Origin: Streptomyces sp. NBC_00443
Lineage (GTDB): Bacteria > Actinomycetota > Actinomycetes > Streptomycetales > Streptomycetaceae
Assembly: GCF_036014175.1 (NCBI RefSeq)
Contig: NZ_CP107917.1
Coordinates: 2,914,001-2,978,000 of the forward strand
Direction: 5' to 3'
Length of the DNA: 64,000 nucleotides
The notes under the pieces were generated by a model. It saw only the letters and a program-made list of their open reading frames with translations. It searched no databases and was not told where the DNA came from. Positions 1-64,000 of the stretch are shown here, piece after piece; the stretch's first letter is position 1, and each line of letters opens with the position of its first letter. Made by a program: the position numbers and the translations under genes.

Positions 1-477
1 ATGGAGACCGAAACGGCCACCCGCTGGCTGACCGATGCGGAGCAGTGCGCCTGGCGCACCCACCTGGAGGTCAACAGGCTGTTGACGTACCAGCTCGAAA
101 AAGACCTGCAGCCGTTCGGCCTGACAATGAACGACTACGAGATCCTGGTGAACCTCTCCGAGTCGGAGGACGTACGGATGCGGATGAGCGACCTCGCGTC
201 GGCCACCCTCCAGTCCAAGAGCCGCCTCTCCCACCAGATCACCCGCATGGAGAACGCGAACCTGGTCCGCCGTGAGAACTGCGAGTCCGACCGCCGCGGG
301 CTCTACGCGGTCCTCACCGAGCACGGCATGGAGACGATGAAGAAGGTCGCGCCGCACCATGTGGCGTCCGTGCGGAGACACTTCATCGACCTGCTGTCCA
401 CCGACGCCCTGACGGAGCTCGACAAGGCCCTGAAGCCGATCGCGGAGCACCTGCGCGGGCAGCGCGGACGTCCGTGA
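1..477 (+). CDS. MarR-family transcriptional regulator
   Basis: A 158-residue winged-helix DNA-binding protein. The central part (about residues 45-110) has the MarR arrangement, with a recognition region ending in SRLSHQITRME and a wing with the family-typical DRRG (about residues 97-100). The length is normal for MarR proteins. The window opens exactly on this ATG, so no ribosome-binding site or promoter can be seen and a start further upstream cannot be excluded, but the protein looks complete. The gene converges on the histidine-kinase gene with only about 20 bases between the stops. Ligand and targets are unknown; MarR proteins usually repress exporter or oxidative-stress genes, often their neighbours. 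Confidence 0.9.
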   Translation: METETATRWLTDAEQCAWRTHLEVNRLLTYQLEKDLQPFGLTMNDYEILVNLSESEDVRMRMSDLASATLQSKSRLSHQITRMENANLVRRENCESDRRGLYAVLTEHGMETMKKVAPHHVASVRRHFIDLLSTDALTELDKALKPIAEHLRGQRGRP

Positions 478-500
478 CACCCGGGTAGGGACTGAAGGGT

Positions 501-1958
501 CTAGGCGAGCGGCAGGCGGAGTTCGAACAGGGCGCCGCCTGCCGGGGCGTCGCGGACCGTGAGTGTGCCACCGTGGCGTGCGGCCACGTCCCGGGCGATG
601 GCGAGTCCGAGCCCGGCGCCGCCGTCGTCGCGGGTGCGGGCCTCGTCCAGCCGTACGAACCGCTCGAAGATCCGCTCCCGGTCGGCCTCGGCCACCCCGT
701 CCCCGTCGTCGGCCACAGCCGCTACCGCCCAGTCCCCGTCCCGCCCGACGGACACGGTGACCGCCTCCCGGGCATGCCGCTGAGCGTTGTCGAGCAGGTT
801 GCCCAGGACCCGCTCCAACTGTCCCCGGGACCCGGCCACTTCGGCGATGTCCGCCTCGACAGCCACGTTCTCCCGGCCCCGCGCCTCCCGCCGCGCCACC
901 TCGCCCAGATCGACCCGCTTGTCGCCGGGCCCCTCCCCCGCGTCCAGGCGGGCGAGCAGCAACAGGTCGGCGGCGAGGCGCTGCAGTCGTACGGTGTCCT
1001 CCACCGCGCCCGGCACGTCCAGCAACTCCGGGTGGGCGGCGCCCACTTCGAGCTGGGTGCGCAGGGACGCGATCGGACTGCGCAGTTCGTGCGAGGCGTC
1101 GGCGACGAACCGGCGCTGGCGCTCCACGGACGTCTCCAGCGCGGCCAGCGTCTCGTTGGTGGTGCGGGCGAGCCTGGCGACCTCGTCGTGCGTGTCCGGC
1201 TCCGGCACGCGCCGGGCGAGGTCCTCGGACGCGGTGATCGCGGCCATCTCACGCCGGATGCCCTCCACCGGACGCAGTGCGCGCCGGGTGACCAGCCAGG
1301 TCACGGCCGCGACGACGCCGAGCAGCAGCGGGAAGCCGATCAGCATGACGGTGAGCGCGGAGTTCACGGCGCTCTGCTCGGCCTCCAGCGAGCCGCCGGC
1401 GTGGACGGTGAGCGTGCCCCGGTCGTCGGTCTCCACCGGGACGGCGGCGAAGCGGTAGTCGGCGGTGTCGCCGTCGATCGTCGCGGAGCCGTCGCTGAGC
1501 TCGCTCACTTCGCCGATCTCGCCGGCGTGCTGGGCCGTGTCGTCGCCCGAACCGTCACCCTGGCCGTCGTCCGCCTCGTCGTCGGCGTCCTCGCCGCCCG
1601 AACCGGCGGGGTTGCCCATGCCCCCCGCGTCACCCTTGCGCGGCTGCGGCTGCACTGCGTCGGTGCCCGTGCCGCTGATCCGCTCAAGGTCCTCGGTGGC
1701 CGCGACGAGACGGCCGTTCGCGTCGACGACCTGGACCGGGCTGTCGTCGTCGATGTCCAGCTGGTCGTACGACTTCCCGGCTACGAGCTGGGCGACGACG
1801 TTCTGCGCCGTGCGCTCCGCCTCGCTGCCCGCCTTGTCGATCAGGCTGGACCGCAGCGACAGCAGCACCGCGGCGCCGGCCGCGACCAGAGCGACGGCCA
1901 CCACGAGGGTGGCGGCGAGTGTGGCCCGTGACCGGACCGAGCCGAAGAGCCGTCTCAT
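501..1958 (-). CDS. Two-component sensor histidine kinase (OmpR-partner type)
   Basis: A 485-residue membrane kinase. Two membrane segments (about 12-35 and 200-224) enclose an extracytoplasmic sensor region; HAMP follows (about 225-278), then HisKA with phospho-acceptor His290 in SHELRSP, then HATPase_c with N box (NLLDNAQRHA), G1 (DDGDGV) and G2 (GGAGLGLAIA). The sensor loop contains a striking Asp/Gly/Glu-rich stretch at about 109-143, which suggests cation or peptide sensing. The start was chosen because ATG 1958 overlaps the TGA of the upstream response regulator in an ATGA arrangement; longer in-frame readings run through the regulator gene and are spurious. It should phosphorylate the adjacent regulator. 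Confidence 0.93.
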   Translation of the reverse strand: MRRLFGSVRSRATLAATLVVAVALVAAGAAVLLSLRSSLIDKAGSEAERTAQNVVAQLVAGKSYDQLDIDDDSPVQVVDANGRLVAATEDLERISGTGTDAVQPQPRKGDAGGMGNPAGSGGEDADDEADDGQGDGSGDDTAQHAGEIGEVSELSDGSATIDGDTADYRFAAVPVETDDRGTLTVHAGGSLEAEQSAVNSALTVMLIGFPLLLGVVAAVTWLVTRRALRPVEGIRREMAAITASEDLARRVPEPDTHDEVARLARTTNETLAALETSVERQRRFVADASHELRSPIASLRTQLEVGAAHPELLDVPGAVEDTVRLQRLAADLLLLARLDAGEGPGDKRVDLGEVARREARGRENVAVEADIAEVAGSRGQLERVLGNLLDNAQRHAREAVTVSVGRDGDWAVAAVADDGDGVAEADRERIFERFVRLDEARTRDDGGAGLGLAIARDVAARHGGTLTVRDAPAGGALFELRLPLA

Positions 1959-2677
1959 CGTTCCGCCTCCAGTCGGTACCCGGCGCCGCGGACCGTCTTG
2001 ATGAGCCCCGCGCGCAGCTTGCGCCGCAGGGTGCTGACGTACACCTCGACGATGTTCGGATCGCCCTCGTACGCGAAGTCCCAGACGTGCTCCAGGATCT
2101 CGGCCTTGGACACCACCTCGCCGGCCCGCAGCACGAGCTGCTCCAGGACCGAGAACTCCTTGGTGGTGAGGGACACTTCGTCCTCGCCGAGAAAGACCCG
2201 GCGGGCGGCCGTGTCGACCTTGAGGTCGCCGTGGACGTGCACGGGCGAGGCCCCGGCGCCCTGTCCCCCGCGCCGCAGCAGTGCCTTGACCCGGGCGACG
2301 AGGACGACGTACGAGAACGGCTTGGTGAGGTAGTCGTCGGCGCCGGTGTCCAGCCCCTCGGCCTCGTCGTACTCGCCGTCCTTGGCGGTCAGCATCAGGA
2401 TCGGCACGTCGTGGCCGGCTCCGCGCAGGGCAGCGCAGACGCGGTAGCCGTTCATGCCGGGCAGCATGATGTCGAGGATCACGAGGTCGTACGACCCCTC
2501 CGAGGCCCGGAACAGCCCCTCCCGGCCGTCGTGGACGACGTCCACGGCGTACCCCTCGGCGGTCAGGCCCTTGGCGAGCGACAGGGCCAGCCGCTTCTCG
2601 TCCTCCACGATCAACAATCGAAAGGGGCGACGCGAAGCGTCTCGAGCAGGGTGGTGGTGGGTGACGGGCGGGCGCAT
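1955..2677 (-). CDS. Response regulator, OmpR/PhoB family
   Basis: A 240-residue regulator. The receiver domain (about 20-130) shows the acidic pair in IVEDE, phosphorylation site Asp69 in LVILDIMLP, the switch Thr in LTAKD and Lys in YLTKPF. The C-terminal half is an OmpR-type winged helix ending in a TVRGAGYRL motif typical of the family. It is co-transcribed and translationally coupled (4-base overlap) with the downstream kinase. It is divergent from a secreted PepSY gene, and the shared upstream region carries CTTCAG repeats spaced by 10 bases that are candidate binding sites. The basic N-terminal extension of about 18 residues before the receiver may mean the true start is slightly downstream. 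Confidence 0.93.
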   Translation of the reverse strand: MRPPVTHHHPARDASRRPFRLLIVEDEKRLALSLAKGLTAEGYAVDVVHDGREGLFRASEGSYDLVILDIMLPGMNGYRVCAALRGAGHDVPILMLTAKDGEYDEAEGLDTGADDYLTKPFSYVVLVARVKALLRRGGQGAGASPVHVHGDLKVDTAARRVFLGEDEVSLTTKEFSVLEQLVLRAGEVVSKAEILEHVWDFAYEGDPNIVEVYVSTLRRKLRAGLIKTVRGAGYRLEAER

Positions 2678-2700
2678 GGGTACAGCCTGGCAAAGCGAAG

Positions 2701-2737
2701 CTGAAGATCTCTTCAGGGGGCTTCAGGTTCCTCTCAG
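2701..2737. promoter_or_regulatory. Helically phased CTTCAG-type repeats, candidate response-regulator operator
   Basis: CTGAAG at 2701-2706 faces CTTCAG at 2711-2716; a second CTTCAG lies at 2721-2726 and a degenerate copy, CTCTCAG, at about 2731. Successive copies start 10 bases apart, one helical turn. The site lies between the divergent regulator/kinase operon and the PepSY gene. OmpR-family regulators bind such tandem repeats; that this regulator does so is inferred from position. Confidence 0.45.
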
Positions 2738-2838
2738 CGTCGGTTCGGCAGATTGGTTCCCGTCGAAACCAAGCGACATGAAACGACACCAAGCGTCGTG
2801 AACCGTCGTGAAACGCAACACTCTGGGAGGGAAACCCC

Positions 2839-3513
2839 ATGAAGCGCAACATCGTCATCGCCACCGTCACCGCCGCGGCTCTGGTCGGCGGCGGCACCGT
2901 CGCGGCCTACGCGTCGGCCGACGACGGCAACGCGCCCACCCAGCGTCAGACGAACGTCCGGGTCGCCGACGACGACCGGAGCGACGACGCCGACGACCGC
3001 AACGACGACGCGACCGACGACCGCAGCGAGGCCGCGGACGACCGGAGCGACGACGCCACCGAGGTCCGCGTCTCCAAGATCAGCGCCGCCGACGCGATCG
3101 CCGCCGCGCTGAAGAACACGCCGGGCACGGCCGTCTCCGCCGACCGGGACGACGACGGCGCCGGCGCCTGGGACGTGAACGTCGTCAAGGGCGACGGCAC
3201 CGAGTACAGCGTCCAGGTCTCCCCCGACACCGCCAAGGTCGTCGGCGCCCAGCGCGACGACGACGACAACGACGGCCGCGAGGACCTCACCGCGCTGAAG
3301 GGCGCGAGCGTGGACGCCCGCGAGGCCGCCGAGGCCGGCGCTGCGAAGGGCACCGTCACCGACGTCGACCTGGACGACGACGGCCCCGCGGCCTGGAGCG
3401 TGGAGACCACGAAGGGCGAGTGGAAGGTCGACCTCAAGACGGGCAAGGTCACCCAGGACCACGACGACGACATCGCCCAGGACAACGGTCAGGACGACGG
3501 CGACGACGACTGA
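2839..3513 (+). CDS. Secreted Asp-rich PepSY-domain protein
   Basis: A 224-residue protein starting with a signal peptide (lysine/arginine start, hydrophobic core to about residue 25, AYA-type cleavage). A low-complexity acidic stretch rich in DDRSDD-like units follows (about 35-75), then two PepSY-like modules (about 75-140 and 150-215), each preceded by an ADAIAAAL- or DAREAAEA-type helix. The tail ends in repeated Asp. The start follows a clear GGAGGG ribosome-binding site. It is divergent from the two-component operon, whose sensor loop is also acidic. PepSY domains are thought to act as extracellular inhibitors or peptide/protease modulators; a role as a signal or target of the adjacent sensor is inference. 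Confidence 0.88.
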   Translation: MKRNIVIATVTAAALVGGGTVAAYASADDGNAPTQRQTNVRVADDDRSDDADDRNDDATDDRSEAADDRSDDATEVRVSKISAADAIAAALKNTPGTAVSADRDDDGAGAWDVNVVKGDGTEYSVQVSPDTAKVVGAQRDDDDNDGREDLTALKGASVDAREAAEAGAAKGTVTDVDLDDDGPAAWSVETTKGEWKVDLKTGKVTQDHDDDIAQDNGQDDGDDD

Positions 3514-3523
3514 CGTCAGGTCG

Positions 3524-4768
3524 TCAGCGCGTCACACGAGGGGTACGGGATGTCCCGTACCCCTTTTCGCGTGCCGCGCCCCGCGCCACGGCCACCGCCG
3601 TCACCAGCATCACCGCACCGGTGACCGCGAAGCACACCCCCGCCGGCAGCCGCCCGACCAGCACGCCCGCCGCCGCGGCACCGCCCGTGATGCCCGCGTT
3701 GACAGCCGTGTTGACCCAGGCTCCGGCCTGGACCCGGGCCTCGGGCGCGGCGACCTCGTCGGCGATGAGGTACGCGGTGGTGATCAGCGGGGACACGAAG
3801 ACACCGGCGACCGCGACCGCCACGGCCAGGGTGCCGAGCCCCTGCGCCAGCCCGGCGCCGCACAGCGCCAGCCCCAGGCCGGCCGCCTGCACGGACAGCC
3901 GGGTCCCGGCGGAGGCACGCCACTCGACGGCGCCGTTGAGCAGCCCGCCGACGGCGCTTCCGGCGGACAGGGCGGCGAGCACCCAGGCCGCACTGCCGAC
4001 GCCGTGACCGTGCCCCTCCGCGAAGGCCACGACCAGCAGGTCGACCACGCCCAGCGCCAGGCCGACCGCCGCCGCGGCGATCACCGGCCGGCCCAGTCCG
4101 CGCAACACCCGCCGCCCGGCCGCATCCGGCCCCGGCTCGCGCCCGCCGGCCGGCACGGCACGCACCGCGGGCGACGACACGAACCCGGCGGTTCCCACCA
4201 CCATCAGCGCCGCGCCCATGACGATGCCGGCCGCCGGCGGGGCGAACCCGACGAGCAGGCCCACCAGCAACGGCCCCGAGACGAAGAGCAGTTCCTCGGC
4301 GACGGCGTCGAGACTGTATGCCCGCTGCATCAGCGCCCGGTCCGGGGCCAGCCGCCCCCACACGGCCCGCATGGTGGGCCCGAGCGGCGGAGTGCAGACA
4401 CCGGCGAGGGCGGCGACGGCAGCGAGGACGAACGGCGAGGCGGCACCGGGACGCCAGAGGAGCACCGCCAGCAGCCCGAGCAGCCCGGTGTGGGCCGCGA
4501 CCATCGGCACGAGCGCCCCGCGCGGCCCGTACCGGTCGACGAGTGCCGCTCTCGCGGGCGACAGGAAGACGCTGGTCGCGGAGAACAGCGCCATCACCAT
4601 GCCCGCCACCGCGTACGACCCGGAGGCCCGGGTCACGGCGAGCATCACGGACAGGGGGGCGATGCCGTACGACAGCCGGCCGATCAGGGCTGCGGCGAAG
4701 GTACGGCGGGCGTGGGGGATCCGGAGAACGGCGGCATACGAAGGCCGCACGTCGTGTGTGGAAGACAC
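3524..4768 (-). CDS. Major facilitator superfamily transporter
   Basis: A 414-residue integral membrane protein with about 12 hydrophobic helices and a short cytoplasmic N-terminus, the size and pattern of MFS drug/sugar exporters. The loop after helix 2 carries ALVDRYGPRG, matching the MFS motif A style (D-R-x-G-R). The GTG start at 4768 is preceded by GAGGAA at good spacing. The last residues are encoded by the stem of the intrinsic terminator shared with the convergent PepSY gene, so the C-terminus is probably unconstrained. Substrate cannot be told from sequence. A possible sigma-70-like promoter (TTGACC, 19-base spacer, CATAGG on the minus strand, 4892 to 4862) lies upstream; this is weakly supported. 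Confidence 0.88.
   Translation of the reverse strand: MSSTHDVRPSYAAVLRIPHARRTFAAALIGRLSYGIAPLSVMLAVTRASGSYAVAGMVMALFSATSVFLSPARAALVDRYGPRGALVPMVAAHTGLLGLLAVLLWRPGAASPFVLAAVAALAGVCTPPLGPTMRAVWGRLAPDRALMQRAYSLDAVAEELLFVSGPLLVGLLVGFAPPAAGIVMGAALMVVGTAGFVSSPAVRAVPAGGREPGPDAAGRRVLRGLGRPVIAAAAVGLALGVVDLLVVAFAEGHGHGVGSAAWVLAALSAGSAVGGLLNGAVEWRASAGTRLSVQAAGLGLALCGAGLAQGLGTLAVAVAVAGVFVSPLITTAYLIADEVAAPEARVQAGAWVNTAVNAGITGGAAAAGVLVGRLPAGVCFAVTGAVMLVTAVAVARGAAREKGYGTSRTPRVTR
3539..3564. terminator. Bidirectional intrinsic terminator between PepSY and MFS genes
   Basis: A 12-bp perfect inverted repeat (3539-3550 and 3553-3564) with only a two-base centre (four if the innermost pair does not close), followed by a T run on the plus strand. 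The left arm lies downstream of the PepSY stop, and the whole hairpin is inside the 3' end of the convergent MFS gene. Confidence 0.8.
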
Positions 4769-4949
4769 GGGAGTTCCTCGACTCGAGGCGGAAAAGGGGA
4801 CGCCGGAGCGCCGCGCCGGTCACGACCGAGCGGTCGTTCGCCGTGCGCGGGCAGGGCGTGCCCTATGCCAAGAGGAGGTACATGAGGGTCAACCTAACAG
4901 CGGGGGGCGGCAGTTGACCACGGGGAAAGCTCTCGGGGCGCTTGGGAGG

Positions 4950-5909
4950 TCAGGCCCCCGTAAGCCCCTCCACCAGCTCGTCCGCCGCCCGGTACGGGTC
5001 CAGCTCGCCGGCGACGATCTTCTCCGCCAGTGCCCCGAGCCTGCGGTCGCCGTGCAGGTCCGCGATGCGTTCGCGCAGGGCGGTGACGGCGATGGTCTCG
5101 ACCTCGCGGGCGGCGCGAGCACGGCGGCGTTCGGTGAGGACTCCGCGCTCCTCCATCCAGGCGCGGTGCTTCTCCAGGGCCTCCACGACCTCGTCGATGC
5201 CCTCGGCGCGGGCGGCGACCGTCTTGACGATCGGCGGGCGCCAGTCGCCGGGGCCGCGGGACTCGCCGAGGCCGAGCATGTGGTTGAGCTCGCGGGCGGT
5301 GGCGTCGGCGCCGTCACGGTCGGCCTTGTTGACGACGTACACGTCACCGATCTCCATGATGCCCGCCTTGGCCGCCTGGATGCCGTCCCCCATGCCCGGG
5401 GCCAGCAGGACGACGCTCGTGTCCGCCTGGGCGGCGATCTCCACCTCCGACTGGCCGACCCCGACCGTCTCGACGAGCACCACGTCGCAGCCCGCGGCGT
5501 CCAGGACGCGGATCGCCTGCGGGGCGGCCCACGCGAGGCCGCCCAGGTGGCCGCGCGTCGCCATCGAGCGGATGTACACGCCGGGGTCGGAGGCGTGGTC
5601 CGACATCCGGACCCGGTCGCCGAGCAGCGCGCCGCCCGAGAAGGGCGAGGACGGGTCGACGGCCAGGACGCCGACCCGCTTGCCCTGCTTGCGGTACGCC
5701 GTCACGAGCGCCGACGTGGATGTCGACTTGCCGACTCCGGGCGAACCCGTGAGGCCGACGACATACGCGTTGCCCGTGAGCGGCGCCAGCGTCTCCATGA
5801 CCTCCCTGAGTTGCGGGGACGCCCCCTCCACCAAGGAGATCAGCCGGGCCACGGCCCGCGGCCGGCCCTCCCTCGCCTGGGCGACGAGTGTGGAGACGTC
5901 CTGCATCAC
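4950..5909 (-). CDS. meaB: Methylmalonyl-CoA mutase-associated GTPase MeaB
   Basis: A 319-residue SIMIBI-class GTPase. It has the P-loop GSPGVGKST (about 55-63), a switch region with VDPSSPFSGGALLGDR, the Walker B/DxxG-like VETVGVGQSE, and the base-specificity motif NKAD, all in MeaB/ArgK order. It acts as a chaperone that gates adenosylcobalamin loading and protects methylmalonyl-CoA mutase. It lies 31 bases downstream of a thiolase gene on the same strand, likely one operon; methylmalonyl-CoA epimerase is divergent just beyond. The mutase subunits themselves are not in the window. The start could be the first or second ATG (MMQD). Confidence 0.95.
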   Translation of the reverse strand: MMQDVSTLVAQAREGRPRAVARLISLVEGASPQLREVMETLAPLTGNAYVVGLTGSPGVGKSTSTSALVTAYRKQGKRVGVLAVDPSSPFSGGALLGDRVRMSDHASDPGVYIRSMATRGHLGGLAWAAPQAIRVLDAAGCDVVLVETVGVGQSEVEIAAQADTSVVLLAPGMGDGIQAAKAGIMEIGDVYVVNKADRDGADATARELNHMLGLGESRGPGDWRPPIVKTVAARAEGIDEVVEALEKHRAWMEERGVLTERRRARAAREVETIAVTALRERIADLHGDRRLGALAEKIVAGELDPYRAADELVEGLTGA

Positions 5910-5940
5910 TGCTCCGTTCAGAAAGGAAACGTACGAGGTC

Positions 5941-7143
5941 TCAGGCCTTTGGTACCCGCACGATCAGCGCGTCACCCTGGCCGCCGCCGCCGCACAGGGC
6001 AGCCGCGCCGACGCCGCCGCCCCGCCGCTTCAGCTCCAGGGCCAGGTGCAGGACGAGCCGCGCACCCGACATACCGATCGGGTGACCCAGGGCGATGGCT
6101 CCGCCGTTGACGTTCACCCTTTCCGACGAGACCCCGAGGTCCTTCATTGACTGCACCGCAACGGCGGCGAAGGCCTCGTTGATCTCGATCAGGTCGAGGT
6201 CGGCGACCTCCAGGCCCTCCTTCTTCAGGGCGTGCTGGATGGCGTTCGAGGGCTGGGACTGGAGCGAGTTGTCCGGGCCCGCCACATTGCCGTGGGCGCC
6301 GATCTCGGCGATCCAGTCCAGGCCGAGCTCCAGCGCCTTGGCCTTGCTCATGACGACGACCGCGGCGGCGCCGTCGGAGATCTGCGAGGCCGAGCCCGCC
6401 GTGATCGTGCCGTCCTTGGAGAAGGCGGGGCGCAGCTTGCCCAGGGACTCCGCCGTGGTGTCGCCGCGGATGCCCTCGTCCTTGCTGAAGAGGACCGGGT
6501 CGCCCTTGCGCTGCGGGATCTCGACCGGGGTGATCTCGGCCTCGAACAGGCCGTTCTTCTGCGCGGCGGCGGCGCGCTGGTGGGACTGGGCGGCGATCTC
6601 GTCCTGCGCGGGGCGCTGGATGCCTAGGCGGGTGTTGTGCTTCTCCGTGGACTCGCCCATCGCGATGCCCTCGAAGGCGTCGGTCAGACCGTCGTACGCC
6701 ATCGCGTCGAGCATCTCGATCGCGCCGTACTTGAAGCCCTCGCGGGACTTCGGCAGCAGGTGCGGGGCGTTGGTCATGGACTCCTGACCGCCCGCGACGA
6801 TCACGTCGAACTCGCCGGCGCGGATCAGCTGGTCCGCGAGCGCGATCGCGTCGAGGCCCGACAGACACACCTTGTTGATGGTGAGCGCCGGGACGTTCAT
6901 CGGGATGCCGGCCTTGACCGCGGCCTGGCGCGCCGGGATCTGCCCCGCCCCGGCCTGCAGCACCTGGCCCATGATCACGTACTGCACCTGGTCGCCGCCG
7001 ATCCCCGCACGGTCGAGGGCGGCCTTGATCGCGAAGCCGCCGAGGTCGGCTCCGGAGAAGGACTTCAGCGAGCCCAGCAACCGCCCCATGGGCGTACGGG
7101 CCCCCGCGACGATCACCGAGGTACTGCTGTTCGTTCCAGACAT
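5941..7143 (-). CDS. Acetyl-CoA C-acetyltransferase (thiolase)
   Basis: A 400-residue type II thiolase. Nucleophile Cys93 sits in NKVCLSG; the active-site His is in [14 protein letters not shown], and the second catalytic Cys is in the C-terminal CGGGGQGDA. It makes or cleaves acetoacetyl-CoA. The start at 7143 (MSGTNSST) is the family start; longer readings cross into the divergent gene region. It is followed by meaB after 31 bases, linking C4 acyl-CoA formation with propionate/methylmalonyl-CoA metabolism. A 3-hydroxybutyryl-CoA dehydrogenase that could use its product is encoded at 23.6-24.4 kb. Confidence 0.95.
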
Positions 7144-7290
7144 GAGGTGCGATCCCCTTCCGGCTGCACTGCCGAGGAGTGAACGAGGGTTTACTTCGAA
7201 TGTACTGATGGCACTCCGTGCCGTCACCGGGCCGTCGGTGTGATCGCTGGCACGTTGCGTAACCATCGCGGCCGCGCTGCACTGAATTCC

Positions 7291-7731
7291 ATGCTGACGC
7301 GAATCGACCACATCGGGATCGCCTGTTTCGACCTGGACAAGACCGTGGAGTTCTACCGGGCCACCTACGGCTTCGAGGTGTTCCACTCCGAGGTCAACGA
7401 GGAGCAGGGTGTCCGCGAGGCCATGCTCAAGATCAACGACACCTCGGACGGCGGCGCCTCCTACCTGCAGCTTCTCGAGCCCACCCGCCCGGACTCCACC
7501 GTCGCCAAGTGGCTCGACAAGAACGGCGAGGGTGTCCACCACATCGCTTTCGGTACGGCGGATGTGGACGGCGACGCCGCCGACATCAAGGGCAAGGGCG
7601 TACGCGTCCTGTACGAAGAGCCCCGGCGCGGCTCCATGGGGTCACGAATCACCTTCCTGCACCCAAAGGATTGCCACGGCGTACTGACAGAACTGGTCAC
7701 TTCGGCGCCTGTTGAGTCACCTGAGCACTGA
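7291..7731 (+). CDS. mce: Methylmalonyl-CoA epimerase
   Basis: A 146-residue protein of the vicinal-oxygen-chelate fold. It begins [15 protein letters not shown], with the first metal-ligand His in RIDHIGIA; a second His pair lies in [12 protein letters not shown], and the C-terminal GVLTELV carries the last Glu ligand. It interconverts the (R) and (S) forms of methylmalonyl-CoA ahead of the B12-dependent mutase. The start at ATG 7291 gives the standard family N-terminus; an in-frame GTG at 7240 is unlikely. It is divergent from the thiolase-meaB operon over about 147 bases, so both may share regulation. Confidence 0.95.
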
Positions 7732-7964
7732 CCCTCGTACATATGGGCCGGTAGGGTTGGGGGCGGTCGCCGCTCAGTCCAGGGCGACCCGGCCCTGCCT
7801 TTTGACGGCGGGACCGAGCCGGGGTCCGGGTTTCGGGGGGCGAGGGTGGGGCAACAGCCCGTGCTCCGCCGTTGATCTGACACCATTCCCCGGGGGCCCC
7901 GTTCGGCGGATGGACGGTGCTCGTATGGAGAGACTTGCGACCAGGGGACGGATGGGACCGCGCA

Positions 7965-10900
7965 GTGCGGGGCTACGAACGCCAGGAGCGAGAGCCGGCG
8001 GCTGACGTCGACCACCTCTCTCGGTTCGAGGCCGAGATGGATCGGCTGAAGACCGAGCGGGAAAAGGCGATCCAGCACGCCGAGGACCTCGGCTACCAGG
8101 TCGAGGTGCTGCGCGCCAAGCTGCACGAGGCGCGGCGGACCATCATGTCCCGGCCCTCCTTCGAGGGCGGGGACATCGGCTATCAGGCCGAGCAGTTGCT
8201 TCGCAACGCCCAGGTCCAGGCCGACCAGCTGCGCCAGGAGGCCGAGCGGGAGCTCAGCCAGGCCCGGGCGCAGACTCAGCGCATCCTCCAGGAGCACGCG
8301 GAGAACGCGGCACGGTTGCAGGCCGAGCTGCACCAGGAGGCGGTCACGCGCCGCCAGCAGCTGGACCAGGAGCTGGCCGAGCGACGCCAGACCGTCGAGT
8401 CGCACGTCAACGAGAACGTGGCGTGGGCGGAGCAGCTGCGCGCCCGCAGCGAGTCGCAGGCCCGTCGGCTCCTCGACGAGTCGCGTGCCGAGGCCGAGCA
8501 GGCCATGGCGACCGCGCGCGCCGAGGCCGAGCGGCTCACCGGTGAGGCCCGCCAGCGCCTCACGGGCGCGGCGGAGGAGGCCCGCGCGGAGGCCGAGCAG
8601 ATCCTGCTCCGGGCCCGGACGGACGCCGAGCGCCTGCTGAACGCCGCGTCCACGCAGGCCCAGGAGGCCACCGACCACGCCGAGCAGCTGCGCAGCTCCA
8701 CGGCGACCGAGTCGGACAGCGCCCGCCGCCAGGCCACCGAGCTCAGCCGCGCCGCCGAGCAGCGCATGACGGAGGCCGAGGAGGCGCTGCGCAAGGCGCA
8801 GTCCGAGGCCGAGAAGCTGGTCGCCGAGGCCACGACGGCCGCCGAGAAGGCCCTGTCGAGCGCCGAGTCGGCCAACGAACAGCGCATGCGTACGGCCAAG
8901 GAGCAGGTCGCCCGCCTGGTCAGCGAGGCCACCAAGGAGGCCGAGAGCACCAAGTCGGACGCCGAGCAGGTCGTCACCGACGCCCGCGCCGAGGCCGAGA
9001 AGATCGTCGCCGAGGCCGCCGAGAAGGCCCGCACGATCACCGCCGAGGAGAGCGCCACCCAGCTGTCCAAGGCGGCCAAGACGGCCGAGGACGTCCTCAA
9101 CAAGGCGCAGGAGGACGCCCAGAACACCACGAAGGCCGCGGCCGAGGAGGCCGAGCGGATCCGCAGGGAGGCCGAGGCCGAGGCGGACCGGCTGCGCTCC
9201 GAGGCGCACGACATCGCCGAGCAGCTCAAGGGCTCGGCGAAGGACGACACCAAGGAGTACCGCGCCAAGACGGTCGAGCTGCAGGAGGAGGCCCGCCGGC
9301 TGCGCGGCGAGGCCGAGCAGCTGCGTTCCGAGGCGGTCGCCGAGGGCGAGAAGATCCGCGCGGAGGCCCGCAGGGAGGCCGTCCAGCAGATCGAGGAGGC
9401 GGCAAAGACCGCCGAGGAGCTGCTTTCCAAGGCCCGGCAGGACGCGGACGACCTGCGTCAGAAGGCCACGACGGACAGCGAGAAGGTCCGCACCGAGGCC
9501 ATCGAGCGGGCCACGACCCTGCGCCGGCAGGCCGAGGAGACCCTTCAGCGCACCCGCCAGGAGGCCGAGCGGCACCGCGAGGAGGTCGTCGAGCAGGCCG
9601 AGGGCATCAAGGCCGACGCCGAGCGCGCCGCCCGTGAGCTGCGCGAGGAGGCCGAGCGCGGCGTCGAGGCCCGCCGTGCGGAGGCCGCCGAGGAGCTGAC
9701 GCGGCTTCACACCGACGCCGAGCAGCGGCTCGCGTCGGCCGAGCAGGCGCTGTCCGACGCCCGCGAGGAGGCCGCCCGCATCCGGCGCGAGGCCGGCGAG
9801 GAGACCGACCGGCTGCGCACCGAGGCGGCCGAGCGGATCCGCACGCTTCAGCAGCAGGCCGAGGAGGAGGCCGACCGGCTGCGCACCGAGGCCGCGTCGG
9901 ACGCTTCCGCGTCCCGTGCCGAGGGCGAGTCCGTCGCCGTACGCCTGCGTTCCGAGGCCGCGGCCGAGGCCGAGCGGCTGAAGTCGGAGGCGCAGGACAC
10001 CGCCGACCGGGTCCGTGCGGAGGCGCAGGCCGCCGCCGAGCGGCTCGGCACGGAGGCGTCCGAGACGCTGGCCGCCGCCCAGGAGGAGGCCACCCGGCGC
10101 CGCCGCGAGGCCGAGGAACTCCTCGGCTCCGCCCGCCAGGAGGCCGACCAGGAGCGCGAGCGGGCCCGCGAGCAGAGCGAGGAGCTGCTTGCCTCCGCCC
10201 GCAAGCGGGTCGAGGAGGCGCAGACCGAGGCGGTGCGGCTGGTCGAGGAGGCCGACCGGCGCGCCACCGAGATGGTCTCCGCGGCCGAGCAGCACGCCCA
10301 GCAGGTCCGCGACTCCGTGTCGGGGCTGCACGAGCAGGCGCAGGAGGAGATCACCGGCCTGCGCAGCGCCGCCGAGCACGCGGCGGACCGTACCCGCCGG
10401 GAGGCCCAGGAGGAGGCGGACCGGGTCCGCTCCGACGCCTACGCCGAGCGGGAGCGGGCCAGCGAGGACGCGGGCCGCATCCGGCGCGAGGCCAACGACG
10501 AGTCCGAGGCCGCCAAGTCGCTCGCCGAGCGCACCGTCGGCGAGGCGATCGCCGAGGCGGACCGGCTGCGCTCGGAGGCCGCCGAGCACGCGCAGCGGAT
10601 CCGTACCGAGGCCTCAGACAAGATCGCCGAGGCCGAGCAGGCCGCGTCCCGCACCCGGGCGGACGCCCGCGACGACGCCAACCGGATCCGTTCGGACGCG
10701 GCGACGCAGGCCGACACCCTCATCACCGAGGCGCGTTCCGAGGCGGAGCGGCTGCAGTCGGAGACGGTCACGGAGGCCGACCGGGTGCGCACCGAGGCGC
10801 TCGCCAAGGCCGAGAGGCTGGTCGGGGACGCCACGTCGGACGCGGAGCGGCTGCGCGCCGAGGCCGCCGAGACGGTGGGGTCGGCCCAGCAGCACGCGGA

Positions 10901-11813
10901 GCGGACCCGCAGCGAGTCCGAGCGTCTCAAGGCCGAGACGGCCGCGCAGACCGAACGGCTCGTGACCGCCGCCCGCGAGGAGGCCGAGCGCACCCTCGAC
11001 GAGGCCCGCAAGGACGCCGGCAAGCGGCGCCAGGACGTGGCCGAGCAGGTCGACAAGCTCATCACGGAGACCACCGCCGAGGCGGACAAACTGCTCACCG
11101 AGGCGCAGCAGCAGGCGCACAAGACGACCGCGGACGCCGAGGCGCAGGCCGACACCATGGTGGGCGCCGCCCGCAAGGAGGCCGACCGGCTGGTCTCCGA
11201 CGCGACGGTGGAGGGCAACTCTCGGGTGGAGAAGGCCCGTACGGACGCGGATGAGCTGCTCGTCGGCGCGCGCCGGGACGCCACCTCGATAAGAGAGCGC
11301 GCCGAGGAGCTGCGCGACCGCATCACGAACGAGATCGAGGAGCTGCACGAGCGGGCCCGCCGCGAGGCCTCCGAGACGATGAAGTCGACCGGCGACCGGT
11401 GCGACGCCCTCATCAAGGCCGCCGAGGAGCAGCTGTCCAAGGCGCAGGCCAAGGCCAAGGAACTGGTCTCGGAGGCCAACTCCGAGGCGGGCAAGGTGCG
11501 TATCGCCGCGGTGAAGAAGGCCGAGGGCCTGCTGAAGGAGGCCGAGCAGAAGCGGTCCTCGCTGATCAAGGAGGCCGAGGAGCTCAAGGCCGAGGCGATC
11601 CGCGAGGCCAGGCGCACGGTCGAGGAGGGCAAGCGCGAGCTGGAGGTCCTCGTCCGGCGCCGGGAGGACATCAACGCCGAGATCTCCCGTGTCCAGGACG
11701 TCCTGGAGGCGTTGGAGTCCTTCGAGACACCATCCGGCGGTAAGGACAACGGGGTCAAGGCGGGTGCGACGGTGGGCGCCCCTCGATCGGGTGGCAAGTC
11801 GTCAGACAGCTAG
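7965..11813 (+). CDS. scy: Scy, giant coiled-coil polar-growth scaffold
   Basis: About 1282 residues, almost entirely coiled coil from residue 15 to about 1245, rich in Ala/Glu/Arg with a recurring AEAERLRSEA-like pattern. The only break is near the N-terminus (about residues 60-70). Length, composition and position directly before filP identify Scy, the Streptomyces cytoskeletal element that organises the polarisome with DivIVA and FilP at hyphal tips and marks branch sites. GTG 7965 gives the N-terminus V-R-G-Y-E-R; an in-frame GTG at 7917 would add 16 residues and neither start has a strong ribosome-binding site. Glu/Lys/Arg-rich repeats make the antisense strand full of spurious open frames. 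The C-terminus is short and Gly/Ser-rich. Confidence 0.93.
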   Translation: MRGYERQEREPAADVDHLSRFEAEMDRLKTEREKAIQHAEDLGYQVEVLRAKLHEARRTIMSRPSFEGGDIGYQAEQLLRNAQVQADQLRQEAERELSQARAQTQRILQEHAENAARLQAELHQEAVTRRQQLDQELAERRQTVESHVNENVAWAEQLRARSESQARRLLDESRAEAEQAMATARAEAERLTGEARQRLTGAAEEARAEAEQILLRARTDAERLLNAASTQAQEATDHAEQLRSSTATESDSARRQATELSRAAEQRMTEAEEALRKAQSEAEKLVAEATTAAEKALSSAESANEQRMRTAKEQVARLVSEATKEAESTKSDAEQVVTDARAEAEKIVAEAAEKARTITAEESATQLSKAAKTAEDVLNKAQEDAQNTTKAAAEEAERIRREAEAEADRLRSEAHDIAEQLKGSAKDDTKEYRAKTVELQEEARRLRGEAEQLRSEAVAEGEKIRAEARREAVQQIEEAAKTAEELLSKARQDADDLRQKATTDSEKVRTEAIERATTLRRQAEETLQRTRQEAERHREEVVEQAEGIKADAERAARELREEAERGVEARRAEAAEELTRLHTDAEQRLASAEQALSDAREEAARIRREAGEETDRLRTEAAERIRTLQQQAEEEADRLRTEAASDASASRAEGESVAVRLRSEAAAEAERLKSEAQDTADRVRAEAQAAAERLGTEASETLAAAQEEATRRRREAEELLGSARQEADQERERAREQSEELLASARKRVEEAQTEAVRLVEEADRRATEMVSAAEQHAQQVRDSVSGLHEQAQEEITGLRSAAEHAADRTRREAQEEADRVRSDAYAERERASEDAGRIRREANDESEAAKSLAERTVGEAIAEADRLRSEAAEHAQRIRTEASDKIAEAEQAASRTRADARDDANRIRSDAATQADTLITEARSEAERLQSETVTEADRVRTEALAKAERLVGDATSDAERLRAEAAETVGSAQQHAERTRSESERLKAETAAQTERLVTAAREEAERTLDEARKDAGKRRQDVAEQVDKLITETTAEADKLLTEAQQQAHKTTADAEAQADTMVGAARKEADRLVSDATVEGNSRVEKARTDADELLVGARRDATSIRERAEELRDRITNEIEELHERARREASETMKSTGDRCDALIKAAEEQLSKAQAKAKELVSEANSEAGKVRIAAVKKAEGLLKEAEQKRSSLIKEAEELKAEAIREARRTVEEGKRELEVLVRRREDINAEISRVQDVLEALESFETPSGGKDNGVKAGATVGAPRSGGKSSDS

Positions 11814-11996
11814 CGTGGCGAGCGGGTTCCGGTGTCTCCTGGGGCCTTTGACCAAGTTTTTGGCAAGCCGTCCGCCGGTTAGCCACTCAAAAGGGGTCTC
11901 ATTCTCCAGATCAAACACGTATCCGCTCGATGACACACCGCTTCGGCCCCTAGGATTCCACTTATCACCTCACCGGTCTCATTCGACAGGAACCCC

Positions 11997-12932
11997 ATGA
12001 GCGACACTTCCCCCTACGGCTTCGAGCTTGTGCGGCGTGGGTACGACCGCGCGCAGGTGGACGAACGCATCTCGAAGCTCGTCTCCGACCGCGACAGCGC
12101 TCTGGCCCGCATCACCGCTCTGGAAAAGCGCATCGAGGAGCTCCACCTCGAGACGCAGAACGCCCAGGCCCAGGTAACCGACGCCGAGCCGTCGTACGCC
12201 GGCCTCGGCGCGCGTGTCGAGAAGATCCTCCGCCTCGCCGAGGAGGAGGCCAAGGATCTGCGCGAGGAGGCGCGCCGCGCCGCCGAGCAGCACCGCGAGC
12301 TCGCCGAGTCGGCGGCCCAGCAGGTCCGCAACGACGCAGAATCGTTCGCTGCGGAGCGCAAGTCCAAGGCGGAGGACGAGGGCGTCCGCATCGTCGAGAA
12401 GGCCAAGAGTGACGCCTCGCAGCTGCGTTCCGAGGCCCAGAAGGACGCGCAGTCCAAGCGCGAGGAGGCCGACGCTCTCTTCGAGGAGACCCGCGCCAAG
12501 GCCGCGCAGGCCGCCGCCGACTTCGAGACGAACCTCGCCAAGCGCCGCGAGCAGTCCGAGCGCGACCTGGCGTCCCGTCAGCAGAAGGCGGAGAAGCGCC
12601 TCGCGGAGATCGAGCACCGCGCGGAGCAGCTGCGTCTGGAGGCCGAGAAGCTGCGCACGGACGCCGAGCGCCGGGCCCGCCAGACGGTGGAGACGGCTCA
12701 GCGTCAGGCCGAGGACATCGTGGCCGACGCCAACGCCAAGGCCGACCGGATCCGTTCGGAATCCGAGCGCGAGCTCGCGGCTCTCACCAACCGCCGCGAC
12801 AGCATCAACGCTCAGCTGACGAACGTCCGCGAGATGCTGGCGACCCTCACGGGCGCCGCGGTGGCCGCCGCCGGCACCCCGGCCGAGGACGAGCCGATCT
12901 CCCGCGGTGTTCCGGCGCAGCAGACCCGGTAA
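11997..12932 (+). CDS. filP: FilP, intermediate-filament-like coiled-coil protein
   Basis: A 311-residue protein that begins with MSDTSPYGFELVRRGYDRAQVDERI, a DivIVA-like N-terminal segment, followed by a long Glu/Ala/Arg-rich coiled coil (about 35-280) and a short Ala/Pro tail. It forms cytoplasmic filaments that stiffen hyphae and works with Scy and DivIVA at tips. The N-terminal sequence and position 183 bases after scy make the assignment firm. The coiled coil shares the Scy heptad/hendecad style (AEKLRTDAERRARQ), consistent with common ancestry. A very strong terminator follows. Confidence 0.95.
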   Translation: MSDTSPYGFELVRRGYDRAQVDERISKLVSDRDSALARITALEKRIEELHLETQNAQAQVTDAEPSYAGLGARVEKILRLAEEEAKDLREEARRAAEQHRELAESAAQQVRNDAESFAAERKSKAEDEGVRIVEKAKSDASQLRSEAQKDAQSKREEADALFEETRAKAAQAAADFETNLAKRREQSERDLASRQQKAEKRLAEIEHRAEQLRLEAEKLRTDAERRARQTVETAQRQAEDIVADANAKADRIRSESERELAALTNRRDSINAQLTNVREMLATLTGAAVAAAGTPAEDEPISRGVPAQQTR

Positions 12933-12963
12933 CCGTTCGGCGTACGTCGTCTGAACATCTGTG

Positions 12964-12995
12964 AAGCCCCTTGCCACTCGGGTGGCAAGGGGCTT
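12964..12995 (+). terminator. Intrinsic terminator after filP
   Basis: A perfect 14-bp stem (12964-12977 with 12982-12995) and TCGG tetraloop, ending in TTT. It isolates filP from the ABC cassettes; the next start codon is only 23 bases further on, so that gene's promoter must overlap or adjoin it. Confidence 0.9.
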
Positions 12996-13018
12996 TGCGG
13001 CGTTTTAGCGTGGTCGGC

Positions 13019-13981
13019 ATGATCGAGCTCGAGGGGCTGACAAAGCGGTACGGCGAGAAGGTGGCGGTCAACAACCTCACCTGCACCGTCAGACCCGGCA
13101 TCGTCACCGGGTTCCTCGGCCCCAACGGCGCCGGGAAGTCCACGACCATGCGGATGATCCTGGGCCTCGACCACCCCACCGCCGGCGGTGTCCGTATCGA
13201 CGGCAAGCGCTACGACCAGCTCAAGGACCCGCTGACGTACATCGGCGCCCTTCTTGAGGCCAAGGCCTGGCACGGGGGGCGCAGCGCCTACAACCACCTG
13301 CTGTGCCTCGCCCAGAGCAACGGCATCCCGCGGAGCCGGGTGCGCGAGGTGCTGGACACGGTCGGGCTGACGGCGGTCGCGCGCAAGAAGACCAAGGGCT
13401 TCTCCATGGGCATGGGGCAGCGGCTCGGAATCGCGGGCGCGCTGCTCGGCGATCCACGGATCCTGATGTTCGACGAGCCGGTCAACGGGCTCGACCCGGA
13501 GGGCATCCACTGGATCCGGAACCTGATGAAGTCCCTGGCCGCGCAGGGGCGGACGGTGTTCGTCTCCAGTCACCTGATGAGCGAGATGGCCCTGACCGCC
13601 GACCACCTCGTCGTGATCGGTCAGGGGCGGCTGCTGGCCGACACGTCCATGGCCGACTTCATCGAGCGCAACTCACGGTCGTACGTGCGGATCCGCACCC
13701 CGCAGCGGGAGCGGCTGCTGGACGTCCTTCCCACGGCCGGGATCACGGCGGTGCAGACGGGTGACGGCACGCTCGAAGTGGATGGCAGCAAGGCCGAGCA
13801 GATCGGCGAGCTGGCGGCGCGGCACGGGATCGTGCTGCACGAGCTGAGCCCGCAGCAGGCCTCCCTGGAAGAGGCGTTCATGCAACTGACCGCGGAGTCG
13901 GTGGAGTACCACGCGCACACCGGTGCGCCGCTGCCCCCCGAGCCCGGGCCGCAGTGGGGCGACGACTGGAGGAGGAGCTGA
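13019..13981 (+). CDS. ABC transporter ATP-binding protein (cassette 1)
   Basis: A 320-residue ABC-2 type ATPase. Walker A is GPNGAGKSTTMRM (about 38-50), and Walker B plus D loop is ILMFDEPVNGLDPEG. The signature is SMGMGQR rather than LSGGQ, and the switch His is in FVSSHLMSEM. The C-terminal 80 residues form the regulatory extension usual in bacitracin/lantibiotic-type exporters. It starts at ATG 13019 (MIELEGLTKRYG), 23 bases after the filP terminator. It is followed after 2 bases by its permease. A diverged copy of the pair lies immediately downstream. Exported substrate is unknown. Confidence 0.92.
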   Translation: MIELEGLTKRYGEKVAVNNLTCTVRPGIVTGFLGPNGAGKSTTMRMILGLDHPTAGGVRIDGKRYDQLKDPLTYIGALLEAKAWHGGRSAYNHLLCLAQSNGIPRSRVREVLDTVGLTAVARKKTKGFSMGMGQRLGIAGALLGDPRILMFDEPVNGLDPEGIHWIRNLMKSLAAQGRTVFVSSHLMSEMALTADHLVVIGQGRLLADTSMADFIERNSRSYVRIRTPQRERLLDVLPTAGITAVQTGDGTLEVDGSKAEQIGELAARHGIVLHELSPQQASLEEAFMQLTAESVEYHAHTGAPLPPEPGPQWGDDWRRS

Positions 13982-13983
13982 GC

Positions 13984-14754
13984 ATGGCAGCCACGCAGGT
14001 CGTCCGCTCCGAATGGACCAAGATCCGGTCCGTGGCCTCCACCGTGTGGACGCTGTCACTCGCCGTGGTCGTCACCGTCGCCCTCGGGATGCTGATCTCG
14101 GCGCTGTCGAACAACGAGTTCGACAACATGAGCGAGCGGGACAGGCTCTCCTTCGATCCGACCTTCATCAGCTTCGCGGGGATGAGCCTCGGTCAGCTCG
14201 CGCTGATCGTGTTCGGCGTGCTCGTCGTCTCGAACGAGTACAGCACCGGCATGATCCGCACCTCGCTGGCCGCGGTGCCCCGGCGTGGGACGTTTCTGGC
14301 CAGCAAGATCGCGGTGGCGACCGGCCTCGCGCTGGTCGTCGGCCTGGCCACCAGCTTCGTCACCTTTTTCCTGGGGCAGGCGATGCTCGGCGACCACCGG
14401 GCGGAGATCGGCGACCCGGGCGTCCTGCGCGCGGTGATCGGCGGCGGGCTCTACATGGCTCTCATCGCGATGTTCTCGATGGGCGTCGCCGCGATGCTGC
14501 GCTCGCCGATGCTGTCGCTGGGCATCCTGATGCCGTTCTTCTTCCTGGTCTCCAACATCCTCGGCAACGTCTCGGCCACCGAGAAGATCGGCCGCTACCT
14601 GCCCGACCAGGCCGGCAGCAAGATCATGCAGGTGGTCACCCCGATCGACGACGAGACGCCGTACGGTCCCTGGGGCGGGCTCGGGATCATGGTGCTGTGG
14701 GTGATCGCGGCACTCGCGGGCGGTTACGTCACGCTGAAGAAACGGGACGCCTAG
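13984..14754 (+). CDS. ABC-2 type permease (cassette 1)
   Basis: A 256-residue membrane protein with six predicted helices. The N-terminus has the SEWTKIRSVASTVWTL motif typical of actinobacterial ABC-2 permeases, then a helix at about 20-40 and a large extracytoplasmic loop. Its ribosome-binding site (GGAGGAG) is inside the end of the ATPase gene, and the start is 2 bases past the stop, so the pair is translationally coupled. It pairs with the ATPase at 13019-13981; the downstream permease at 16230 is a paralogue. Confidence 0.92.
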   Translation: MAATQVVRSEWTKIRSVASTVWTLSLAVVVTVALGMLISALSNNEFDNMSERDRLSFDPTFISFAGMSLGQLALIVFGVLVVSNEYSTGMIRTSLAAVPRRGTFLASKIAVATGLALVVGLATSFVTFFLGQAMLGDHRAEIGDPGVLRAVIGGGLYMALIAMFSMGVAAMLRSPMLSLGILMPFFFLVSNILGNVSATEKIGRYLPDQAGSKIMQVVTPIDDETPYGPWGGLGIMVLWVIAALAGGYVTLKKRDA

Positions 14755-14761
14755 GCGGTCC

Positions 14762-14799
14762 GAGGGTGACCGTCGGCACACCCGAGGGTCACGGTCGGC
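14762..14799. repeat. Imperfect direct repeat between ABC cassettes
   Basis: Two 16-base copies of GAGGGTSACSGTCGGC (14762-14777 and 14784-14799) start 22 bases apart, in the 153-base gap before the second cassette. The copies differ at two bases. They are placed where an operator for cassette 2 could lie; function is not known. Confidence 0.45.
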
Positions 14800-14907
14800 G
14801 CGAGGTTTTACTTGCTCTTGAGCGGAACCGTCAGCGCCTCGGTATCCTCCTAACCCTTACGGGGGGCGTGTGCCCCGCTGTCCTGAACCTTTCGATGGGT
14901 GCGGAGC

Positions 14908-16233
14908 ATGATCGAGGCTGTCGGCCTGACAAAGCGCTACGGCGACAAGACCGCTGTGTACAACCTGTCCTTCCAGGTGCGGCCCGGAGCCGTCACCGGC
15001 TTCCTGGGCCCCAACGGCTCGGGCAAGTCGACGACGATGCGGATGATCCTCGGCCTGGACAATCCGACGGCGGGGCACGTCACGATCGGCGGCTACCCGT
15101 ACCGCAGGCTGCCCAACGCGCCCCGCCAGGTCGGCGCGCTGCTGGACGCCAAGGCGGTGCACGGCGGCCGGGCCGCCCGCAGCCATCTGCTGTCGCTCGC
15201 CCAGCTGTCCGGCATCCCGCCCCGACGCGTGGACGAGGTACTGGGCGTGGTCGGCCTCCAGGACGTGGCCAGGCGGCGCTCCAAGGGCTTCTCGCTCGGC
15301 ATGGGCCAGCGCCTCGGCATCGCCGCCGCGCTGCTCGGCGACCCCCAGGTGCTGCTGTTCGACGAGCCGGTCAACGGCCTCGACCCCGAGGGCATCCTCT
15401 GGGTGCGGAACCTGATGAAGTCGCTGGCCGCCGAGGGCCGCACCGTCTTCGTCTCCTCCCACCTGATGAGCGAGATGGCGCTGACCGCCGACCACCTGAT
15501 CGTCATCGGTCGCGGACAGCTGCTGGCCGACATGAGCGTCAGGGACTTCATCGCGGCGAACTCCGCCGGCTTCGCCCGGGTCCGTACGCCCGACACCGAG
15601 CCGCAACTGCGCGAGAAGCTGGCCGGCGCGCTCACCGAGGCGGGCGGGCACGTACTGCCCGAGCAGGACGGCGGGCTCAGGGTGACCGGGCTGCCGCTCC
15701 CCCGCATCAGCGACGTCGCGCACGACATCGACGTACGGCTGTGGGAGCTGTCGCCGCACCAGGCCTCGCTGGAGGAGGCATACATGCGGATGACGCAGGG
15801 CGCGGTCGACTACCGCTCGACCGTCGACCAGAAGACAGGGCTCCAGCAGCCGCTGCCGCCCGGCGCCCAGGCGCCGATGCCGGTTCCGGGCCAGGGCCAG
15901 CCCGGCTGGTACGCCCCGCCGCCGCCCGAGCAGGGCGGGCAGCCGTTCGCCGCGCCGCAGGGTCAGCCGATGCAGCCGGGCCAGACGCCCGTCGGTCCCT
16001 ACGGCGCTCCCGCGGCGCCCGGCACCGCCCCGGGTGCGGGCACGGGCACGGCCAACCCGTACGCCCAGCAGGCGCCCCAGACGCCTCAGGGGCCGCCTGC
16101 AGGCCGGCCCGCCGCCCCGCAGGCCGTCGCCGCGCCCGCGCCCCAGCAGGCGCCCGCTCAGCCGCCCGCGCCGCCTGTCGCCCCCTCCGCCCCCGCGCCC
16201 GCCGCCCCGACCATGCCCGAGGACGCCCGATGA
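14908..16233 (+). CDS. ABC transporter ATP-binding protein with Pro/Gln-rich tail (cassette 2)
   Basis: A 441-residue paralogue of the cassette-1 ATPase. It has Walker A GPNGSGKSTTMRM, signature SLGMGQR, Walker B VLLFDEPVNGLD and switch His in SSHLMSEM. The ABC part ends near residue 310. The remaining 130 residues are low complexity, rich in Pro, Gln, Ala and Gly (PPPPEQGGQP, PAGRPAAPQA), absent from the sister ATPase, and probably disordered. ATG 14908 (MIEAVGLTKRYG) matches the sister start; GTG 14899 is possible. The stop overlaps the permease start as ATGA. Confidence 0.92.
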   Translation: MIEAVGLTKRYGDKTAVYNLSFQVRPGAVTGFLGPNGSGKSTTMRMILGLDNPTAGHVTIGGYPYRRLPNAPRQVGALLDAKAVHGGRAARSHLLSLAQLSGIPPRRVDEVLGVVGLQDVARRRSKGFSLGMGQRLGIAAALLGDPQVLLFDEPVNGLDPEGILWVRNLMKSLAAEGRTVFVSSHLMSEMALTADHLIVIGRGQLLADMSVRDFIAANSAGFARVRTPDTEPQLREKLAGALTEAGGHVLPEQDGGLRVTGLPLPRISDVAHDIDVRLWELSPHQASLEEAYMRMTQGAVDYRSTVDQKTGLQQPLPPGAQAPMPVPGQGQPGWYAPPPPEQGGQPFAAPQGQPMQPGQTPVGPYGAPAAPGTAPGAGTGTANPYAQQAPQTPQGPPAGRPAAPQAVAAPAPQQAPAQPPAPPVAPSAPAPAAPTMPEDAR

Positions 16234-17099
16234 GCACGCCCCAGCCCCCGATGCCGCAGACCGCCGCACCGAACTGGCAGGCGGCGCCCGGCTCGTCGTA
16301 CCCCACCTACACCTCGCCGATCCCCGTCGTGCGCACGCACCTCGGGCACGCGCTCGCCTCCGAGTGGACGAAGATCCGGTCGGTGCGCTCCACGATCTGG
16401 ACGCTCGGCGTGTTCGTGCTGCTCGTCGTCGGCATCGGCCTGGCCACCGCCGCGCTGGTCGCCGCCAACTCCTCCGACGGCAGCCTGGGCGGCGAGAGCC
16501 CGCTGGCGTTCGGCTTCTTCGGGCTGCTGCTCGGCAGCATCTGCATCATCACGCTCGGCGTGCTGACCACCGCCTCGGAGTACGGCACCGGCATGATCCG
16601 GACCACGATGACCGCCTGCCCGACCCGTGGCCGGGTGCTGCTGGCGAAGGCGATCGTGTTCTTCGTCGTCGCGTTCGTGGTGACGCTGACGTCGGCCGTC
16701 CTGGTCGCCCTCGCCGACGTGGCCATGCTGGACGCGCGCGAGCCCAGCGCCCAGGAGTGGCTGAAGGGCACGGTCGGCATCTCGCTCTACATCGCGCTGC
16801 TCGGCCTGCTCTCGCTGGTCGTCGGCTCGATCATCCGGCACTCCGCGGGCGCGATCACGATCATGATCGGCGTCTTGCTGGCCCCGCTGGTCATCGCGCT
16901 GTTCATGTTCTCGGAGTCCCTGCAGGACCTTCAGCAGGCCCTGTTCGAGTACTCCATCCCGAACCAGTTCAGCGTCTTCTACGCCCAGTCCCTCACCGAC
17001 ACCGGCCCGTCCGGCTGGGACCCGCTGTGGATCATGCTCGGCGTGACCGCGGCCGCGTTCGCCGGCGCCTACGCGCTGCTGGAGAAGCGGGACGTGTAG
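16230..17099 (+). CDS. ABC-2 type permease (cassette 2)
   Basis: A 289-residue membrane protein coupled to the ATPase by an ATGA overlap. A Pro/Gln-rich cytoplasmic N-terminus of about 40 residues precedes the SEWTKIRSVRSTIWTL motif shared with the cassette-1 permease; six helices follow. The N-terminal extension resembles in composition the tail of its ATPase partner, which may mean the two disordered segments arose together or interact. Substrate unknown. It ends 7 bases from the convergent gene. Confidence 0.92.
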   Translation: MSTPQPPMPQTAAPNWQAAPGSSYPTYTSPIPVVRTHLGHALASEWTKIRSVRSTIWTLGVFVLLVVGIGLATAALVAANSSDGSLGGESPLAFGFFGLLLGSICIITLGVLTTASEYGTGMIRTTMTACPTRGRVLLAKAIVFFVVAFVVTLTSAVLVALADVAMLDAREPSAQEWLKGTVGISLYIALLGLLSLVVGSIIRHSAGAITIMIGVLLAPLVIALFMFSESLQDLQQALFEYSIPNQFSVFYAQSLTDTGPSGWDPLWIMLGVTAAAFAGAYALLEKRDV

Positions 17100-17106
17100 T
17101 TCCGGC

Positions 17107-17439
17107 TCAGAACCTCGGCGCGTTCCGGGACCGCTGCACCTGCGTGGTGCGGCGGTCCTTCGCGTTCCAGCACGCCTTGTGCCAGTGCCGGCGGTCGTCG
17201 ACGCCGCCGTGGTCCGGCCAGGCGACGACATGCGGGACGCCGTCCGGGATCAGCTGGTCGCAGCCCGGGCATCTGTACGCCTTGCCCTGTGCGCTCGAGC
17301 CCGCCACATGCCGCACGTTCCAGTCCTCGCCCTGCCAGCTCTCCGTGGACTGCCAGCCGCCGTAACGGCCGGAACGGTCGTCCTCGGCGCTGCTTCCGGA
17401 CGAGCCGACTCCCTTGGGTCGATTGCGACGCGGGGACAC
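17107..17439 (-). CDS. Small Cys/His (probable zinc-binding) protein
   Basis: A 110-residue protein without a signal peptide. The basic N-terminus (SPRRNRPKG) is followed by a Ser/Gly/Trp-rich middle and a C-terminal region with CPGCDQLIPDG, a His in PHVVAW and HWHKACW. CxxC followed by HxxxC spacing suggests a treble-clef or HNH-like zinc site, but the catalytic residues of a nuclease are not evident. GTG 17439 is chosen because GAGGTG lies just upstream; an upstream in-frame start at 17451 is poorer. It converges on the ABC permease. Conserved in Streptomyces from memory; function unknown. Confidence 0.82.
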   Translation of the reverse strand: MSPRRNRPKGVGSSGSSAEDDRSGRYGGWQSTESWQGEDWNVRHVAGSSAQGKAYRCPGCDQLIPDGVPHVVAWPDHGGVDDRRHWHKACWNAKDRRTTQVQRSRNAPRF

Positions 17440-17662
17440 GGAACACCTCACGGGGCTATACAGGATGCGGGGGCCGTGTCCAGCCTACGCGGCGCGGTCA
17501 GGGGTAGTCGTACGGCACCAACCCCCACAAGTCCCCCGCTCCGACGAAGCATTCTGCAGACAATCCGCAAATCTCTTCGTCAAGCCGTGTCCTCGGCACG
17601 TGTCAGACGGTTATGCCGGGTGGGGGAGCTCCGCGTCGGAGCCAAGGAAGCAGGAAAAGGCA

Positions 17663-18691
17663 ATGCACGTAGGTAGTTTCGTGTTGGCGGCCCGGTTCCC
17701 GGGACAGGGCGACGGGGAGGCGCTGCACCGCGCGGTCCGCTCCGCCGAGGTCGCCGAGGAAGCGGGGCTCGACACGGTCTGGCTGGCCGAGCACCACTTC
17801 GTGCCGTACGGCACCTGTCCGTCCGCGATCACGCTGGCCGCTTTACTGCTCGGCCGTACCCGGCGGCTGCGGGTCGGCACGGCGGTCAGCGTACTGCCCA
17901 CCGCGCACCCGGTGACCCTCGGCGAGCAGGCCGCGCTGCTGCACGTCGCCTCCGGCGGTCGGTTCTCGCTGGGGGTGGGGCGCGGCGGCCCCTGGGTCGA
18001 CCTGGAGGTGTTCGGCTCGGGTCTGCAGGCGTACGAGGAGGGGTTCCCCGAATCGCTCGATCTGCTGCTGCGCTGGCTGCGCGAACCGTCGGTCGCGGCC
18101 GCCGGCGAGCAGTTCAGCTTCCGCGAGGTCCCCGTCGTGCCCAGGCCGTCGGAGTGCCTCACGGATGCCACGGGCCCCGAGGTAGTCGTCGCGTGCACGT
18201 CACCGCACAGTGTGCGTCTCGCGGCCGAGCGCGGGCTGCCGATGCTGCTCGGGATGCATGTGGGCGACGAGGAGAAGGCCGAGATGGTCGCCCTGTGGCG
18301 GGAGTGTGCGCGCGCGGCCGGACGGCCCGCCGACGAGATCCGCGGCGCGGCCCATGTGTCGGCCGGCGTCTGCCAGATCGCGGACCGGCGCACGGACGCG
18401 GTGGAAACGCTGACGAAGGCGATGCCGGGCTGGCTGCGGCAGGGCCTGGAGGCCCACGTGACGGTGGACGGCCGCCATCGCGCGATGCGCGACCCGCTGG
18501 CGTACACCGAACTGCTCTGCGGACTGCACCCGGTGGGCACCCCGCGCCTGTGCGCCGACCGCCTGGCGGCGACCAGCGAGCGGACCGGGATCTCCCGTTT
18601 CGCCCTGCTCGTCGAGGGCTCGGGCGACCTGGCGGCGACCGAGGAGAACGTACGGCGACTGGGCGCCGAAGTCCTCCCCCACCTCGGCTGA
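17663..18691 (+). CDS. LLM-class flavin-dependent oxidoreductase (contains a TTA codon)
   Basis: A 342-residue bacterial-luciferase-like TIM barrel. It opens with VGSFVLAARFPG, has the AEHHFVPYG segment seen in alkanal monooxygenase-like proteins (about residues 42-50), and GVGRGGPWVDLEVF in place of the F420/FMN-binding loop. It probably uses FMNH2 or F420; the substrate is unknown. Start ATG 17663 follows GGAAAAGG. Codon 61 (17843-17845) is TTA, the rare leucine codon read by the bldA tRNA, so expression should depend on development. Upstream lies a 220-base untranscribed or leader region; the downstream gene converges. Confidence 0.9.
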   Translation: MHVGSFVLAARFPGQGDGEALHRAVRSAEVAEEAGLDTVWLAEHHFVPYGTCPSAITLAALLLGRTRRLRVGTAVSVLPTAHPVTLGEQAALLHVASGGRFSLGVGRGGPWVDLEVFGSGLQAYEEGFPESLDLLLRWLREPSVAAAGEQFSFREVPVVPRPSECLTDATGPEVVVACTSPHSVRLAAERGLPMLLGMHVGDEEKAEMVALWRECARAAGRPADEIRGAAHVSAGVCQIADRRTDAVETLTKAMPGWLRQGLEAHVTVDGRHRAMRDPLAYTELLCGLHPVGTPRLCADRLAATSERTGISRFALLVEGSGDLAATEENVRRLGAEVLPHLG

Positions 18692-18793
18692 ATCGCCCGG
18701 TCGCGGGCCAACGGCCCGGTCCGTCAAGGGGCTTGCCGCCCCAGTACTGATTGCACCTCCCGCGTACGGAGCGGCAAGCAAGCGGCTACTGCA

Positions 18794-19186
18794 TCAGCAG
18801 TCCCTGAATTCCGGCGACTGGTTCATCACCTGACTGCGGACCGAGGTGAAGCGGGTCAGCTTCTCGTCGACCGAGGAGTCAAGCGGGAACACCGCCACCC
18901 GGTGGCAGTTCTGGAAGGCCAGTCGCACCCCGAAGTGCCGCTGCAGCGCGCCGCGTATCGCGTCACTCGCAAGCGCACGCAGCAGCTGGCCACGTGCCTG
19001 CTCGTCCGGCGGGGGCGTCTGGTTGTCGGCGAACGAGCCGCCGTCGACCTTCAGCTGGGCCACCAGGGAGCTGATCATCTCCCACGCATAGGGCAGGGAG
19101 GTCCGGACGCAGTCGACGAAGGCGGCTTCGTCGACCTCGCCTCGCTCGGCCTGTTCGAGTAGGGCCGGTGAGACGTCGAGCGACAT
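18794..19186 (-). CDS. SCO5389-family conserved hypothetical protein
   Basis: A 130-residue soluble protein with no signal peptide or membrane helix. It begins MSLDVSPALLEQAERGEVDE and has a conserved-looking core (FVDCVRTSLPYAWEMISSL, then GQLLRALASDAIRGAL). This matches the small actinobacterial family named after SCO5389, whose function is unknown. The ribosome-binding site GAGGAG is well placed. A strong hairpin sits in the 5' untranslated region about 15 bases upstream of the start. It is divergent from nucS over 265 bases. Confidence 0.85.
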   Translation of the reverse strand: MSLDVSPALLEQAERGEVDEAAFVDCVRTSLPYAWEMISSLVAQLKVDGGSFADNQTPPPDEQARGQLLRALASDAIRGALQRHFGVRLAFQNCHRVAVFPLDSSVDEKLTRFTSVRSQVMNQSPEFRDC

Positions 19187-19201
19187 GGGTTCTCCTCTCG
19201 C

Positions 19202-19221
19202 ACCCCCGCAGCAGCGGGGGT
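19202..19221 (-). promoter_or_regulatory. Hairpin in the 5' leader of the SCO5389-type gene
   Basis: An 8-bp perfect stem of mostly G:C pairs (19202-19209 with 19214-19221) and a four-base loop, ending 16 bases before the start codon and next to the ribosome-binding site. No T run follows, so it looks more like a translational or stability element than a terminator. Confidence 0.4.
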
Positions 19222-19451
19222 TGCCGGACAGATAGGGGAGTTCGCGATACCGAACACTCTGCGTACACGCCTCGCGACCTCCCGTTTAATACGGTAGGCA
19301 ACGGACGGTGACGGCACCAGGAGAATGCGTACATGGGCAGTCCTCGTTAGGCGCACAATCGGCCAGAAATGAACAGGGGCAGTCCGGGGTCTTACGGACT
19401 CCCCCAGGGCGAATCGCGTCGACACCGGCCCGTCGAGTAGCGTTGCGGACC

Positions 19452-20123
19452 ATGCGTCTCGTCATTGCCCGATGCTCCGTCGACTACGCGGGCCGGCTCA
19501 CCGCCCACCTGCCCTCGGCGCCCCGTCTGATCCTGGTCAAGGCGGACGGCAGCGTCTCGATCCACGCGGACGACCGGGCCTACAAGCCCCTGAACTGGAT
19601 GTCGCCGCCCTGCACCCTGAAGGAGGGTGACGGCGAGCAGAAGGACGTCTGGACGGTCATCAACAAAGCGGGCGAGAAGCTGATCATCACGATGGAGGAA
19701 GTCCTCCACGACTCCTCGCACGAACTGGGCGTGGACCCCGGCCTGATCAAGGACGGCGTGGAAGCGCACCTCCAGGAGCTCCTCGCCGACCGCATCGAGA
19801 CCCTCGGCGAGGGCTACTCGCTCATCCGCCGCGAGTACATGACCGCCATCGGCCCGGTCGACATCCTGTGCCGGGACGCCGAGGGCCAGACGGTCGCGGT
19901 GGAGATCAAGCGGCGCGGCGAGATCGACGGCGTGGAGCAACTCACGCGCTATCTGGAGCTGTTGAACCGCGATCCCCATCTCGCGCCGGTCCGCGGCATC
20001 TTCGCGGCCCAGGAGATCAAGCCGCAGGCCCGGGTCCTGGCGACGGACCGCGGCATCGGCTGCCAGGTGCTGGACTACGACGCGATGCGGGGCATCGAGG
20101 ACGACAAGCTGCGGTTGTTCTGA
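19452..20123 (+). CDS. nucS: Endonuclease NucS/EndoMS, mismatch-specific
   Basis: A 223-residue nuclease that cuts both strands at mismatches and provides non-canonical mismatch repair in actinobacteria lacking MutS/MutL. The C-terminal RecB-like domain shows GPVDILCRD (Asp137), then VAVEIKRRG with Glu151 and Lys153, the expected D-ExK triad. The N-terminal DNA-binding/dimer domain covers about 1-110. The last residues DDKLRLF match the C-terminal tail that binds the sliding clamp. The ATG at 19452 gives the standard N-terminus. Terminated by a hairpin shared with the convergent NTPase gene. Confidence 0.96.
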
Positions 20124-20145
20124 CGCGCCGTTCTTGGCAGTTGTA

Positions 20146-20190
20146 CGACGAAGAGGGCCGGGTCCTGAGGATGGACCCGGCCTCTTGTCG
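20146..20190. terminator. Bidirectional intrinsic terminator between nucS and the NTPase gene
   Basis: Inverted repeat with arms at about 20152-20165 and 20173-20185 (13 pairs, one bulged G), extended by CGACGA/TTGTCG outside. It lies in the 80-base gap between two converging genes. Confidence 0.75.
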
Positions 20191-20204
20191 TCCTGAAGGG
20201 CTCC

Positions 20205-22778
20205 TTAGATCACGGAGTCCGAGCCGCTGGGCGAACCCGCCTCACTCGTCTCCGGGGCGCTCGCTGTGGTGCTCGCGGGGGCACTGGAGGTTGCCGGGCC
20301 GCTGGCGGAGTCCGACGTCTGGGGTGAGGAGGGCGGCGGTTCGCTGGTCGGCGGTTCCGACGTAGGGGGCTCGGTCGTCGGCGGTTCCGACGTAGGGGGC
20401 TCGGTCGTCGGCGGTTCCGACGTCGGAGGCTTGGGCGAGGTCGGCGGCTTCGACGTCGACGACGGCGGCTTGGTCGGCGAGTTCGACGGACCGCCGCCCG
20501 GCCCCTGCGTCCCGCTCGGGTCGTCCGACGGATCCGTCTCGTCGTCGGTCGGGGTCGGGTCGTCCGAGGTGCCGTACGTCCCGTCGGGGCCCGGGTCGGT
20601 CGGGCGGCTGGTGGGCGTGCCCGTGTCGCTGGAGCCCTCCCCGTCGTCGCCCTCCGCCTTGTCGGCGCCGAGGCTGTCGTCGCCGACGCCCTGGCTGGCG
20701 GAGGGGTTGGGGCCGACCTGGGTGGCCGGGCCGTCGGGGTCGTTGTCGGACGTGGCGCCGAGCGTCACCACCGTGCCGAGCACGGCCACCAGCAGCGCGC
20801 CCGCGCCGGCCGCGACGAGGTTGCGACGCGCGAATCCCCGGACGCCGCCGCGGCCCTTGTGCGAGGCCGGGGACGACGGGGACACCGACGAGGCCCGATG
20901 CGTGACCAGCGTCGTGGCGTCACCGGCGGGCAGGAAAGCGGCCGGCACGCCGCCGGGCGGCGACTGCGACTCCTCGTACCGCGCGTCCGGCACCTCCTCC
21001 CCCGCCGTCGCGCCGAACGCGGCCACTCCCGGTGTCGTACCGGAGCGGTCCGAGACCAGGGCGAGGGCGCGACGACCGGCGACCGTGCCGCGCTTGTCGG
21101 CGAGGGCGCCGCGCAGGCCGATGGAGGTCTCCAGCTCGGCGCGGGCCCGGTCCAGCTGGCCGCCGCAGAGCGCGAGGACGCCCAGCTCGTGGTGGAAGTA
21201 GGCCTGTTCGGTCACGTCACCGGCCAGGCGCGCGGCCTCGGCGCCGGCCCGCAGGGCCCGCTCCCAGGCACTCCAGTACAGCCCTGCCGCGAACGCGGGC
21301 GCCGCCGTGCGGGCCAGTTGCACGGTCGGGCTCTCCTCGCCCTCGGCGGACGGTGTGGTGCCCGGCACGAGCACGGCGAGGGCGGCGAGCACGGCGTCCG
21401 CCTCGGCGGCGACCCGCTCCGGTGTGACCGAGGGGTGCCCGGCCCACCAGGCGTAGTGCTGCGCGGCGGCGAGGGCGCCTTCCCGGACGTCCTCGGTGTA
21501 TCCGGCGGCCTCCAGCTGGGCCTGCACGCCGGCGGCGAGGCGGTAGCGGGAGCCGACCGGAGTGACCAGCCCGCAGTCGGCCAGCTCGCCGAGGGCGGCG
21601 TCCGCGTGGGTGTCGCCGACCAGGGCCGGCAGATGCGCCTGGTGCGGCACCTCGCCGCCGAGCGCGACAGCGAACTTCAGGGTGGCGCGGGCCGAGGCGC
21701 TGAGCCGCGAGGCGAGCAGCGGAGCGGGCCCTGCCGCCTCGCCGAGCGACGGCAGGGGTGTCTCCACGCCGCCGCTCTCGGTGCCGAACGGCCCGTCGAC
21801 GGGCGCGTCGAACGGGGCGTCGGCCGGCGGCGCGTCCTCGAAGACGCCGTACTCGTCGACGGCGTCCGCGCCGGCCCGCAGCCGGTCGCGCTGCCGCAGC
21901 AGGGCTCCGGCCTGGACGAACCGCAGCGGCAGGCCCTCCGACTCGAACCACAGGTCGCCCGCCCAGTTCGCCTCGTCCTCGGTGAGGACCCGGCCGACCT
22001 GGCGCTCCAGCAGCTCCACGCTGTCGGCACGCTCGAAGCCGCCGAGGGCGACCTCCTCGATGCCGGACTCGGTGGACGGCGCGGGAACGTCAGGCGTGGC
22101 GCCGATCAGGAACGCGCACTCCGGGGTCGCGTCCAGCAGCTCGTCGAGCGCGGCGCCGCCGAACTCGATGTCGTCCAGGACGACGACCGCGCCGATCTCA
22201 CGCACGAAGCCGAGCAGTTCGTCCTGATCCGGACGGTGCAGGGGTGCGCCGTAGACGGAGTAGAAGAGCTCGTACAGCAGATCGGCGGGCGGGCGGCGGT
22301 AGCCGGTGAGGCGGACCACTCCGTCGGGGGCGAGGTCCGCGCAGTCCTCGGCGACGAGGTCGAGGAGGCTGGTGCGGCCGGCGCCCGGCGAGCCGACCAG
22401 ACGTACGGAGCGGCCGCGGGCCAGCATCCTTACCAGCTGTTCGCGCTCGTCCTGGCGGGCCAGCAGCGGCTGGGCGGGACGGGTCGGGCCCGGCGGGACG
22501 GGCGGTTTGGCGGCACGGTCGACTTCGGCGCGTTCGGCCGGGGTCAGCTTCTCGGGCCGCGAGGGCCGCTCCGCCGGCGGGCAGGCCTCGATCTCGCTGC
22601 CGTCGACGGGGTTGACGGTGAGCAGGAAGTCGCCCGAGACCAGCTGCACCGTGCGGGCCAGTGCGGGCGAGTGCTGTCCGAAGTCGGGTGTGAGGGGATC
22701 CCTGGGCGGGCGCTGGCGGGACGACTGGCCGTCGCCGTCATGGCCGTACTCCTCGGGTCCCCGGGTGTTCGGGTCCAT
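20205..22778 (-). CDS. Membrane-anchored P-loop NTPase with extracytoplasmic Thr/Pro/Ser-rich tail
   Basis: An 857-residue protein with three parts. The cytoplasmic part has a disordered start, P-loop GSPGAGRTS (about 129-137), Walker B-like AVVVLDDIEFGG (about 195) and winged-helix/helical repeat sequence up to about 630, an AAA/STAND-like layout. An Arg-rich stretch (GRGGVRGFARRN) precedes one membrane helix at about 652-673. The last 183 residues are Asp/Thr/Pro/Ser-rich with SEPPTTEPPT repeats, predicted outside the membrane by the positive-inside rule. ATG 22778 (MDPNTRGPEEYG) is preferred to the longer frame. No established function; a signalling NTPase coupled to the cell wall is inference. 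Confidence 0.85.
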   Translation of the reverse strand: MDPNTRGPEEYGHDGDGQSSRQRPPRDPLTPDFGQHSPALARTVQLVSGDFLLTVNPVDGSEIEACPPAERPSRPEKLTPAERAEVDRAAKPPVPPGPTRPAQPLLARQDEREQLVRMLARGRSVRLVGSPGAGRTSLLDLVAEDCADLAPDGVVRLTGYRRPPADLLYELFYSVYGAPLHRPDQDELLGFVREIGAVVVLDDIEFGGAALDELLDATPECAFLIGATPDVPAPSTESGIEEVALGGFERADSVELLERQVGRVLTEDEANWAGDLWFESEGLPLRFVQAGALLRQRDRLRAGADAVDEYGVFEDAPPADAPFDAPVDGPFGTESGGVETPLPSLGEAAGPAPLLASRLSASARATLKFAVALGGEVPHQAHLPALVGDTHADAALGELADCGLVTPVGSRYRLAAGVQAQLEAAGYTEDVREGALAAAQHYAWWAGHPSVTPERVAAEADAVLAALAVLVPGTTPSAEGEESPTVQLARTAAPAFAAGLYWSAWERALRAGAEAARLAGDVTEQAYFHHELGVLALCGGQLDRARAELETSIGLRGALADKRGTVAGRRALALVSDRSGTTPGVAAFGATAGEEVPDARYEESQSPPGGVPAAFLPAGDATTLVTHRASSVSPSSPASHKGRGGVRGFARRNLVAAGAGALLVAVLGTVVTLGATSDNDPDGPATQVGPNPSASQGVGDDSLGADKAEGDDGEGSSDTGTPTSRPTDPGPDGTYGTSDDPTPTDDETDPSDDPSGTQGPGGGPSNSPTKPPSSTSKPPTSPKPPTSEPPTTEPPTSEPPTTEPPTSEPPTSEPPPSSPQTSDSASGPATSSAPASTTASAPETSEAGSPSGSDSVI
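20341..20430. repeat. Three tandem 30-bp repeats in the NTPase tail
   Basis: Three consecutive 30-base copies (20341-20370, 20371-20400, 20401-20430); copies 1 and 2 are nearly identical and copy 3 has a changed end. They encode the SEPPTTEPPT-type decapeptides and could expand or contract by slippage. Confidence 0.85.
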
Positions 22779-23036
22779 CGGTTCAAGCCCCCAAAAGCGT
22801 CTCGTGTGCGTCGGCGGCCCCTCCCGGCCTTTGCACACCGCGCTGTCGCTTCTGGTCCGGGCCCGCTCGAAGGGGTTTGTCTAGGCAGCGGGCAGCCGAA
22901 CCCTAAACCTTCGCACAGTATCTACGACAGCCCGGGGTACCGCGCCGCCCGAGACATCACAGTCTCGTGAGAATTGTGCGCGACGTACGATTCGCAACCG
23001 GAACGTCCGACTGTCCCGCCCCACCAGTGCCGGGTG

Positions 23037-23360
23037 TCACACCCGAGGCAGGGACTCCACCCCGATGCCGCCCTCGATCGCCAGGATCCGGTGCAGCCGG
23101 GTGGCCACCAGCAGGCGCTGCATCTGCGGCGGTACGCCGCGCAGCACCAGGCGCCGGCCGCAGCGGCCGGCCCGCCGGTGGGCCCCCATGATCACCCCGA
23201 GTCCGGTGGCGTCCCAGGAGTCCAGCTCGGACAGGTCGAGCACCAGATCGCCGACTCCGTCGTCGACGGCCGAGTGCAGGACCGTACGGGCGTCCGCCGC
23301 GCTGCGGACGTCGAGGACGCCCCCGACGACCAGTTCGGCGTGGTCGCCCCTGATGTGCAT
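23037..23360 (-). CDS. STAS-domain protein (anti-sigma factor antagonist-like)
   Basis: A 107-residue single STAS domain. It has the usual order: GVLDVRSA, LVLDLSELDSWDATGLGVIMGAH, then RRLVLRGVPPQMQRLL. In SpoIIAA-type proteins the phosphorylated residue is a Ser before GLGV; here the residue is Thr (DATGLGV), which may still be phosphorylated. It would bind a partner anti-sigma/kinase of the RsbW type. No partner kinase or sigma factor is adjacent. It is transcribed leftward, upstream of the NTPase gene and downstream of the hydroxybutyryl-CoA dehydrogenase, with 200-base spacers on both sides. Confidence 0.9.
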   Translation of the reverse strand: MHIRGDHAELVVGGVLDVRSAADARTVLHSAVDDGVGDLVLDLSELDSWDATGLGVIMGAHRRAGRCGRRLVLRGVPPQMQRLLVATRLHRILAIEGGIGVESLPRV

Positions 23361-23462
23361 ATGCGCTCCCCAAGCGTGCGTCGTGCTCCGCGATGCGTTG
23401 CCTGTTGTCTGTGCCTGTATCTGTGCCTGTGTTTGTTGTGAGTCTTCGCTGTGGCCGGTGAT

Positions 23463-23497
23463 GCAACCTCTGACTGTGTTGAGCGGTCAGAGGTTGC
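23463..23497. promoter_or_regulatory. 12-bp perfect inverted repeat upstream of the STAS gene
   Basis: Arms GCAACCTCTGAC (23463-23474) and its complement (23486-23497) flank an 11-base spacer. It lies 77 bases past the dehydrogenase stop and about 100 bases before the STAS start. No U run follows in either direction, so an operator is as likely as a terminator. A low-complexity TGTGCCTGT-type direct repeat (about 23402-23438) lies between it and the STAS start. Confidence 0.45.
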
Positions 23498-23573
23498 CGT
23501 CTGTAAGCGAACCGATACCGAATTCACCCCATCGCGTGATGGGCGCAGGGGCTGTGCGGTGCTTTACGAAAGC

Positions 23574-24422
23574 TCAGTAGCTGTAGAAGCCTTGCCCGCT
23601 CTTGCGTCCGATGTCACCCGCGTCCACCATCCGGCGCATCAGCTCCGGCGGGGCGAACTTCTCGTCCTGGGACTCGGTGTAGATGTTGCTGGTGGCGTGC
23701 AGCAGGATGTCGACGCCGGTGAGGTCGGCCGTGGCGAGGGGGCCCATGGCGTGACCGAAGCCCAGCTTGCAGGCGAGGTCGATGTCCTCGGCGGTGGCGA
23801 CGCCCGACTCGTAGAGCTTGGCGGCCTCGACGACGAGCGCCGAGATGAGGCGGGTCGTCACGAACCCGGCGACATCGCGGTTGACGACGATGCAGGTCTT
23901 GCCGACGGACTCGGCGAACTCGCGCGCGGTGGCGAGGGTTTCGTCGCTCGTCTTGTAACCGCGGACCAGCTCGCACAGCTGCATCATCGGGACCGGCGAG
24001 AAGAAGTGCACACCCACGACCCGCTCGGGGCGCTCGGTGGCGGCCGCGATCTTGGTGATCGGAATGGCGGAGGTGTTGGAGGCGAGCACGGCGTCCTCGC
24101 GCACGATCTTGTCGAGGGCGCGGAAGATCTCGTGCTTGACTTCGAGCTTCTCGAAGACGGCCTCGACGACAACGTCCGCGTCTGCGGCGGCGTCCAGGTC
24201 GGTGGTCGCGGTGATACGGGCCAGGGCGGCGTCGGCGTCGTGCGCCTCCAGCTTGCCCTTGCTGACGAACTTGTCGTACGACGCCTTGATGCCGTCCGTG
24301 CCGCGCTTCAACGCCTCGTCGGTGACGTCACGCAGGACCACGTCCCAGCCCGCCTGAGCGGAGACCTGAGCGATCCCGGAACCCATCAAGCCGGCGCCGA
24401 TGACGGCAAGCTTCCGTGCCAC
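23574..24422 (-). CDS. 3-hydroxybutyryl-CoA dehydrogenase
   Basis: A 282-residue NAD(P)-dependent dehydrogenase. The Rossmann motif GAGLMGSGIAQ lies at residues 9-19; the catalytic His is in VGVHFFSPVPMM, and Asn/Ser-Thr in LASNTSAIPI. The C-terminal helical domain ends in GRKSGQGFYSY, as in the HBD family. It reduces acetoacetyl-CoA to 3-hydroxybutyryl-CoA, or the reverse, for example in the ethylmalonyl-CoA route or butyryl-CoA supply. A matching thiolase is encoded at 5.9-7.1 kb. A TetR gene lies upstream on the same strand after 139 bases. Confidence 0.95.
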   Translation of the reverse strand: MARKLAVIGAGLMGSGIAQVSAQAGWDVVLRDVTDEALKRGTDGIKASYDKFVSKGKLEAHDADAALARITATTDLDAAADADVVVEAVFEKLEVKHEIFRALDKIVREDAVLASNTSAIPITKIAAATERPERVVGVHFFSPVPMMQLCELVRGYKTSDETLATAREFAESVGKTCIVVNRDVAGFVTTRLISALVVEAAKLYESGVATAEDIDLACKLGFGHAMGPLATADLTGVDILLHATSNIYTESQDEKFAPPELMRRMVDAGDIGRKSGQGFYSY

Positions 24423-24561
24423 TGTTGCGACTCCCCTTTGAAACGCCTTACACCCTGTTTAGGTTGCTCTTCGGCGGACCTTAGCGCTCGTGAGGGACTG
24501 TGTGACCGGTTAGTAACGCGAGTCACGTCTCACTTGACGGACATCACACCGGCACGGGCCA

Positions 24562-25200
24562 TTACGCGCCACGGACGGCGTAGTTGAGCACCTTCTCGCT
24601 CAACAGCTCCTCGATGTCGTCGAGAAGGACCAGCATCTCTCGTGACACTTTGCCCGGATTGCGCCCGGCGGTCATCTCCTGCCCGATGCGGACGAACACC
24701 GCCTGGTGGATCCAGGCGATCTGACCGGCGATCAGCCCCGGCATCGGGTCGGCGGCGTCCGCGCCGGTCTCCTCGCGCAGGGTCGAGGCCAGGTGGTCGT
24801 GGATCTCCTGCTGCATGCTCCACAGCCGGGAGCGCAGCGGCGGCGCCTCCTGGATGCAGCGCATGAAGCGGTCGTAGCCCTCGATGAGGCCCACCCGGGG
24901 CGAGACCGCCTCGACGTCGGCGCGCAGTTCGCGCAGCACGGCCCGGACGGCCGACTCCCCGTCCTCCCGGCCGCGCACCCAGCGTGAGAGCTGCTCGACG
25001 ACTCCGGCGGAGCGGTCGAAGAAGAGGTCCTCCTTCGCCGGGAAGTAGTTATAGACGGTGTTCACGGAGACGTCGGCGGCCTCCGCCACCTCCGCGATGG
25101 TCACGGTCACGAAGCCGTGCTCCAGGAACAGCCCGGTGGCGATGTCCGAGATCCGCTGTCTCGTCTCGCGCTTCTTCCGCTCCCTGAGCCCCTCAGCCAT
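24562..25200 (-). CDS. TetR-family transcriptional regulator
   Basis: A 212-residue regulator. The N-terminal helix-turn-helix (about 10-55) reads GFVTVTIAEVAEAADVSVNTVYNYFPAKEDLF, characteristic of TetR/AcrR. The C-terminal half is an all-helical ligand domain. It is divergent from a drug-type ABC exporter operon over only 79 bases, and this gap contains a palindrome and a direct repeat that look like its operator. The likely role is repression of the exporter and of itself. Confidence 0.93.
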   Translation of the reverse strand: MAEGLRERKKRETRQRISDIATGLFLEHGFVTVTIAEVAEAADVSVNTVYNYFPAKEDLFFDRSAGVVEQLSRWVRGREDGESAVRAVLRELRADVEAVSPRVGLIEGYDRFMRCIQEAPPLRSRLWSMQQEIHDHLASTLREETGADAADPMPGLIAGQIAWIHQAVFVRIGQEMTAGRNPGKVSREMLVLLDDIEELLSEKVLNYAVRGA

Positions 25201-25255
25201 GACCCCATCCTAACTTCGATGGGGTCACTAAAACTTTGGGGTCATTGCAAACTTT
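25201..25255. promoter_or_regulatory. Candidate TetR operator: palindrome plus direct repeats
   Basis: GACCCCAT (25201-25208) faces ATGGGGTC (25219-25226) directly against the TetR start codon. The right arm overlaps the first of two direct repeats, GGGGTCACTAAAACTTT (25221-25237) and GGGGTCATTGCAAACTTT (25238-25255). The AT content is unusually high for the genome, as in promoter -10 regions. Both divergent promoters must lie here. Confidence 0.6.
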
Positions 25256-25279
25256 AAGAGACTCTGTTTTTCTGGGGCC

Positions 25280-26061
25280 ATGCCAATCATCAGTACGGCC
25301 GGACTGGCCCGTACCTTCCAGACCAAGCTCGGCCCGGTGGAGGCCGTGCGCGGCATCGACCTGACCGTGCGCGAGGGCGAGATCCTCGGCCTTCTGGGGC
25401 CGAACGGGGCCGGCAAGACGACGACCTTGCGGATACTCACGACCTTGCTGGCGCCCACCGGGGCGCGGCCACCGTGGCGGGCCGCGATCTCGCGACCGAC
25501 CCCGCCGGAGTACGGCGGGCGTGCGGTTACGTGGCCCAGTCGGGCGGGGTCGACCCGCAGATCAGCGTGCGGGAGGAGCTGGTCACCCAGGGCCGGCTGT
25601 ACCGCCTGACGAAGGCGCAGGCGGCCGAGCGCGCCGGGGAGTTGGCCCGCGACCTGGGACTGACCGACCTCCTCGACCGCAAGGCCGGCACCCTCTCCGG
25701 CGGCCAGCGCCGACGCCTCGACATCGCGATGGCGCTCACGCACCGCCCGAAGGTCCTGTTCCTCGACGAGCCGACGACCGGGCTCGACCCCGGCAGCCGC
25801 GCCGACCTGTGGGACCTGATCCGGCGCCTGCGCGACGAGCACGGCACGACGGTGTTCCTGACCACCCACTACCTCGACGAGGCCGACGCCCTCTCCGACC
25901 GCCTGGTCGTCGTCGACCGGGGCGTGGTCGTGGCCGAGGGCACGCCGACCGCGCTGAAGCTTCGGTACGGCGGCTCGATCGACGCAAGCCTCCAGGACAC
26001 CTTCCTCGCCATCACCGGCCGCGGTCCCTCCCCGGCCGACGCCGCCCCCGTAGCCGTATAG
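25280..26061 (+). pseudogene. ABC transporter ATP-binding protein, one-base frameshift
   Basis: The first frame encodes residues 1-61 with Walker [14 protein letters not shown]; the second frame, recovered from about 25462, continues [20 protein letters not shown], signature TLSGGQRRRLDIAMAL, Walker B VLFLDEPTTGLDPGS and switch His in TTHYLDEAD. Joined, they make a 260-residue DrrA-type ATPase with no missing segment. The break is at the GGGG run 25460-25463: adding one G restores frame. It may be a true disabling mutation or a homopolymer sequencing/assembly error; the intact permease and operator argue for the latter. The partner is the permease at 26073. Confidence 0.88.
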
Positions 26062-26072
26062 GACCCCTTCTG

Positions 26073-26822
26073 ATGCTGCTGCACGACACGGCCCTCATCT
26101 ACGGCCGCCATCTCCGTCAGTCCCTGCGCTCCCGCTTCGCCCTGCTCTTCGGCGTGCTGATGCCGCTGCTGTACCTGCTGTTCTTCGGCCCGCTGCTCAC
26201 GGATCTGCCGCTGGGCGGGGAGGGCAGTTCGTGGCAGGTCCTCGTCCCGGGTCTGCTGCTCCAACTCGGCCTGTTCGGCGCGTCGTTCGCCGGGTTCTCG
26301 ATCATCATCGAGAAGAGCCAGGGGGTGGTGGAGCGGATGCGGGTGACGCCCGTCAGCCGGCTCGCCCTGCTGCTGGGGCGGGTGCTGCGCGATGCCACGG
26401 TGTTCGTCTTCCAGGCGGTGCTGCTGGTGCTCGCGGCGCTGGTGATGGGCCTGCGGGCGCCCCTGCCCGGCGTGCTGATCGGCTTCGCGTTCGTCGGGCT
26501 GCTGACGGTGTCGCTCGCCTCGCTGTCGTACGCGCTCGCCATGAAGGTCCGCACTCCGCAGGAGTTCGGCCCGGCGATCAACGCCATGACGATGCCGATG
26601 ATGCTGCTGTCGGGCCTGATGCTCCCGATGACGCTGGGGCCGACGTGGCTGGACGTGCTGTCGCACTTCGTGCCGTTCCGCTATCTGGTGGACGCCGTGC
26701 GCGCCGCGTACGTCGGCTCGTACGCGACAGCGCCCATGCTGTACGGCGTCCTGGTCGCCGTCGCCTTCGCCGGAGTGGCCGTGACGGTCGGCACACGCGT
26801 GTTCCGAACCGCCGGAGCGTAA
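26073..26822 (+). CDS. ABC-2 type permease (DrrB-like)
   Basis: A 249-residue membrane protein with six helices. It starts MLLHDTALIYGRHLRQ and contains GVVERMRVTPVSRLALLLGRVLRD, the cytoplasmic segment conserved in daunorubicin-type exporter permeases, and the SGLMLPMTLGP loop near the end. It follows the frameshifted ATPase by 11 bases. Together with the divergent TetR regulator it forms a typical inducible drug-efflux locus. It ends 13 bases before the adenosyltransferase start, so the two may be co-transcribed although functionally unrelated. Confidence 0.92.
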   Translation: MLLHDTALIYGRHLRQSLRSRFALLFGVLMPLLYLLFFGPLLTDLPLGGEGSSWQVLVPGLLLQLGLFGASFAGFSIIIEKSQGVVERMRVTPVSRLALLLGRVLRDATVFVFQAVLLVLAALVMGLRAPLPGVLIGFAFVGLLTVSLASLSYALAMKVRTPQEFGPAINAMTMPMMLLSGLMLPMTLGPTWLDVLSHFVPFRYLVDAVRAAYVGSYATAPMLYGVLVAVAFAGVAVTVGTRVFRTAGA

Positions 26823-26835
26823 CTACGCTGGCCAC

Positions 26836-27408
26836 ATGGTCAATCTGACGCGCATCTACACCAGGACCGGCGACCAGGGCACCACCGCCCTCGGCGACAT
26901 GAGCCGGGTCGCCAAGACCGATCTGCGGATCTCGGCGTACGCCGACGCCAACGAGGCCAATGCGGTGCTCGGCACCGCCATCGCGCTGGGCGGGCTCGAC
27001 GAGGAGGTCGTCAAGGTCCTCACCCGTGTGCAGAACGACCTGTTCGACGTGGGTGCGGACCTGTCGACGCCGGTGGTGGAGAACCCGGAGTTCCCGCCCC
27101 TGCGGGTCGAGCAGTTCTACATCGACAAGCTGGAAGCCGACTGCGACCGCTTCAACGAGCAGTTGGAGAAGCTGCGGTCCTTCATCCTGCCGGGCGGCAC
27201 ACCGGGCGCGGCCCTGCTGCACCAGGCCTGCACGGTCGTACGCCGGGCCGAGCGCTCGACGTGGGCGGCGCTGGAGGCGCACGGCGAGGTGATGAACCCG
27301 CTGACGGCGACCTATCTGAACCGCCTGTCCGACCTCCTGTTCATCCTCGCCAGGACGGCGAACAAGGAGGTCGGGGACGTGCTGTGGGTGCCGGGCGGGG
27401 ACCGCTAG
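26836..27408 (+). CDS. Cob(I)yrinic acid a,c-diamide adenosyltransferase, PduO type
   Basis: A 190-residue homotrimeric four-helix protein that transfers adenosyl from ATP to cob(I)alamin. The N-terminal ATP-binding motif TRTGDQGTTAL (residues 8-18) is present, as are LRISAYADANEANAV and the C-terminal RRAERSTWAAL and NRLSDLLFILAR motifs of the PduO/MMAB family. It supplies adenosylcobalamin to methylmalonyl-CoA mutase, fitting meaB and mce elsewhere in the window. No cobalamin riboswitch-like leader is visible. It converges on two small membrane-protein genes. Confidence 0.95.
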   Translation: MVNLTRIYTRTGDQGTTALGDMSRVAKTDLRISAYADANEANAVLGTAIALGGLDEEVVKVLTRVQNDLFDVGADLSTPVVENPEFPPLRVEQFYIDKLEADCDRFNEQLEKLRSFILPGGTPGAALLHQACTVVRRAERSTWAALEAHGEVMNPLTATYLNRLSDLLFILARTANKEVGDVLWVPGGDR

Positions 27409-27593
27409 GCGCTCTCTCGCGCCCGTTGGAACAGGCCCAGTGCGACCAGGGCGCCGCCGACGCACATCATCACCAGGCCGACCTTCGTCAAGGTGACCAC
27501 CGGGACCTCCACGTCCTCGGTGAACAGCCACAGCGGCAGGCCGACCAAGAAGGTGGCGGCGCCCTCCAGCAGGTTTCTCGACGCCTGGCTCAC
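27405..27593 (-). CDS. Small two-helix membrane protein (DUF5708-like)
   Basis: A 62-residue protein with two hydrophobic helices (about 12-30 and 35-55) joined by EDVEVPVVTLTKVG. This resembles the small Streptomyces family I recall as DUF5708; function unknown. The GTG start at 27593 overlaps the TGA of the upstream membrane-protein gene as GTGA, which fixes the start and suggests coupling. The stop overlaps the 3' end of the convergent adenosyltransferase gene by 4 bases. Confidence 0.78.
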   Translation of the reverse strand: MSQASRNLLEGAATFLVGLPLWLFTEDVEVPVVTLTKVGLVMMCVGGALVALGLFQRARESA

Positions 27594-28183
27594 GACTCCA
27601 CCCGCTCCTTCTCCGTCTCCGTCGTGAGCTGATACCGCGCCTCCTCGCCGGCCGGCGCCTTGCGCGGCCAGATCGTGTACGACAGGGCGATCAGGCCGTA
27701 GATGCCGACCGTACGGATCGCCACCCACTGGAAGCTGCGCAGGGAGCTGACGTCGCCGTCGTCGCCGACGTACCAGACGGCGAGCTGGAGCAGGCCCAGC
27801 GCCACCGCGCCGCCGTACACGGCCCGCATCCACAGCTTGGCTTCGTGGCGGGCGCGGGCGCTGCCGTAACGCGGAGGCTTGCGCGGAGGCGGGGCGCCGC
27901 CCAGGCGGTGGGCCGCGTGGCCGTCCAGCCAGCGGATCGTGTAGTGGCCGAAGGCCACGGTGTAGCCGATGTACAGCCCCGCGAGGCCATGCTTCCAGCT
28001 CGGGTCGGAGCCGTTCTTCAGATCGATGGCGGCCGCGACGAACAGGACCAGCTCCAGCACCGGCTCGCACAAAAGCAGCACCACGCTCGTACGGCGCCAC
28101 TTCAGCAGGTAGCGGACGGACAGGCCCAGGGCCAGCAGCACCCAGAAGCCGACCTCGCAGGCGATGATGAGGGCGACGATCAC
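27590..28183 (-). CDS. Integral membrane protein of unknown function
   Basis: A 197-residue protein with about five hydrophobic helices: one at the N-terminus (VALIIACEVGFWVLLALG), a pair at about 35-80, then two more beyond residue 110. A basic Pro/Arg cytoplasmic loop (GAPPPRKPPRYGSARARHE) separates the halves. GTG 28183 is chosen because GGGAG lies 5-8 bases upstream; a TTG at 28210 would add nine residues. It is coupled to the 62-residue gene downstream (GTGA). It is divergent from chiS. I do not recognise a characterised family. Confidence 0.82.
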   Translation of the reverse strand: MIVALIIACEVGFWVLLALGLSVRYLLKWRRTSVVLLLCEPVLELVLFVAAAIDLKNGSDPSWKHGLAGLYIGYTVAFGHYTIRWLDGHAAHRLGGAPPPRKPPRYGSARARHEAKLWMRAVYGGAVALGLLQLAVWYVGDDGDVSSLRSFQWVAIRTVGIYGLIALSYTIWPRKAPAGEEARYQLTTETEKERVES

Positions 28184-28335
28184 AACTTGCTCCCTTCGGT
28201 CACCCTTCAAGGCTCCCGTCGGGACCGGCCGCTTTCGTCGTCGCCACTGACGAAGTCGCGGTACATCGAAAGATGCAGTCCAGGACCCTTCCCGGGAATC
28301 AGGCGCCGAGCGCGCACGCCGTGTTGGATGGAGCC

Positions 28336-29523
28336 ATGCTCCTCCCCCGCCCGCACCGCTTCGACGTGTACATCGCTGTCGGCGGGCTGCTCGGCGGCCT
28401 GCTGCTGGTGGGCATCGGCCTGGGCACCCGGCCCGCCGACGACCCGGTCACGCTCTTCGACGGCCCCTGGCCCATCCTGGTGCCGCTCGGCGTCATGACC
28501 TGCTGCGAGTTGCTGCGCCGGGCGGCCCCGCGCACAGCCCTGCTGACCGGCTCGGTCGCGATCTGCGCGGACGTCGTGACACAGGGCAATCTGGCCACGG
28601 TCCTGATGTTCACCGACATCGTCTACGCGGCCGTACTGTACGGCCCGCTCGCCTCGGCCCGCCGTATCCAGTGGATCACCGGCCTGCTCACGGTGGCCGC
28701 GACCCTGGTGCCGTTCGCGGTGTGGCGCAAACCGGAGGCGCTGCTGATCGGCGTGGTCGTCGGGGTCGTGGCGTACGGGCCCGCCGCGACGGGCTGGATC
28801 GTGCGCAACCACCGTGACGCCGCCGAGGCCGCCCGGCTGCGCGCCGAACAGACCGCGCTGCTCGCCGAGATGGACCGCGCGCAGGCCGTGACGTCGGAAC
28901 GCTCGCGCATGGCACGCGAGTTGCACGACATGGTCGCCAACCACCTCTCCGCCATCGCCATCCACTCCACGGCCGCGCTCTCCCTCGACGATCCGAAGAC
29001 CTCCCGGGACGCCCTGACGGTCATCCGCGAGAACAGCGTGGAGGGCCTCGCCGAGATGCGCCGGCTCATCGGCATCCTGCGCGACGCCGGCGGCGACACC
29101 GAGCCGGTCGCCGCCCCCACGCTCGACGGCCTGGACGCCCTGGCCGAGGGCGCCCGCACCAACGGCCTCGACGTCCACCTCGACGCGGACCCCGGCACCG
29201 TCCCCACCCCCGTCGAGCTCGCCGCCTACCGCATCGTGCAGGAGTCGCTGACCAACGCCCTCAAGCACGCCGGCCCGGGCCGGGTCTCCGTGTCGCTCGC
29301 CCGGCGGAACGGCTCGCTCACCGTCACGGTGACCAGCCCGTACGGCGACCGTGACGGCCCGCGCGCCCCCGGCTCCGGCGCCGGTCTGGTCGGCATGCGG
29401 GAACGCGTCGCGCTGCTGGACGGCACCTTCGAGGCCGGCCCCGAGGACTCGCCCGACGGCAAGGTCTGGGCCGTACGCGCAGCCCTACCCGTCACCGACA
29501 CGGTCGAAGGAGACCCCGCATGA
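28336..29523 (+). CDS. chiS: Two-component sensor histidine kinase, NarL-partner type (ChiS)
   Basis: A 395-residue kinase with four to six membrane helices in the first 150 residues, no large extracytoplasmic domain, then HisKA_3 with the phospho-acceptor His in ARELHDMVANHLSAIA, and HATPase_c (ESLTNALKHAG; GAGLVGMRERV). It is coupled to the LuxR-type regulator by ATGA and followed by the chitinase gene. This order is that of chiS-chiR-chiC in S. coelicolor, where the pair controls chitinase. ATG 28336 follows GGATGGAG; GTG 28321 or a further upstream start is possible. Confidence 0.9.
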   Translation: MLLPRPHRFDVYIAVGGLLGGLLLVGIGLGTRPADDPVTLFDGPWPILVPLGVMTCCELLRRAAPRTALLTGSVAICADVVTQGNLATVLMFTDIVYAAVLYGPLASARRIQWITGLLTVAATLVPFAVWRKPEALLIGVVVGVVAYGPAATGWIVRNHRDAAEAARLRAEQTALLAEMDRAQAVTSERSRMARELHDMVANHLSAIAIHSTAALSLDDPKTSRDALTVIRENSVEGLAEMRRLIGILRDAGGDTEPVAAPTLDGLDALAEGARTNGLDVHLDADPGTVPTPVELAAYRIVQESLTNALKHAGPGRVSVSLARRNGSLTVTVTSPYGDRDGPRAPGSGAGLVGMRERVALLDGTFEAGPEDSPDGKVWAVRAALPVTDTVEGDPA

Positions 29524-30161
29524 TCCGCGTGCTCGTCGCCGAGGACCAGTCCGCCGTCCGCGCCGGGCTGGTCCTCATCCTGCGCAGCGCGCCCGACATC
29601 GACGTGGTCGGCGAGGCGGGGGACGGTGAGCAGGCGGTGGCCCTGGCCCGCGAACTGCGGCCCGACCTGGTGCTGATGGACGTACAGATGCCACGCCTGG
29701 ACGGGGTGTCGGCAACCCGGCAGGTCGTCGCCGAGCGGCTGGCCGACGTGCTCGTGCTGACCACCTTCGACCTCGACGAGTACGTGTTCGGGGCACTGCG
29801 GGCGGGCGCGTCCGGGTTCCTGCTCAAGAACACCGACGCCAAGGACCTGCTGGAGGCGGTGCGCACGGTGGCGCGCGGCGAGGGCCTCATCGCCCCGGCC
29901 GTCACCCGGCGCCTGATCGCCGAGTTCGCCGCCAAGCCCGTGCGCGAGCCGACGGCCGACCTGTCCGTCCTGGACAGCCTCACCCGGCGCGAGCGGGAGG
30001 TGCTGTCCTGCCTGGGCGAGGGCCTGTCCAACGCCGACATCGCGTCCCGGCTCGACATGGCCGAGGCGACCGTTAAGACACATGTCAGCCGATTGCTGGG
30101 GAAACTGGAGTTGCGCAGCCGGGTCCAAGCGGCCGTATTGGCACAGGAGTTGGGCATCTGA
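29520..30161 (+). CDS. chiR: Response regulator, NarL/LuxR family (ChiR)
   Basis: A 213-residue regulator. The receiver (1-120) has acidic residues in VAEDQ, the phosphorylation Asp in LVLMDVQMP, Thr in LTTFD and Lys in FLLKNTD. The LuxR helix-turn-helix (about 150-210) has LTRREREVLSCLGEGLSN and the recognition segment ATVKTHVSRLLGKL. The start overlaps the chiS stop (ATGA). Its position before chiC suggests it activates chitinase expression together with de-repression by DasR. Confidence 0.93.
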   Translation: MIRVLVAEDQSAVRAGLVLILRSAPDIDVVGEAGDGEQAVALARELRPDLVLMDVQMPRLDGVSATRQVVAERLADVLVLTTFDLDEYVFGALRAGASGFLLKNTDAKDLLEAVRTVARGEGLIAPAVTRRLIAEFAAKPVREPTADLSVLDSLTRREREVLSCLGEGLSNADIASRLDMAEATVKTHVSRLLGKLELRSRVQAAVLAQELGI

Positions 30162-30178
30162 GGTTTATGCCTCGGAAC

Positions 30179-30220
30179 TGGTCCAGACCTATTGACCGGT
30201 GGTCCAGACCTTTCTATTCT
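30179..30220 (+). promoter_or_regulatory. chiC promoter with paired DasR-like repeats
   Basis: Two exact 12-base repeats TGGTCCAGACCT lie at 30179-30190 and 30200-30211, starting 21 bases apart. A good promoter fits between and after them: TTGACC at 30192-30197, 17-base spacer, TATTCT at 30215-30220. The second repeat fills the spacer. Each repeat matches the core of the DasR-responsive element (ACTGGTCTAGACCACT) known from Streptomyces chitinase promoters, so GlcNAc-controlled repression is expected. Confidence 0.88.
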
Positions 30221-30285
30221 CACCGCACCATGAGAGGGCGTGAGGCTCAGTCGCGCCCCGTGACTCCCCACCAAGGAGGCGCAGC

Positions 30286-32106
<1,821 letters not shown>

Positions 32107-32151
32107 GCCCACTAAGCAACATTGACGCTCCCCCAGACTTCGTCCGGGGGA

Positions 32152-32206
32152 CCCCACCCAGCGAGTGAATGTGGCTACGCCACATTCACTCGCTGTCCGG
32201 GTGGGG
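32152..32206. terminator. Long hairpin between chiC and the DUF2550 gene
   Basis: A perfect 16-bp inverted repeat (32160-32175 with 32179-32194) and three-base loop, extended outward by CCCCACCC/GGGTGGGG after a four-base bulge. A shorter hairpin (about 32130-32151, CCCCCAGACTTCGTCCGGGGG) precedes it. It serves chiC and, in the other direction, overlaps the stop codon of the DUF2550 gene. Confidence 0.8.
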
Positions 32207-32621
32207 CTGCTTCCAGCCACGCGAGAAACCCGGTCAGCGCGTCTTCGCTCATGGCGAGTTCGAGGCGGGTGCCGCGATGGAGACAGGTGAGGATCACCGC
32301 GTCGGAGAGCAGCGCCAGTTCCTCCTCGCCGTCGGGCACCCGGCGGCCGGCCACCTCGATGGCGGAGCGCTCCAGGATGCGGCGCGGGCGATAGGCGTAG
32401 GAGAAGACGCGGTACCACTCGATACGGTCGCCGTTGTAGCGGGCGACGCCGTAGCTCCAGCCCTTGCCGCTGGTGTCGGGTTTCTCCGGCACGTCCCAGC
32501 GCAGGGAACAGTCGAAGGTGCCGCCCGAGCGCTGGATGAGCCTTCGGCGCAGGCCGAAGACGAACAACCCCAGCACCACGAGGGCGACGACGATTCCGCA
32601 CACAGTCAGAGCGAGGACCAT
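32175..32621 (-). CDS. DUF2550 family membrane-anchored protein
   Basis: A 148-residue protein with one N-terminal membrane helix (VLALTVCGIVVALVVLGLFV) followed by FGLRRRLIQRSGGTFDCSLR and a soluble domain (about 35-140). This arrangement and its location directly after the ATP synthase operon match DUF2550, found next to atpC in actinobacteria; function unknown. ATG 32621 is preferred to GTG 32627 because GAGGAGG lies 9 bases upstream of the ATG but only 3 upstream of the GTG. The stop codon is inside the terminator hairpin shared with chiC. Confidence 0.87.
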   Translation of the reverse strand: MVLALTVCGIVVALVVLGLFVFGLRRRLIQRSGGTFDCSLRWDVPEKPDTSGKGWSYGVARYNGDRIEWYRVFSYAYRPRRILERSAIEVAGRRVPDGEEELALLSDAVILTCLHRGTRLELAMSEDALTGFLAWLEAAPPGQRVNVA

Positions 32622-32656
32622 CGGCACCGACCTCCTCGTCTCCTAGGTAACGGAAC

Positions 32657-32725
32657 GGAAAAAACTTCCATATCTGCCTCAGCCGCGACCGGCACCGGAT
32701 TGCTCCGGTCCCAGCCGCGGCTGAG
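32657..32725 (-). terminator. Candidate terminator of the atp operon
   Basis: A 10-bp stem (32678-32687 with 32716-32725) with an inner ACCGG/CCGGT helix, followed on the minus strand by TTTTTT (complement of 32659-32664) about 14 bases later. It lies between atpC and the DUF2550 start. The distance to the T run makes termination less certain. Confidence 0.5.
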
Positions 32726-32784
32726 TGACGTCATCGCGTGCGCTCCCTCCAGAGCCTAAAGGGCCCGGGAGGTACCTCCAGGGG

Positions 32785-33159
32785 TCAGCGCGCCGTCGCC
32801 GCCCGCAGACGGACCTCCGCGCGGCGCTCGGCGGAGGCGTCGTCGTCGGACTGCGCGCGCTCCAGCGCCCGCTCCGCGCGCTGGACATCGATCTCGTCCG
32901 ACAGCTCGGCGATCTCGGCCAGCAGCGACAGCTTGTCGTCCGCGAAGGAGACGAAACCGCCGTGCACCGCGGCGATGACGGTTCCACCTTCACTCGTACG
33001 GATGGTCACCGGGCCCGACTCCAGCACACCGAGCAGCGGCTGGTGACCGGGCATGACGCCGATGTCGCCGGACGTGGTACGCGCGACGACCAGGGTGGCC
33101 TGGCCCGACCAGACCTCACGGTCGGCGGCGACCAGCGCGACGTGCAGCTCAGCAGCCAA
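32785..33159 (-). CDS. atpC: F1Fo ATP synthase subunit epsilon
   Basis: A 124-residue central-stalk subunit. The N-terminal beta-barrel (about 1-85) contains ARTTSGDIGVMPGHQPLLGVL, and the C-terminal helical hairpin follows (AELSDEIDVQRAERALERAQ). It inhibits ATP hydrolysis and couples gamma to the c ring. The TTG start at 33159 gives the family N-terminus (AAELHVALVAADREVWSG) and has GGAG upstream. Last gene of the operon, separated from atpD by an unusual 129-base spacer with two hairpins. Confidence 0.95.
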   Translation of the reverse strand: MAAELHVALVAADREVWSGQATLVVARTTSGDIGVMPGHQPLLGVLESGPVTIRTSEGGTVIAAVHGGFVSFADDKLSLLAEIAELSDEIDVQRAERALERAQSDDDASAERRAEVRLRAATAR

Positions 33160-33177
33160 GGTGGCTCCTCGGGTCAC

Positions 33178-33255
33178 CACCCGGCGGGTTCTGCCGGGTG
33201 TTGGTTACAAGTCTAATAGGCATGGAAGAGGGGGCGGGACGTGCCCCGCCCCCTC
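33178..33255 (-). promoter_or_regulatory. Two hairpins in the atpD-atpC spacer
   Basis: On the minus strand the first hairpin has an 11-bp G:C-rich perfect stem (33228-33238 with 33245-33255), starting 34 bases after the atpD stop. The second has an 8-bp stem (33178-33185 with 33193-33200) that ends 8 bases before the atpC ribosome-binding region. No U run follows either. They may protect the upstream message or tune epsilon synthesis. Confidence 0.5.
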
Positions 33256-33288
33256 ACCAAGAGCACAAGGCTCACAAGCACCGGTGCG

Positions 33289-35642
<2,354 letters not shown>

Positions 35643-35663
35643 GAGTCAGGTCCCTTCCTTACG

Positions 35664-37265
35664 TCACTTGGAGGCGCTGGTCGCCTTCGGACCGGCCTCT
35701 TCGCCGAGCAGCTTGCCGTCCGAGGTCTCGAACTGCTTCTTGAACTCGGCGATGGCGTCGGCCACGGCGGTCAGCGTGTCGTCCGACATCTTGCCGCCCT
35801 CCTTGATGGAGGTCATGAGGCCCTGCTCCTTGCGGTGCAGGAACTCCAGGAGCTCCGTCTCGAAGCGGCGGATGTCCTTGACCGGAACGTCGTCCATCTT
35901 GCCGGTCGTGGCACCCCAGACCGAGACGACCTGGTCCTCGGTGGCCATCGGCTGGTACTGAGCCTGCTTGAGCAGCTCGACCAGACGCGACCCACGCTCC
36001 AGCTGCGCCTTCGACGCGGCGTCCAGGTCGGAACCGAAGGCGGCGAACGCCTCCAGCTCGCGGTACTGGGCCAGGTCCAGACGGAGACGGCCGGAGACCT
36101 GCTTCATCGCCTTGTGCTGCGCGGAACCACCGACTCGGGAGACGGAGATACCGACGTTCAGCGCGGGACGCTGACCGGCGTTGAACAGGTCCGACTCCAG
36201 GAAGCACTGGCCGTCGGTGATGGAGATGACGTTGGTCGGGATGAACGCCGAGACGTCGTTGGCCTTGGTCTCGACGATCGGCAGACCCGTCATCGAACCG
36301 GCGCCCATGTCGTCGGAGAGCTTCGCGCAGCGCTCCAGCAGACGGGAGTGCAGGTAGAAGACGTCACCCGGGTAGGCCTCACGGCCCGGCGGGCGGCGCA
36401 GCAGCAGGGACACGGCGCGGTAGGCGTCGGCCTGCTTCGAGAGGTCGTCGAAGATGATGAGGACGTGCTTGCCCTCGTACATCCACTGCTGGCCGATGGC
36501 CGAGCCGGTGTACGGGGCCAGGTACTTGAAGCCCGCCGGGTCGGACGCCGGAGCGGCGACGATGGTGGTGTACTCGAGCGCGCCGTTCTCCTCCAGCGCG
36601 CGGCGGACCGACGCGATGGTCGAGCCCTTCTGGCCGATGGCGACGTAGATGCAGCGGACCTGCTTCTTCACGTCGCCCGAGCGCCAGTTGTCGCGCTGGT
36701 TGATGATCGTGTCGACGGCCAGGGCGGTCTTGCCGGTCTGGCGGTCACCGATGATCAGCTGACGCTGGCCACGGCCGATCGGGGTCATCGCGTCGACGGC
36801 CTTGTAGCCGGTCTCCATCGGCTCGTGCACCGACTTACGGGCCATGACGCCCGGAGCCTGCAGCTCGAGGGCGCGGCGGCCGGACGTCTCGATCTCGCCG
36901 AGGCCGTCGATCGGGTTGCCGAGCGGGTCGACGACGCGGCCGAGGTAGCCCTCGCCGACCGCCACGGAGAGGACCTCACCGGTACGGGAGACCGGCTGAC
37001 CCTCCTCGATGCCGCTGAACTCACCGAGGACGACGGCGCCGATCTCGCGCTCTTCCAGGTTGAGCGCGAGTCCGAGGGTGCCGTCCTCGAACTTCAGCAG
37101 TTCGTTGGCCATGGCCGAGGGCAGGCCCTCGACCTTCGCGATGCCGTCGCCGGCAAGGGTGACCGTACCGACCTCCTCGCGCGAGGCCGCGTCCGGCTTG
37201 TACGACTGGACGAAGTTCTCCAGCGCGTCCCGGATCTCCTCCGGCCGGATCGTGAGCTCCGCCAT
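35664..37265 (-). CDS. atpA: F1Fo ATP synthase subunit alpha
   Basis: A 533-residue nucleotide-binding subunit. N-terminal [20 protein letters not shown]-loop [14 protein letters not shown], then IFDDLSKQA and the arginine-finger region [14 protein letters not shown] 37265 gives the family N-terminus; a longer open frame extending to 37472 is spurious because it overlaps the atpH end. The upstream spacer of 139 bases contains G- and C-run hairpins. The C-terminal tail ([12 protein letters not shown]) is longer than in enteric bacteria. Confidence 0.97.
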
Positions 37266-37404
37266 CTGGGTTCCCTGCTCTCCTTGTTGGGCCCGAAGTT
37301 TCACTTTGGGGGGATGGGGACTCCCCCCGTAAAAGAGGTGAATCCTCTGCACGGCCCAACATGGGCCGTCGTAAGTACGTACTGCTCTTGCTATGAAGTT
37401 GCTG

Positions 37405-38220
37405 CTAGCTCGCCAGTCGGCGGCCGGCGTCCTCGATGCGGTCCGCGAGGGAGCCGTTGATGACCTCGTCACCGACCTGCACCCGGATTCCGCCGACGAC
37501 CTCGGGGTCCACGTCGAGGTTGAGGTGCATCTGGCGGCCGTAGAGCTTCGCGAGGGCGGCGCCCAGGCGCTGCTTCTGCGGGTCGCTCAGCGGCACCGCC
37601 GAGGTGACGATGGCCACCATGCGGTCCCGGCGCTCGGCGGCGAGCTTGGACAGGGACTCCAGTCCCGACTCCAGGCTACGTCCACGCGGCGCGGTCACAA
37701 GACGCGTCACCAGACGCTCGGTGGTGGCCTTGGCCCGGCCGCCGAGCAGGCTGCGCAGCAGCTCGCCCTTGGCCGACGCCGCGGCGGCGCGGTTGGTCAG
37801 CGCGGCGCGCAGCTCGGTGCTCGAGGAGACGATCCGGCCGAACCGGAACAGCTCGTCCTCGACGTCGTCGAGCTTGCCCGTGCGCTGCGCGGCGGTGAGG
37901 TCGGCGGTGTCCGCCAGCTCCTCCAGCGCGTCCACCAGGTCGCGGGACTGCGACCAGCGGGAACGCACCATGCCGGCCAGCAGGTCGGTGGCCTCGCCGC
38001 CGACCTGGCCGCCGAGCAGGCGCTGAGCCAGCTCGGCCTTGGCCTCGCCGGCCTGCGCCGGGTCGGTGAGGACCCGACGCAGCGACACCTCGCGGTCGAG
38101 CAGCGTGGTGACGGCGGCCAGCTCGTCGGCGAGCTTGGCCGCGTCGACGGACGTGTTGTCCGTCAGCGCGTCGAGACGCTCACGTGCGGCTGCCAGGGCC
38201 TCGCGGCTCGCTCCGTTCAT
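37405..38220 (-). CDS. atpH: F1Fo ATP synthase subunit delta
   Basis: A 271-residue stator subunit linking F1 to subunit b. It is about 90 residues longer than enteric delta, the usual state in Streptomyces, with the classic delta domain in the second half ending in [20 protein letters not shown]. The start overlaps the atpF stop as ATGA, indicating coupling. A 139-base spacer follows before atpA. Confidence 0.96.
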
Positions 38221-38759
38221 CGCGCGGCCTCGGCCTTCTCCTCGAGGTCCTCGAGGAAGCGGTCGATGACACGGCTCTGCCGGGCGTGGTCCTCGAGGGA
38301 CTCGCCGACGAGCTTGCCTGCCAGTTCGGTGGCGAGCTTGCCGACGTCCTGGCGCAGCGCGGAGGACGCAGCCTTGCGGTCGGCCTCGATCTGGGTGTGA
38401 CCGGCGGCGACGATCTCCTCACGCTGCCGCTGGCCTTCCGCGCGCATCTCGGCGATGAGCGTGGCGCCCTGCTCCTGCGCCTCCTGGCGCAGACGCGCGG
38501 CCTCGTGCCGGGCCTCGGCGAGCTGGGCCTTGTACTGCTCCAGCACGCTCTGGGCCTCGGTCTGGGCGGCTTCCGCCTTCTCGATACCGCCCTCGATGGC
38601 CTCGCGACGCTCTTCCAGAACCTTGTTGATGTTCGGGAGGAGCTTCTTGGCGAGGAAGCCGAAGACGATGACGAAGGCGATCAGGCCGATGACAAGCTCA
38701 GGGATCGGCGGGACGAGAGGGTTCTCCCCCTCGCTTGCCGCGATGAGCAGCGGGCTCAT
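38217..38759 (-). CDS. atpF: F1Fo ATP synthase subunit b
   Basis: A 180-residue stator subunit with one N-terminal membrane helix (LVIGLIAFVIVFGFLAKKLLP at about 23-43) and a long charged coiled coil. A short periplasmic N-terminus of about 22 residues (SEGENPLVPP) precedes the helix. It dimerises and holds delta against rotation. It overlaps atpH by four bases (ATGA) and lies 41 bases after atpE. Confidence 0.97.
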   Translation of the reverse strand: MSPLLIAASEGENPLVPPIPELVIGLIAFVIVFGFLAKKLLPNINKVLEERREAIEGGIEKAEAAQTEAQSVLEQYKAQLAEARHEAARLRQEAQEQGATLIAEMRAEGQRQREEIVAAGHTQIEADRKAASSALRQDVGKLATELAGKLVGESLEDHARQSRVIDRFLEDLEEKAEAAR

Positions 38760-38800
38760 GTGTATGGCCTTTCGTCTAGTCGGCTAGTCCGGCGGGCGGT

Positions 38801-39112
<312 letters not shown>

Positions 39113-39940
39113 TCAGTGGTGCTCGGCCAGCGCGCCCTGGATGTAGGTGCACGTCAGCAGGACGAACACGTACGCCTGAAGAGCCTGAATGAACAGCTCG
39201 AAGGCCGTCATCACGATGACCATCACGAACGAGACACCCGCATAGGCGATACCGAAGCCGTTCAGCATGTACCAGCTGGCGATCGTAAAGAGCAGCAGCA
39301 GGGTGTGACCGGCGAACATGTTCGCGAAGAGTCGCACGGCGTGGGTGAACGGGCGGATCAGCAGGTTCGAGAAGAGCTCGATCGCCATCGACAGCGGCAG
39401 CACCGGGCCGAGCGACTTGTCGTAGCCGGTGACGTTCTTCCAGAAGCCGACGAAGCCGTGCCGCTTGAAGGTCAGGGAGACCCACAGGATGTAGACGATC
39501 AGCGCCAGGACCAGCGGGTAGGAGATGATCGAGGTGACCGGGAACTGGGCGATCGGGATGATCGACCAGAGGTTCAGCATCCAGACAAAGAAGAACAGCG
39601 AGACGACGAGTGGTACGTACTTCTCGCCTTCCTTCTTGCCGATGGTCTCGTAGACGACACCGCGCCGGATGAAGTCGTAGCCCGCCTCGGCCACCATCTG
39701 GAGCTTGCCGGGCACGACCTGCGGCCTGCGGAAGGCGGCCCAGAAGAATCCGACGATGATGATCGAGCCGAGTAGCGCCAGCAGCATCGTCTTGTTGAAG
39801 TACAGGTTGCTGTCCCCGTCACCCATCAAGGGCTGGAACAGGAACGAGTGCAGGCCCGGGGACACTTCGGCGAAGCCACACCCGTCGAACAGGTGGCAGC
39901 TGGTGTCGAAGGCGAGCACCTGCGTCGGGTCAGCACTCAC
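39113..39940 (-). CDS. atpB: F1Fo ATP synthase subunit a
   Basis: A 275-residue membrane subunit forming the proton half-channels. The essential Arg is in THAVRLFANMFAGH, with ELFSNLLIRPF before it and ELFIQALQAYVFVLLTCTYI at the end. GTG 39940 is chosen because AAGGAG lies 6 bases upstream and the N-terminus (SADPTQVLAFDTSCH) matches relatives; an ATG at 39976 would add 12 residues. Second gene of the operon. Confidence 0.96.
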   Translation of the reverse strand: MSADPTQVLAFDTSCHLFDGCGFAEVSPGLHSFLFQPLMGDGDSNLYFNKTMLLALLGSIIIVGFFWAAFRRPQVVPGKLQMVAEAGYDFIRRGVVYETIGKKEGEKYVPLVVSLFFFVWMLNLWSIIPIAQFPVTSIISYPLVLALIVYILWVSLTFKRHGFVGFWKNVTGYDKSLGPVLPLSMAIELFSNLLIRPFTHAVRLFANMFAGHTLLLLFTIASWYMLNGFGIAYAGVSFVMVIVMTAFELFIQALQAYVFVLLTCTYIQGALAEHH

Positions 39941-40165
39941 CGCGGGCTCCTTCAGCGTGGCGCATAGGTACGGCAACCTCGTTGTGTCGGCGCGGCGCGC
40001 AGCCGCGGTTCGGCACGGGACTGGTGTTACGGATGTGGGGGCGGCTGTGGGGCATCTCGCCTCGCGATTGAGCAGGCGTCAGCTCAGATGCCCGCGCCCG
40101 CGATGCCGCAGTTGGCACCGGACGATAGCAGGACTTCTCAAGCGGCTTTATCCCGGCCCTACCTC

Positions 40166-40612
40166 TCACGACGAGTGCCCCGTCTTTTCGGGCTTGTCAC
40201 CCTTCGAGGAGACGCCCGAATCGGGTTCGACGTAGAGGATCTTGGCCTTCATGTGGGCACGGGTCTGCAGCGCGATCCACACGAGCGTGGTTGCGAGCAG
40301 CGTGATCGCGAAGGCCCGGGGATTGAAGAGCGTGGTGTTCTTGAACGCGGCCATGAAGATGAACAGCAGCAGGATCTGCGCCGTGTACAGCATCAGGCCC
40401 ATTGCCTGGAACAGATGCGGAAGCGATTTGGCAGTGCGCTGGAGAACGTAGTGACCGAGCCCCATGAACAGGATCACGACAAGTGTCGCGACAACCGCCC
40501 CGATCGCCCCCTTACCACCGGCAACCACCCCACTGACGACGGCGGCAACAGCACCGGCGGCGGCTGTGGGTACGGCGGCCTGGAGCAGGATCCGGGCGTC
40601 ATTGGACGGCAT
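40166..40612 (-). CDS. atpI: ATP synthase-associated membrane protein AtpI
   Basis: A 148-residue protein with four membrane helices, first gene of the atp operon as usual. It starts MPSNDARILLQAAVPTA (ATG 40612, GGAG 8 bases upstream); an in-frame ATG at 40654 lacks a ribosome-binding site. AtpI helps c-ring assembly in some bacteria. The low sequence conservation of AtpI means position is the main evidence. A 225-base spacer separates it from atpB. Confidence 0.88.
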   Translation of the reverse strand: MPSNDARILLQAAVPTAAAGAVAAVVSGVVAGGKGAIGAVVATLVVILFMGLGHYVLQRTAKSLPHLFQAMGLMLYTAQILLLFIFMAAFKNTTLFNPRAFAITLLATTLVWIALQTRAHMKAKILYVEPDSGVSSKGDKPEKTGHSS

Positions 40613-40926
40613 GGCGGCAACTCCGCTTTCACGGTGGGGGCAGGGTGTCGTCATGGACGAGCGTAGTCCCGGGCTGAGAGAGAACCTCACACCAATGGAC
40701 CGTCGCACTACGGCCCTTCGGCTCTGTCCGGGGGATTCTCGTGAACCGTATCACAAACTATTTGATGAGGTCTTTACCTGGGGGCGTGCTCAGTGTCACA
40801 CATGAGAGTGATGGTGCGCGTCTGTGCGGGATCTCGGGCGACTTGTCTGGTATTGGGGTGCTTCACTCCCCCATGACTTGGCAATGCTCTAGTCAGATTC
40901 TTACCTTGGCAGGCCGGACGACAAAG
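40613..40926 (-). promoter_or_regulatory. Leader and promoter region of the atp operon
   Basis: Between atpI and the terminator at 40927 there is no gene. On the minus strand GTGACA (complement of 40794-40799), a 17-base spacer and TAAAGA (complement of 40771-40776) form a plausible vegetative promoter about 160 bases upstream of atpI. The region is noticeably richer in A and T than its surroundings. A second promoter nearer the gene is possible. Confidence 0.4.
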
Positions 40927-40969
40927 CGGCTGGGGTCGTGCGCGGTGCACTCGCGCACGACCCCAGCCG
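40927..40969 (-). terminator. Intrinsic terminator of the small secreted-protein gene
   Basis: A perfect 17-bp stem (40927-40943 with 40953-40969) and nine-base loop, 26 bases after the stop at 40995. It also insulates the atp promoter from upstream transcription. Confidence 0.85.
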
Positions 40970-40994
40970 TTCACTCATCCCCAAGGGGCCAGAG

Positions 40995-41411
40995 TCAGGC
41001 CTTCTTCAGGTGACCCTTGACCTTGCCGTCGATGTCCTTGGCCCAGGAGCGGCCCGCCTGGATTCGGAAGCAGGTCCCCTTCTTCACCTTCTTGTCGAAG
41101 GTGTAGTAGTCGCCGTACTCCTTCTTGAATTCCTTCCAGCCGGTAAGGGACTTCCAGTCGCTGCCGCACGTGATGAGGCGCACGCCAACGGAGTGGTTGT
41201 ACTGCTTCTTCGTCAGCGTGTACTGGATCTTGCCGGTCTTGGTCGCCTTGAACTTCTGATCGGACTCCGTCTTCTCCGTCTGCATGGTGTGGACGTGGAA
41301 CTTGCCCGTCGGCAGCGCCTTGGCCGTGGCAGCCGACACCTCGACCGCCCCAACCCCGAGCATCCCGGCAGTCAGAACGGCCGCGACAGCAGCACCTGCG
41401 AGTTTTTGCAT
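40995..41411 (-). CDS. Small secreted Lys-rich protein of unknown function
   Basis: A 138-residue protein. A signal peptide (MQKLAGAAVAAVLTAGMLGVG, cleavage near SAATA at about 28) precedes a basic domain of about 108 residues rich in Lys, Thr and aromatic residues (KKQYNHSVGV, KKEYGDYYTFDKK), with two Cys (CGSDW and GTCFRI) that could form one disulfide. ATG 41411 has GGGGAG five bases upstream. Codon usage has more A/T-ending codons than its neighbours, and the gene sits between the otherwise adjacent wecA and atpI. I do not recognise the family. Confidence 0.82.
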   Translation of the reverse strand: MQKLAGAAVAAVLTAGMLGVGAVEVSAATAKALPTGKFHVHTMQTEKTESDQKFKATKTGKIQYTLTKKQYNHSVGVRLITCGSDWKSLTGWKEFKKEYGDYYTFDKKVKKGTCFRIQAGRSWAKDIDGKVKGHLKKA

Positions 41412-41751
41412 ACCTACTCCCCGTTTCTTCCGATTGGTCATGGCGAGGAAGCATGCCTGTCATGCGCACGCCATCCCGCCTCGGACGTCGGATTTTGTAA
41501 CACGCACAGGCGAACCACCTCAACGCATCACCGATCGAGAAAGCGGTTACAGATGCAGACATCGAGCCGAAACGCGCGCCATTCCCCCCTTGCAGGAGGA
41601 GCGGTCCGAGCCCACCAGGCTTTGACCACTGCCCCATAGATGCCGATATGCCCATCCATGGGAATCGATCTTGAGCGCCCCCTTCCGGTTTCGAACGTAT
41701 GTTTTAGCCATCTTGGCGACGTCCTAGCTGGATCACCACGGTCGGCATGCC
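41412..41751. other. Intergenic region between secreted-protein and wecA-like genes
   Basis: About 340 bases of lower GC with no convincing open frame on either strand. It should hold the promoter of the secreted-protein gene; I see no clear -35/-10 pair. Together with that gene it marks an accessory insertion. Confidence 0.5.
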
Positions 41752-43167
41752 TCAAGTGCACAGCAAGAAGCGCGGCCGCCACTGTGTTCGTAGCGACCGC
41801 GCTCCAGGACTGAGCAGGTCACGTGCGGGTGGTGTCGACCTTCCGCCGGTCCAGGTGGCGAGAACGGCCGCCGATCGCGGTCGCCCCGTTGACGCGTGAG
41901 ACGCCGGCGGCGACCGGAGTGCGCGGCTCCTGCCCGGACCCCGCCGACTCCCCGCGCCGCCGGACTGCGGTGTGGTGGCCGCCGGCTCTGCGACGGGGCC
42001 GCTGCGGCGGTAGCGCGGCGGTACGAAGGCCTCGGCCCAACGCGGAGCGCGCGGTGTGAAGCGGGGGAGCAGCAGCAGGCCCAGGCCGATGGCGCTCAGG
42101 AACACCACGCTCAGCACGATCCACATGGACGCCGAGTTCACCGAGTAGGCGAGCGCTCCGAAGGCGATCAGGGCCGACCAGAAGTACATGATCATCACCG
42201 CGCGGCTGTGCGAGTGGCCGATCTCCAGCAGGCGGTGGTGCAGGTGCCCCCGGTCCGCGGCGAACGGCGACTGGCCCTTCCAGGTGCGGCGGACGATCGC
42301 CAGCACCAGGTCGGCGGCCGGGATCGCGATGATCGTCAGGGGCAGCAGGAGAGGGATGTAGACCGGCACCGTCTGGTGCACGGCCGCCTTCTCGGAGCCG
42401 GCGAACAGCTTCAGCGCGTCCGGGTCGACCTGACCGGTGATGGAGATCGCGCCCGCGGCGAGGACGAGGCCGATCAGCATCGAGCCGGAGTCGCCCATGA
42501 AGATCCGCGCCGGGTGCATGTTGTGCGGTAGGAAGCCCAGGCACATGCCCATCAGGATCGCCGAGAACAGCGTGGCGGGGGCGGCGGCCTCGATGCCGTA
42601 CGACACCCAGACGCGGTAGGCGTAGAGGAAGAACGCGGCCGACGCGATGCAGACCATGCCGGCCGCGAGGCCGTCGAGGCCGTCGACGAAGTTGACCGCG
42701 TTGATGGTGATCACCACGAGCGCCACCGTCAGCAGGGTGCCCTGCCACTGGGTCAGCGCGACATTGCCGACGGTCGGGATCGGCAGCCACAGGATCGTCA
42801 GACCCTGCATGACCATGACGCCGGCGGCGATCATCTGGCCGCCCAGCTTGATCAGGGCGTCGATCTCGAACTTGTCGTCCAGGACGCCGATCAACCAGAT
42901 GAGCGCCGCTCCGGAGAGCAGCGCCCGCGGCTCGTTGGACTTCTCGAAGACCGTACTGAGGTTGGTCAGGTGGTCCGCGACCAGCAGGCCCGCGCACAGG
43001 CCGAAGAACATAGCGATACCGCCGAGCCGCGGAGTGGGCTCCCGGTGCACGTCACGTGCCCGGATCTCCGGCATGGCTCCGGCCACGATCGCGAACTTAC
43101 GCACCGGCCCTGTCAGCAGATACGTCACCGCGGCCGTGATGCAGAGCGTCAGCAGGTATTCACGCAC
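41752..43167 (-). CDS. WecA/MraY-family undecaprenyl-phosphate glycosyltransferase, frameshifted 3' end
   Basis: A polytopic membrane enzyme with about 11 helices that transfers a sugar-1-phosphate (probably GlcNAc-1-P) to undecaprenyl phosphate. It has LIGVLDDKFEID, NFVDGLDGLAAG, GDSGSMLIG and the HLHHRLLE cytoplasmic His motif. GTG 43167 follows GGGGAAG. In the deposited frame 471 residues are read to 41752, passing through a hairpin at 41770-41802. The minus-one frame instead ends ...RVNGATAIGGRSRHLDRR and stops at 41819, like the tail I recall for Streptomyces homologues, implying one missing base in a C run at 41939-41942 or 41950-41953. Confidence 0.88.
   Translation of the reverse strand: MREYLLTLCITAAVTYLLTGPVRKFAIVAGAMPEIRARDVHREPTPRLGGIAMFFGLCAGLLVADHLTNLSTVFEKSNEPRALLSGAALIWLIGVLDDKFEIDALIKLGGQMIAAGVMVMQGLTILWLPIPTVGNVALTQWQGTLLTVALVVITINAVNFVDGLDGLAAGMVCIASAAFFLYAYRVWVSYGIEAAAPATLFSAILMGMCLGFLPHNMHPARIFMGDSGSMLIGLVLAAGAISITGQVDPDALKLFAGSEKAAVHQTVPVYIPLLLPLTIIAIPAADLVLAIVRRTWKGQSPFAADRGHLHHRLLEIGHSHSRAVMIMYFWSALIAFGALAYSVNSASMWIVLSVVFLSAIGLGLLLLPRFTPRAPRWAEAFVPPRYRRSGPVAEPAATTPQSGGAGSRRGPGRSRALRSPPASHASTGRPRSAAVLATWTGGRSTPPARDLLSPGARSLRTQWRPRFLLCT
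41770..41802 (-). terminator. Probable terminator of the wecA-like gene
   Basis: A 10-bp stem (41770-41779 with 41793-41802, one G:U pair on the minus strand) followed by a TTCTTG stretch. It would lie inside the gene if the deposited frame were right, and 17 bases after the stop if the 3' frameshift is corrected. Confidence 0.55.
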
Positions 43168-43307
43168 GGGCTTCCCCACAAGTCTCGCTGGCCATCTCAG
43201 CCCCACACCCTAGCGACGTACAGATAGGCGACGCATACGTGTGGGGACTTCCGGGTAGCGACGATGGTTGCACGTGTGGCTGTGTGCGCAGGTGCGTCTA
43301 CCCCGTC

Positions 43308-44546
43308 TCAGCCGGGATACGGCAGAAATCTACCGGCCAGCTCCCGCACTTCTTCACGCGCCTTGTGACTTTCGGTCTCCCCTCGCAGCACGCTTGCCAG
43401 CAGTGCGGAAAGCCACACCATCTCCGCCTCCCCCATGCCCTGCGTGGTCACGGCCGCCGTGCCGAGGCGCAGGCCGCGTGCGTCGCCGTGCGGCAGGGCG
43501 CAGCAGTCCAGCACGATCCCGGCCGCCGCGAGCCGTCCGCGTGCGTCCCGGCCGTCGGCGCCGAGGGGCGCGGGGTCGGCGGTGATGAGGTGCGTGTCGG
43601 TGCCGCCGGTGGTGACGACCAGCCCCTCCGCGGCCAGCCCGGCGGCCAGCGTCCTGGCGTTGGCGACCACCTGATGGGCGTACACCGCGAACGCCGGGGT
43701 TGCCGCCTCGCCGAACGCGACGGCCTTGGCGGCAATGGTGTGCATCTGGGCGCCGCCCTGTGTGAAGGGAAACACAGCGCGGTCGATCCGCTCGGCGAGG
43801 TCCGAGCCGCACAGGATCATGCCGCCGCGCGGACCGCGCAGCACCTTGTGGGTGGTGGCGCACACCACATCGGCGTACGGCACCGGGTTCGGCGCCGCTC
43901 CCCCGGCGACGAGCCCCATCGGGTGGGCGGCGTCGGCGATGAGATACGCACCCACCTCGTCCGCGATGTCGCGGAAGAGGGCGTAGTCGATGTGGCGCGG
44001 GTAGGCGATGGACCCGCACACGACGGCCTTGGGCCGGTGGTTGCGGGCCAGCGTGCGCACCTGGTCGTAGTCGATGAGCCCGGTCTCGGCGTCCACCCCG
44101 TAGCCGACGAAGTCGAACCAGCGGCCGGAGAAGTTGGCGGGCGAGCCGTGTGTGAGGTGTCCGCCGTACGGCAGCCCGAGGGCGAGGACGGTGTCGCCGG
44201 GGCGCAGCAGAGCGGCGTACGCGGCGAGGACGGCCGAAGACCCGGAGTGCGACTGGACGTTGGCGTGCTCGGCGCCGAACAGGGCCTGGGCCCGCTCGAC
44301 GGCGAGACGCTCGGCGATGTCGGCCATCTCGCACCCGCCGTGGTAGCGGGCGCCCGGATACCCCTCCGCGTACTTGTTGGCGAGCGGCGACCCGAGCGCC
44401 GCCAGCACGGCCGGCGAAGTGTAGTTCTCGGCGGCGATGAGCTGAAGCGTCGTCGACTGCCGCTCGAGCTCCCCGAGCAGGATCTCGGCGAGCTGCGGGT
44501 CCTGCCGGCGCAGGACATCGGCCTCGAGGGTATGGGTGACCGACAT
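43308..44546 (-). CDS. glyA: Serine hydroxymethyltransferase
   Basis: A 412-residue PLP enzyme converting serine and tetrahydrofolate to glycine and methylene-tetrahydrofolate. The Schiff-base Lys is in CATTHKVLRGPRGG; YPGARYHGGCEMADIAE and LIAAENYTSP are present. The SHMT segment usually read DMAHIAGLVA is ADAAHPMGLVAGG here, so the active-site His is kept but the context is diverged; this may be a second SHMT or one with altered preference. ATG 44546 (MSVTHTLEADVL) is the family start. Confidence 0.92.
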   Translation of the reverse strand: MSVTHTLEADVLRRQDPQLAEILLGELERQSTTLQLIAAENYTSPAVLAALGSPLANKYAEGYPGARYHGGCEMADIAERLAVERAQALFGAEHANVQSHSGSSAVLAAYAALLRPGDTVLALGLPYGGHLTHGSPANFSGRWFDFVGYGVDAETGLIDYDQVRTLARNHRPKAVVCGSIAYPRHIDYALFRDIADEVGAYLIADAAHPMGLVAGGAAPNPVPYADVVCATTHKVLRGPRGGMILCGSDLAERIDRAVFPFTQGGAQMHTIAAKAVAFGEAATPAFAVYAHQVVANARTLAAGLAAEGLVVTTGGTDTHLITADPAPLGADGRDARGRLAAAGIVLDCCALPHGDARGLRLGTAAVTTQGMGEAEMVWLSALLASVLRGETESHKAREEVRELAGRFLPYPG

Positions 44547-44620
44547 GATGGGCTCCGGGCGTGCGTCGACGGTGACGTACGTCCAATGTAGGCCCGGGAC
44601 GTCACCGCCGCCCGGCATTG

Positions 44621-45301
44621 TCACGCCCGCGCACGAACCCCCGTCAACGCCGTCACCACCGGATCCAGCGCCTCATGTATCTCGTCCCCCACCGACCGAA
44701 AGAACGTCAGCGGCGCCCCGTACGGGTCATACACCTCGTCCGCCTCCGCCGTCGGCGCGAGCAGCCACCCGCGTAGAGCAGCCGCCGCGCGGACCAGGGC
44801 ACGCGCGCGGAAGACCACGCCCTCCTCCAGCGGAGGGAGGGTCGCCGGGTCTATGGCCTTCACCAGGCGGGTGAACTCCTTGAGGGTGAAGGTGCGCAGG
44901 CCCGCAGAATGGCCCATCGAGATGACCTGGGCGCGGTGGTCACGGGTGGCGGTCAGGACCAGGTCGGCGCGGATGACGTGGTCGTCGAGGAGTTCGCGGC
45001 CGACGAAGCCGGAGGCGTCCGCGCCGAAGTCGGCGAGGACGGTCTCCGCGTTGGATTCCATGGGCGCGCCCTCGTGGCCCCAGGTGCCCGCGCTCTCCAC
45101 GATCAGCCCGCCGCCGAGCACACCGAGCCGCTGCGCCACGAAATGACGGGTCAGCCGCTCGGTGATCGGCGAGCGGCACACATTGCCGGTGCTGACGTGG
45201 AGGATGCGGAAGCTGTCACGCGGGAGGCCGACGAACGTCGTCGTGATCTCCGCCGCGCTTTCCCCGTTGCCTATGCCACGCCCCGCTTCAGGGGCTGTCA
45301 A
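44621..45301 (-). CDS. Low-molecular-weight phosphatase-like protein, catalytic Cys replaced by Ser
   Basis: A 226-residue protein of the LMW tyrosine phosphatase/arsenate reductase fold. The P loop reads HVSTGNVCRSP (about 35-45); in active enzymes the first position of the C-x5-R motif is the nucleophile Cys, here Ser37. Arg43 and the acidic DPYG near the C-terminus are kept. It may be a binding pseudo-phosphatase. The TTG start at 45301 overlaps the TGA of the upstream tsaC-like gene (TTGA) and has GAGGTGG before it. A 25-residue N-terminal extension precedes the domain. Confidence 0.87.
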   Translation of the reverse strand: MTAPEAGRGIGNGESAAEITTTFVGLPRDSFRILHVSTGNVCRSPITERLTRHFVAQRLGVLGGGLIVESAGTWGHEGAPMESNAETVLADFGADASGFVGRELLDDHVIRADLVLTATRDHRAQVISMGHSAGLRTFTLKEFTRLVKAIDPATLPPLEEGVVFRARALVRAAAALRGWLLAPTAEADEVYDPYGAPLTFFRSVGDEIHEALDPVVTALTGVRARA

Positions 45302-45945
45302 TTGGCCACCTCGAGGTCGGGTACGACCTTCCGCAGCTCTTCCGCGGAGATCGCGCCCGCGCGCAGGAGGAGGGGCACTTCACGCGTCACGTCCACGATC
45401 GACGACGGGACGTTGCCGGGGGTCGGGCCGCCGTCCAGGTACACGGACACCGAGTCGCCGAGCATCTCCTGCGCGGCGTCGCAGTCCTCGGGGGCGGGGT
45501 GGCCCGTCAGGTTCGCCGAGGACACCGCCATCGGGCCGACCTCCGTCAGCAGTTCGATGGCGATCGGGTGCAGTGGCATGCGCACGGCAACCGTGCCCCG
45601 GGTGTCGCCCAGGTCCCACTGCAGCGACGGCTGGTGCTTGGCGACCAGCGTCAGCGCGCCCGGCCAGAAGGCGTCGACCAGCTCCCAGGCCAGCTCGGAG
45701 AAGTCCGTGACGAGACCATGGAGCGTGTTCGGGGAGCCGATCAGGACAGGGGTGGGCATGTTGCGGCCCCGGCCCTTGGCGTCCAGCAGATCGCCGACGG
45801 CCTCCTTGGCGAACGCGTCCGCGCCGATGCCGTACACCGTGTCGGTCGGGAGGACCACGAGCTCGCCACGGCGGACGGCGGACGCGGCTTCACGCAGACC
45901 GGTCGTGCGGTCGGTCGCGTCGTTGGTGTCGTATCGCCGTGCCAT
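45298..45945 (-). CDS. L-threonylcarbamoyladenylate synthase (Sua5/YciO/YrdC family)
   Basis: A 215-residue enzyme making the threonylcarbamoyl-AMP intermediate for t6A37 tRNA modification. It has LVVLPTDTVYGIGADAF, the KGRGRNMPTPVLIG basic substrate site, PGALTLVAKH, and AVSSANLTGHPAP. It lacks the extra C-terminal Sua5 domain, so it is TsaC-like in length. The start follows a GAGGAGG located in a 20-codon open frame that links it to prmC. It overlaps the phosphatase-like gene downstream. Confidence 0.94.
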   Translation of the reverse strand: MARRYDTNDATDRTTGLREAASAVRRGELVVLPTDTVYGIGADAFAKEAVGDLLDAKGRGRNMPTPVLIGSPNTLHGLVTDFSELAWELVDAFWPGALTLVAKHQPSLQWDLGDTRGTVAVRMPLHPIAIELLTEVGPMAVSSANLTGHPAPEDCDAAQEMLGDSVSVYLDGGPTPGNVPSSIVDVTREVPLLLRAGAISAEELRKVVPDLEVAN

Positions 45946-45947
45946 AT

Positions 45948-46010
45948 CTAGCGGGCCTCCTCGTACACGAAGTACACGTACTGCGGGGAAAGAGTCTCGG
46001 GAGCGGTCAC
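45948..46010 (-). CDS. Possible 20-codon coupling ORF between prmC and the Sua5-type gene
   Basis: GTG 46010 overlaps the prmC TGA as GTGA, and its TAG stop is two bases before the Sua5-type ATG. The peptide would be VTAPETLSPQYVYFVYEEAR. It carries the ribosome-binding site of the next gene. Whether it is translated is unknown; the exact overlaps at both ends favour a translational relay. Confidence 0.35.
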   Translation of the reverse strand: MTAPETLSPQYVYFVYEEAR

Positions 46011-46888
46011 GGCAGCGCCTTGCGGGCGGTCGCGAACCTCGGGCGGTTGTTGAGGTCGGGGTGGTCGGCCGCGTCGGCCCAGCCCCGCTCCTCGGTGAAG
46101 ATCCACGGCACCTGGCCGCCCTGGGTGTCGGCGTGCTCGATGACGACGACCCCGCCGGGACGGAGGAGACGGTGGGCGGTGCGCTCCAGGCCCCGGATGA
46201 GATCGAGGCCGTCCTCCCCTGAGAACAGGGCGAGTTCGGGATCGTAGTCCCGCGCCTCGGGAGCGACGTACTCCCATTCGGTGAGCGGGATGTAGGGCGG
46301 GTTGGAGATGACCAGGTCGACCTGGCCGTCGAGGTCGGGGAAGGCGTCCAGGGCGTTGCCCTGACGCAGGTCGACCCTGGACCCCTCGACGTTCTTGCGC
46401 GTCCACTGCAGGGCGTCCTCGGACAGCTCCACGGCGTGCACGCGGGAGCGCGGGACCTCCTGGGCGAGGGCGAGCGCGATGGCGCCGGAGCCGGTGCACA
46501 GGTCGACGATGCAGGGCTCGACGACGTCCATCGCGCGCACTGCGTCTATGGCCCAGCCGACCACCGACTCGGTCTCGGGGCGGGGCACGAACACCCCGGG
46601 CCCGACTTGGAGTTCGAGATACCGGAAGTAGGCCCGCCCGGTGATGTGCTGCAGCGGCTCGCGCTGCTCACGGCGGGCGATGACCTCCCAGTAGCGGGCG
46701 TCGAAGTCCGAGTCCTTCACGGAGTGCAGCTCGCCCCGCTTCACGCCGTGCACGAACGCGGCGAGCTCCTCCGCGTCGGTGCGCGGCGAGGGCACGCCGG
46801 CGTCGGCCAGCCGCTGGGTGGCCTGTGCCACCTCCGCGAGCAGCACGCTGCGGGGGCTTGAGGGTCGCCCCCCAATGAATTGCTGCAC
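46007..46888 (-). CDS. prmC: Release-factor glutamine methyltransferase PrmC (HemK)
   Basis: A 293-residue SAM-dependent methyltransferase that methylates the Gln of the GGQ motif in RF1/RF2. The substrate-binding N-terminal helical domain covers about 1-85; the Rossmann part has DLCTGSGAIALALA and the catalytic VISNPPYIP. GTG 46888 is preferred because GGAGG lies six bases upstream, though it adds 14 residues to the conserved start. It directly follows its target gene prfA (47 bases). Confidence 0.94.
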   Translation of the reverse strand: MQQFIGGRPSSPRSVLLAEVAQATQRLADAGVPSPRTDAEELAAFVHGVKRGELHSVKDSDFDARYWEVIARREQREPLQHITGRAYFRYLELQVGPGVFVPRPETESVVGWAIDAVRAMDVVEPCIVDLCTGSGAIALALAQEVPRSRVHAVELSEDALQWTRKNVEGSRVDLRQGNALDAFPDLDGQVDLVISNPPYIPLTEWEYVAPEARDYDPELALFSGEDGLDLIRGLERTAHRLLRPGGVVVIEHADTQGGQVPWIFTEERGWADAADHPDLNNRPRFATARKALP

Positions 46889-46935
46889 GCAAGTCCTCCG
46901 TGTCGTACTCGTACGTGCGTACGTCCCTTACGTCG

Positions 46936-48012
<1,077 letters not shown>

Positions 48013-48116
48013 CTTTGGCTCCTGTGTAGGTACGACTGTGAAGGGCGGGCGACCAAAAACGCCGGTCCCGGCGCGCCTCGGTAGGGCGCGGCCGTGGACC
48101 GGCGAATTGGAGCTCG

Positions 48117-48341
48117 CTACTTCTTGGAGCCGGCAGGAGCCTTGCCGAAGCGGGCCTCGAAGCGGGCCACACGGCCACCGGTGTCGAGGATCTTCTGCTT
48201 ACCCGTGTAGAACGGGTGGCACTCGGAGCAGACCTCGGCGCGGATGGTGCCGCTGGAGATCGTGCTGCGGGTGGTGAACGACGCGCCACAGGTGCAGCTG
48301 ACCTGCGTCTCGACGTACTCGGGGTGGATGTCGCGCTTCAA
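48117..48341 (-). CDS. rpmE: 50S ribosomal protein L31, zinc-binding form
   Basis: A 74-residue ribosomal protein with the zinc ribbon Cys set (CTC at 16-18, CSEC at 37-40), hence the C+ form that also stores zinc. Starts MKRDIHPEY, the family N-terminus, with GGAGACACC-type ribosome-binding site. Zinc-free L31 paralogues usually replace it under Zur control; none is in the window. Confidence 0.97.
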
Positions 48342-48502
48342 GGGTGTCTCCTAGTTTCGGGAGGGCGCCGGGTCGCTGCCGCGGGATGCGAGAGCGTGAA
48401 CCGGAACCGACGTACCAGTCTGCCAGGACTGGGGCCATCCCCCAAAACCGGGGGGAGGTGCGATCTATTCCCTGGACGCCAGGTGTGGGTACCGCGCGCC
48501 CC

Positions 48503-49636
48503 TCAGGGCGTCACCACACTGTTGGCGTCGCCCTTCGCCGTGCCCTTCGTGGCCGACTTCGGGATCGGCTTGTCGTTCTTCAGGGCCGTCCACACCTGCT
48601 TGGCCTGGGACTCGGCCACGATCACGCGGTTCGGGTCCGCCGGGTCGTACTGGACCGGCATCGTGACCATGTTCATGCTCTTGGAATCGATGCTCTTGAG
48701 GCCGTTGGCGAACGACATCAGGGAATTGACCGAGCCCAGGTCGGAGTCGGTGGTCACCGTCTTGGTGGCGGTGTTGGCCAGGTCGTAGAGCTTCTTCGGG
48801 TTGCCGAAGAGGTTGATGTCCTTGACCTGGTTGATCAGTGCCTTGATGAAGGCCTGCTGGAGCTGGATGCGGCCGAGGTCGGAGCCGTCGCCCACGCCGT
48901 GCCGGGTGCGGACCAGGCCGAGGGCCTGCTTGCCGGTGAGCTGGTGGGTACCGGCCGTGAGGTTGAGGTGGCTGTCGGGGTCGTTGATGGCCTTGGTGGT
49001 GGTGACCTCGACGCCGCCGAGCTTGTCGACCAGCTTCTGGAAGCCGGAGAAGTCGACCTCCAGATAGTGGTCCATGCGGATACCGGAGACGGACTCCACC
49101 GTCTTCACCGCGCAGGCCGCACCGCCCGTCGTGTACGCCGAGTTGAACATCACGTCGGAGTCGGCCGGGTACGTCTTGCCGTCCGTGTCGGTGCAGTCGG
49201 GCCGGTCGATGAGCGTGTCGCGCGGGATGGAGACGACGCTCGCCTTCTTGTGGCCCTTGTAGATGTGCAGGATCATCGCCGTGTCCGAGCGCGCGCTGCC
49301 GTCGTCGGCGCCGCCGCCGAGCTCCTTGTTGTTGCCGGAGCGGGTGTCCGAGCCGAGGACGAGGATGTTCTCCGAGCCGTTGTCGGCCTTCTCCGGCCGG
49401 TCGGTGCCGAGGGCCTGGTCGATGTCGACGCTCTTGAGGTTGCCGTTGAGCTTGAAGTACAGGTACCCCGCGCCGGTGCCGCCCAGGACGACGATCCCGG
49501 CGGCCGTCCAGGCCATGATCAGCAGGCCCTTGCGCTTGTCGCGCGGCTTGCGGCGGCGGCCCTTGGTGCGGCCACGTGGACCCTCGGTGCCGGTTTCGCC
49601 TGGTATGGCAGGCTCCGGCGTGCTCTCGGCGGACAC
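48503..49636 (-). CDS. LytR-CpsA-Psr (LCP) family cell-wall glycopolymer ligase
   Basis: A 377-residue membrane-anchored enzyme that attaches teichoic-acid-like polymers to peptidoglycan. The basic cytoplasmic N-terminus (RTKGRRRKPRDKRKG) precedes a helix at about 38-60; the LCP domain has VLGSDTRSG, VSIPRDTLIDRPD and the C-terminal LGLVRTRHGVGDGSDLGRIQLQQ-like segment with its conserved arginines. The start at ATG/GTG 49636 is at the Ser-Ala-Glu N-terminus. A weak C-run/G-run hairpin (48438-48456) follows the gene. Confidence 0.93.
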   Translation of the reverse strand: MSAESTPEPAIPGETGTEGPRGRTKGRRRKPRDKRKGLLIMAWTAAGIVVLGGTGAGYLYFKLNGNLKSVDIDQALGTDRPEKADNGSENILVLGSDTRSGNNKELGGGADDGSARSDTAMILHIYKGHKKASVVSIPRDTLIDRPDCTDTDGKTYPADSDVMFNSAYTTGGAACAVKTVESVSGIRMDHYLEVDFSGFQKLVDKLGGVEVTTTKAINDPDSHLNLTAGTHQLTGKQALGLVRTRHGVGDGSDLGRIQLQQAFIKALINQVKDINLFGNPKKLYDLANTATKTVTTDSDLGSVNSLMSFANGLKSIDSKSMNMVTMPVQYDPADPNRVIVAESQAKQVWTALKNDKPIPKSATKGTAKGDANSVVTP

Positions 49637-49762
49637 TGTGCTCCTCGGTTCTCGTCCGGTCGGTTACCCCCTGCTTTCAGGGTCAGGCGTGGCCATTTGG
49701 CCCGTACCACACCATCGTCACCCCGTCCGGTCAGACGGGGAAACTCGGAGAAGGGTTGCACA

Positions 49763-49804
49763 ACGGACCGTGCCCACCGCCTGCGAGCGGTGGGCACGGT
49801 CCGT
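49763..49804 (-). terminator. Intrinsic terminator after the serine protease gene
   Basis: A perfect 18-bp stem (49763-49780 with 49787-49804) with a six-base loop, 39 bases past the protease stop. It separates the protease from the LCP gene. Confidence 0.88.
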
Positions 49805-49842
49805 AGTCGGTGGGGCCGGGCAAACCGGCCTCACCTGCGATT

Positions 49843-51666
49843 TCAGCCGAAGATGTCGTACTGCTTGTAATCGGTTCCCACGGATCTTGCTGTGGTAAAG
49901 ATCTCGCTCGTGGCCTTGCCGGAACCCGGGTACAGATAGAGCGTGCCGGAGGAGTTGCGGGCCAGGAAGTCCGCCTTGCCGTCGCCGGTCACGTCACCGA
50001 CGGCGTCGAAGGCCGTGTAGCTCTCCCAGGTGCGCACCTTGACCCGGCCGGCGAAGGCTCCGGTGCCGGCCTTGCCGGTGCCCTTGAACAGATAGACGTG
50101 GCCGCCGGTCTTGCTGCGCGCGATCAGGTCGGTTCTGCCGTCGCCGGTGAAGTCGCCGTGGCCGCGCAGGGAGTTGTACTGGTTCCAGCCGGAGCCGGCC
50201 TTCACACGGGCGCCGAAGGTGCCGTTGCCCTTGCCCGGGTAGATCCACAGATAGCCGCCGGAGTCGACCGACAGCAGGTCGGGCAGATAGTCGCCGGTGA
50301 CGTCGCCCGGGGTGACGATGCGCGTGCGGGTCTTCCAGTTGTCGGCGAGCTGCTTGGTGGCCCAACTGCCGCTGGAGCGCACGAAGTGCGACCAGAACAG
50401 GTCGCCGTCGGAGCTGCGCCGGTACACCAGGTCCTGGTAGCCGTCCCGGTCGAGGTCGGTCTGCAGGACGACGTTGACGCCGTCCCAGTTGCCCCAGGAC
50501 TCGCGCGCCCCGAACGAGGTGCCGGCCGAGTCCTTCGAGTAGCCCGTCCTGCTGGAGGCGTTGCGCACCCAGAGGTCGGCCCGGTGGTCCCCGCTGAGGT
50601 TGGTGTCGTCGACGCGCGGGTAGGCGGCACCGACATAGCTCGTCACCTTGGCGAAGACGCTGTACGCGCCCTTGGCGACGCAGTGCTGCACACCCCAGGA
50701 GACGACACCGACGATCCGTCCGTTCACGACGAGCGGCCCGCCGGAGTCCCCGTTGCAGGCGGAGGTGGTGCCGCTGTCGCTGCCGCTCGCAGGCTTGCCC
50801 GCGCAGACCATGTGGCCCTTGACGAACTCGCCGCCGTAGTAGCCGGCACAGGTGCTGTCGGACTGGATGGGCAGCGTGGCCGTCTTCAGCGTCTGGGAGA
50901 TGTCCGGGCTGGTGGAGCTGGTACGGCCCCAGCCGTAGACCTTGGCGCTGGTCCCGGCGGCGTACGAGGTGGTGTCGCCGGACGTCGTCATGCGGATCGG
51001 CGTCGCCTTGACCGCGTTCGCCAGCGTGATGACGGCCATGTCGTTGTCGATCGTCGTCGAGTTGTACGACGGGTGGTACCACTGCCGGTGCGGCAGCGTG
51101 ACGGTGCCGCCGTGCAGGTCGCTGTTGCCGGCGGCGTCGGTGGTCGGCAGCTGGGCGGTGCCGGTGATGACGGCGCCGTAGTTGTGCCAGTCGTAGCCCT
51201 TGACGCAGTGCGCGGCGGTGAGGATCTTCGTCGGCGCGACGACGGCGCCCCCGCAGAAGAACCCGAGGTCGTCGGCCTCGTCGGCGGTGCCCTGGTCGTC
51301 GTGGTACCAGAGCTGGGCCATCCAGGGCGCCGAGGTGATGCCGGTCGTGGTGCCGCCGATGACCATGGGACTCACGGTGGAGTCGTCGGAGGAACCGCTG
51401 GTACTCGCGCCGAACGACGACTTCCCGGTCGTCTCCCCCGCGGTGTCGTCACCGGCGACGGCACCCGCGACCCGCCGCTCCAGCTCGGCGAGCGAGGCGG
51501 AGCTGGTGGCGGGCTTCACGGTGGGCCTGGGCAGCGCGGTCGCGGCCCCGGCGGACGAGGTCAGCAGCGCGGCGGCGACGGCCGCGGCGACACCGGCGGC
51601 GGCGACGGGCAGCCCGAAACGTATCCGGCGTCTGTGACGACCACTGCCGGACATGGTGGTGCTCAA
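49843..51666 (-). CDS. Secreted trypsin-like serine protease with VCBS/FG-GAP repeats
   Basis: A 607-residue exported protein. A twin-basic N-terminus and hydrophobic segment (about 17-42) form the signal peptide, followed by a propeptide of about 60 residues. The mature S1A domain begins at VIGG (102) with His153 (TAAHC), Asp209 (DNDMAVI) and Ser308 (CNGDSGGP). Beyond about 345 are five repeats with the D-x-D-x-D-G-x-x-D pattern (DLDRDGYQDLV, DVTGDGKADFL), as in calcium-binding FG-GAP/VCBS blades. Start is TTG 51666 or ATG 51654. The gene has its own strong terminator and interrupts the expected LCP-rho adjacency. Confidence 0.92.
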   Translation of the reverse strand: MSTTMSGSGRHRRRIRFGLPVAAAGVAAAVAAALLTSSAGAATALPRPTVKPATSSASLAELERRVAGAVAGDDTAGETTGKSSFGASTSGSSDDSTVSPMVIGGTTTGITSAPWMAQLWYHDDQGTADEADDLGFFCGGAVVAPTKILTAAHCVKGYDWHNYGAVITGTAQLPTTDAAGNSDLHGGTVTLPHRQWYHPSYNSTTIDNDMAVITLANAVKATPIRMTTSGDTTSYAAGTSAKVYGWGRTSSTSPDISQTLKTATLPIQSDSTCAGYYGGEFVKGHMVCAGKPASGSDSGTTSACNGDSGGPLVVNGRIVGVVSWGVQHCVAKGAYSVFAKVTSYVGAAYPRVDDTNLSGDHRADLWVRNASSRTGYSKDSAGTSFGARESWGNWDGVNVVLQTDLDRDGYQDLVYRRSSDGDLFWSHFVRSSGSWATKQLADNWKTRTRIVTPGDVTGDYLPDLLSVDSGGYLWIYPGKGNGTFGARVKAGSGWNQYNSLRGHGDFTGDGRTDLIARSKTGGHVYLFKGTGKAGTGAFAGRVKVRTWESYTAFDAVGDVTGDGKADFLARNSSGTLYLYPGSGKATSEIFTTARSVGTDYKQYDIFG

Positions 51667-51731
51667 GAAGGTCCCCCCAGAGACACAAGAGTAGGAAGGG
51701 GCGTACTGATACGCCCGTCCCTATCAGCGCC

Positions 51732-51772
51732 AAAGGCCGCTTCCCGTCACTGATTGACGGGAAGCGGCCTTT
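51732..51772 (-). terminator. Intrinsic terminator after rho
   Basis: A perfect 18-bp stem (51732-51749 with 51755-51772) with loop CTGAT; on the minus strand the stem ends in TTT. It lies 17 bases after the rho stop and before the protease start. Confidence 0.9.
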
Positions 51773-51788
51773 TCGGGGTCTCCTGTGC

Positions 51789-53798
51789 TCAGTCGCCGTT
51801 GCCGGGGGTCGGCGTCGTCTTCTGAATCTGCATCAGGAACTCGGCGTTCGACTTCGTCTGCTTCATCTTGTCGAGAAGCAGCTCGACCGCCTGCTGCTGG
51901 TCGAGTGCGTGCAGCACCCGGCGCAGCTTCCAGACGATGGCAAGCTCGTCGGGGGCGAGCAGGATCTCTTCCTTACGGGTACCGGACGCGTCGACGTCCA
52001 CCGCCGGGAAGATGCGCTTGTCGGCGAGCTTCCGGTCGAGCTTGAGCTCGGCGTTGCCGGTGCCCTTGAACTCCTCGAAGATCACCTCGTCCATGCGGGA
52101 CCCGGTGTCCACCAGCGCGGTGGCGAGGATGGTCAGCGAGCCACCGTCCTCGATGTTGCGCGCGGCACCGAAGAAGCGCTTCGGCGGGTACAGCGCGGTC
52201 GAGTCGACACCACCGGACAGGATGCGGCCCGAGGCGGGCGCGGCGAGGTTGTACGCACGGCCCAGACGCGTGATGGAGTCGAGCAGCACGACGACGTCGT
52301 GACCCAGCTCCACCAGTCGCTTCGCACGCTCGATGGCGAGCTCGGCGACCGTCGTGTGGTCCTCGGCCGGACGGTCGAAGGTCGAGGAGATGACCTCGCC
52401 CTTCACCGACCGCTGCATGTCGGTGACCTCTTCCGGACGCTCGTCGACGAGGACGACCATCAGGTGGCACTCGGGGTTGTTGTGCGTGATCGCGTTGGCG
52501 ATCGCCTGCATGATCATGGTCTTACCGGTCTTCGGCGGGGCCACGATCAGACCGCGCTGGCCCTTACCGATCGGCGACACGAGGTCGATGATGCGGGTGG
52601 TCAGCACGCCCGGGTCGGTCTCCAGACGGAGCCGGTCCTGCGGGTACAGCGGGGTGAGCTTGTTGAACTCCGGGCGGCCGCGGCCGTGTTCGGGCGCCAT
52701 GCCGTTGACGGAGTCCAGGCGGACCAGCGCGTTGAACTTCTCGCGCCGCTCGCCTTCCTTGGGCTGACGGACCGCACCGGTGATGTGGTCGCCCTTGCGC
52801 AGGCCGTTCTTGCGGACCTGGGCGAGGGAGACGTACACGTCGTTGGGGCCCGGCAGGTAGCCCGACGTACGGATGAAGGCGTAGTTGTCGAGGATGTCCA
52901 GGATGCCCGCGACCGGGATCAGGACGTCGTCTTCGTTGATCTGCGGCTCCGTGGCGATGTCGTCACGGCCGCGACGGCCACGACGGTCGCGGTAACGCCC
53001 GCGACGGCCACGGCGGCCACCCTCGAAGTCGTCGTCGTCCTGCTGCTGCTGGCCACGGTCCTGACGACCGCCGCCCTGCTGCTGGTTCTGCTGCTGGCCA
53101 CGGTCCTGGCGGCCGCCACCCTGCTGGTCGTCGCCCTTGCGGCGGTCACCGCGGTCACCGCGGTCACCGCGGTCGCCACGGTCACGGTCGCGACCGCGCT
53201 CACGGCGGTCACGCCGACGGCCCTCGCCTCCCTCACCGGCGTCGCCCTTGGCGTCGCCCTGGGACTGTGCGGGCGTCTCGGCCTTCGGCTCGCTCTTCGC
53301 CTCGGCGGCGACCGTCTCGGGGGCGGCCGCGGGGGCACCGGCATCGGCGGTGGCACGACGACGGCGGCGCTCGGCCGGGGCGTCGTCGCTGGCCGGCTGA
53401 CCGGGAATCTCGATCTGCTGCTGGGCCACGGCCTTCTCGGCGGGGGCCTCAGCCGCCTTCTCCGCCTTCTTCTCGGCGTCTTCGCCGGTACGAGCCTTGG
53501 AGGTGGCGCGGCGCTTGGGCTTGGTCTCGGTGGCGGCCTCCGTCTTGGGAGCCGCGGCACCTCCTCCGGCCTGCGCCTCCTTGATGACCTCGATCAGCTG
53601 GCTCTTGCGCATGCGCGCCGTGCCCCTGATGCCGAGGCCGGATGCGACCTGCTGAAGCTCGGCCAGCACCATGCCCTCGAGGCCGGTACCGCGGCGCCGC
53701 CGGGAGCCGGCACCGCTGGCAGGCGCGGAGGCGTCCGTGGCGGGCGCGGCAGCTGTCTCCTCGACACGTGCGCCCATCAGATCGGTGGTGTCGCTCAC
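51789..53798 (-). CDS. rho: Transcription termination factor Rho
   Basis: A 669-residue RNA helicase. Rho_N helical domain at about 35-75 ([20 protein letters not shown]), then an actinobacterial insertion (about 76-290): first Ala/Glu/Lys-rich, then Arg/Asp/Gly/Gln-rich with [11 protein letters not shown] repeats. The RNA-binding CSD follows (about 295-375), then the RecA-like core with Walker [11 protein letters not shown], Walker [12 protein letters not shown] and Q-loop region. It starts at GTG 53798 after AAGGA. It ends in an intrinsic terminator. A 400-base leader precedes it. Confidence 0.97.
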
Positions 53799-54206
53799 GA
53801 AGGGTCCTTCCCTGGAGCGGACGTCGGCCTGTCTGGCTCGGCGACCGGTTGTGCTGTCCGGCTTCGGTCCCTGGTGTGTGGACCGTGCCGGGGCGGTGGT
53901 CCGCCAAAGCGGCGGAAGAAATTTCTGGTGATGACGGTTCCCAGAGCAGTGGCACGGAGTGTCTGTGTCACTCGGCTCGGTATCGCCGGTTCCGGAGCGT
54001 GCCCGGCAAGTCGCTCAGCGCCCGCGTACGAGGTACTGCCCGCGTACGTCGTACGGAACACAGTGCGGCTTGGGAGGCTCCCGGAAGAATGTCTGTCCCC
54101 GACGGGGACAACAAGCACCTCGCCATGGTGGGGTCGGGTGCAGACTTGAGGTTAACACTACCGGATCCAACAAACATTCCCCCTCTCGAAATCCGGCAAC
54201 CGAGTG
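53799..54206 (-). promoter_or_regulatory. Long 5' region of rho
   Basis: About 408 bases with no supported gene. On the minus strand, GTTAACCTCAAGTCTGCACC (near 54142-54160) resembles sequence I remember upstream of other Streptomyces rho genes. GCCCGCGTACG occurs twice (about 54019 and 54037), and a small hairpin (53900-53916) lies nearer the gene. Rho autoregulation through a long leader is known in other bacteria; here it is inference. Confidence 0.4.
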
Positions 54207-55124
54207 TCAGGTCGCAAGCGGCAGCACGCTCGCTCCCTGGGCATCCAGCTCAAGCCGGTTCGCGGCCCAGCCGTCGCCTGCCAGATGAGCCACCTTGTCG
54301 GCGCTGTCGTGATCCGCCAGCGCCAGAACGGTGGGACCCGCGCCGGAGATGACGGCCGGCACCCCGTCGGCCCGCAGCCGCTCCACCAGCGCCGCGCTCT
54401 CCGGCATGGCGGGCGCGCGGTACTCCTGGTGGAGACGGTCCTCGGTGGCCGGCAGCAGCAGCTCGGGGCGCCTGGTCAGCGCCTCTACGAGCAGGGCGGC
54501 GCGGCCCGCGTTGGTGGCCGCGTCGACATGCGGCACGGTGCGCGGGAGCAGGCCGCGCGCGGTCTCGGTGAGCACCGGCTTTCCGGGCACGAAAACCACC
54601 GGAACGATGGAATCGGCCGGCTGCATCCTGATCCCCCGCGCGGCACCCGCCTCCATCCAGGAGAGGGTGAACCCGCCGAGCAGACACGCCGCCACGTTGT
54701 CGGGGTGACCCTCGATCTCGGTGGCGAGCTCCAGCAGGGCCGGGTCGTCGAGCTTGGCCTCGCCGCCTATGGTCACGGCGCGCGCGGCGACGATGCCGGC
54801 GCAGATGGCGGCCGAGGAGGAACCGAGGCCCCGGCCGTGCGGGATGCGGTTGGCGCAGACGATCTCAAGTCCGCGCGGCTGGCCGCCGAGCAGATCGAAG
54901 GCGGTACGCAGGGAACGTACGAGAAGGTGGCTTTCATCACGCGGCAGCGTCTCGCTGCCCTCACCCGCGATGTCGATGTGGAGCCCGGAGTCGGCCACCC
55001 GGACGACGACGTCGTCGTAGAGCCCCAGCGACAGGCCCAGGGCGTCGAAGCCCGGGCCGAGGTTGGCGCTGGTGGCGGGGACGCGCACCCGGACGGCGGC
55101 GGCGCGGAACGCTGGACCGGCCAT
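54207..55124 (-). CDS. thrB: Homoserine kinase
   Basis: A 305-residue GHMP kinase that phosphorylates homoserine in threonine synthesis. It has VPATSANLGPGFDALGLSLG near the N-terminus, the ATP-binding PHGRGLGSSSAAI loop, and the C-terminal AVISGAGPTVLAL motif. ATG 55124 (MAGPAFRAAAVRV) has AAGGAGA 11 bases upstream. Last gene of the hom-thrC-thrB series, separated from thrC by about 300 bases. Confidence 0.96.
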   Translation of the reverse strand: MAGPAFRAAAVRVRVPATSANLGPGFDALGLSLGLYDDVVVRVADSGLHIDIAGEGSETLPRDESHLLVRSLRTAFDLLGGQPRGLEIVCANRIPHGRGLGSSSAAICAGIVAARAVTIGGEAKLDDPALLELATEIEGHPDNVAACLLGGFTLSWMEAGAARGIRMQPADSIVPVVFVPGKPVLTETARGLLPRTVPHVDAATNAGRAALLVEALTRRPELLLPATEDRLHQEYRAPAMPESAALVERLRADGVPAVISGAGPTVLALADHDSADKVAHLAGDGWAANRLELDAQGASVLPLAT

Positions 55125-55430
55125 CGCTTGATGACTCTCCTTGAGCTGCGTGATTGTCGAAGACATTCGATGACGTACGAGAACCCCTGGGGCCGCTTCC
55201 GGGCCGCGGAGACGGCGCGGCACCGCACCCCATGCGGAGGCATATGCGGCGGGCGGGTTCGGTACAGCCTATCGAAGGTAGGTTCTGTGGCGACATAGGG
55301 CGCACAGGAGGCGCACGATGCGTGTCGTATGCCCCCTGTGCACCCTTGTCGGGAAGTACCCCAGGCAAGCGCCCTCGTACTCGCGGACGCGAGCCCCGTA
55401 CGACGGGGTGTGGCCCGCTTACGCCCGTGC
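55125..55430. other. thrC-thrB intergenic region
   Basis: About 306 bases without a convincing gene. An imperfect inverted repeat (about 55261-55290) might be a terminator or attenuator. Such a gap within a biosynthetic series suggests that thrB has its own promoter. Confidence 0.4.
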
Positions 55431-56489
55431 TTACGCCAGCCCGAGCCGCTCGGCCGCCGTCGCCGCGTCGACCGGGACGGTGACGGGCTGCGGGGCGCCG
55501 GCGACGGCCCAGTCGGGGTCCTTGAGGCCGTTGCCGGTGACGGTGCAGACGATGCGCTGGCCCGGGTCGACCTTGCCCTGCTCGGCGGCCTTCAGCAGAC
55601 CGGCGACGGACGCGGCGGACGCGGGCTCGACGAAGACGCCCTCCTGTGCGGCCAACAGCCGGTAGGCGCGCAGGATTTCACGGTCCGTCACCTCGTCGAT
55701 GGACCCGCCGGACTCGTCCCTCGCGGCGAGCGCGAACTGCCAGGACGCCGGGTTGCCGATACGGATCGCGGTGGCGATGGTCGACGGGTCCTTGACGACC
55801 TCGCCGCGCACGATGGGCGCGGAGCCGGAGGCCTGGAAACCCCACATGCGCGGGGTCCGCTTCGAGACACCGTCGGCGGCGTACTCCTTGTAGCCCTTCC
55901 AGTACGCGGTGATGTTGCCCGCGTTGCCGACCGGCAGGACGTGGATGTCGGGGGCGTCGCCCAGCATGTCCACGATCTCGAAGGCGGCCGTCTTCTGCCC
56001 TTCGATACGCGCCGGGTTGACCGAATTGACCAGCGCCACGGGGTAGTTGTCGCTCAGCGCCCGGGCGAGCGTGAGGCAGTCGTCGAAGTTGCCGTCCACC
56101 TGGAGGATCTTCGCGCCGTGCACCAGGGCCTGGCCCATCTTGCCGAGCGCGATCTTGCCCTGCGGGACGAGAACGGCCGAAACCATGCCCGCGCGGACGG
56201 CGTAGGCCGCGGCCGAGGCCGACGTGTTGCCGGTGGAGGCGCAGATGACGGCCTTCGCGCCCTCCTCCTTGGCACGCGTGATGGCCATGGTCATGCCGCG
56301 GTCCTTGAAGGAGCCGGTCGGGTTCGCACCCTCAACCTTGAGGTGGACCTCGCAGCCCGTGCGCTCGGAGAGCACCTGCGCGGGTACGAGGGGCGTGCCG
56401 CCCTCGCGGAGCGTCACGACCGGCGTGGTGTCGGAGACGGGCAGCCGGTCCCGGTACTCCTCGATGATTCCGCGCCACTGGTGGGTCAT
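55431..56489 (-). CDS. thrC: Threonine synthase
   Basis: A 352-residue PLP-dependent fold-type II enzyme converting phosphohomoserine to threonine. The PLP Lys is in [12 protein letters not shown], with the phosphate-binding loop [12 protein letters not shown]. The short form is typical of actinobacteria. It lies six bases after hom, so the two are co-transcribed and probably coupled. Confidence 0.97.
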
Positions 56490-56495
56490 TGCTGG

Positions 56496-57785
56496 TTACT
56501 CTCCTTCAACCCGCATGATGCTGGCGACACCCCGCACGGTGTCGAGCTTGCGCAGCGCCTCGACGGTCCCGACGAGGGCCGCGTCGGACGCACGGTGGGT
56601 GACGACGACGAGGGAGGCCTCGCCGTCCTTGCCCTGCTGGCGAACCGTATCGATCGAGACACCGTGCTCTGCGAACACGGTCGCCACCTGGGCGAGAACA
56701 CCCGGTTTGTCCGCCACGTCGAGGCTGATGTGGTAGCGGGTGACAACCTCACCCATCCCCGACACGGGCAGGGCGGCGTACGCCGACTCGCCGGGCCCCG
56801 TTGCCCCGCTGAGCCGGTTGCGGCAGACGGCGACGAGGTCGCCGAGCACGGCCGAGGCGGTCGGGGAACCACCCGCGCCGGGGCCGTAGAACATGAGCTG
56901 GCCGGAGGCGTCGGACTCGACGAACACGGCGTTGTACGCGCCGCGCACGGAGGCCAGCGGGTGGCTCAGCGGGATCATCGCGGGGTGCACGCGCGCGGTG
57001 ACGGACGCACCGTCCCCGGCCCGCTCGCAAATGGCGAGCAGCTTGATGGTGCAGCCCATCTCCCTGGCGGAGGCGAAGTCGGCCGCGGTCACCTCGGTCA
57101 TGCCCTCGCGGTAGACGTCGTCGAGGCGCACGCGCGTGTGGAAGGCGATACCGGCGAGGATCGCGGCCTTGGCGGCGGCGTCGAAACCTTCGACGTCGGC
57201 GGTGGGGTCGGCCTCCGCGTACCCCAGGGCGGTGGCCTCGTCGAGGGCCTCCTGATACCCGGCGCCGGTCGAGTCCATCTTGTCGAGGATGAAGTTCGTG
57301 GTGCCGTTGACGATGCCGAGCACCCGGTTGACCTTGTCGCCGGCGAGGGACTCGCGCAGCGGGCGGATCAGCGGGATGGCGCCGGCGACGGCGGCCTCGT
57401 AGTAGAGGTCCTTGCTGTTCGCTTCGGCCGCCGCGTGCAGAGCGGCCCCGTCCTGGGCGAGGAGCGCCTTGTTGGCCGAGACGACGGACGCGCCGTGCTC
57501 GAAGGCGGTGGTGATGAGGGTGCGGGCGGGCTCGATGCCGCCGATGACCTCGACCACTACGTCGATGTCGCCGCGCTTGACCAGTGCGGTTGCGTCGGTG
57601 GTGATGAGCGCGGGGTCGATGCCCTCACGCACCTTGGAGGGCCGCCGTACGGCCACGCCCGCGAGCTCCACGGGCGCCCCGATCCGGGCGGCGAGGTCGT
57701 CGGCGTGCGTCGTCATGATGCGCGCCACCTCTGAGCCGACCACTCCACAGCCCAGCAGCGCCACCTTCAGCGGACGCGTACGCAT
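56496..57785 (-). CDS. hom: Homoserine dehydrogenase
   Basis: A 429-residue enzyme reducing aspartate semialdehyde to homoserine. The N-terminal Rossmann motif is VALLGCGVVGSEV; the catalytic segment has GIVNGTTNFIL and EGFDAAAKAAILA; an ACT domain (about 355-429) provides threonine feedback. Two adjacent ATGs (57788, 57785) are possible; the second gives the conventional MRTRPLKVALLGCG. It is separated from lysA by a terminator. Confidence 0.96.
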   Translation of the reverse strand: MRTRPLKVALLGCGVVGSEVARIMTTHADDLAARIGAPVELAGVAVRRPSKVREGIDPALITTDATALVKRGDIDVVVEVIGGIEPARTLITTAFEHGASVVSANKALLAQDGAALHAAAEANSKDLYYEAAVAGAIPLIRPLRESLAGDKVNRVLGIVNGTTNFILDKMDSTGAGYQEALDEATALGYAEADPTADVEGFDAAAKAAILAGIAFHTRVRLDDVYREGMTEVTAADFASAREMGCTIKLLAICERAGDGASVTARVHPAMIPLSHPLASVRGAYNAVFVESDASGQLMFYGPGAGGSPTASAVLGDLVAVCRNRLSGATGPGESAYAALPVSGMGEVVTRYHISLDVADKPGVLAQVATVFAEHGVSIDTVRQQGKDGEASLVVVTHRASDAALVGTVEALRKLDTVRGVASIMRVEGE

Positions 57786-57889
57786 CATCCGACCTCGTTT
57801 CCTCTCACCGTCTACGGTTGCACCAGTCTCACTCACCGGACGGGACTTTCTGCCCTTCGTCCGGATCGTGAGATATCTATTTCATTTCT

Positions 57890-57924
57890 ACCGGGGTGGC
57901 AGACAGGAGATCTTCCACCCCGGT
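57890..57924 (-). terminator. Intrinsic terminator after lysA
   Basis: A 10-bp stem (57890-57899 with 57915-57924) around a 15-base loop, 12 bases downstream of the lysA stop, followed by AGAAATGAAATAG on the minus strand. It divides lysA from hom. Confidence 0.6.
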
Positions 57925-57936
57925 GTCTTTGCGGGG

Positions 57937-59328
57937 TTACCCGACGTCGAGACGAAGAAGGTCCTCCTCCGTCTCCCGGCGGACGATCACCCGGGACTCG
58001 CCGTCGTTCACGGCGACGACGGGCGGCCGCAGGACATGGTTGTAGTTGCTGGCCATGGACCGGCAGTACGCACCCGTCGCCGGTACGGCGATGAGATCAC
58101 CCGGTGCCAGGTCGGCCGGCAGGAACGCGTCCTTGACCACGATGTCCCCGCTCTCGCAGTGCTTGCCGACGACACGGGCGAGCATCGGCTCGGCGTCGCT
58201 CGTCCGGGACACGAGGGCGACGCTGTACTCCGCGTCGTACAGCGCCGTACGGATGTTGTCCGACATGCCGCCGTCGACAGAGACGTACGTCCGCAGCCCG
58301 TCGAGCGGCTTGATGGTGCCGACCTCGTAGAGCGTGAAGGCGGTCGGCCCGACGATGGCGCGCCCCGGCTCGACGGAGATACGAGGAGTCTGCAGACGGG
58401 CGGCCTCGCACTCACGGGTGACGATCTCGGTCAGCGCCTTGGCGATCTCGTGCGGCTCACGGGGGTCGTCGTCACTCGTATAGGCGATCCCGAGCCCGCC
58501 CCCGAGGTCGATCTCGGGCAGTTCGACACCGTGCTCGTCACGGATGTCCTTCAGAAGCGAGACCACCCGGTGGGCGGCGACTTCGAAGCCCGACATGTCG
58601 AAGATCTGCGACCCGATGTGCGAGTGGATCCCGATGACCTCCAGCCCTTCGAGCTGAAGCGCCCTCCGCACGGCCTCGGCGGCCTGCCCACCGGCGAGCG
58701 GAATCCCGAACTTCTGGTCCTCGTGGGCGGTCGCGATGAACTCGTGGGTGTGTGCTTCCACGCCCACGGTGATACGGATCTGGACGCGCTGCCGCTTGCC
58801 GAGCTCCTGCGCGATGTGCGCGACGCGGACGATCTCCTGGAAGGAGTCGAGGACGATGCGTCCGACGCCTGCGGTGATCGCGCGGCGGATCTCGTCGGTG
58901 GACTTGTTGTTGCCGTGGAAGGCGATGCGGTCGGCGGGCATGCCGGCGGAGAGGGCGGTGGCGAGCTCGCCGCCGGAGCACACATCCAGATTGAGCCCTT
59001 CCTCGTGCAGCCACCGCACGACGGCACGGGACAGGAACGCCTTGCCGGCGTAGAAGACGTCGGCGTCGGTCCCGAAGGCGCTGCGCCAGGCGCGGGCCCT
59101 GGACCGGAAGTCGGCCTCGTCCATGAAGTAGGCCGGGGTGCCGTGCTGTTCGGCGAGGGTCTTCACGTCGATACCGCCGACGGTGACGACGCCGTCGGCA
59201 TTGCGGCCGACGGTCTGGGCCCACACCTTCGGGTCGAGGGTGTTGAGGTCGGCGGGCGGGGCGGAGTAGTGGCCCTCGGGAAAAACGTCGGCGTGGCGGG
59301 GCCCGGCGGGGTGTGCGGAACGGCTCAT
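57937..59328 (-). CDS. lysA: Diaminopimelate decarboxylase
   Basis: A 463-residue PLP enzyme of the alanine-racemase fold making lysine from meso-DAP. The PLP Lys is in VFYAGKAFLSRAV; HSHIGSQIF and the EPGRAIVGP phosphate loop are present, as is the catalytic Cys in GKHCESGDIVVKD. It starts MSRSAHPAGPRHADVFPEGHY and lies 17 bases after the ArgRS-like gene, suggesting one transcript. Confidence 0.97.
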   Translation of the reverse strand: MSRSAHPAGPRHADVFPEGHYSAPPADLNTLDPKVWAQTVGRNADGVVTVGGIDVKTLAEQHGTPAYFMDEADFRSRARAWRSAFGTDADVFYAGKAFLSRAVVRWLHEEGLNLDVCSGGELATALSAGMPADRIAFHGNNKSTDEIRRAITAGVGRIVLDSFQEIVRVAHIAQELGKRQRVQIRITVGVEAHTHEFIATAHEDQKFGIPLAGGQAAEAVRRALQLEGLEVIGIHSHIGSQIFDMSGFEVAAHRVVSLLKDIRDEHGVELPEIDLGGGLGIAYTSDDDPREPHEIAKALTEIVTRECEAARLQTPRISVEPGRAIVGPTAFTLYEVGTIKPLDGLRTYVSVDGGMSDNIRTALYDAEYSVALVSRTSDAEPMLARVVGKHCESGDIVVKDAFLPADLAPGDLIAVPATGAYCRSMASNYNHVLRPPVVAVNDGESRVIVRRETEEDLLRLDVG

Positions 59329-59345
59329 GACTTTCGTGGGCTCTC

Positions 59346-60410
59346 TCAGATGTGGTCGGGTGCGTCGATGCCGAGCAGGGACAGGCCACCGGCCAGCACC
59401 GTCCCGGCGGCTTCGGCGAGCGCGAGCCGGGCGCGGTGGGCGGCCGAGGGTTTCTCCGCACCGCGGGGAAGGACGGCGGGCAGCAGGGGCAGGACGGCAT
59501 CGGCGACGGTGACGAGGTGCCGGGCGAGGCGGTCGGGGGCACGGTGGGCTGCCGCCTGGGCCAGAACGCGGGGGTGATCCGCGAGCAGGACGGCGACGTC
59601 GTGCCGTACGTCCCCGGGTTCGGCGTCGAACCCCAGGTCGGCGGCGTTACGGCTGAGAGCCCGGGTGCGGGCGTGCGCGTACCGGACGCGGAAGAGAGGG
59701 TTGCTCTCACGCTGGACGAGGTGCTCGTCGGTAACACGGGGCCGGTCGTGACCGGCGGGGTGAAGCAGGGCCCAGCGGGCGGCGTCACGGCCGAGGCGGA
59801 GGGGGTCGACGGGGGCGGGCACCGGACACACGGCGTAGTAGGGCAGGGCGGGCGAGTCCTGCGCACGGCGCCTGTCGACCCGTACGCCAAGGATGTCGAC
59901 CCAACGCGGATCAAGGGGGGCCTCGCAGCCGGTGCGCACGGCGGCCCCCTGGGACTGCAGAATCCGAGCGAGGGCGTCCATCACTACGACGGCCCGTACC
60001 TCGTGGGGGCAGTACAGCGGGATGAAGTCCGCCGAGGGGCCGTTGGCATACCCGTACCGCGTGCCGCGCCGCAGGATCTCCTCGACCAGGGCGGCGGAGG
60101 CGGTGGCGCCGAGGCTGATGTTGAGGAACCCGGGTCCGGTGATGACGACGTCGGTGATGCCGCTGGTGGTGCCGTCGGTGGTGCCGTCGGTGCTGAGCAG
60201 GAGGGCCTGCAGGATCTCGGCAACCTCCCTCGGCGACCGCCCGGCCGGGCGCGCGAGCTGAAGCGCGACGTTGGTGGCGTAGTCCCCGCAGCCCCCGGGC
60301 CCGGGGGCTGTGACCACGACCCGCTCCGGCACGACGACCCGCAGCTCCCCGTCATCGACAGCACGACGCACCGCGCGCAGCACGGTACGGGAGAGCTCGA
60401 CGGGGGTCAC
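59346..60410 (-). CDS. ArgRS-related anticodon-binding protein lacking the synthetase core
   Basis: A 354-residue protein. Residues about 1-110 resemble the ArgRS N-terminal (additional) domain (GCGDYATNVALQLAR, then VVITGPGFLNISL). The C-terminal 130 residues resemble the DALR tRNA-anticodon domain, ending in LSLLGIDAPDHI like true ArgRS. The Rossmann aminoacylation core with HIGH and KMSK-like motifs is not recognisable between them. I recall an NCBI family named NrtL for such proteins. GTG 60410 lacks a clear ribosome-binding site. Upstream of lysA, and 1 kb from tRNA-Arg(CCG). Confidence 0.85.
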   Translation of the reverse strand: MTPVELSRTVLRAVRRAVDDGELRVVVPERVVVTAPGPGGCGDYATNVALQLARPAGRSPREVAEILQALLLSTDGTTDGTTSGITDVVITGPGFLNISLGATASAALVEEILRRGTRYGYANGPSADFIPLYCPHEVRAVVVMDALARILQSQGAAVRTGCEAPLDPRWVDILGVRVDRRRAQDSPALPYYAVCPVPAPVDPLRLGRDAARWALLHPAGHDRPRVTDEHLVQRESNPLFRVRYAHARTRALSRNAADLGFDAEPGDVRHDVAVLLADHPRVLAQAAAHRAPDRLARHLVTVADAVLPLLPAVLPRGAEKPSAAHRARLALAEAAGTVLAGGLSLLGIDAPDHI

Positions 60411-60600
60411 GGGACAAGCGTATGGGAGGAGGGGGGCGGGTATGCGAATGGGTTTGGGGAGGGTCCGGGATGTGGACGGGTGGGGGGCGCGGCCGGGGGG
60501 AGGGGTGGGTCGGTGCACATGGAGGTGCGTCCGATCGGCCGAGGGTGGGGCGGGTAGGCCCAGGGATGCGATTGGTCGGCCGGAGTGCCGGGGCCTTAGG
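60411..60600 (+). other. Strongly G-biased intergenic tract
   Basis: From about 60421 to 60560 the plus strand is dominated by runs of G (many GGGG or longer) with few C. No gene is convincing here. The region lies upstream of the ArgRS-like gene and could form G-quadruplexes. Confidence 0.6.
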
Positions 60601-60643
60601 CCCTGTTGCGCCGGTCTGGAACGGGCCGGCAGGGCGGGCTTCC

Positions 60644-60705
60644 GGTGCGGCTGGCGGCTTCGGCCTCCGGTACGGCTGGCGGCTTCGGCCTCCGGTACGG
60701 CTGGG
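60644..60705. repeat. Tandem 25-bp repeat in intergenic DNA
   Basis: Unit GGTACGGCTGGCGGCTTCGG-CCTCC: copies at 60644-60668 (one mismatch) and 60669-60693, then a 12-base partial copy to 60705. It is located between the orphan receiver and the ArgRS-like gene. No function visible. Confidence 0.85.
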
Positions 60706-60778
60706 ATGTCAGCCCGAGACGGTCGGCGGCGTCAGCTTCCGAAGGGCCCGAGCCGCCCGCCCGGAACCCCCAGCGGCC

Positions 60779-61273
60779 TCAGTTCCCGGTGCGCCCGGCG
60801 GCCTCGCCGGCTGCCCCGAGGATGCCCCCGAACACGGCGGTGTCCGAGCTGCCGCCGTCGAGTTCCCCAACCCTTTCCCGGGCCCGTTCCTCACTCCTCC
60901 TCGCCTCGATCAACCTCCCTACGAGGCTGACGAGTTCGGCGGGCTCGAAGGGCTTGGCGAGGAAGGCATCGACGCCGACATCGAGACCGGTGTCGACCTC
61001 GTACTGCGTACAGGCGCTGATGATGGCGAGGGGAAGGTCGCGGGTACGGGGATCGGCGCGCAGCCGAGCGGCGGTACGCAACCCGTCGAGCCGCGGCATG
61101 GCGACATCCAGGGTGACCACATCGGGCCGCACCTGATGAACGACTTCCAGACACTCGGCACCATCGGCCGCGGTCACCACCTCAAGCCCCTCCAGCTCGA
61201 GATTGACCCTGATCAGCTGCCGGATGACCTTGTTGTCGTCCACAACAAGCACCCGGCCCGACGCGCCTGGCAC
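60779..61273 (-). CDS. Orphan response-regulator receiver protein
   Basis: A 164-residue protein made of a receiver domain (about 5-125: VLVVDDNKV, phosphorylation Asp in VVTLDVAMPRLDG, Lys in FLAKPFEP) plus a short Glu/Arg-rich tail of about 40 residues with no output domain. GTG 61273 (VPGASGRVLVVDDN) matches the homologue I recall; an ATG at 61345 would add 24 residues. No kinase is adjacent. Such single-domain regulators often act through protein contact. Confidence 0.85.
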   Translation of the reverse strand: MPGASGRVLVVDDNKVIRQLIRVNLELEGLEVVTAADGAECLEVVHQVRPDVVTLDVAMPRLDGLRTAARLRADPRTRDLPLAIISACTQYEVDTGLDVGVDAFLAKPFEPAELVSLVGRLIEARRSEERARERVGELDGGSSDTAVFGGILGAAGEAAGRTGN

Positions 61274-61447
61274 AACTCGAGAGTAGGTCCGGACCGGCCA
61301 CCGCGTCCGGGTTTTCCCCACTTCCAACCCCTGCGAGCGAGCCATCCCAGGTCACACCCCGTGCAGCGACCCCAAAAACCCGTTCATGAACACCCCACCG
61401 AAGCTGGTAGGGTTCTACCCGTCGCCGCCAAGCAAGGCGCCCGACAC

Positions 61448-61519
61448 GCCCCCGTAGCTCAGGGGATAGAGCAACGGCCTCCGGAGCCGTGTGCGCAGGT
61501 TCGAATCCTGCCGGGGGCA
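61448..61519 (+). tRNA. tRNA-Arg (anticodon CCG)
   Basis: A complete cloverleaf: acceptor GCCCCCG (61448-61454) with CGGGGGC (61512-61518), D arm, anticodon stem ACGGC/GCCGT around loop CTCCGGA with anticodon CCG (61481-61483), T arm GCAGG/CCTGC around TTCGAAT, discriminator A61519. CCA is not encoded. It reads CGG. Confidence 0.97.
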
Positions 61520-61537
61520 CCCAACATGAGGTGCCCA

Positions 61538-61577
61538 AAGACCCCGTCACCAGCGGAAACGCTGCGGTCGGGGTCTT
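61538..61577 (+). terminator. Terminator after tRNA-Arg
   Basis: A 9-bp stem (61538-61546 with 61569-61577) with an inner CAGC/GCTG helix, 19 bases past the tRNA, ending in TTC. No attachment-site repeat of the tRNA 3' end was found downstream. Confidence 0.65.
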
Positions 61578-61884
61578 CGCGTATCTGCAGGCGTGCCACC
61601 CCGAGCGGCCCGATGTCGGGGACAAGGGCCCGCACCGGCGCCGGGCGGCCCCTCGCGGACGGTCGTCGCGCCGTGAAGGCCACCCGCAGCTCCCGCCGGG
61701 GGTGGCCAGGCGCCTCGCTGAGGCGGGCTGGGGCGGGGGCGGCTCCCAGCCTGGCGAGGGCGGGTCACGCGGTACCTGCTCGGTCGTCAGCACCTCTGAG
61801 GGCGGGGCCGGTGACGCTCCTTGGCGTTTCTGGGGCTCCCGCCGGCTGCCCCCGTTCAGCTCGCGGGCGACCTGCCACCACCGC
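61578..61884. other. Intergenic region after tRNA-Arg
   Basis: About 300 bases with no gene I can support; open frames here lack family-like sequence or a ribosome-binding site. No integrase or repeat of the tRNA 3' end is present, so the tRNA site appears unoccupied within the window. Confidence 0.45.
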
Positions 61885-62088
61885 TCAGCCGAAGTGAGGG
61901 TGCTGAGGGTGCCGTGGCGGCCGGTCCCGGTGGGGCGGCTCCTCGGTGGTCAGTAGTTCTGCTGCCTGGTGCTGGGTGTGTGCGGCTGCTATTTGCGCTT
62001 CCGTCACGGCGTCTCCGCGCTCGCGCACCAGGTCTTCATAGATCGGCAGATGATCGCTTCGGGTCGGAGTGCGGGGAGTGGGTGCCAT
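61885..62088 (-). CDS. Small hypothetical protein
   Basis: A 67-residue soluble protein, MAPTPRTPTRSDHLPIYEDL onward, with a predicted helix rich in Ala/Glu/Gln (EAQIAAAHTQHQAAELL) and a His/Pro-rich tail (HRDRPPRHPQHPHFG). ATG 62088 has AGGA 8 bases upstream. It follows a small membrane-protein gene by 28 bases. I recall similar short proteins in Streptomyces but no function; the His-rich tail might bind metal. Confidence 0.62.
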   Translation of the reverse strand: MAPTPRTPTRSDHLPIYEDLVRERGDAVTEAQIAAAHTQHQAAELLTTEEPPHRDRPPRHPQHPHFG

Positions 62089-62116
62089 AAAGCTGGTCCT
62101 TCGCTGGGTAATGCCG

Positions 62117-62467
62117 TCAGGCCCTGTTGAGTCGGGCGGCAATTCCGTGCCCGAGGAGCAGATAGAGGACGGCCGGGAGGCCGTAATTGAGGAGGACGCG
62201 CAGCCCCTCTGTGTCCATCGTGAAAATGTCCTGTGCCCATCCGGACAGCCAGTCCGCCGATCCGCGCACGAATTCCACGAACGCGTTCCCTTGGTTCGCG
62301 TCCAGCAGGTAAAGCACGATCCAGAGGCCGAGAAGACCTGCCGCGACGTCGGCAATCGTGCAGATTGTCAGGGCCGCTCTGCGTGCGGCGTCCTGGTTGC
62401 GCTGAGAGTGGTCGGGGGGTGCGGGCTGGTCGTAGGGCTGGTAGCCGGGGGTCGGGTCGGTGTTCAC
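62117..62467 (-). CDS. Small membrane protein of unknown function
   Basis: A 116-residue protein. A Pro/Tyr/Gln-rich cytoplasmic start (DPTPGYQPYDQPAPPDHSQR) precedes two hydrophobic segments (ALTICTIADVAAGLLGLWIVLYL, about 30-52, and a second near 90-108) separated by a loop with WLSGWAQDIF. GTG 62467 gives a reasonable length but has only a weak ribosome-binding site. Probably co-transcribed with the 67-residue gene downstream. No family recognised. Confidence 0.72.
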   Translation of the reverse strand: MNTDPTPGYQPYDQPAPPDHSQRNQDAARRAALTICTIADVAAGLLGLWIVLYLLDANQGNAFVEFVRGSADWLSGWAQDIFTMDTEGLRVLLNYGLPAVLYLLLGHGIAARLNRA

Positions 62468-62717
62468 GAGAAATCCGTTCTGACGCGTTGCCGGGCGGAA
62501 GGGAGTCAGCCATCCAGCGAAACCGGAAACGGACGTCGCGGATGACCTGCTTCTGCCTGGTTCAGCGTCATGCGAACGCGACCGTGTTACACCACTGCCC
62601 GGATCGTCCCCGAACAACGGCAATATGGCGGCCTATTCGGGTACTTGCCGCAATAGGCGCGCGCTGCCGTACATTTACCGCACATTTGCGGATGCACTGC
62701 CGCGGGACCCTGACGGG

Positions 62718-63284
62718 TCAGGCCTCCCTGGCCGTCGGCAGCATGGCCCAGACCGTCTTGCCCGCCGGCTGGCGTCGCGTCCAGCCCCAGTGCTCGGACA
62801 GCGCGTCGATGATGCGCAGCCCCCGGCCGTGCTCGTCGAAGAGGTCGCCGGTGTGCGGGTAGACAGGGGGGTTGTCGCTCGGGTCGGCGACGGCACAGAC
62901 GAGGTGGGCCGGGCGCCGCAGGCTGAGCTTCAGCCAGATCTCGGCCTCGGGGCGCGAGGAGGCCACGTCGGCCGGCGCGGGCGATGCGGCGTGCAGCACG
63001 GCGTTGGCCAGCAGTTCGGTGACCACCATGAGGGCGTCGGCGCTGCAGTGGTCCAGTGCCCAGTCGTCGAGCGTGCGACGGACGAAGTCGCGGGCTCGGC
63101 CGCAGCCCTGTTCGGCACCGACCAGGCGCAGGGCGGCGGAACGAGGCGAGGTGCGCGGGGGCTCGGGGCTGGTGAGCCGACGGGGGCCCGAGGTGGCGCG
63201 GTGCGCTTCCGGCGGCGCCGTCAGCCCCGCGTGGGGCGCAGCTCTGCCGGGCAGTTGGAGCCCTTCGTACGCAGGTAAGGACAC
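62718..63284 (-). CDS. RsbW-like ATP-binding protein with TTA at codon 3
   Basis: A 188-residue HATPase_c (anti-sigma/serine kinase) domain protein. The N-terminal 50 residues are Pro/Arg-rich; the domain has the N box VVTELLANAVLHAAS and the lid segment DEHGRGLRIIDALSEHWGW. The G1 box is degenerate (VADPSDNPP). GTG 63284 has GGGAGA 5 bases upstream. Codon 3 (complement of 63276-63278) is TTA, so translation should need the bldA tRNA. It is divergent from DUF397 and HTH genes, the combination known from WhiJ/AbaA-type loci. Confidence 0.9.
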   Translation of the reverse strand: MSLPAYEGLQLPGRAAPHAGLTAPPEAHRATSGPRRLTSPEPPRTSPRSAALRLVGAEQGCGRARDFVRRTLDDWALDHCSADALMVVTELLANAVLHAASPAPADVASSRPEAEIWLKLSLRRPAHLVCAVADPSDNPPVYPHTGDLFDEHGRGLRIIDALSEHWGWTRRQPAGKTVWAMLPTAREA

Positions 63285-63370
63285 AACGTCTCCCTGATAC
63301 ACGGTCAGGACAGGGCGTCCGCACTGCCGTTGACGCCACGGACTATTATCCACGCCAACGGCGCCTCCGT

Positions 63371-63390
63371 GCAATTTCACGGGAAATTGC
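63371..63390. promoter_or_regulatory. AT-rich palindrome between the ATPase and DUF397 genes
   Basis: GCAATTTC (63371-63378) and GAAATTGC (63383-63390) form a perfect dyad around ACGG, with further pairing outside. It stands out in a region of over 70% GC and lies about 90 bases from both divergent start codons. It is the natural candidate operator for the adjacent HTH regulator. Confidence 0.65.
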
Positions 63391-63481
63391 GCGAAGGTGT
63401 CGACGCAGAGCACGTGGTGCGGTCCGGGCCCGGCGGGACGTCGGAGCGCGCGCGTGGCCGAACGTGAGCAAGGAGAGTGCA

Positions 63482-63712
63482 GTGCCAACAGCACAGAACG
63501 GCGTACGGGCAAGCTCGTTGGGCGTCCGCTGGATCAAGAGCCGGCACAGCAATGCCGAGGGCAACTGCGTCGAGGTGGCGAGCCTGGGCGACGGCAGCAT
63601 CGCGATGCGCAACTCCCGCGACCCCGAGGGGCCGGCCCTGGTGTACACGCCGGCCGAGATCACCGCGTTCCTGGCGGGCGCCAAGGAGGGAGAGTTCGAC
63701 CACCTCGCATGA
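63482..63712 (+). CDS. DUF397 domain protein
   Basis: A 76-residue single-domain protein with the family core WIKSRHSNAEGNCVEVASL, AMRNSRDPEGPALVYTPAEITAFL and GAKEGEFDHL. DUF397 proteins are encoded next to HTH (WhiJ/Scr1-like, DUF5753) regulators and appear to modulate them, possibly in an antitoxin-like pair. GTG 63482 has AAGGAG six bases upstream; GTG 63464 would add six residues. The HTH gene follows after 139 bases. Confidence 0.93.
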   Translation: MPTAQNGVRASSLGVRWIKSRHSNAEGNCVEVASLGDGSIAMRNSRDPEGPALVYTPAEITAFLAGAKEGEFDHLA

Positions 63713-63851
63713 CCTGAACGGAGGGCCGGGCAGGAAGCGAAACTCCGCTGGGAAGCGGAAGTTGAGCCTTCTAATTGCTGCGGTTCCGGCGGCAGGAGGC
63801 GGCGGGATGCGATAATGCGGTCTGTCGTATGCCGGTCTACGGGGAGTCAGG

Positions 63852-64000
63852 ATGTCCGCCGAGTCACCTCGCATCTCCCGCCTCGAGCCCTATCTGAGCC
63901 GGACCGAACCCGCGCCGACCCTGCTGAAAATGCTGGTCGGCGTCCAGCTGGCGGGTATCCGCGAGGACGCGGGCCTCTCCCAGGACCAGGCGGCGCGTGC
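63852..64000 (+). CDS. HTH (XRE/WhiJ-like) transcriptional regulator, cut by the window end
   Basis: Only the first 49 residues are present: MSAESPRISRLEPYLSRTEP, then TLLKMLVGVQLAGIREDAGLSQDQAAR, the start of an XRE helix-turn-helix. GGGGAG lies just upstream of the ATG. Position after DUF397 and the N-terminal sequence fit the WhiJ-like regulators with a C-terminal DUF5753 domain; that part lies beyond the window. Confidence 0.85.
   Translation, partial: MSAESPRISRLEPYLSRTEPAPTLLKMLVGVQLAGIREDAGLSQDQAAR

Follow-up and report, generated by a model that had tools for sequence, protein, structure and literature searches.

Proteins of the AbaA, BldB, and WhiJ families have been described for Streptomyces venezuelae and Streptomyces coelicolor (PMC10294661, PMC4255298), and the role of the modules that they form is a long-standing question in Streptomyces development. 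In abaA-bldB-whiJ clusters, such as the abaA6 cluster of S. venezuelae and the whiJ locus of S. coelicolor (SCO4542-4544), the three protein types are encoded adjacently, and each genome contains many paralogues. Loss of BldB strongly raises the abaA genes, overexpression of abaA6 blocks sporulation, and activation of the WhiJ9 target gene requires WhiJ9, which binds the adjacent DNA (PMC10294661). TTA codons are often found in AbaA-like genes, SCO1980 and SCO3423 among them (PMC4255298), and SCO1980 lies beside the gene for a WhiJ-like regulator, SCO1979. Loss of bldA does not silence every TTA-containing gene: several retain expression in the mutants, particularly when transcription is strong (PMC4932002). 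In the cited literature, few DNA targets of WhiJ proteins are known, and no partner of AbaA is known.

The window, a stretch of 64,000 nucleotides from Streptomyces sp. NBC_00443, was found to contain a member of this family of developmental modules at its end. ATPase, DUF397, and XRE-HTH/DUF5753 proteins were encoded side by side, as expected for an AbaA/BldB/WhiJ module. The AbaA-type ATPase gene, whose product has a predicted SpoIIAB/RsbW fold, occupied 62718..63284 on the minus strand (188 aa; Pfam HATPase_c_2 above the cut-off). The DUF397 (BldB-like) gene (63482..63712, plus strand; Pfam DUF397, 77 bits) had a GTG start and the ribosome-binding site AAGGAGAG, and was followed on the same strand by a gene for a WhiJ-type HTH_31/DUF5753 regulator (63852..64772, corresponding to L023:7852-8772), of which the first 149 bases (63852..64000) lay within the window. 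An earlier note on this DNA had assigned the same three genes, and both the reading frames and Pfam agreed with that assignment. Beyond the end of the window, a gene for a PF04672 S-adenosyl methyltransferase (L023:8836-9654, minus strand) was convergent with the WhiJ gene; it was conserved in nearly all relatives of the locus.

The layout differed from that of the described abaA-bldB-whiJ clusters in that the DUF397 gene preceded the WhiJ gene and diverged from the ATPase gene across a conserved 20-bp palindrome, and in that relatives of the window locus added the methyltransferase gene and a gene for an ARM/HEAT-like protein. The earlier note mentioned neither the palindrome nor these two additional genes. 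The locus also resembled SCO1979-SCO1980, since its WhiJ-type protein was related to the Sco1979 family and its ATPase gene likewise carried an early TTA. However, the WhiJ-type protein scored 297 bits against NCBIfam NF058600, under the cut-off of 350, so that it was not assigned as an equivalog of SCO1979, whereas another gene of the same genome, at 7084252, scored 469 bits and stood beside another TTA-bearing ATPase gene. This SCO1979-type locus (G000:C1:7083518-7085319; L061/L179) had its own intergenic palindrome, which differed from that of the window locus.

A PDB sequence search with the ATPase gave zero matches, and fold comparison was used instead. In the AF2 model, built with 23 relatives, residues 1-41 were predicted to be disordered (pLDDT <50) and the core was mostly confident from about residue 48, except for loops such as 147-153. 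SpoIIAB was the top PDB match of this model, as expected for a GHKL fold, and the best matches comprised SpoIIAB (1l0o, 1th8, and 1tid) and the RsbW domain of Rv1364c (Foldseek E value of 4e-6 and TM score of 0.73 by target length). The N box was retained, with E90 present in 100% and N94 in 98% of 61 ATPase sequences, and E90, N94, D134, G153, R154, and G155 were each kept in 98-100% of them. The protein thus shared with the SpoIIAB/RsbW anti-sigma kinases its predicted fold, the N-box residues E90 and N94, and a G2-box GRGL. In contrast to those kinases, the ATPase family was mostly without the G1 glycines of the DxGxG motif, and the window ATPase had a long, predicted disordered N terminus and no adjacent sigma or STAS gene that could be seen. 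The G1 box had already been read as degenerate in the earlier note, and this held across most of the family: the window ATPase contained DPSDNPP in place of DxGxG, and D134 was invariant while the glycines were missing in most of the relatives shown. The same note had named the STAS protein encoded at 23037-23360 as a candidate partner of the ATPase. That proposal was not supported, since the STAS domain was real (minus strand) but its gene was 40 kb away and nothing linked it to the module. Among the neighbours of the module that were examined, neither a sigma factor gene nor a STAS gene was found.

The ATPase gene opened with GTG TCC TTA CCT GCG TAC, the GTG start lying at 63284 and being preceded by AGGGAGA; the ribosome-binding site region (CAGGGAGA on the minus strand, 63289..63296) was kept in relatives. 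The reading frame thus placed a TTA leucine codon (63276..63278, minus strand) at the third position of the ATPase, in agreement with the earlier note. A start of translation downstream of the TTA, which that note had regarded as evidence against its proposal, was excluded by the sequence: zero in-frame ATG, GTG, or TTG codons occurred between codons 3 and 86, and codon 86, immediately ahead of the N box, already fell within the ATPase domain, so that the TTA must be read in any functional ATPase. The nearest upstream alternative start, GTG at 63299, would keep the TTA in frame. The gene therefore had an in-frame TTA that could not be bypassed, as expected for bldA-dependent genes. A tRNA-Leu gene with the anticodon TAA was identified in the genome as the only strong match among the tRNA matches listed, which confirmed the presence of a bldA-type tRNA gene. 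Because residues 1-41 were predicted to be disordered, a structural need for Leu3 is unlikely. The gene was similar to the bldA-controlled TTA gene adpA and to the TTA-bearing SCO3423 and SCO1980 in having a rare UUA codon in a regulatory gene, with the tRNA gene present, and differed from them in that the TTA was the third codon and was conserved in one branch and not in all streptomycetes; its bldA dependence is a prediction.

Two sets of relatives were compared. The first (L024-L039) was collected by the ATPase protein in named genomes, one of the patterns being MSLPAYEG with any leucine codon, and the second (L101-L175) by the palindrome in 394 Streptomyces genomes, so that codon 3 played no part in the choice of this second set; some strains occurred in both sets (e.g., L025 and L123), and the counts are accordingly not all independent. 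The ATPase frame was intact in 68 loci, and their third codon was TTA in 25, TCA in 35, TCG in 6, CTG in 1, and TTG in 1. One further locus, L139, also had TTA at codon 3, with a damaged ATPase frame. In the branch to which the window belongs, TTA was present at codon 3 in 20/20 fetched loci (16 distinct). This branch was recovered in a tree of the linked WhiJ proteins (19 rows, SH-aLRT 98, TTA in 19/19); L173 was left out of the tree because its WhiJ gene was broken into two matches, and was counted as the twentieth locus of the branch. Outside this branch, TTA at codon 3 was found in the branch of L032, L033, and L035, and singly in L037, L133, and L139. Parsimony on the WhiJ tree required at least five changes between TTA and not-TTA, each of which may be a gain or a loss.

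TTA was otherwise rare in the module. It made up 25 of the 27 leucine codons at codon 3 and 5 of the 1,252 leucine codons elsewhere in the ATPases; Fisher tests on the TTA counts ignored relatedness and served as a scale only. Across 90 loci, 0 of 4,262 leucine codons in the DUF397 and WhiJ genes were TTA, which bore out the statement of the earlier note that the divergent DUF397/HTH arm is free of TTA (0/90 loci). Some ATPase genes without TTA at codon 3 carried it elsewhere, at codon 17 (L102, L135, and L160), codon 8 (L105), codon 51 (L137), or codon 162 (L174). In addition, an early TTA was present in two further AbaA-type genes of this genome, at codon 5 in L042 (if the nearest ATG is the start) and at codon 10 or 7 in L061, and both adjoined genes for WhiJ proteins above the SCO1979-family cut-off. 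The TTA codons of L042, L061, and the ATPase relatives agreed with the published abundance of TTA in AbaA-like genes (PMC4255298). From these comparisons, the TTA at codon 3 is evolutionarily kept, and synthesis of the ATPase probably waits for the developmentally timed tRNA. A clean on/off switch by this codon is plausible, and the strict form of that claim is weakened by the known leakiness of TTA genes (PMC4932002).

The TTA was not the sole constrained feature of the gene start, as much of codons 1-8 of the ATPase was conserved at the DNA level and codons 3 to 7 were invariant in the window's branch. Across the 68 ATPases, codon 3 ended in A in 60, codon 4 was CCT in 55, and codon 5 was GCG in 58. 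Where codon 3 encoded serine, TCA was used in 35/41 cases, compared with 23/787 serines elsewhere in the ATPases, and TCA is one transition from TTA. Part of this conservation may have a cause at the nucleotide level, in DNA or RNA. Pairing of the AGGGA region with TCCTTACCT into a start-codon RNA hairpin appeared possible by eye and was rejected after folding of about 60 relatives, in which z-scores were scattered around zero. A search of the 394 genomes with a degenerate start-region pattern at 3 mismatches was swamped by chance matches, and the palindrome search was used for the counts.

An alternative raised by these observations is that constraint on the gene start produced the TTA as a side effect: a codon 3 ending in A and an unvarying CCT at codon 4 would serve translation initiation or a DNA site, the TTA would have arisen from TCA by one transition, and the effect of bldA would be small. 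The codon 3 and codon 4 frequencies and the bias toward TCA are what such a constraint would leave, and 29 of 70 conserved degenerate codons were invariant in the window's branch anyway, 4 of the 13 other leucine columns among them. Nevertheless, a constraint of this kind does not readily account for the near absence of TTA from the rest of the ATPases and from the neighbour genes, for its retention in all loci of the branch with no drift to TTG or CTA, or for its recurrence in other lineages and at other ATPase codons, and RNA structure in the start region was not above chance. We regard this explanation as rather unlikely.

The 20-bp palindrome between the divergent genes (GCAATTTC-ACGG-GAAATTGC, 63371..63390, no strand) is new in the present analysis. 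It was invariant in orthologues, being identical in 12 aligned sequences, and no second site appeared in the 9.45-Mb genome when up to 3 mismatches were allowed. At up to 1 mismatch it was found in 98 of the 394 Streptomyces genomes, where a reversed control pattern gave none; its variants were GCAATTTC-N4-GAAATTGC and GCAATTTC-N4-GCAATTGC. On the ATPase side, a predicted -10 element, GATAAT (63345..63350, minus strand), lay in the segment TGGATAATAG, which was invariant in 12 aligned relatives. The spacing from the palindrome to GATAAT was 20 nt in 60 of 66 measured loci and differed by a single nucleotide (19 or 21 nt) in six; a further 25 loci failed the filter and were left out of the measurement. 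A putative weak -35-like element, TTGCAC (63369..63374, minus strand), overlapped the palindrome at 18 nt from the -10. A consensus promoter scan of the intergenic region called nothing, the -35 being weak, and the -10 was assigned by its conservation. Most of the relatives measured also had a GTCAAC sequence (63329-63334 in the window, minus strand) 34-37 nt beyond the palindrome. The stretch from the palindrome to the DUF397 start was not conserved, and the promoter of the DUF397/WhiJ arm was not placed.

The palindrome is probably the operator of the WhiJ-type protein, as predicted from its conservation and position. Its centre lay at about -42 from the predicted transcription start of the ATPase gene (63338, deduced from the -10). 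Activation from a distance of about -42 is familiar from HTH proteins such as lambda cI. By this analogy, the location of the palindrome near -42, overlapping a weak -35, favours activation of the ATPase promoter by the WhiJ-type protein; repression is possible. The palindrome of the paralogous L061 locus, next to the SCO1979-type gene, was a different sequence, CGAAGATCCCGGTGGATCTTCG, of similar geometry (arms of 9 bp separated by 4 nt), suggesting that individual WhiJ proteins of this subfamily may each have a palindromic site of their own. WhiJ9 of S. venezuelae leaves its footprint on direct repeats, not on a palindrome (PMC10294661), and this would fit a palindrome that serves an unrelated global regulator in place of the WhiJ-type protein of the locus. 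More sites would be expected for a global regulator, and the palindrome occurred once in this genome. Nearly every occurrence examined was at this locus, and in L141, the single exception, it again lay beside a WhiJ/DUF397 pair. A global regulator is thus quite unlikely to be its ligand. L141 (G197:C1:4421693-4427693) contained an additional copy of the palindrome in its genome, beside paralogous methyltransferase, WhiJ, and DUF397 genes (58, 38, and 61% identity, respectively), and neither an ATPase gene nor an ARM/HEAT-like gene was detected there.

The usual gene order in relatives was methyltransferase, WhiJ, DUF397, palindrome, ATPase, and ARM/HEAT-like gene. The ARM/HEAT-like protein had about 160 residues and an all-helical, armadillo-like predicted structure (pLDDT 88); Pfam gave no match, and comparison with PDB folds gave weak armadillo-like matches only. 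In most relatives its gene followed that of the ATPase (e.g., L131:2108-2647 and L153:2035-2502 on the minus strand, and L031:6507-6974 on the plus strand), and in L038/L140 the ATPase and ARM/HEAT-like sequences were in one open frame of 386 codons. Of 91 loci, 52 had both the ATPase and ARM/HEAT-like sequence, 17 had the ARM/HEAT-like gene without a detectable ATPase, and 20 had the ATPase only, the remaining two being the paralogous L141 and L167, which is at a contig end. Five of the 20 ATPase-only loci and nine of the 17 ATPase-less loci were only about 3 kb long, so that absence was judged over about 1.4 kb in these; the longer loci agreed. The 20 ATPase-only loci were those of the window's branch (the 19 tree rows and L173), in which the ARM/HEAT-like gene was missing and TTA was at codon 3 in all. 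The palindrome and promoter remained in the 17 loci without a detectable ATPase gene. As the control region persists without it, outputs other than the ATPase are possible, and the output genes seem, from this distribution, to be exchangeable. In L105, L127, L129, L139, and L169, the ATPase was apparently decaying, shortened, or lost, and the palindrome, the -10, and the start region stayed.

The divergent arrangement bears on another explanation, in which the DUF397 and HTH proteins form a type II toxin-antitoxin system with the ATPase as an incidental neighbour. A toxin-antitoxin role has been proposed for XRE-DUF397 pairs, as cited in PMC10364602 and PMC7159879. However, when 14 DUF397 proteins were overexpressed in S. 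coelicolor, no clear toxicity was seen (PMC10364602), and in most relatives the ATPase was linked to the pair divergently through the conserved palindrome, which makes this explanation very improbable.

We propose that the locus is under two-layer control, in which a WhiJ/BldB-type control of the promoter through the palindrome is combined with a bldA gate on translation of an anti-sigma-like ATPase, and we assign this reading a probability of roughly 0.6. The WhiJ-type protein, modulated by the DUF397 protein, would bind the palindrome and set the transcription of the ATPase gene. The transcript would then be translated only past the UUA at codon 3, so that the ATPase would accumulate when tRNA-Leu(UAA), the bldA product, is available, and the DUF397 and WhiJ arm, which is without UUA, could act earlier. 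The ATPase would bind a partner protein in the fashion of SpoIIAB/RsbW and thereby hold or tune development. Two-layer control is supported by the published effects of BldB, WhiJ9, and abaA6, together with the conserved TTA, the tRNA gene, and the conserved palindrome. It is weakened by the finding that TTA genes are not always bldA-dependent (PMC4932002), by the A-ending third codon shared by TTA and TCA in 60/68 ATPases and the near-fixed codons 4 and 5, and by the use of direct repeats by WhiJ9, the failure to find a sigma or STAS gene among the neighbours examined, and the promoter kept in the 17 ATPase-less loci. More tentatively, and with the odds against it, one promoter with a fixed WhiJ-type operator might drive interchangeable outputs (the ATPase and the ARM/HEAT-like protein, singly or together), and in the branch left with the ATPase alone, the UUA at position 3 might have been fixed as a tRNA-based AND gate on the WhiJ/BldB transcriptional switch.

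TTA-bearing AbaA-like genes (PMC4255298) and this type of locus were already known; the conserved predicted operator, the apparently exchangeable outputs, and the complete conservation of TTA in the ATPase-only branch are new. With a predicted single-copy operator and an ATPase gene in which a single codon can be swapped, the locus and its conserved control site provide a clean test case for the WhiJ/BldB/AbaA modules. If the WhiJ operator and the bldA dependence are both true, the transcriptional control by WhiJ/BldB and the translational control by bldA would meet on one output gene.
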